Source: a virus. From it: 21,775 nucleotides of DNA. This document shows positions 1 through 21,775 of the stretch, in pieces. The stretch lies in IMG/VR virus record IMGVR_UViG_3300034520_000328, positions 1 through 21,775 of that record; one strand, given 5' to 3'. The first letter of the stretch is position 1, and the number at the start of each line of letters is the position of its first letter. Under the pieces are notes generated by a model that saw only the letters and a program-made list of their open reading frames with translations, had not been told where the DNA came from and made no database searches. A program made the translations under genes and the position numbers.

Positions 1-250
1 CAATTTTAGATGTTATAGTGTACAAATTATATAGTGATAGAATAAAGTGTTGCAATCTACACTAATTTAAAATGATATTTTAGACATTTTATTAAATACG
101 AAAATCATACTGGAGAAAATAAAAAAGACCAGCTAATAAAAGTCAAGAGCAAATTTAAATTTTTTTGAACCTTGAAAAAGAGCATAACAAACTAAGCCTA
201 TGAAAAATACGAACATAGACCTAAAAATTGTCTTGAATTTTCGTATCTCA
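1..250. other. AT-rich non-coding flank and transposase-distal end of the IS110 element
   Basis: No credible gene is visible here. This is the region downstream of the minus-strand transposase, so one end of the insertion sequence should fall inside it. Two weak inverted pairs are present: ATACGAA at 207-213 with TTCGTAT at 240-246, and GAGCATAACAAA at 179-190 with TTTGTTATGTTC at 293-304 (11 of 12). IS110 elements usually lack long terminal inverted repeats, so the exact boundary cannot be placed. Confidence 0.4.
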
Positions 251-1525
251 CTAAGAGACTAAAGATAATTTTAATTTTGTTTGCTTATATAATTTGTTAT
301 GTTCTTTGGGAGTGATTATTCTAAAAGGTTTCTTATCTCTTAATACAGCAAAGATGTAATTTACTATTTTATGCATTAAGGCTACTAAAGCTACTTTTTT
401 AGGCTTAGATTGGGCTTTTAAGTTGTAGTAGTTATATAAAACAGGATTTATATATTTGCCATTGCGATTCTTTCTTATGGAAGCTAGAGCTGCCATAAAT
501 AGTACTCTACGAAGGTATCCAGAACCACGTTTAGACATCTTTACTCTATCTCCTTTAAATTTACCTGATTCTACTACAGCAGGATCTATACCACAAAATG
601 CTACTAATTTTCTAGCATTTTTGAAATTATTAAAATCACGTATTTCAGAAATAAATATAGCAGCTGATATAACTCCTATACCTGGAATTGTCGTTAATAG
701 TTTTACTTCTTCTATATTTTCAGCGATAGCTTTTATTTCTTTTTCTATCATAGACTTTTGCTCTATAAGTGTTTTTAATATAGTTATTGCTGATTTAATT
801 ACAATTTCACTGGTTTTAGGGGCGCAGCCAATTTTTAAAGCTGATATTGCTACATTTATTAAAGCATTGTATTTAGTTTTAGCCCATTTAAGACCTTTTT
901 TAGATAAAGTAGCTAAAGTAGTTATTAAAGTATCTTTATCAGCATTTAAAAGTTTTTCTGCTGACGGATAGTTTTCAAGTATATATAAAGATGCTTTAGA
1001 TGTAATATTTGAAAATACAGTATTGTATCTAGGAAAAATTTGATCTATTAAAGAAATTAAATTGTTTTTATACATTGTACAATCATCAGTTAATTTTATG
1101 TATTGACGAGTAAGGATATTAAGCTGTGCAAACTCTTTTTTAGGAGGTTTAGTAGGCTTAATTTCTCCTAATTTGTAAAGAATAGCAATACGGTATGCAT
1201 CCACTTTATCATTTTTCACTTTTCTAACTTTGATATTTTTGATAGAATTAGTTTGTATAGGATTTACTATACAAACTTCAAAGTTAGAATTGTGAAAGAA
1301 GTGGAAAAGTATGCTCGAGTAGTGCCCGGTTGATTCCATGACCAACACGCAAGAGGCATTGAGCTCTTTCTCTACTTCTTTCAACTTTTTTGAAACTCTT
1401 TCTAATCCAGTTAAATCATTTTCTTCTCTAAAAGGCTTGCCGTATTGCTCTCCATTAGGTGTAATAATTGCGTAATAACTAAATTCCTTTGCAACGTCAA
1501 TACCTACAATAATTTTGTTTTTCAT
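251..1525 (-). CDS. IS110-family transposase (DEDD recombinase)
   Basis: A 424-residue DEDD transposase of the IS110 family, which moves its insertion sequence by RNA-guided recombination using a RuvC-like domain plus a C-terminal domain carrying a catalytic serine. The N-terminal DEDD residues are visible: D10 in GIDVAK, E64 in VMESTGHY, and D106 and D109 in NDKVDAYRIA. The C-terminal Transposase_20 domain (about 275-365) shows the helix-hairpin-helix-like LLTTIPGIG, then CGIDPAV and KRGSGYLRR, where S335 is the likely catalytic serine. The ATG at 1525 is chosen because GAGG lies just upstream of it and the protein then starts directly at the DEDD domain. An upstream in-frame start at 1642 would add 39 residues unlike the family. 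Length and motifs look intact, so the element may be active. Confidence 0.93.
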   Translation of the reverse strand: MKNKIIVGIDVAKEFSYYAIITPNGEQYGKPFREENDLTGLERVSKKLKEVEKELNASCVLVMESTGHYSSILFHFFHNSNFEVCIVNPIQTNSIKNIKVRKVKNDKVDAYRIAILYKLGEIKPTKPPKKEFAQLNILTRQYIKLTDDCTMYKNNLISLIDQIFPRYNTVFSNITSKASLYILENYPSAEKLLNADKDTLITTLATLSKKGLKWAKTKYNALINVAISALKIGCAPKTSEIVIKSAITILKTLIEQKSMIEKEIKAIAENIEEVKLLTTIPGIGVISAAIFISEIRDFNNFKNARKLVAFCGIDPAVVESGKFKGDRVKMSKRGSGYLRRVLFMAALASIRKNRNGKYINPVLYNYYNLKAQSKPKKVALVALMHKIVNYIFAVLRDKKPFRIITPKEHNKLYKQTKLKLSLVS

Positions 1526-1600
1526 AAGAATAACCTCACTTTCTATGTGGTAAGAGTGAATCCATCCATTAGCCTTGAAGATATAACCTTGCATGTGAAA

Positions 1601-1779
1601 AGAGAATACCTTAAAGGTCTCAACCAGCCAAATTATATACATTCAAGGGATGGAACGATTCGCTTTTTTAAGGGTATCAGCCATTAGGCTTCCCAAGGGG
1701 GAATACATCAATATCACTCTTCCGAGAATGATTATATAATATTAGCCTATTGGTTGAAACCCTTTAAAGGTTATTCTCT
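1601..1779 (-). ncRNA. candidate IS110 bridge RNA region
   Basis: The non-coding DNA upstream of the transposase is bounded by two long, imperfectly complementary arms. One is at 1601-1626 (it begins AGAGAATACC and ends TCAACCA). The other is at 1751-1779 (it begins TGGTTGAAAC and ends TTATTCTCT). They enclose about 180 nt, which could fold on a basal stem. In the IS110 group the bridge RNA, roughly 180 nt, is encoded upstream of the transposase and read in the same direction; position and size match. The guide loops cannot be assigned without the insertion site, and the exact ends are a guess. Confidence 0.45.
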
Positions 1780-1786
1780 CAAATAT

Positions 1787-1878
1787 TAGCAGTAAGGTAA
1801 GAACTGCTATTTGATGTATATATCATAGAAAAGATAATTTTGATATATACATCGAATGTTCGGGTTTTGATAACCCGA
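1787..1878. promoter_or_regulatory. three consecutive inverted repeats upstream of the toxin-like gene
   Basis: Three perfect inverted repeats lie in a row. TAGCAGT at 1787-1793 pairs with ACTGCTA at 1803-1809. GATGTATATATCA at 1813-1825 pairs with TGATATATACATC at 1841-1853 (13 of 13). TCGGGTT at 1860-1866 pairs with AACCCGA at 1872-1878. The second is long enough to be a dimeric repressor operator or the end structure of the IS element. The third is a compact hairpin just ahead of the toxin-like gene. No clear -10/-35 pair was found between them, so assignment to IS end or toxin control region is open. Confidence 0.5.
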
Positions 1879-1923
1879 TTAGGCGAGAAATATTACAAAT
1901 ATATCTTACAAGGGGGTATTGTT

Positions 1924-2577
1924 ATGGCACTTTTAAAGGATAGCACCAGAAACTCCGAAATTCGCACTTTATCAGTAAACTTATGGAACGAATTGCAGGA
2001 TGTTGATGAAAATTATGCTGAATCATATTTAAATTGGTGCATAGAGAAAATAAGAGCCAATAAGCTTCATATAAAAGAGCAGAGTTTAAGGAAACAACTT
2101 AGAAATAGATCTTTAACTGAAGAAGAAAAGAATTATTTAAAAGATAAGTTATATAGAGTCAAGCATAAGAACCATCCTCGTAATATTTCCAAAGGGGATA
2201 TTGTTCATGTAAGGTTTGGTGTAAATTTAGGAGACGAACTATCTGATTTGGATCGATCTTTAAAAACGTTAGATGGACATTATGGAGTTGTTATAGCTCA
2301 AAAAGGTTTTATGTTTTTGATTATTCCATTAACAAGTAGTCCTCAACGTTTAAATGATCCCTATTTAGATTTTTATTTTGAGGGTTTAGAATTGCCAGGT
2401 GGACAAGATAAGAGCTATTTAGCTTTTGCAAAAATGCAATTTGTTCATTTTAGAAGAATTAAGAGAATACATGGGATTCCAGAAGGTAAAAAGAGTCTTT
2501 CGCCAGAACAAGTTAAGCAACTAAATGAAAGATTAGTTTATTTAATGGCACTTGAAGATGCAGAAACCTATCTATAG
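1924..2577 (+). CDS. PemK/MazF-family toxin-like protein
   Basis: A 217-residue protein. The first 90 or so residues are helical and charged. They are followed by a PemK/MazF-type barrel: SKGDIVHVRFG, then HYGVVIAQ, LIIPLTSSP, and SYLAFAKMQFVHFRRIKRI. MazF-family proteins are usually ribosome-independent mRNA endoribonucleases, so RNA cleavage is the family expectation, not something seen here. The ATG at 1924 is chosen because AAGGGGGT lies 6-8 bases before it; an in-frame start at 1840 would run through the upstream hairpins. MazF toxins are typically about 110-120 residues, so this is a long variant, and no antitoxin gene is adjacent on either side. It sits alone between the insertion sequence and the prophage tail genes. 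Confidence 0.72.
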   Translation: MALLKDSTRNSEIRTLSVNLWNELQDVDENYAESYLNWCIEKIRANKLHIKEQSLRKQLRNRSLTEEEKNYLKDKLYRVKHKNHPRNISKGDIVHVRFGVNLGDELSDLDRSLKTLDGHYGVVIAQKGFMFLIIPLTSSPQRLNDPYLDFYFEGLELPGGQDKSYLAFAKMQFVHFRRIKRIHGIPEGKKSLSPEQVKQLNERLVYLMALEDAETYL

Positions 2578-2640
2578 AAAAATAATTTTAATTTTTGTAA
2601 ACTTTATGCTATTTCAAGCATAGTTTATAATATATAAATG
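2578..2640. other. short gap with a bulged hairpin
   Basis: AAAC plus TATGCT (2599-2602 and 2605-2610) pairs with AGCATA plus GTTT (2617-2626), a 10-bp stem with a two-base bulge. There is no convincing T-run after it, so it is a poor terminator. It lies between the toxin-like gene and the first promoter of the repeated RNA units, and could be an operator. Confidence 0.35.
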
Positions 2641-2645
2641 TTGGG

Positions 2646-2651
2646 TATACT
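2646..2651 (+). promoter_or_regulatory. -10 box of the first repeated RNA unit
   Basis: TATACT lies four bases before the conserved AATAAATCATACG motif at 2655-2667. The only -35 candidate is a weak TTTATA at 2624-2629. It is called mainly because the second unit has a better promoter in the equivalent place. Confidence 0.4.
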
Positions 2652-2654
2652 ATT

Positions 2655-2716
2655 AATAAATCATACGTTTCATGTTTGATGCATACAGGAAAAACTGACT
2701 ACGGGAAGTTTTTTCG
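2655..2716 (+). ncRNA. short structured RNA, copy 1, with UACG-loop terminator
   Basis: It begins with AATAAATCATACG and has a small CAT/ATG hairpin. It then carries CATACAGGAAAA (2682-2693) and ends in a hairpin with a UACG tetraloop closed by C-G (2699-2704), tandem G/A mismatches, an A-rich/T-rich stem and a T-run at 2709-2714. The same order of elements recurs 109 bases downstream, which supports a real unit. It fits no riboswitch class that I can name. Confidence 0.5.
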
Positions 2717-2725
2717 AAAAATGAT

Positions 2726-2755
2726 TTGACAAATGTAGAACTGTTATGGTATATT
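2726..2755 (+). promoter_or_regulatory. promoter of the second repeated RNA unit
   Basis: Consensus -35 TTGACA at 2726-2731, an 18-base spacer, and -10 TATATT at 2750-2755. Transcription would start close to the AATAAATCATACG motif at 2764-2776. It points toward the tail operon and is the only good promoter seen upstream of the tail genes. Confidence 0.65.
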
Positions 2756-2763
2756 ATACACAT

Positions 2764-2840
2764 AATAAATCATACGATTTGAAAATGTTAGAAACATTCA
2801 TACAGGAAAAGCTTGCTACGGCAGGCTTTTTCGCTTTTTT
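2764..2840 (+). ncRNA. short structured RNA, copy 2, with UACG-loop terminator
   Basis: It carries the same AATAAATCATACG as copy 1, then a different small hairpin (AATGTT at 2784-2789 with AACATT at 2793-2798), the same CATACAGGAAAA (2799-2810), and a strong terminator. The terminator stem, about 11 bp, is capped by UACG closed by C-G (2816-2821) and followed by TTTTTCGCTTTTTT. The apical hairpin sequence differs between copies while the flanking motifs and terminator architecture are kept. That is the pattern expected of a conserved RNA, not a recent DNA duplication. Confidence 0.55.
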
Positions 2841-2866
2841 GTATTTTGACATAAATTTAATGATAG

Positions 2867-2901
2867 AAAGACTTACATTTAATTAGTGTAGGTCTTTTTT
2901 T
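2867..2901 (+). terminator. rho-independent terminator in the tail operon leader
   Basis: AAAGACTTACA at 2867-2877 pairs with TGTAGGTCTTT at 2887-2897 (11 bp with one G-U pair), followed by a T-run to 2901. It lies only 43 bases before the start of the tail chaperone gene and no promoter is evident after it. Tail transcription from the promoter at 2726 would therefore have to read through two terminators, which suggests antitermination or attenuation. Confidence 0.75.
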
Positions 2902-2943
2902 GGTTTTCAAAAAAACTTGTTAGAAAATATGAGGTGATTAATA

Positions 2944-3267
2944 TTGAAAGCATCAGAACTTAAAAATAAAGGCATTAAATTTACCTTAGGTGATAAAGAA
3001 TATGATCTTAAATTTAATATGAATACTTTCTGTGAACTAGAGGAAGTTTACGGAGACATAAATAAAGCCTTTGATGATCTACAGAATATGAAGATAAAAG
3101 CCATAAGAGCATTAATATATGCAGCTATAAAAGTTGAAGATGAAACAGCTACTCTTAAGGGGATTGGAGAACTTTTAGAAGTTAATGACCTAGAGAGAAT
3201 AGGAACAGCTATTAATGAAGCATTAAGCACAGCAATGCCTGAAGCAGAAGAACAAGTGGGGGAATAG
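2944..3267 (+). CDS. phage tail assembly chaperone G
   Basis: A 107-residue acidic protein in the position of the siphovirus tail assembly chaperone, immediately before the tape measure gene. It begins at a TTG codon with AGGTGA 7 bases upstream. The N-terminal half reads as a small beta/alpha domain (FTLGDKEYDLKFNMNTFCELEEVYG), typical of clostridial prophage chaperones. The product would coat the tape measure protein while the tail tube assembles. Near its stop codon is a run of five G (3258-3262), where a -1 slip yields the longer G-T product described separately. It is a tail-module gene with no adjacent tail-tube gene upstream, which is unusual. Confidence 0.8.
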   Translation: MKASELKNKGIKFTLGDKEYDLKFNMNTFCELEEVYGDINKAFDDLQNMKIKAIRALIYAAIKVEDETATLKGIGELLEVNDLERIGTAINEALSTAMPEAEEQVGE

Positions 3268-3461
3268 AAAGCCATACTAGTCAAGAAACATGGGACTGGG
3301 AGTGGCTTTTTTACTTAGGAACAAACCTTCTAAAAATGACAGAAGAACAGTTCTGGGAGAGTACTCCTAAAAAGCTACAGGCTCTTTTTAAAGTTTATAT
3401 GAAAGTCAATGGAATAGAAGATGAAGAAGAATTTGATACCATAGATAACATTCTGTTTTAA
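3258..3461 (+). CDS. tail chaperone T extension, made by -1 frameshift from G
   Basis: In the -1 frame relative to gene G, an open frame of about 66 codons continues from the G-run at 3258-3262 to a TAA at 3459-3461. Its product includes WDWEWLFYLG, EEQFWESTPKKL and an acidic tail. The W-rich start and the FW..TP..L motif are characteristic of the T domain of G-T fusion chaperones. After the G codon GTG, the tRNA on GGG can re-pair perfectly one base back within GGGGG, giving GGA ATA GAA instead of GAA stop. It is not a canonical XXXYYYZ heptamer, so the efficiency is uncertain. An internal ATG at 3337 lacks a good ribosome binding site. Confidence 0.72.
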   Translation, partial: GGIESHTSQETWDWEWLFYLGTNLLKMTEEQFWESTPKKLQALFKVYMKVNGIEDEEEFDTIDNILF

Positions 3462-3480
3462 AAGGGAGGTGAAGGGATAA

Positions 3481-6048
3481 ATGGCCAAGGGTGGTAATAC
3501 AGTAGTTGCTAGAGTGGGACTTGATGACAGTGGATTTCAACAGGGTGTCCAAAAGATCCAAAGAAGCCTAAAGGTGGTAAGAAGTGAATTTGCAGCTGCA
3601 AGTTCAAAACTTGGTGACTTTGGAAAATCAACTGAAGGACTAAAACTAAAGGCGAATAGTTTAAGTAAACAAATGGAGCTTCAAAAGGCTAAAGTAGCAG
3701 CCCTTACAAGAAGCTATCAAGAAAGTGTAGAGAAAAAAGGTGCAGATGCTAAAGCTACGGAGAATCTTAGGATAAGACTTAACTATGCCATCGCAGACAT
3801 GAACAAGATGGAAAATGAGCTTAATGAAGTAAATAGGGAAATAGAGATTCAAAGTAGTGGGTTCACGAAGCTAGGCAAAAGCTTTGAAGGCATTGGCAGA
3901 AAAATGAAAAACATAGGGGATGGATTTTCAAGTGTAGGCAAAAAACTATCTATGTCTGTAACTGCTCCTATTGTTGCTGCTGGAACAGGACTTGTAAAGC
4001 TTGCTAATGATTTTGAAACAGCTCATAATACCATTCGTATTGGGACTGGAGCAACTGGTGAAGCTTTAAAGGGGCTCGAAGAAGATTTTAAATCTGTGTA
4101 CACTTCATTTAATACAAGTATGGAAGATGCCAGTACAGTGGTTGCTGACCTTAATACAAGAACAGGTCTATCTGGCAAGTCCCTACAACAATTATCATTA
4201 CAAATGTTAAAGCTTGCTAAAATCACTGGAGAAGATATGAATACCCTTATCCCTGCAGCAACTAGGATGTTTCAAGATGCAGGTATTGGGGCAGAAGAGT
4301 ATGGAGATGCACTTGATTATACCTTTAAAGTCAGTCAAAGTACAGGTATCGGAGTAGGGAAATTACAGCAGCTTATGACACAGTTTGGTGGTCCATTAAG
4401 GCAGATGGGATTTGACTGGCAAACCTCTGCAGCCATGCTTGGTAAATTTGAAAAAGAAGGGGTTAATACAGAGCTTGTACTTGGTTCACTTCGAATTGCC
4501 CTTGGAAAAATGGCTAAGGAAGGTATAAGTGAACCAAATAAGGCACTTTCAGAAATGATTACTCGCATTAAAGAAGCAGGTACAGCTGGTGAAGCCAATG
4601 CCATGGCACTTGAAATGTTTGGCGCAAGGGCAGGTCCGGATATGGCCGCTGCCATTAGAGAAGGAAGACTTGACCTTGATGCACTCATAGAAAGTATAAA
4701 AACAAATCCTGAAACAATAGCAAAAGCAGCTAAGGATACAGAAACAATAGCAGATAAATTTGCAGTGCTAAAAAACCAAATGATGGTTTCTTTAGAGCCA
4801 TTAGGAAAAAAACTTTTAGAATCAATAGAAGGTGCAATGCCTGCCATTCAAAAACTATTACAAGGTATAACAAATATCATTGAAAAATTCAATAACTTAA
4901 GTCCAGCACAGCAGGATATGATTTTAAAATTTGCCCTTGTTGCAGCGGCAATTGGACCAGTATTGACAGTAGTAGGAAAATTAGTATCCGTAGGAGGAAC
5001 TCTTTTTTCTACCTTTGGGTCAATATCTACAGCTCTTGGTGCTGCCGGAGGAGCAAGTAGTGTGCTAGGAGCAGCCTTTACAGCCCTAACAGGGCCAGTA
5101 GCCTTAATAATTGGAGCCATAGTGGGACTTACAGCGGTATTTGTTACACTTTATAAAAACAATGAAGACTTTAGAAATGTAGTTAATGAAACCTGGAATG
5201 AAGTTAAGGCTGTAATAGGAACAGTTATAGAAGCACTAAAGGGACTATTTCAAACCTTCATAAACTTTGCCATGGACATCTGGAGTAAATATGGTGATGA
5301 TATTGTAGCTATTATCTCTTCAGCCTTTGATACAATAGAAAACATTGTAAAGACTACTTTAAATGTAATTAAAGATGTGATTAAGATTGTTACTAGTCTT
5401 ATAAAAGGAGATTGGCAAGGGGTATGGGAAGGAATAAAAAGTCTTACAAAGAATCTTTGGGATGGAATTAAAAATATTATAAGTAGTTCCTTTGACTTTA
5501 TAAAGAATATAATTACTTTGCAAATGAAATTCATAGAAGGATTTATTTCTGGTATCTGGAATGGTATTAAAACCGTTACCTCTAATGTTTGGAACGGAAT
5601 CAAAACTGCTATTGAAACCCCTATTATTGCAGCGAAGAATACCGTGAAAAAAGCTATTGATTCTATTTATAGATTCTTTGCTAATTTAAGAATCCCTGAA
5701 ATCAAAATTCCTAAAATTAAACTTCCTCATTTTAAATTAAAAGGGGACTTTAGTTTAAATCCACCCAGTGTACCCAAGCTAAGTGTCAATTGGTATGCAA
5801 AGGGTGGTATTTTTAATAGACCAAGCATCATTGGGGTTGGAGAAGCAGGAACAGAGGCAGTTCTTCCAATAGATAGGCTAGATGATATTTTCGCAAGGGC
5901 ACTTCAAAAAGTACAAGGAACAGGTTCTGGGGGAATTACCCTTCATATAGATAAATTTATTAATAACACAGATAAGGACATAGAACAGCTTGCCTACGAA
6001 CTAGAATTTTATAGACAAAGAGTAGCAACGGGAAGGGGTGGTGTATAG
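3481..6048 (+). CDS. phage tail tape measure protein
   Basis: An 855-residue tape measure protein, which sets tail length and is ejected during infection. The N-terminal 130 residues are coiled coil. Residues about 160-400 match the TP901-type tape measure core (FETAHNTIRIGTGATG, MFGARAGPDMAAAI). A long hydrophobic glycine/alanine-rich stretch at about 480-565 could span a membrane. Tryptophan-containing repeats such as NVWNGIKTA follow at about 575-720. The C-terminus has the common YAKGGIFNRPSIIGVGEAG signature. The start is fixed by AAGGGAGGTGA upstream of ATG. Family tape measures range from 600 to over 2000 residues, so this implies a fairly short tail of roughly 120-130 nm by the usual length rule (inference). 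Confidence 0.95.
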   Translation: MAKGGNTVVARVGLDDSGFQQGVQKIQRSLKVVRSEFAAASSKLGDFGKSTEGLKLKANSLSKQMELQKAKVAALTRSYQESVEKKGADAKATENLRIRLNYAIADMNKMENELNEVNREIEIQSSGFTKLGKSFEGIGRKMKNIGDGFSSVGKKLSMSVTAPIVAAGTGLVKLANDFETAHNTIRIGTGATGEALKGLEEDFKSVYTSFNTSMEDASTVVADLNTRTGLSGKSLQQLSLQMLKLAKITGEDMNTLIPAATRMFQDAGIGAEEYGDALDYTFKVSQSTGIGVGKLQQLMTQFGGPLRQMGFDWQTSAAMLGKFEKEGVNTELVLGSLRIALGKMAKEGISEPNKALSEMITRIKEAGTAGEANAMALEMFGARAGPDMAAAIREGRLDLDALIESIKTNPETIAKAAKDTETIADKFAVLKNQMMVSLEPLGKKLLESIEGAMPAIQKLLQGITNIIEKFNNLSPAQQDMILKFALVAAAIGPVLTVVGKLVSVGGTLFSTFGSISTALGAAGGASSVLGAAFTALTGPVALIIGAIVGLTAVFVTLYKNNEDFRNVVNETWNEVKAVIGTVIEALKGLFQTFINFAMDIWSKYGDDIVAIISSAFDTIENIVKTTLNVIKDVIKIVTSLIKGDWQGVWEGIKSLTKNLWDGIKNIISSSFDFIKNIITLQMKFIEGFISGIWNGIKTVTSNVWNGIKTAIETPIIAAKNTVKKAIDSIYRFFANLRIPEIKIPKIKLPHFKLKGDFSLNPPSVPKLSVNWYAKGGIFNRPSIIGVGEAGTEAVLPIDRLDDIFARALQKVQGTGSGGITLHIDKFINNTDKDIEQLAYELEFYRQRVATGRGGV

Positions 6049-6755
6049 TGCCGAGCTTTAATTTTAATGGAAAAGATAGCTATTTAGACTTTGGAATACT
6101 GATTGCAAAAAGACCAACCATTCCTTCTCCAAGGCGTAGAGTAAGCTATATAGATATTCCTGGAAGGCACTCAAGACTTAGATACGATGAAGGTACCTTT
6201 GAGGATATTACTATAGCAGTTGAATGCACAATTAAAGATGGAAATGATATTCATTTAAAGATTGATAACATCAAGTCATGGTTATTTGGTGCAGGTGAGG
6301 GTGATTTAGTATTTAGCTTTCAGCCTGATAAAAAGTATATAGCTCAGGTAGTTAATGCCATAGATTTTGAGCAGGTATTTAAATATGCTTCAAGATTCCC
6401 TATTTTATTTAATTGTAGACCTTTTAAGTATGCTGCTATAAATAACATACTTACAATTACAGAAAGTGGGAGCTTTATTACAAACCCAGGAAGTATAGAA
6501 AGTAAGCCGGTTATAACGGTTTATGGTACAGGAAATATAAACCTCATAATAAATGATTCAGAGGTTGAGCTTTCTGATATTGAAAATAAAATTATTTTAA
6601 ACTGTGAGATTGAGGATTGTTACGATGATGAGTTTAATAATCTAAACTCTAAAATGATAGGAGAGTTTCCAACTCTTATTCCTGGCTCAAACAATATAAT
6701 GTGGACAGGAAATGTAGAAAAAATAGAAATACTACCTAATTGGCGGTGGCTTTAA
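6048..6755 (+). CDS. distal tail protein (Dit-like)
   Basis: A 235-residue phage tail protein. The N-terminal segment (FNGKDSYLDFGILIAKRPTIPSPRRRV, then DIPGRHSRL and YDEGTFEDI) is the classic Dit-type N-terminus, the hub ring joining tail tube to baseplate. It begins at a GTG whose G is the last base of the tape measure stop codon, with GGGGTGG upstream, so it is translationally coupled. Its stop codon overlaps the next gene's ATG as TAATG. Position between tape measure and Tal is the standard siphovirus order. Confidence 0.9.
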   Translation: MPSFNFNGKDSYLDFGILIAKRPTIPSPRRRVSYIDIPGRHSRLRYDEGTFEDITIAVECTIKDGNDIHLKIDNIKSWLFGAGEGDLVFSFQPDKKYIAQVVNAIDFEQVFKYASRFPILFNCRPFKYAAINNILTITESGSFITNPGSIESKPVITVYGTGNINLIINDSEVELSDIENKIILNCEIEDCYDDEFNNLNSKMIGEFPTLIPGSNNIMWTGNVEKIEILPNWRWL

Positions 6756-8659
6756 TGATTACAGTTTACGATAAGAAAACAACTAAGGAAAATTTTAATA
6801 ATAACGGTTTAGCAGTTTTAGATGAGTGCATTACCGCTGAAATTACGGAAGAACTTAATGGAGAATACGGTCTATACCTTGTGTATCCAGCAAATTCTAA
6901 AAAGGCAAATTATCTTTTAGAATTTAATATTATTAAGGCAGATGGACAGCTCTTTAGGATATATAAAATTGAAAGAGAGCAGGAAAGTATAAGAAAAATA
7001 AAGGTTTGGGCAAGGCATATATTTTATGACCTTGCTTTTAACTTTATAGAAGCAGTAAACCTTTTAAATGCAAATATGAAGGAAGCTTTAGAAGGAACTA
7101 TACCACCTGAAGCTCAAGTGGTATTTGATATTACAGGACCAGAGAAAAACATATATCCTGTTAACATGAGGAATGTAAATGGTCTTGAAGCAATTTTTAA
7201 ACTCATTGAAATATATGGTGGAGAATTAAAAAGAGATAACTTTAAGACAGAAATAGTAGAAAATTTAGGAGAAACAAAGGACATTACAGTAAGATACGGT
7301 AAAAACATAAAGGGACTTAGGGCCATTATTGATACAAATGAATTTGCTACAAGAATTTATCCAATAGGAGAGAACAATTTAGTTCTTCCTGAAAGATATG
7401 TAGAAGCAGACAGCAGTATAGCAAATCTTCTTCCCTATCCAATTACAAGGAAAGTGGAGTTTTCAGGGATTAAGGATATAGAGCAGCTTAGGGATTTAGC
7501 TAAAGAATATATAAAAAAGACTTCAAATCCCTTTATAAACATATCAGTTGATTTTCTAGAATTAAGCAAGACGAAGGATTATGAAGCATATTCAAATCTA
7601 TTTAATTTAAATTTAGGAGATATAGTAAAAGTAAAGCATGAAAAGCTAGGTATCTATTCTGAACTTAGAGTTATAAGAAGGGTTAAGGATTTGATTAGAC
7701 CTATAAACACCAAAATAGAGCTTGGGAATCCCCTTAATACAATAATATCAAAGCTTGACTTTACAAGTATTTTAGAAAGGTTAGAAAGTAAGATTGAAGG
7801 AAGTCAAAATGCAGTAATTATAAAGAAGAATACTGAAGCACTTACAATAAGCTCTACTTCCTTTTATCAGGCTATATCTGTAGGAATTTCAGCTTTAGCT
7901 GACACCAATTTAACCTGTAATTTAATTATTAATGGAAGTGCCTCAATAGACCTTACACTTTTTATGAAATTTTCATTAGATGGGCAGTACTACGAATTTC
8001 AGCCCAGCCAAAGCTTAGCCCAGGGTGAAAATGTAGTAAACATAACAATTCCACTACCACAGATAACAGCAGGCCAGCACGCCTTTGCAGTGGAAATGAA
8101 AACATCGGCAGGCACTTTTAATATTGATAAAAGTAATCTGCAAGTAATGATAGAAGGTCGCCATTTAGAAGGAGGACTCAGTCCAAGTCTACCGAGGGCA
8201 GAAGTAGTGCAGTTTGTGCTATTTGCTTTGTTTTTAAATAAGATACAGAGTATTAAAGATAATTTAAAAACTGAAGTAAATATTAATAGTCCATTAGATA
8301 ATAAACTACAAAGTTCACAGCAGATAAGCTATAGCGAAGCATTAAGTAAAGGTCTAACAAACTTAAATACAGATATAGATATAACAATGCAGATTATGGG
8401 GATTAGTCAAATTGCTGATGAAGCTTTTTATTTAAATCTTATTTTAGATGAATGGATGAAACACTTTAAAGAGCTAAAAGATATGGGAGATGGAAATTGG
8501 GAAGAAGATAATTATATCACTATTGAAGAATTAAAACCTACTATGAAAGGAGAGCCTGGAGTAACCCTTGGAACAGGAGCTATGTTTACAGTAGGGTTTT
8601 CAGACCCAAGTCAATATAGAGAATTAACAAGTTTTGAAGTGCAGTTAGAAGCAATATAA
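6755..8659 (+). CDS. prophage endopeptidase-type tail protein (Tal-like)
   Basis: A 634-residue tail-tip protein. The first 350 residues match the Prophage_tail / tail-associated lysin family: ITVYDKKT, then DECITAEITEELNGEYGLYLVYP, a baseplate hub-like fold, and the LGDIVKVKHEKLG element. The second half is a probable carbohydrate- or structure-related extension and is not recognised. The ATG at 6755 overlaps the Dit stop codon and has GGCGGTGG upstream; an in-frame TTG at 6740 would add five residues but is less likely. No obvious lysozyme or peptidase motif is visible in the C-terminal part, so enzymatic activity is uncertain. Confidence 0.85.
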   Translation: MITVYDKKTTKENFNNNGLAVLDECITAEITEELNGEYGLYLVYPANSKKANYLLEFNIIKADGQLFRIYKIEREQESIRKIKVWARHIFYDLAFNFIEAVNLLNANMKEALEGTIPPEAQVVFDITGPEKNIYPVNMRNVNGLEAIFKLIEIYGGELKRDNFKTEIVENLGETKDITVRYGKNIKGLRAIIDTNEFATRIYPIGENNLVLPERYVEADSSIANLLPYPITRKVEFSGIKDIEQLRDLAKEYIKKTSNPFINISVDFLELSKTKDYEAYSNLFNLNLGDIVKVKHEKLGIYSELRVIRRVKDLIRPINTKIELGNPLNTIISKLDFTSILERLESKIEGSQNAVIIKKNTEALTISSTSFYQAISVGISALADTNLTCNLIINGSASIDLTLFMKFSLDGQYYEFQPSQSLAQGENVVNITIPLPQITAGQHAFAVEMKTSAGTFNIDKSNLQVMIEGRHLEGGLSPSLPRAEVVQFVLFALFLNKIQSIKDNLKTEVNINSPLDNKLQSSQQISYSEALSKGLTNLNTDIDITMQIMGISQIADEAFYLNLILDEWMKHFKELKDMGDGNWEEDNYITIEELKPTMKGEPGVTLGTGAMFTVGFSDPSQYRELTSFEVQLEAI

Positions 8660-8698
8660 ATAAAAATTTAACTGAGAATTAGGTGGTGTATAGACTGA

Positions 8699-9751
8699 AT
8701 GCCTAAAATAGAAACTTTTGAAAATGAAATATTGATATTTAACTTCACAGGAGATTGGGAAAGAACTACCCAAAGGGCCTATGAGGGAAGTTACTCTTAT
8801 GGAAGTAAAAATATTTCCCATAGAGAAGAGTCTAATGCCTATCTAACTATTGTTACAGATTATATAGAGTTTCATTGGTATGTTAGTTCTGAAAGTAATT
8901 ATGACTATTTTGAATTTTATATTGACGGGAATAGAGAAATAAGAGAGTCAGGAACTTCTGGCTGGAATAAGTTTTCAAAATCATTAACTAAAGAAGAACA
9001 TACATTTCATTGGAAATATTATAAAGATGGCTCAGTGAGTAGTGGTGATGATAGGGCCTATATAGACAACCTAATTCTAAATATAGGTGAAACTAGATAT
9101 TTTATAGAGGATGAAGGAGTAATGAAAGTTTGGAATGAAATAAACCAGCAGTATGAGGCAGTTAAAATAATTGATCAGCAGAATCAGGAGCTAGTGGATT
9201 TAACTCCAGACAAATTAACAGATGAAATATTTTTAAACTATGGAATGGAAGAACTTCAAATAAGTAAAGAAGGACTTGTTGACCCACAACCTAAGATTTA
9301 TTATTTTACAAATGAAGAAGGAATAGTAAATAAAGCTAATAACTATGTCCTTAAGCTAACTGAAACCGTAAAGAGCCTTCCTAAAATAGTAGTAGAAAAC
9401 ACCGGAAGAACTTTGCAGCAAACAATCAGTTCAATTGTTATAGATGACATTGTTAGTGGAACTGGAGACTTACAGTACGCCTTAAGTAAAGATAAAATCA
9501 CATGGTATGCCTTTGATACTGTAAATATGGTTTGGCAGATTGTAGATATTACTGATGATATTGATTTTGCAGCAAAAGGGATGAGGAAGGAAGATTTTAT
9601 CCTAGTGACTGATACCCATTTTGAAGAAATATTTCAGGTAGGTGATGAGCTTTACTTAGCATTTCGATTTTTTAAAGGAGAAGAAACAGACGAAAGCAAG
9701 TTAAAGGGAATAAGAATAAACTATACTTCTCCTTTAGATATCACCATTTAG
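8699..9751 (+). CDS. probable tail fibre or baseplate adhesin
   Basis: A 350-residue protein located where receptor-binding and baseplate periphery proteins occur. Residues 1-130 look like a beta-sandwich lectin-like module (FNFTGDWERTTQRAYEGSYSYGS, later DDRAYIDNL), a pattern shared with jelly-roll binding domains in phage and cell-surface proteins. The remainder is beta-rich with VVENTGRTLQQTISSIVI. No signal peptide. It probably binds the host surface; a specific ligand cannot be inferred. The GGTGG upstream is 14 bases from ATG, a little distant. Confidence 0.6.
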   Translation: MPKIETFENEILIFNFTGDWERTTQRAYEGSYSYGSKNISHREESNAYLTIVTDYIEFHWYVSSESNYDYFEFYIDGNREIRESGTSGWNKFSKSLTKEEHTFHWKYYKDGSVSSGDDRAYIDNLILNIGETRYFIEDEGVMKVWNEINQQYEAVKIIDQQNQELVDLTPDKLTDEIFLNYGMEELQISKEGLVDPQPKIYYFTNEEGIVNKANNYVLKLTETVKSLPKIVVENTGRTLQQTISSIVIDDIVSGTGDLQYALSKDKITWYAFDTVNMVWQIVDITDDIDFAAKGMRKEDFILVTDTHFEEIFQVGDELYLAFRFFKGEETDESKLKGIRINYTSPLDITI

Positions 9752-9767
9752 GTTAAGGAGGTGTGTT

Positions 9768-11420
9768 ATGGCTGTAAGAGAAGTTATAAGTTATAACAAA
9801 GATTATATAACAGGAAATATAAATAAAGAAAAGAAAGTGAAAAAAGATACAGGGATAAAGGGGAAAGTGTTAGTTGAGCTCTTTGATGCAAATACAAACG
9901 AAAAAGTAATTGAAAGCTATACAGAAAATATAATACCTGATATTGTTTTTAAGGAGCTATTTGTAAGATTCTTTGCAGGAGATGTAATGGGAATCGACAA
10001 TAGCTACATTAGTAGATTAAAAGAGCTATTTAGTTATATATATCTTACTGATTCAACAAAACCTGAAAGTGCTAGTTCTGAAAAGATATCAGGGAATATC
10101 ATAGGTTATGCTGAAAGGAACTCACCTTATTCAGGAACAGATTCAAAGAAAGGGACAATTAATAAAACGGAAACAACTCTTGAGATCAACAATGAAAAAA
10201 TAAGAGTAAACTTTGTATTTGACTTTCCAACCCATGCTGCAAACGGAAGCTTTGAAAGTATTTATTGGGGAGATGATCCTGATAATCTAGATTATTTTTA
10301 TATAGGGCCACCCGTTGTTGGAAGGGGCCAGTCTGGTGATGGAAAAATATATGCAAGAAGTGATGATGATACCCGAGATATTTATTGGAGTGTCTATTAT
10401 TTCATGCACGGAAGTGCAGCAAAATATACAATATATACTGATTACAATAAAGGTTATGTTTGTTTTAATGGAGCATATAGCAGTGCAATAAATTCTACCT
10501 ACTTTACTTTCCCAGAACACTTAAAAGGATATCAGCTTATAGTTCCATTTAACTACAACATAAGGGGTTTTGCAGATTGGAATAACTCTATCAAGCTTCT
10601 TAATGATAGTGGAGAACCGATTACATCATCTGATATAAGCGGAGCTTTTCCTGTATTAAATGAGGTAGGAGAAATAGATTATATAATTGGATGGTATTTC
10701 TCTACAAGTGATGGGGGTTCTTTAAAGATATACAAATGGAGTAGTGTTGGTGTGCAGCAAGAGTTTTATGAGATTACTAATATAAATACTAATTTCCCAG
10801 ATGAATATAATTCAGACTTTACTGTAAGAAATGTCAGTGTAGAGCCAATTTTCTGGGGAGGCAAAATAGAACTTTACGGATATCATAGAAGAACAGACGA
10901 TATAACTGGAGAATACATTTACACTAATAGGGTAATTAGATTAAATATTGATTGCACCAAAGATAGTGAAATGAATCTTAAACCTAAAATAGGAAGTTCT
11001 TTATGGTTTGCTTCAAAAGGGATGGATAGCAGTAATATAGAAAGAAGGTGCTACTTAAGTTCTTTAACGGCAAGAACTAAAAACAGAATATATATTTACT
11101 ACTATGGAACAAATGGTGGAAGTAGCTTTTATCAAGTTGTAACGCCTGAAGGAAATTTACTTAAGCCTTATAAGGAGAATTGGGGTATAACTGGTGATTA
11201 TGGTGTGATTAATATAATAGGTACAGATAAATGGATTATGTACTACAGAGATTCTTATTCAAATTCTTATGCTTTTGCAGTTTATCAAACAGCAACAACA
11301 AGTCCCTGCGGGGCCCATACAAAACTTGCAAATCCAGTAGAAAAAACAGATGCTAATACAATGAAAATTCAGTATATGTTTGAAATTGATTTAGTTGATT
11401 ATGCTAATGATGTATATTAG
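9768..11420 (+). CDS. phage tail-associated protein, possible receptor-binding
   Basis: A 550-residue protein with an excellent ribosome binding site (AAGGAGGTG at 9755-9763). The N-terminal 110 residues (KGKVLVELFDANTNEKV, ENIIPDIVF) look like a docking segment for the tail. The rest is rich in aromatic, glycine and aspartate residues with beta-propeller-like or fibre-like spacing (YWGDDPDNLDYFYIG). There is no transmembrane segment or enzyme motif. Its place before holin and amidase, after the tail-tip genes, points to a tail fibre or receptor-binding role. I do not recognise a family. Confidence 0.55.
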   Translation: MAVREVISYNKDYITGNINKEKKVKKDTGIKGKVLVELFDANTNEKVIESYTENIIPDIVFKELFVRFFAGDVMGIDNSYISRLKELFSYIYLTDSTKPESASSEKISGNIIGYAERNSPYSGTDSKKGTINKTETTLEINNEKIRVNFVFDFPTHAANGSFESIYWGDDPDNLDYFYIGPPVVGRGQSGDGKIYARSDDDTRDIYWSVYYFMHGSAAKYTIYTDYNKGYVCFNGAYSSAINSTYFTFPEHLKGYQLIVPFNYNIRGFADWNNSIKLLNDSGEPITSSDISGAFPVLNEVGEIDYIIGWYFSTSDGGSLKIYKWSSVGVQQEFYEITNINTNFPDEYNSDFTVRNVSVEPIFWGGKIELYGYHRRTDDITGEYIYTNRVIRLNIDCTKDSEMNLKPKIGSSLWFASKGMDSSNIERRCYLSSLTARTKNRIYIYYYGTNGGSSFYQVVTPEGNLLKPYKENWGITGDYGVINIIGTDKWIMYYRDSYSNSYAFAVYQTATTSPCGAHTKLANPVEKTDANTMKIQYMFEIDLVDYANDVY

Positions 11421-11441
11421 TAAAAGGAGATGAAAGAAAAA

Positions 11442-11855
11442 ATGAAAAATATAATAAATACAATACAGATTGGTTTTACAGCCGTTGGTGGTTATCTCGG
11501 GTGGCTTATGGGAGGGGTTGATGGATTCTTATATGCTTTAATAGCTTTTGTAATCATTGATTATGTAACTGGAATCATGAGTGCAATCCTTCAGAAAAAG
11601 TTATCAAGTGATGTAGGATTTAAAGGAATTTTTAAAAAGATACTCATTTTTACAATGGTAGCAATAGGTCATATCATAGATGCATATATTATAAAAAATG
11701 GTAGTGCAATTCGTACTGCTGTTATTTTTTTCTACATTTCTAATGAAGGCATTAGTATCATAGAAAATGCTGCAAATATTGGGCTACCTATACCAAGGAA
11801 ACTAAAAGAGATTTTAGAGCAGTTAGGAAAGGACGATGCAGATGTTAATAAATAA
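11442..11855 (+). CDS. phage holin (holin 4/TcdE-type family)
   Basis: A 137-residue membrane protein that would permeabilise the cytoplasmic membrane to release or activate the endolysin. Three hydrophobic segments are visible: around residues 12-45 (GYLGWLMGG then ALIAFVIIDYVTGI, the family's D-Y-x-T-G signature), 65-85 (ILIFTMVAIGHII) and 90-112 (AVIFFYISNEGISIIENA). The charged tail ends in KDDADVNK. The ATG at 11442 is preferred over 11430 because AGGAG sits directly against the earlier ATG. It overlaps the amidase start by 20 bases, indicating a coupled lysis cassette. Confidence 0.9.
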   Translation: MKNIINTIQIGFTAVGGYLGWLMGGVDGFLYALIAFVIIDYVTGIMSAILQKKLSSDVGFKGIFKKILIFTMVAIGHIIDAYIIKNGSAIRTAVIFFYISNEGISIIENAANIGLPIPRKLKEILEQLGKDDADVNK

Positions 11856-12438
11856 GAAACTTATTAGATATAACTACTCTAGCAGAAAGGGAGAAAAAAT
11901 AAAATATATCGTCATCCATGATACAGGTAATAAAGATAAGGGAGCAGGTGCAAATAACCACTATAGATATTTTAATGGTGGAAATAGAAATGCATCTGCT
12001 CATTATTTTGTAGATGATAAAGAAATCATTCAAACAGTTGAGGATAGTGATGCTGCATGGCACTGTGGTGATGGCAAAGGAAAATACGGCATTACAAATA
12101 GAAACTCTATAGGAATAGAGATTTGTATTAATGCAGATGGCAACTATGAAAAAGCCTTAGAAAATGCAATAAAGCTAACCAAATATCTAATGAAAAAACA
12201 TAACATCAAGGTAGAAAATGTAGTTCGCCACTTTGATGCCAGTAGAAAAATCTGTCCTATGAGCATGAGTACAAACAACTGGGATAAGTGGTGGAATTTT
12301 AAAGATAGACTAAAGCAAAGACAAGTGTTTTACAGAGTAATTGCTGGCTCTTTTCAAGATAAACAAAATGCCATAAACCAAGTGAAAAGATTAAATGAAG
12401 CAGGCTTTGATGCAACGATTATTGCCTTTAATAAATAA
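11836..12438 (+). CDS. N-acetylmuramoyl-L-alanine amidase (endolysin)
   Basis: A 200-residue phage endolysin that cuts the bond between muramic acid and the stem peptide. The Amidase_2 fold covers about residues 20-145. The zinc ligands expected for the T7 lysozyme type are visible as H28 (VIHDTG), H132 (VVRHFD) and C140 (RKICP), with K138 and H56 nearby in family-conserved positions. The C-terminal 40 residues (FYRVIAGSFQDKQNA, then RLNEAGFDATII) resemble a short SPOR-type peptidoglycan-binding motif. GGAAAGGA precedes the ATG at 11836; a second in-frame ATG at 11842 is also possible. It overlaps the holin gene and is the last phage structural or lysis gene. Confidence 0.92.
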   Translation: MQMLINKKLIRYNYSSRKGEKIKYIVIHDTGNKDKGAGANNHYRYFNGGNRNASAHYFVDDKEIIQTVEDSDAAWHCGDGKGKYGITNRNSIGIEICINADGNYEKALENAIKLTKYLMKKHNIKVENVVRHFDASRKICPMSMSTNNWDKWWNFKDRLKQRQVFYRVIAGSFQDKQNAINQVKRLNEAGFDATIIAFNK

Positions 12439-12463
12439 GAGTGAAGTCTTTATATAGCTTGAC

Positions 12464-12509
12464 TTCTATCAAGTTTAGAGTGATATATAGTATTACCAAT
12501 TTGATAGAA
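12464..12509. repeat. 46-bp imperfect palindrome upstream of the recombinases, candidate att half-site
   Basis: TTCTATCAA at 12464-12472 and TTGATAGAA at 12501-12509 are perfect inverted repeats, and symmetry continues inward (16 of 23 positions match overall). Size, imperfect symmetry and position just before a large serine recombinase gene are what an attachment site looks like. A weak promoter-like TTGACT at 12459-12464 also overlaps it, so an operator is the alternative. Confidence 0.4.
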
Positions 12510-12522
12510 AGGAGGAGTTAGA

Positions 12523-13812
12523 ATGCGTGTAAGGATTATTGAGCCTACCATAAAAAAAGAAAAACAAAAGAAAAAAGTATGTGCATATGCTAGAGTTTCA
12601 ACAGGTAGTGAAGCCCAGAGTGAATCTTTAGAAAATCAAATTGAGTATTATGAAAATCTAATTTCAAGCAATCCTGAGTATGAATTTGTTGGTGTCTTTG
12701 CTGATAGAGGAATTACTGGAACAACAGATAATAGACCAAAGTTTCAAAAGATGCTTACCCTTTGTAGAGAAGGGAAAGTAGATTTAATCATCACAAAGTC
12801 TATCTCTAGATTTGCAAGAAATACAGCAATCATGCTGAAAATAGTAAGGGAGCTAAAAGAATTAGGTGTAGAAGTAATATTTGAAAAAGAAAATATAAAT
12901 ACATTATCAGGGGACGGTGAGTTAATGCTTACCGTCCTCTCTTCATTTGCACAGGAAGAAAGTAAAAACGTAAGCGAGAATCTAAAGTGGAGGGTAAGAA
13001 AGAAATTTGAAAAAGGAGAACTCATGATAAACACCACAAGATTTCTAGGCTACGATAAAGATGAATATGGAGAACTTATCATTAATGAAGATGAAGCAAA
13101 AATAGTAAGAAGAATTTTTAAAGAGTACCTAAGTGGGAAAGGAAGTTTTACCATTGCAAAGGAACTTAATGCAGAGGGTATCTCTACCATTACCGGAGCA
13201 AAATGGCATGATACCACTATTCTAGGAATTTTAAAAAATGAAAAGTATAAAGGAGATGCACTCTTGCAAAAGTACTATACTCCAGACCATCTAAGAAAAG
13301 TAAGTATAAGAAATAATGGAGAAATTGATAGCTATTATATTGAAGATAACCACTCTCCCATAGTTTCAAAAGAAATGTGGGAAGCTGTTCAAATAGAGAT
13401 TAGAAAAAGAGCAAGAGCCAAAGGAAATGTTACAGGAGATACAGCTAAATATACAAAACGATATCCTTTAACAGGAATGCTTTACTGCAGTAAGTGCGGT
13501 GCTACTCTAAGACGTAGAACTTGGAACAGCAAGCATTCCTGTAAAAAGATTGTTTGGCAATGTAGTAACTATATTAAAAATGGAAAAGATGCCTGCTCAG
13601 GAACAAAGATAGATGATGAGGTTGTCAGCAGGCTTAATATAAAAGAACCAATAATTGTAAAGGAGGTCATAAAAAATGGCAAGAAGCATTACAGTTATAC
13701 CAGCAAGAGCAAGCAGGCAGAGCACAGCAGAGAGACTAGAGCCACAGAAAAAGAAAATGGCAGCCTACTGCAGGGTGTCAACAGACCAATTAGAACAGTT
13801 ATCAAGCTATGA
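12523..13812 (+). CDS. large serine recombinase A (C-terminally short)
   Basis: A 429-residue large serine recombinase that would catalyse integration or excision by double-strand cleavage and subunit rotation. The catalytic serine is S26 in YARVSTG. The resolvase domain continues through ITKSISRFARN and LSSFAQEES to about residue 160, followed by the recombinase domain (FLGYDKDEYGE, MWEAVQ). A zinc ribbon (CSKCG and the partner cysteines QC and AC) lies at about 320-365. The coiled-coil that normally follows is missing: the last 45 codons overlap the next gene out of frame and look like a shifted reading of it. The ribosome binding site AAAGGAGGAG is strong. It might need recombinase B as a partner, or be a reduced copy. 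Confidence 0.9.
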   Translation: MRVRIIEPTIKKEKQKKKVCAYARVSTGSEAQSESLENQIEYYENLISSNPEYEFVGVFADRGITGTTDNRPKFQKMLTLCREGKVDLIITKSISRFARNTAIMLKIVRELKELGVEVIFEKENINTLSGDGELMLTVLSSFAQEESKNVSENLKWRVRKKFEKGELMINTTRFLGYDKDEYGELIINEDEAKIVRRIFKEYLSGKGSFTIAKELNAEGISTITGAKWHDTTILGILKNEKYKGDALLQKYYTPDHLRKVSIRNNGEIDSYYIEDNHSPIVSKEMWEAVQIEIRKRARAKGNVTGDTAKYTKRYPLTGMLYCSKCGATLRRRTWNSKHSCKKIVWQCSNYIKNGKDACSGTKIDDEVVSRLNIKEPIIVKEVIKNGKKHYSYTSKSKQAEHSRETRATEKENGSLLQGVNRPIRTVIKL

Positions 13813-15088
13813 AGCACAGGTAGCTTATTATACAGCTTATATTACAAATCATCCAGATTATGAACTTGCAGCAATTTATGCCGATGAAGGAATTTCAGGC
13901 ACCAATACGAAAAAGCGTGAGCAGTTTAATAAAATGATTGAGGATTGTAAAGCAGGAAGAATTGATATGATTATAACCAAGTCCATATCAAGATTTGCAA
14001 GAAACACCCTTGATACTTTAAATTATGTAAGACAGCTTAAAGAACTAGGCGTTGGAGTAATATTTGAAAAGGAAAATATCAATACTTTAGATTCAAAAGG
14101 AGAAGTACTACTTACAATTCTTAGTTCCCTTGCACAAGATGAGTCTAGAAGTATAAGTGAAAATTCAACTTGGGGAATTAGAAGAAGATTTGAACAGGGA
14201 AAGCTTCATATCAATCATAAAAAGTTTCTAGGCTATGATAAGGACGAAGAAGGAAATCTGATGATCAATGAAAAGCAGGCCAAAATAGTAAGAAGAATTT
14301 ACAAAGATTTTCTTAATGGTAAAGGTCCAAATAGAATAGCAAGAGAACTGGAAGAAGAAGGAGTTCCTAATTGGAATGGTAAAGCCAAATGGTATGAAAG
14401 CAGCATAAGGAAAATGCTCAGTAATGAAAAATATAAAGGGGATGCACTCCTTCAAAAGACTTATACAGTTGATTTTCTTACAAAGAAGAGAGTAGAAAAT
14501 AACGGAGAGGTTCCGCAGTATTATGTTGAAGAAAGCCATCCTGCAATAATTGATAAAGATATGTGGGAAGCAGTACAGCTTGAACTAGAGAGAAGAAAAG
14601 CCTTTGCTGAAAAGTATGGAATAAAAAAGCTAGATTATGCAACGATAAAAAATCCATTTGCAGGAAGAATTATTTGTGGACACTGTGGGAGTGTTTTTGG
14701 AAGAAAGGTTTGGAATTCTAATGATGAGAGATTTAGAAGGATTGTATGGAGATGCAATAATAAATATAAGGTGAAGGGAAAAAAGGGCTGCGATAATAAG
14801 CATATAGATGATAAAGTTTTATATCAAGCCTTTATAAATACATTTAATGCAATGATTGAAAATAAGGATTACTTTATGGATAAGTGGAAGGAAGGACTTA
14901 AGAGTGAAAATACTTTAATAAGATATAAGTCAAAGCAGTTTATAGAAATTCTAAAAAATGCAAAGCCAATAGAAAAATTTGACATGGATTTATTCTTTAG
15001 TATTGCCCAGAAGCTGACGGTGTTTGAAGGAGATAAGATTATAGTAAGTTTGCTAGATGGAACGGAGATTGAGGTTGTAATTGAATAA
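13676..15088 (+). CDS. large serine recombinase B
   Basis: A 470-residue large serine recombinase, homologous to A throughout (shared ITKSISRFARN, IFEKENINTL, KFLGYDKDE, YKGDALLQK). The catalytic serine is S35 in YCRVST. Domains in order: resolvase about 28-175, recombinase about 190-290, zinc ribbon about 330-385 (ICGHCG, then WRCNN and GCDNK), then a coiled coil and a C-terminal domain ending LDGTEIEVVIE. Its ATG has AAAGGAGG directly upstream inside gene A, giving a 137-base out-of-frame overlap. It looks complete and is probably the active integrase of the element. Its 3' end has a decayed relative at 20150-20271. Confidence 0.93.
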   Translation: MARSITVIPARASRQSTAERLEPQKKKMAAYCRVSTDQLEQLSSYEAQVAYYTAYITNHPDYELAAIYADEGISGTNTKKREQFNKMIEDCKAGRIDMIITKSISRFARNTLDTLNYVRQLKELGVGVIFEKENINTLDSKGEVLLTILSSLAQDESRSISENSTWGIRRRFEQGKLHINHKKFLGYDKDEEGNLMINEKQAKIVRRIYKDFLNGKGPNRIARELEEEGVPNWNGKAKWYESSIRKMLSNEKYKGDALLQKTYTVDFLTKKRVENNGEVPQYYVEESHPAIIDKDMWEAVQLELERRKAFAEKYGIKKLDYATIKNPFAGRIICGHCGSVFGRKVWNSNDERFRRIVWRCNNKYKVKGKKGCDNKHIDDKVLYQAFINTFNAMIENKDYFMDKWKEGLKSENTLIRYKSKQFIEILKNAKPIEKFDMDLFFSIAQKLTVFEGDKIIVSLLDGTEIEVVIE

Positions 15089-15101
15089 AGAAGTTAAGAT
15101 A

Positions 15102-15143
15102 AGCCAGTTGGAGTGATGTAAGTTCACTTCGACTGGCTTTTTT
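15102..15143 (+). terminator. rho-independent terminator after the recombinases
   Basis: A 15-bp stem begins with AGCCAGTTGG at 15102 and its partner arm ends GACTGGCT at 15138, with two G-U pairs. A seven-base loop separates the arms and six T follow. It closes the recombinase transcript and separates it from the promoter of the next operon. Confidence 0.88.
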
Positions 15144-15222
15144 GTGTTGTAAAAGGATAAATCACAAATATATGATTCATATTCGTACAATATATAAAAA
15201 ATATAAGAAGTATAAAAACAAA

Positions 15223-15250
15223 ATATATATCAAATAATCTTGATATATAT
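15223..15250. promoter_or_regulatory. perfect inverted repeat overlapping the -35 box, operator candidate
   Basis: ATATATATCAA at 15223-15233 and TTGATATATAT at 15240-15250 are an 11-bp perfect inverted repeat with a six-base spacer. Its last base is the first base of the -35 box, a classic repressor position. The half-site TATATATCA recurs in the 13-bp repeat at 1813-1853 and, as TGATATATA, at 12481-12489. Confidence 0.55.
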
Positions 15251-15278
15251 TGACAATATATCTTTTGTAAAATATAAT
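15250..15278 (+). promoter_or_regulatory. consensus promoter of the GHKL/DUF6339 operon
   Basis: TTGACA at 15250-15255, a spacer of exactly 17 bases, and TATAAT at 15273-15278: a perfect match to the housekeeping sigma consensus. CAATATAT occurs three times nearby (15188, 15254 and 15281). The leader of about 55 bases before the first gene also contains TCGAATATATCGA at 15301-15313. Confidence 0.85.
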
Positions 15279-15339
15279 GGCAATATATTTAAAAAATAAT
15301 TCGAATATATCGAAAATATTATAAAAGGAAGTGAAAGAG

Positions 15340-15564
15340 ATGGCTAAAAGCAAACATGATAAATTTGTGAGGATTGCTGAAAGTCGTACAAATAAAATAA
15401 TTAATTTAATAAGGTTGCTTGGTAATTGTTCTAATAAATCAAATTATGACTATTCAGATACAGAAGTTAAAAGCATATTTAATGCAATTGAAGCAGAATT
15501 AAAAATTGCAAAGAGTAGATTTCAAGGAGCAGATTCCAAAGATAATAAATTTAAATTGGGGTGA
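15340..15564 (+). CDS. small helical protein, first gene of the operon
   Basis: A 74-residue, lysine-rich protein of unknown function. Predicted from composition to be mostly helical (KFVRIAESRTNKIINLIRLLGN, then TEVKSIFNAIEAELKIAKSRF). It has no cysteines beyond one, no signal peptide and no membrane segment. The ATG at 15340 is chosen over the in-frame GTG at 15331 because AAGGAAGTGA is well spaced for it. It ends five bases before the ATPase start, so the pair is co-expressed. A regulator, adaptor or subunit of the downstream ATPase are all possible; I recognise no named family. Confidence 0.7.
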   Translation: MAKSKHDKFVRIAESRTNKIINLIRLLGNCSNKSNYDYSDTEVKSIFNAIEAELKIAKSRFQGADSKDNKFKLG

Positions 15565-15569
15565 TAAAT

Positions 15570-17465
15570 ATGGGGATAGGTTGGAACTTTCCATCTAATA
15601 ATTTTTCTCAGTTAAATGGTATAAGTGAGGCAGGGATTGAAACCTTTAGGGGGACACCATATAGTTCTTTAGCTCGTGAAATTTGTCAAAATTCTCTAGA
15701 TGCAATACTAGATAAAGATAAACCTGTTACTGTAGAATTCAAAAAAATATATATAGATAAATATGAAATACCAGGATATGAAGAATTGAAAGATGCTCTA
15801 GATAGGTGTCTTGATTTTTGGAGTGCATGCAACAACAAAAAGGCCATAGATTTTTTTCAGAATAGTTGTAATGTAATTAATAAAGAAAAAATAAGTGTAT
15901 TGAGAATTAGCGATTTTAATACAGTAGGGTTAATAGGCTCTGATAAAGAATATGAGATAACACCTTGGCAGAGTTTAGTTAAATCTTCAGGTGTATCTGA
16001 CAAAATGGGTTCAGCAGGTGGAAGTTTTGGAATAGGGAAATCTGCTCCTTTTGTATGTTCAGATATTAGAACTTTATTTTATAGTACATATGATATAAAC
16101 GGCTTAACTGCTACACAAGGTGTTTCTAGATTAGTATCATTTAGAGATAAAAATAATCAAATTACACAAGGTATAGGATACTATGGAAATAAAGAACGGA
16201 ACACCCCATTAAGAACTGAATTAGGTATGGATGAAACTTTTGATAGAGATGACAGAACAGGTACAGATATATATATAATTGGATTTATGGAAGATAATAA
16301 TTGGAAAGAAGAGATGGTAGCATCTGTTCTTGAAGGTTTTTTATTATCGACTTATAACAATAAACTAATAGTAAAAATAGAAGATGTGATAATTTCTAAA
16401 GAAAATTTACCTTTGCTAATTGAACAATATCAAAGTACCGTTAAATATGCATATAACTATTATCAAGTACTAACTTCCGATGAAACTATTACTATTAAGG
16501 AAGATTTTGCAGGACTTGGAGAAATAGAATTGAAAATATTATTATCTCAAAATCTACATAGAAAAGTATTAATTGCAAGAAGTACTGGAATGAAGATATT
16601 TGATAAACAAAATATTTCAAGTACTATTCAGTTTGCAGCTATATTAACTTTAAATGGTGAAGAAGTGAATAAATTTTTTAGAGATATGGAATCACCACAA
16701 CATGATGCTTGGGAACCAGATAGACACAAAGATAAAAAAATTGCAAAAAAGCGAAGAACAGAGTTATTTAGATTTATCAAAGAACAAATACTAAATATTG
16801 GAAGAAGTAATTCTATAGATGAATTAGATGCAGAAGGTGTAGGTGAATTTTTACCAGATAATATTCAAACATCAGAAAATGAACGAGATAGAGATATTGA
16901 AGAAACAATTTCAGATAAGACAAAACAAATTGATATTAAGGTAGTTGATAAGGTATCTATAACAAAAGGGACTACTAAAATTTATGATATATTGGCGAAT
17001 GAAGAAATAGCTACTACTGGTGAGTTTTCGGATGATGATTCAGATGGTGAGGGAAGGAAACCGACTGGAAAGCCAAATTCTACAAGTGGAGGAATTGGGA
17101 CTCCCGCTCCGGCAAAAGGTAAAGAAGATGGAAATTTTCCTATAAAAAAATATGTTGAGGTAGGGTTAGCATCGACAAGATTGTTATTAACTGATAAGGC
17201 TTCTAATAAATATAAACTCATTATGTTGCCAGAAAAAAATGCTGCAAATGGATTTGTTAAAATTAATTTATCAGGAGAACAGAGCAATGTTGAAGCTGAT
17301 ATATTATCCGCCTATAATGAAAGTGATTCTGTAACTTTGAAATGCTCAAAAGGAAAAATATTTATTGATAAAATTGTAGAGAAGAAGAAAATAATCTTAT
17401 CCTTTATTTTAGATTACTCAGACAATTGCTCTATGGAGGTGGGACTATATGGATATCAGATATAA
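15570..17465 (+). CDS. GHKL-fold ATPase (Hsp90/MutL-like), large operon protein
   Basis: A 631-residue ATP-binding protein of the GHKL superfamily (Hsp90, MutL, histidine kinases, gyrase B). The N box is E38-x-x-N41-x-x-D44 in REICQNSLDAI. The second motif is D115-x-N117-x-x-G120 in ISDFNTVGL. The third is GSAGGSFGIGKSAP at 147-160, the glycine-rich ATP lid, with K157 as in MutL-like proteins. A region to about residue 410 completes the ATPase and transducer. Residues about 487-520 are a Gly/Pro/Ser/Asp-rich linker, then a beta-rich C-terminal domain of about 110 residues. No histidine kinase phosphoacceptor or response regulator is nearby. ATG 15570 is preferred over the GTG at 15561 by spacing from GGGGTGA. 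It overlaps the next gene by 17 bases. Confidence 0.85.
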   Translation: MGIGWNFPSNNFSQLNGISEAGIETFRGTPYSSLAREICQNSLDAILDKDKPVTVEFKKIYIDKYEIPGYEELKDALDRCLDFWSACNNKKAIDFFQNSCNVINKEKISVLRISDFNTVGLIGSDKEYEITPWQSLVKSSGVSDKMGSAGGSFGIGKSAPFVCSDIRTLFYSTYDINGLTATQGVSRLVSFRDKNNQITQGIGYYGNKERNTPLRTELGMDETFDRDDRTGTDIYIIGFMEDNNWKEEMVASVLEGFLLSTYNNKLIVKIEDVIISKENLPLLIEQYQSTVKYAYNYYQVLTSDETITIKEDFAGLGEIELKILLSQNLHRKVLIARSTGMKIFDKQNISSTIQFAAILTLNGEEVNKFFRDMESPQHDAWEPDRHKDKKIAKKRRTELFRFIKEQILNIGRSNSIDELDAEGVGEFLPDNIQTSENERDRDIEETISDKTKQIDIKVVDKVSITKGTTKIYDILANEEIATTGEFSDDDSDGEGRKPTGKPNSTSGGIGTPAPAKGKEDGNFPIKKYVEVGLASTRLLLTDKASNKYKLIMLPEKNAANGFVKINLSGEQSNVEADILSAYNESDSVTLKCSKGKIFIDKIVEKKKIILSFILDYSDNCSMEVGLYGYQI

Positions 17466-18315
17466 ACTCTTCCCATATCCTATGCTTAGTCCTTTTACTG
17501 ATGACTATGAAGATTCAGGATTTATTTCAGAAGTTAGAGTTGTTAGAGATATCAATGAACTTGTGTTTTACTTAGATGTATTATTAGATAATGATGAGTT
17601 AAACAATATGATAGAACAAGATAAAGCTGAGTTTGTTTTTCATATTGAATGTTCTCAAACATCATATCGGACAATATTAAAGACATCACAAACTGAAAAT
17701 ATTAAGAGAATTCCTGAAAGTAAGCTTAATGGACGAGTAAGCGTATGCTCTTTTATTGTTGCTAAGCAAACAATACCTAATTTCATAAATAGCTGTTTTA
17801 ATAAGGATTATGAAGGTTTATCTTTTCATATTGAACGTGGAGGTATTTTAGCAATTGCAAATCAGTTTAATATTGACATTATGAAAGAAACAGAAGATCT
17901 GTCTAAAATACCTTCAATATTTTCTATTCTTAGACGTGATTCAGATGATGATTTAGGAATGCAAATAGAAATTGAAGGCGATAAAATAAAATTATGGCTC
18001 AATAACGAGGCATTTAATAATTATAAAAATGTATCAAATCTTCCAGTATTTCAACCATTATTACATTCAGCGCTCATATTACCAGCTTTAGTATATGTTT
18101 TTGAAGTACTGAAGACTTCAGGAACAGATGAATATGAGACATATCGTTGGTATAGGGCGATAGAACAGATTTTAAAGAAGTCTGAAATAGAGCTAAATAA
18201 AGAGGTTTTAGAAAATATACCTTCATATGAATTGGCACAAAAACTTCTTTCATTTCCTATTAATAGAGGATTAAAATCCATTATGAATTTTGGATTGGAG
18301 GATGAGGAAGAGTGA
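17449..18315 (+). CDS. uncharacterised protein, third gene of the operon
   Basis: A 288-residue soluble protein I do not recognise. Residues 1-130 look beta-rich (SEVRVVRDINELVFYLDVLL, ECSQTSYRTIL, VSVCSFIVA). Residues 135-215 include ERGGILAIANQFNIDI and MQIEIEGDKIKLWLN. The C-terminal third is helical (HSALILPALVYVFEVLK, YRWYRAIEQILKK). No signal peptide and no catalytic motif I can name. The ATG has GGAGGTG seven bases upstream and lies 17 bases inside the ATPase gene. Its TGA overlaps the next gene's GTG by four bases. Tight coupling implies it works in a complex with the ATPase and the DUF6339-like protein. Confidence 0.8.
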   Translation: MDIRYKLFPYPMLSPFTDDYEDSGFISEVRVVRDINELVFYLDVLLDNDELNNMIEQDKAEFVFHIECSQTSYRTILKTSQTENIKRIPESKLNGRVSVCSFIVAKQTIPNFINSCFNKDYEGLSFHIERGGILAIANQFNIDIMKETEDLSKIPSIFSILRRDSDDDLGMQIEIEGDKIKLWLNNEAFNNYKNVSNLPVFQPLLHSALILPALVYVFEVLKTSGTDEYETYRWYRAIEQILKKSEIELNKEVLENIPSYELAQKLLSFPINRGLKSIMNFGLEDEEE

Positions 18316-19070
18316 AATTATATTTTTTAAAGGAAGAGGCCTTAGAAACTTTGAAAGGAAATATAAAAACAAACTTAAAGAATTATACTGATAGATCAAA
18401 TGAATGGATAATTGATTTTTTTAATGGACAAGATCCTTTTGTTGAGTATAAAAAAGAAGTTAATGAGTTTGTTCTAGATATGTCTTATGAAAAACCAGAA
18501 GAGAGTGATATAGAGAATATAAAAATAATATATTCTGCTATGTCTATGCTTACAGAAACAGATGCAACTGATGAACGGTTATGGGCAGGATTGTGTCATG
18601 GAATGTTTTGGGAATATTTAAGGTATCGTTGGAGTGTAGATAAGAAGAAACCAACTGAAAATGACATAAAAAATAGGTTCTTTTTTTCTCAAAGTAGAAA
18701 AAGGTCTTTGATAACAAACACTTTATCGAAATTATGGTGGATTGGAAAGCTAACATATGATAAAAATAGAAGCAATCCATTTGAATTAACTGAGTATTTG
18801 AAGAATGACTTTGCAACAAAAACCAGAATATTATTTTCTAGCAATTATTCAAATAATCCTGTTATTGTTAGGGCACTAATATCTTCGTTGTTAGAATTTC
18901 AAAAAAAAGGTATAAATATAAATAGAGAGGTTTTTGTTGAAACTACCAAATATTTAAATGTATTAGGTGGTACATATATTTTAGATTATTTTGAAGAAAA
19001 AGAACTAGCCGAGAAAATAATGAAAAGAGTTGATGTTTTATTGGGTACACAAAATAAGATATCTGTTTGA
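18312..19070 (+). CDS. DUF6339-like protein, last gene of the operon
   Basis: A 252-residue helical protein. From memory it resembles the uncharacterised DUF6339 family (not verified by a search). Distinctive conserved-looking segments are ERLWAGLCHGMFWEYLRYRW at 88-107, NRFFF at 121-125, LWWIGKLTYD at 141-150 and NPFELTEYLKND at 155-166, rich in tryptophan and aromatic residues. It is acidic and has no membrane segment. It begins at GTG, overlapping the previous stop codon as GTGA. It ends without an evident terminator in the following 180 bases. The function of the family is not known to me; association with an ATPase in an accessory region suggests a defence or conflict role. Confidence 0.75.
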   Translation: MKLYFLKEEALETLKGNIKTNLKNYTDRSNEWIIDFFNGQDPFVEYKKEVNEFVLDMSYEKPEESDIENIKIIYSAMSMLTETDATDERLWAGLCHGMFWEYLRYRWSVDKKKPTENDIKNRFFFSQSRKRSLITNTLSKLWWIGKLTYDKNRSNPFELTEYLKNDFATKTRILFSSNYSNNPVIVRALISSLLEFQKKGININREVFVETTKYLNVLGGTYILDYFEEKELAEKIMKRVDVLLGTQNKISV

Positions 19071-19194
19071 TGGACACTGAAATTATTATGACGTGGTTAT
19101 ACCAAAATATATTTAAATCTTACTTAATTAATGATTGTTTAATTTTATTACTTGATTATGATTTTTATTATAGCTAAAATATTTTCAAATAATA
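19071..19194. other. AT-rich gap with no gene
   Basis: I see no open frame, terminator or clear promoter. Absence of a terminator leaves open read-through from the four-gene operon into the HTH/zinc gene. Confidence 0.4.
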
Positions 19195-19245
19195 CCTTGA
19201 CAAATAGCCATTTCAGAGTGATTACTGAACTACTATTTGTCAAGG
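19195..19245 (+). promoter_or_regulatory. 51-base palindrome covering part of a ribosome binding site
   Basis: CCTTGACAAATAG at 19195-19207 and CTATTTGTCAAGG at 19233-19245 are perfect 13-bp inverted repeats. TTCAG and CTGAA (19212-19216 and 19225-19229) extend the fold inward. The right arm ends in AAGG of the AAGGAG ribosome binding site of the gene starting at 19257. As RNA, this stem could hide that site; as DNA, its size and symmetry also suit a recombinase or regulator binding site. Confidence 0.65.
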
Positions 19246-19256
19246 AGTGATGTGAA

Positions 19257-19760
19257 ATGTTACAAGAACATAAAGACCAAGTCAAATGGCTGCGTAATAA
19301 AGGTTGGGGATATAAAAGAATAGCTAACTTTTTAGACTTAAAAAGAGATGAAGTTAGAAATTATTGCAGGAAAAGTGGCTTGACAGGCTATGCAGCAGAT
19401 ATCGAATCAAATTCAGAAAAAGTAGCGGACGAACTCATAGTCTATAAATTATGCTTGTATTGTGGCTCAAAATTAAAGCAAGAGGGACGAGGACGAAAAA
19501 GAAAATACTGTAATCCTGATTGTAAAAGAGAATGGCAAAAGAAGAATCGAAAACAGCATATCTTTAAGTGTGAATACTGTGGTAGATATTACAAAACTAC
19601 AAGAGCAACTGGTAGTAAGTACTGTAGTAATGAGTGTTATGTTAGAGATAGGTTTTATCGTAAAGAAGATGCAAAAGAAGTTGTTGATAAGATTTTGGCT
19701 AACAAGAAAGTAGAATATCTACCCAAGTGGTTGAAAGAATTATTGTTTTCAGAAGAATGA
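19257..19760 (+). CDS. HTH plus double zinc-knuckle protein
   Basis: A 167-residue basic protein. Residues 8-40 form a helix-turn-helix like those of sigma region 4 or resolvases (WLRNKGWGYKRIANFLDLKRDEVRNY has the expected spacing). Two zinc knuckles follow: C66, C69, C85, C89 and C105, C108, C123, C127, each CxxC then CxxxC. The C-terminus is helical. It is probably a DNA-binding protein. In clostridial mobile elements similar genes accompany serine recombinases, where a regulatory or directionality role is plausible; that is inference. Start by AAGGAG nine bases upstream, the AAGG of which lies in the palindrome arm. A phage or transposon regulator is the main alternative reading. Confidence 0.75.
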   Translation: MLQEHKDQVKWLRNKGWGYKRIANFLDLKRDEVRNYCRKSGLTGYAADIESNSEKVADELIVYKLCLYCGSKLKQEGRGRKRKYCNPDCKREWQKKNRKQHIFKCEYCGRYYKTTRATGSKYCSNECYVRDRFYRKEDAKEVVDKILANKKVEYLPKWLKELLFSEE

Positions 19761-20149
19761 TGCATGGGGGTAAAATATTTTTAAAGCGTATGAAAGTATG
19801 ATTTTGAACTAGTATGCGATTAAATTTTCGGAAATGCTAGATAGTTTCTACTATATTAATGATTTTAAAAAAAGTTATATTTTCATCTTTGAATCTAAAA
19901 ATATAAATTACCTAGGGGGTAAACCCATTATTTCCGAGAAAATTTATCATCATTCTATCAAAACACATGTGGAGTCAGTAGTATTGATTAAAAGAAAACA
20001 CAGCTAGGGAATGTTGAAATTACAATGAGAACAGAGGTTTTACAAAAAATGTATATATTCCCATGTACGAGGAAAGGAAACGGAAAGCCAACAGTTTAAA
20101 AGAACAAACTCTAAATAGCCCTCATCTTAAATTAAAGGTGGGGGTTTTA
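19761..20149. other. non-coding stretch with a long-range inverted repeat
   Basis: No intact gene. AAATTTTCGGAAAT at 19822-19835 is inverted as ATTTCCGAGAAAATTT at 19930-19945 (14 matching bases with a two-base insertion), about 95 bases apart. GGGGGTAAA occurs at 19765-19773 and 19915-19923. These may be ends of a small lost element. Around 20013-20117 there is a short open stretch without a start or ribosome binding site (including VRGKETESQQFKR), perhaps gene debris. Confidence 0.4.
20119..20148 (+). terminator. possible rho-independent terminator
   Basis: CCCTCATCTT at 20119-20128 pairs with AAGGTGGGGG at 20135-20144 (10 bp with two G-U pairs), followed by only four T. It lies just before the recombinase remnant. 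It may have served a lost gene or the HTH/zinc gene upstream. Confidence 0.55.
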
Positions 20150-20271
20150 AGCTTTATGAAAAATTGACATGGATTTATTATTTAGTATTATCGAGAAGAT
20201 TGTAGTGTTAGATGGATAAAGTTTATTGTAAGTTAGCTAGATAGAAAGTAGATTGAGGTTGAAATAGATTA
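20150..20271 (+). pseudogene. decayed 3' end of a large serine recombinase
   Basis: About 120 bases are clearly homologous to the 3' end of recombinase B (14965-15088). TTGACATGGATTTATT is identical in both. Reading through one frameshift gives DMDLLFSIIEKIVVLDG, then KFIVS, LDRK and IEVEID separated by stop codons, against DMDLFFSIAQKLTVFEGDK, IIVSLLDG and TEIEVVIE in the intact gene. Identity looks to be roughly three quarters. The match begins near AAGC at 20150 and ends at the stop codon. Divergence and several stops show it is an old remnant of a related recombinase, not a recent copy of gene B. Confidence 0.85.
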
Positions 20272-20577
20272 GATATTATGAAAAATGAGTACAAACATAA
20301 ACTTTAAGAATATAAATTCAGATAAGTTTTTAAAAAATTTTTCAATGGAAAAATGATTAAGATTTGATATAAAAAAAGGAAATTTGAATCGATTGTCGTA
20401 TTATTAAATTATAAGGGTCTATTATAAAAATCTATGATAGTAGATGGTGAGAATTAGTAAAAAATTTTATTTTACTTTATTAATTTATGTATTCTACTAA
20501 TTAGATAAATTTGTATAAATAAAAAAACTCATTATTTAGACTTTATGCTTAAATTATTTAACAATGGAGGTAAGAAA
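20272..20577. other. AT-rich leader of the restriction-modification gene
   Basis: No gene seen. The stretch is very AT-rich. Several TATAAT-like strings occur but none pairs with a convincing -35 at proper spacing, so the hsdM promoter is not placed. ATGGAGGTAAG lies directly before the hsdM start. Confidence 0.4.
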
Positions 20578-21775
20578 ATGACAAGCGTAGAACAAAGAGC
20601 TAAATTACAAGCACAAATATGGAAAATAGCCAATGATGTTCGTGGATCTGTAGATGGCTGGGACTTTAAACAATACGTATTAGGAACACTTTTTTATCGT
20701 TTTATTAGTGAAAACTTTGCTAATTACATGGAAGGTGGCGATGAAAGCATCAATTATGCGGAACTTCCAGATGATGTAATAACCGAAGAGATTAAAGATG
20801 ATGCAATTAAAACAAAGGGTTATTTTATATATCCAAGCCAATTATTTTGTAACATTGCAAAAACTGCTAACACTAATGAAAGTTTAAATACAGATTTAGC
20901 AGAGATTTTTTCTTCTATAGAAAACTCAGCTAATGGTTACCCTTCTGAAAAGGCTATTAAAGGTTTATTTGCTGATTTTGATACTACAAGTAATAGATTA
21001 GGGAACACAGTAAAGGATAAAAATAGACGTTTAGCAGCTGTTATCAAAGGAATTGAAGGACTTGATTTTGGTGATTTTCATAATAGTGATATTGACCTTT
21101 TTGGTGATGCTTATGAGTTTTTGATCTCTAACTATGCAGCTAATGCAGGGAAATCTGGAGGAGAGTTTTTTACTCCACAATGTGTATCAAAACTACTTGC
21201 AAAAATAGTAATACTTGGGCAAACTAGTATAAATAAAATTTATGACCCTGCTTGTGGCTCAGGATCTCTATTATTACAAGCAAAGAAACAATTTGATGAA
21301 CACCTTATAGAAGAAGGTTTTTTTGGACAAGAAATCAACCATACAACATATAACCTTGCTCGAATGAATATGTTTTTACATAATATAAACTACGATAAAT
21401 TTAATATAGTTTTAGGAGATACCCTATTAAACCCTCAATTAAAGGATAAAAAACCCTTTGATGCAATAGTATCTAATCCACCCTATTCAATAAAATGGAT
21501 TGGAAAAGATGATCCAACTCTTATTAATGATGAAAGATTTGCACCGGCAGGAGTATTAGCCCCAAAATCTAAAGCAGATTTTGCCTTTGTTCTCCATTCT
21601 CTCCATTACCTTTCTAGCAAAGGTCGTGCTGCTATAGTCACTTTCCCGGGTATTTTCTACCGTGGGGGTGCAGAAAAGAAAATAAGAAAATATCTTATAG
21701 ATAATAACTTTATTGAAACGATTATTGCTTTACCGGCTAACCTTTTTTACGGTACATCAATAGCTGTTAATATTT
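20578..21775 (+). CDS. hsdM: type I restriction-modification methyltransferase subunit, 5' part
   Basis: The first 399 codons of HsdM, the adenine N6-methyltransferase subunit of a type I restriction-modification system; it runs off the window. The N-terminal helical domain (KANDV-like [25 protein letters not shown], residues about 7-160) is followed by the Rossmann methylase fold. The AdoMet motif DPACGSGSL is at about 223-231, and the catalytic NPPY is at 300-303. GEFFTP at about 200 is also family-typical. The ATG has TGGAGGT upstream. hsdS and hsdR should follow outside the window. It extends the defence character of the region. Confidence 0.95.

What the first reader, a model, noticed from the sequence alone, without database searches (positions are those of the whole stretch)
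15223..19070. Four-gene GHKL-ATPase / DUF6339-like operon: candidate uncharacterised defence system
Seen: a consensus promoter with an operator-like palindrome, four genes coupled by short gaps or overlaps (5, 17 and 4 bases), and a clear GHKL ATPase motif set (E38/N41/D44, D115/N117/G120, GSAGGSFGIGKSAP). Known: GHKL ATPases such as Hsp90 and MutL act as ATP-driven clamps, and MutL-like GHKL proteins occur in prokaryotic conflict systems. Inferred: together with its place between recombinases and a type I RM gene, this is a compact antiviral or anti-plasmid system. The ATPase would be a sensor or clamp, and the third protein and the DUF6339-like protein effector or adaptor. No nuclease motif is visible, so the effector activity is unknown.
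Basis: partly seen in the sequence, partly recalled or inferred. Interest (0 to 1): 0.82.

Follow-up and report, generated by a model that had tools for sequence, protein, structure and literature searches.

The report
PDC-M33: uncharacterised candidate phage-defence operon
A prophage carries a compact operon built around an ATP-driven, MutL/MORC-like protein that is already catalogued as a candidate phage-defence system; its three core genes always travel together, usually beside restriction-modification genes, but nobody has yet shown what it does.

Summary
The operon is real: S (74 aa), A (634 aa GHKL-type ATPase), B (288 aa), C (252 aa, DUF6339), tightly coupled behind a 12-of-12 consensus promoter with a perfect 12-nt-arm palindrome. 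It is not unknown to databases: A, B and C match PADLOC's unpublished candidate system PDC-M33 (E down to 2e-239). The ATPase also fits paraMORC2, a GHKL family predicted in 2008 to work in restriction-modification (R-M) systems: GHKL motifs and the ExxxH signature are conserved in 75 homologues, and the MORC-specific motif is absent. In an even draw of 398 Bacillota genomes, A, B and C occur in the same 8, always adjacent and in order. R-M genes lie within 6 kb of 45 of 51 loci, against 2 of 20 loci of an unrelated Abi gene; cytosine methylases at 29 of 51 against 0 of 20. None is obligatory: 6 of 13 carrier genomes lack any C5-methylase, and only 3 of 7 unbiased loci show R-M genes. B and C have no solved structural relative and no nuclease motif. 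S is optional and goes with operator-like palindromes, so it may be a regulator. Best reading: an ATP-driven DNA clamp/adaptor defence module whose nuclease acts in trans. Defence activity is untested.

The parts
15101..15139 (+). Intrinsic terminator of the prophage recombinase; similarity to related prophages ends by about 15145-15159
   Evidence: 16-pair stem followed by T run; blastn of related prophages
15222..15251 (.). Operator-like perfect palindrome AATATATATCAA-N6-TTGATATATATT, overlapping the -35 box
   Evidence: the repeat finder I4; 2 of 500 shuffles reach 12-nt arms
15250..15278 (+). Consensus sigma-70 promoter TTGACA-N17-TATAAT
   Evidence: 12 of 12 matches
15340..15564 (+). Gene S: 74-aa protein, optional leading gene; conserved in 31 aligned sequences, no Pfam, NCBIfam or PADLOC family; candidate regulator
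15570..17465 (+). Gene A: GHKL-type ATPase, PDC-M33A, paraMORC2-like (alternative start GTG 15561)
   Evidence: PADLOC PDC-M33A 2.2e-239; conserved GHKL and ExxxH motifs; MORC motif absent
17449..18315 (+). Gene B: PDC-M33B; model with N-terminal beta-rich part and C-terminal helical part, no known catalytic motif
   Evidence: PADLOC 4.2e-104; model pLDDT 89.9; no PDB match at E<=0.001
18312..19070 (+). Gene C: PDC-M33C, DUF6339; mostly helical fold without a solved relative
   Evidence: Pfam 1.8e-56, PADLOC 2.5e-99, model pLDDT 96.3, no PDB or BFVD match

Best explanation
The operon encodes a mobile, R-M-type defence module (PDC-M33) built around a paraMORC2-like GHKL ATPase. Shown: A-B-C is an obligate unit in the sample examined; A has complete GHKL motifs; the unit sits by preference beside cytosine methylases, restriction nucleases and helicases. 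Inferred: A dimerises on ATP binding and closes on DNA like MutL, Hsp90 or MORC; B and C are its adaptors (substrate recognition or coupling); ATP-driven looping or clamping of DNA lacking the protective mark hands it to a nuclease supplied by the neighbouring, exchangeable R-M genes. S, where present, would repress the operon at the palindrome, as C proteins do in type II R-M systems. In the window the module is cargo behind the integrase of a prophage, or lies in host DNA directly beyond it.
For: PADLOC A, B and C hits. A and C found in the same 8 of 398 genomes, A-B-C adjacent in all. C5-methylase within 6 kb at 29 of 51 loci against 0 of 20 Abi_2 loci, p=2e-6. Any R-M-type gene at 45 of 51 against 2 of 20. 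Methylase lies between S and A in L013, L046, L055 and L081. MORC (MzaB-like) and Z1 helicase genes in four Paenibacillus loci. Conserved GHKL and ExxxH motifs, matching the paraMORC2 description. No nuclease among the four proteins. The same prophage position carries PD-T4-1, a GajB-like helicase and PDC-M62AB in related phages.
Against: 6 of 13 carrier genomes have no C5-methylase at all. In the unbiased sample of 7 loci only 3 show R-M genes nearby, and PADLOC added only a DRT-type reverse transcriptase at L115 and a Cas12f/TnpB-like protein at L111. Partners are very varied, which also fits plain defence-island clustering. GHKL homology rests on motifs; profile comparison is only suggestive (P 0.004, controls 0.18 or more) and A was not modelled. 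No functional data exist.
Confidence: 0.5

Rival explanations
1. A-B-C is self-sufficient and needs no nuclease: like eukaryotic MORC2 the ATPase clamps and compacts invading DNA, silencing its transcription or replication; nearby R-M genes are only defence-island company.
For: No nuclease motif in any of the four proteins; 6 of 13 carrier genomes lack C5-methylase; 4 of 7 unbiased loci show no R-M gene by the labels used; MORC2 is an ATP-dependent DNA clamp and compactor (PMC12216690).
Against: R-M enrichment is much stronger than for another defence gene; in four loci the methylase is inside the gene string, between S and A.
Confidence: 0.27
2. Abortive infection: B or C (DUF6339) is a toxin-like effector held in check or triggered by the GHKL ATPase.
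For: B and C have no structural relative, so an unknown activity is possible; an AIPR (abortive-infection) gene leads the operon in the E. faecalis plasmid locus L012; C has conserved polar and aromatic residues such as N69, R89, W91, R106, R140 and W142-W143.
Against: No toxin or nuclease family match; AIPR genes are common companions of R-M operons in general (PMC2292703).
Confidence: 0.12
3. The module is not itself a defence system but regulates, matures or protects against neighbouring R-M systems (an anti-restriction or control cassette).
For: Strong R-M association; S with operator-like palindromes.
Against: The trio occurs in genomes and loci without recognisable C5 R-M genes and is the only recognised cargo directly behind the prophage recombinase in the window.
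Confidence: 0.07

Closest known systems
PDC-M33 (PADLOC-DB 2.0.0 candidate; PDC-x are described as unpublished candidates of Payne et al. 2021 in PMC11811056)
   Same: A, B and C match the M33A, M33B and M33C models over nearly their full length, in the same order
   Different: The PADLOC models matched here do not cover gene S; no function or experiment was found
paraMORC2 GHKL ATPases (Iyer, Abhiman and Aravind 2008, PMC2292703)
   Same: GHKL motifs, invariant ExxxH, no MORC motif, mainly Gram-positive, R-M neighbourhoods
   Different: The text read does not mention B, C or S; orthology to the original members could not be checked because the figures are not held; paraMORC1 (C-terminal extension, co-occurs with MORC and HNH) is not excluded
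Mza (MutL/MORC, Z1, AIPR) defence system
   Same: GHKL ATPase in R-M-like context; MzaB-like MORC plus Z1 plus Dcm occur next to A-B-C in four Paenibacillus loci
   Different: A matches only PDC-M33A and not MzaB; the window has no recognised Z1, AIPR or MzaA gene
VcSduA, GHKL-Shedu (PMC12137116)
   Same: GHKL ATPase thought to control a defence activity
   Different: VcSduA carries its own PD-(D/E)XK nuclease domain; A shows no such domain

Membership tests
PDC-M33 | PDC-M33A, B and C proteins adjacent in one operon | tested here: met
   E 2.2e-239, 4.2e-104, 2.5e-99, near full-length
paraMORC2 | GHKL motifs I-IV | tested here: met
   E37/N41/D44, D115/T118/G120, G151/G154/G156, GTD; most are invariant in 75 sequences; profile comparison only weak
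paraMORC2 | ExxxH in the C-terminal part of the S5 domain | tested here: met
   E374...H378 (numbered from ATG) invariant in 75 of 75; that it lies in an S5 fold is inferred from position
paraMORC2 | S5-fold domain after the GHKL domain | not tested
paraMORC2 | R-M gene neighbourhood | tested here: met
   45 of 51 loci against 2 of 20 controls; HsdM-like gene 1.5 kb downstream in the window
MORC proper | GhXhhpXXRhl motif in S5 | tested here: not met
   0 of 75 A sequences; present in 4 of 4 MzaB-like neighbours
Mza | MzaB-type ATPase with Z1, nuclease and AIPR genes | tested here: not met
   A matches only PDC-M33A; no Z1 or AIPR gene recognised in the window
Shedu (GHKL type) | C-terminal DUF4263 PD-(D/E)XK nuclease | tested here: not met
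   No Pfam or PADLOC nuclease match in A
Anti-phage defence system | Protection against phage or plasmid | not testable with these tools
   No experiment; only genomic association

The most novel reading that the evidence does not exclude
A-B-C is a nuclease-free, prokaryotic MORC-like machine that recognises unmodified or invading DNA and silences it by ATP-driven clamping and compaction, with the fold of C (DUF6339) a new effector or sensor type. It would be a bacterial counterpart of eukaryotic MORC silencing.
Probability: 0.2. Interest if true: 0.85.

Novelty: new member of a known kind. Interest (0 to 1): 0.42.

Why it matters
It ties an unpublished catalogue entry (PDC-M33) to a 2008 prediction (paraMORC2) and shows that the ATPase is inseparable from two proteins of unknown fold. 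Roughly 2% of sampled Bacillota species carry it. If active it would let one test how MORC-like ATPases, known in eukaryotes as DNA-compacting silencers, began as anti-viral tools, and whether they need a nuclease.

Tried and rejected
Protein A against Pfam, NCBIfam and PHROGs: no meaningful match. Profiles of A against PDB sequences: only noise. hhalign of A against four MzaB-like proteins: not significant; against 23 GHKL proteins: N-box aligned, P 0.004, suggestive only. Fold searches of B and C in PDB and of C in BFVD: nothing at E<=0.001; B's best hits are fibronectin/cytokine-receptor-like beta sandwiches with TM 0.26 or less on the query, not taken as homology. Single-sequence scan of viral contigs found no relative. 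S as an obligatory part: rejected. Dcm as an obligatory partner: rejected. MzaA-like as a firm label for the 1001-aa neighbour: rejected, since the PADLOC match covers only a 29-residue HTH stretch. Rfam: no RNA family in the window.

Full report
Observation. The window is an IMG/VR virus record. From here S, A, B and C stand for genes 1 to 4.

Identity. A, B and C match PADLOC's candidate system PDC-M33 (A 2.2e-239, B 4.2e-104, C 2.5e-99), and C is DUF6339. No held paper mentions PDC-M33 or DUF6339. The PDC entries are described as unpublished candidates of Payne et al. 2021 (PMC11811056). A has no meaningful Pfam, NCBIfam or PHROG match, but 75 homologues down to about 20% identity keep the GHKL motifs: E37-Q40-N41-D44-A, D115-N-T118-x-G120, G151-S-F-G154-x-G156-K, G231-T-D, plus R337, M341 and E374xxxH378 (numbered from ATG 15570). 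Iyer, Abhiman and Aravind (2008, PMC2292703) describe paraMORC2 as GHKL+S5 proteins with a strongly conserved ExxxH, mainly in Gram-positives and cyanobacteria, in R-M operons with methylases, Vsr nucleases and helicases. The MORC motif GhXhhpXXRhl is absent from all 75 but present in 4 of 4 MzaB-like neighbours. A is therefore filed as paraMORC2-like. paraMORC1, which has a C-terminal extension and co-occurs with MORC genes, is not excluded because the figures are not held.

An obligate trio. One scan of species genomes found 386 relatives, of which 80 loci were kept. A, B and C lie together in nearly all loci, missing mainly where a contig ends, with gaps of 20 bases or less in every measured case. 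The unbiased test is an even draw of 398 Bacillota genomes: DUF6339 occurs in 8 (7 without the seed genome, 1.8%), PDC-M33A in the same 8, with one further weak GHKL match, and A-B-C is adjacent and ordered in each. The trio also occurs on plasmids of Priestia, Lactococcus, Ligilactobacillus, Deinococcus, Arthrobacter and a haloarchaeon.

Neighbourhood. Of 51 loci with 6 kb on both sides, 29 have a C5-cytosine methylase within 6 kb, against 0 of 20 loci of an unrelated abortive-infection family (Abi_2) from the same phylum (p=2e-6). Any R-M-type gene: 45 of 51 against 2 of 20. Partners include MutH/Sau3AI, AlwI, NgoFVII, Vsr, HhH-GPD nicking enzymes, type I genes, McrBC, GmrSD, PLD-helicase type IV enzymes and, in four Paenibacillus loci, an MzaB-like MORC with a Z1 helicase. 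In L013, L046, L055 and L081 the methylase lies between S and A. Caveats: loci are related to each other; partner labels were defined on these loci, which disfavours the control; the unbiased sample shows R-M genes in only 3 of 7; 6 of 13 carrier genomes have no C5-methylase anywhere. The association is strong but no single partner is required.

B, C and S. The B model (pLDDT 89.9, pTM 0.58) has a beta-rich N-terminal part and a helical C-terminal part; the C model (pLDDT 96.3) is mostly helical. Neither has a solved relative at E<=0.001. Some C proteins carry C-terminal extensions, two with a weak (sub-cut-off) HTH match. No nuclease was found. S is a conserved small family, present in about a third of loci; in 23 of 25 genomes tested, those without S at the locus, it was not found elsewhere either. 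Perfect palindromes with arms of 11 or more bases occur within 150 bases upstream in 10 of 34 S-bearing loci and 0 of 63 others, and S-bearing loci more often have a methylase (11 of 13 against 18 of 38). I infer that S is a control-protein-like regulator. Caveat: upstream regions of S-less loci may be coding and are less AT-rich.

Place. The recombinase just upstream has 40 relatives in viral contigs; where the flank can be compared, similarity fades by its terminator at about 15145-15159. The next genes in related prophages include PD-T4-1, a GajB-like helicase and PDC-M62AB. This is a defence-cargo position behind the integrase, or host DNA at the attachment end; the window cannot decide which.

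Mechanism. Most likely an ATP-driven clamp (A) with two obligate adaptors (B, C) that brings foreign DNA to a nuclease supplied by exchangeable neighbours (0.5). The main rival is a self-sufficient MORC-like silencer (0.27), supported by the lack of a nuclease and of an obligatory partner and by the ATP-dependent DNA clamping of MORC2 (PMC12216690). Defence itself is inferred from context only.

Verdict. A sound observation of a known but uncharacterised candidate. What this work adds is the link from PDC-M33 to paraMORC2, the unbiased evidence for an obligate A-B-C trio, the quantified R-M association with its limits, and S as an optional, operator-linked gene.

Noticed in passing
L032, L039, L037, L044, L050, L097, L028 upstream of S; window 15222-15251: Long perfect palindromes (arms 12 to 27 bases) just upstream of S, some overlapping a -35-like TTGAC; rare in loci without S.
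   Followed up: partly
window 15089-15160 and downstream of the recombinase in L178, L185, L201: The position behind the prophage serine recombinase carries different defence genes in related prophages: PD-T4-1, GajB-like helicase, PDC-M62AB.
   Followed up: partly
L036, L038-L040, L043, L044, L046, L049, L052, L055-L057, L063, L083, L088: A roughly 1000-aa protein with an RNA-polymerase-alpha-CTD-like HhH domain and a sigma-70 region 4-like HTH lies next to or close to the trio in 15 loci; role unknown.
   Followed up: no
L059, L067, L078, L082: A MORC-type (MzaB-like) and a paraMORC2-like GHKL ATPase occur in one neighbourhood with Dcm and a Z1 helicase.
   Followed up: no
L030, L041, L097, L031, L033: C proteins with C-terminal extensions of about 90 to 260 residues; in L031 and L033 the extension weakly matches an rpiR-type HTH.
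   Followed up: no
window 251-1642 and 3481-12438: IS110 transposase at the left end; tape measure, Dit, tail, holin and endolysin genes of a prophage before the recombinases.
   Followed up: no
window 19257-19760: 167-aa protein with cysteine pairs suggesting zinc ribbons between C and the HsdM-like gene; no confident family.
   Followed up: partly
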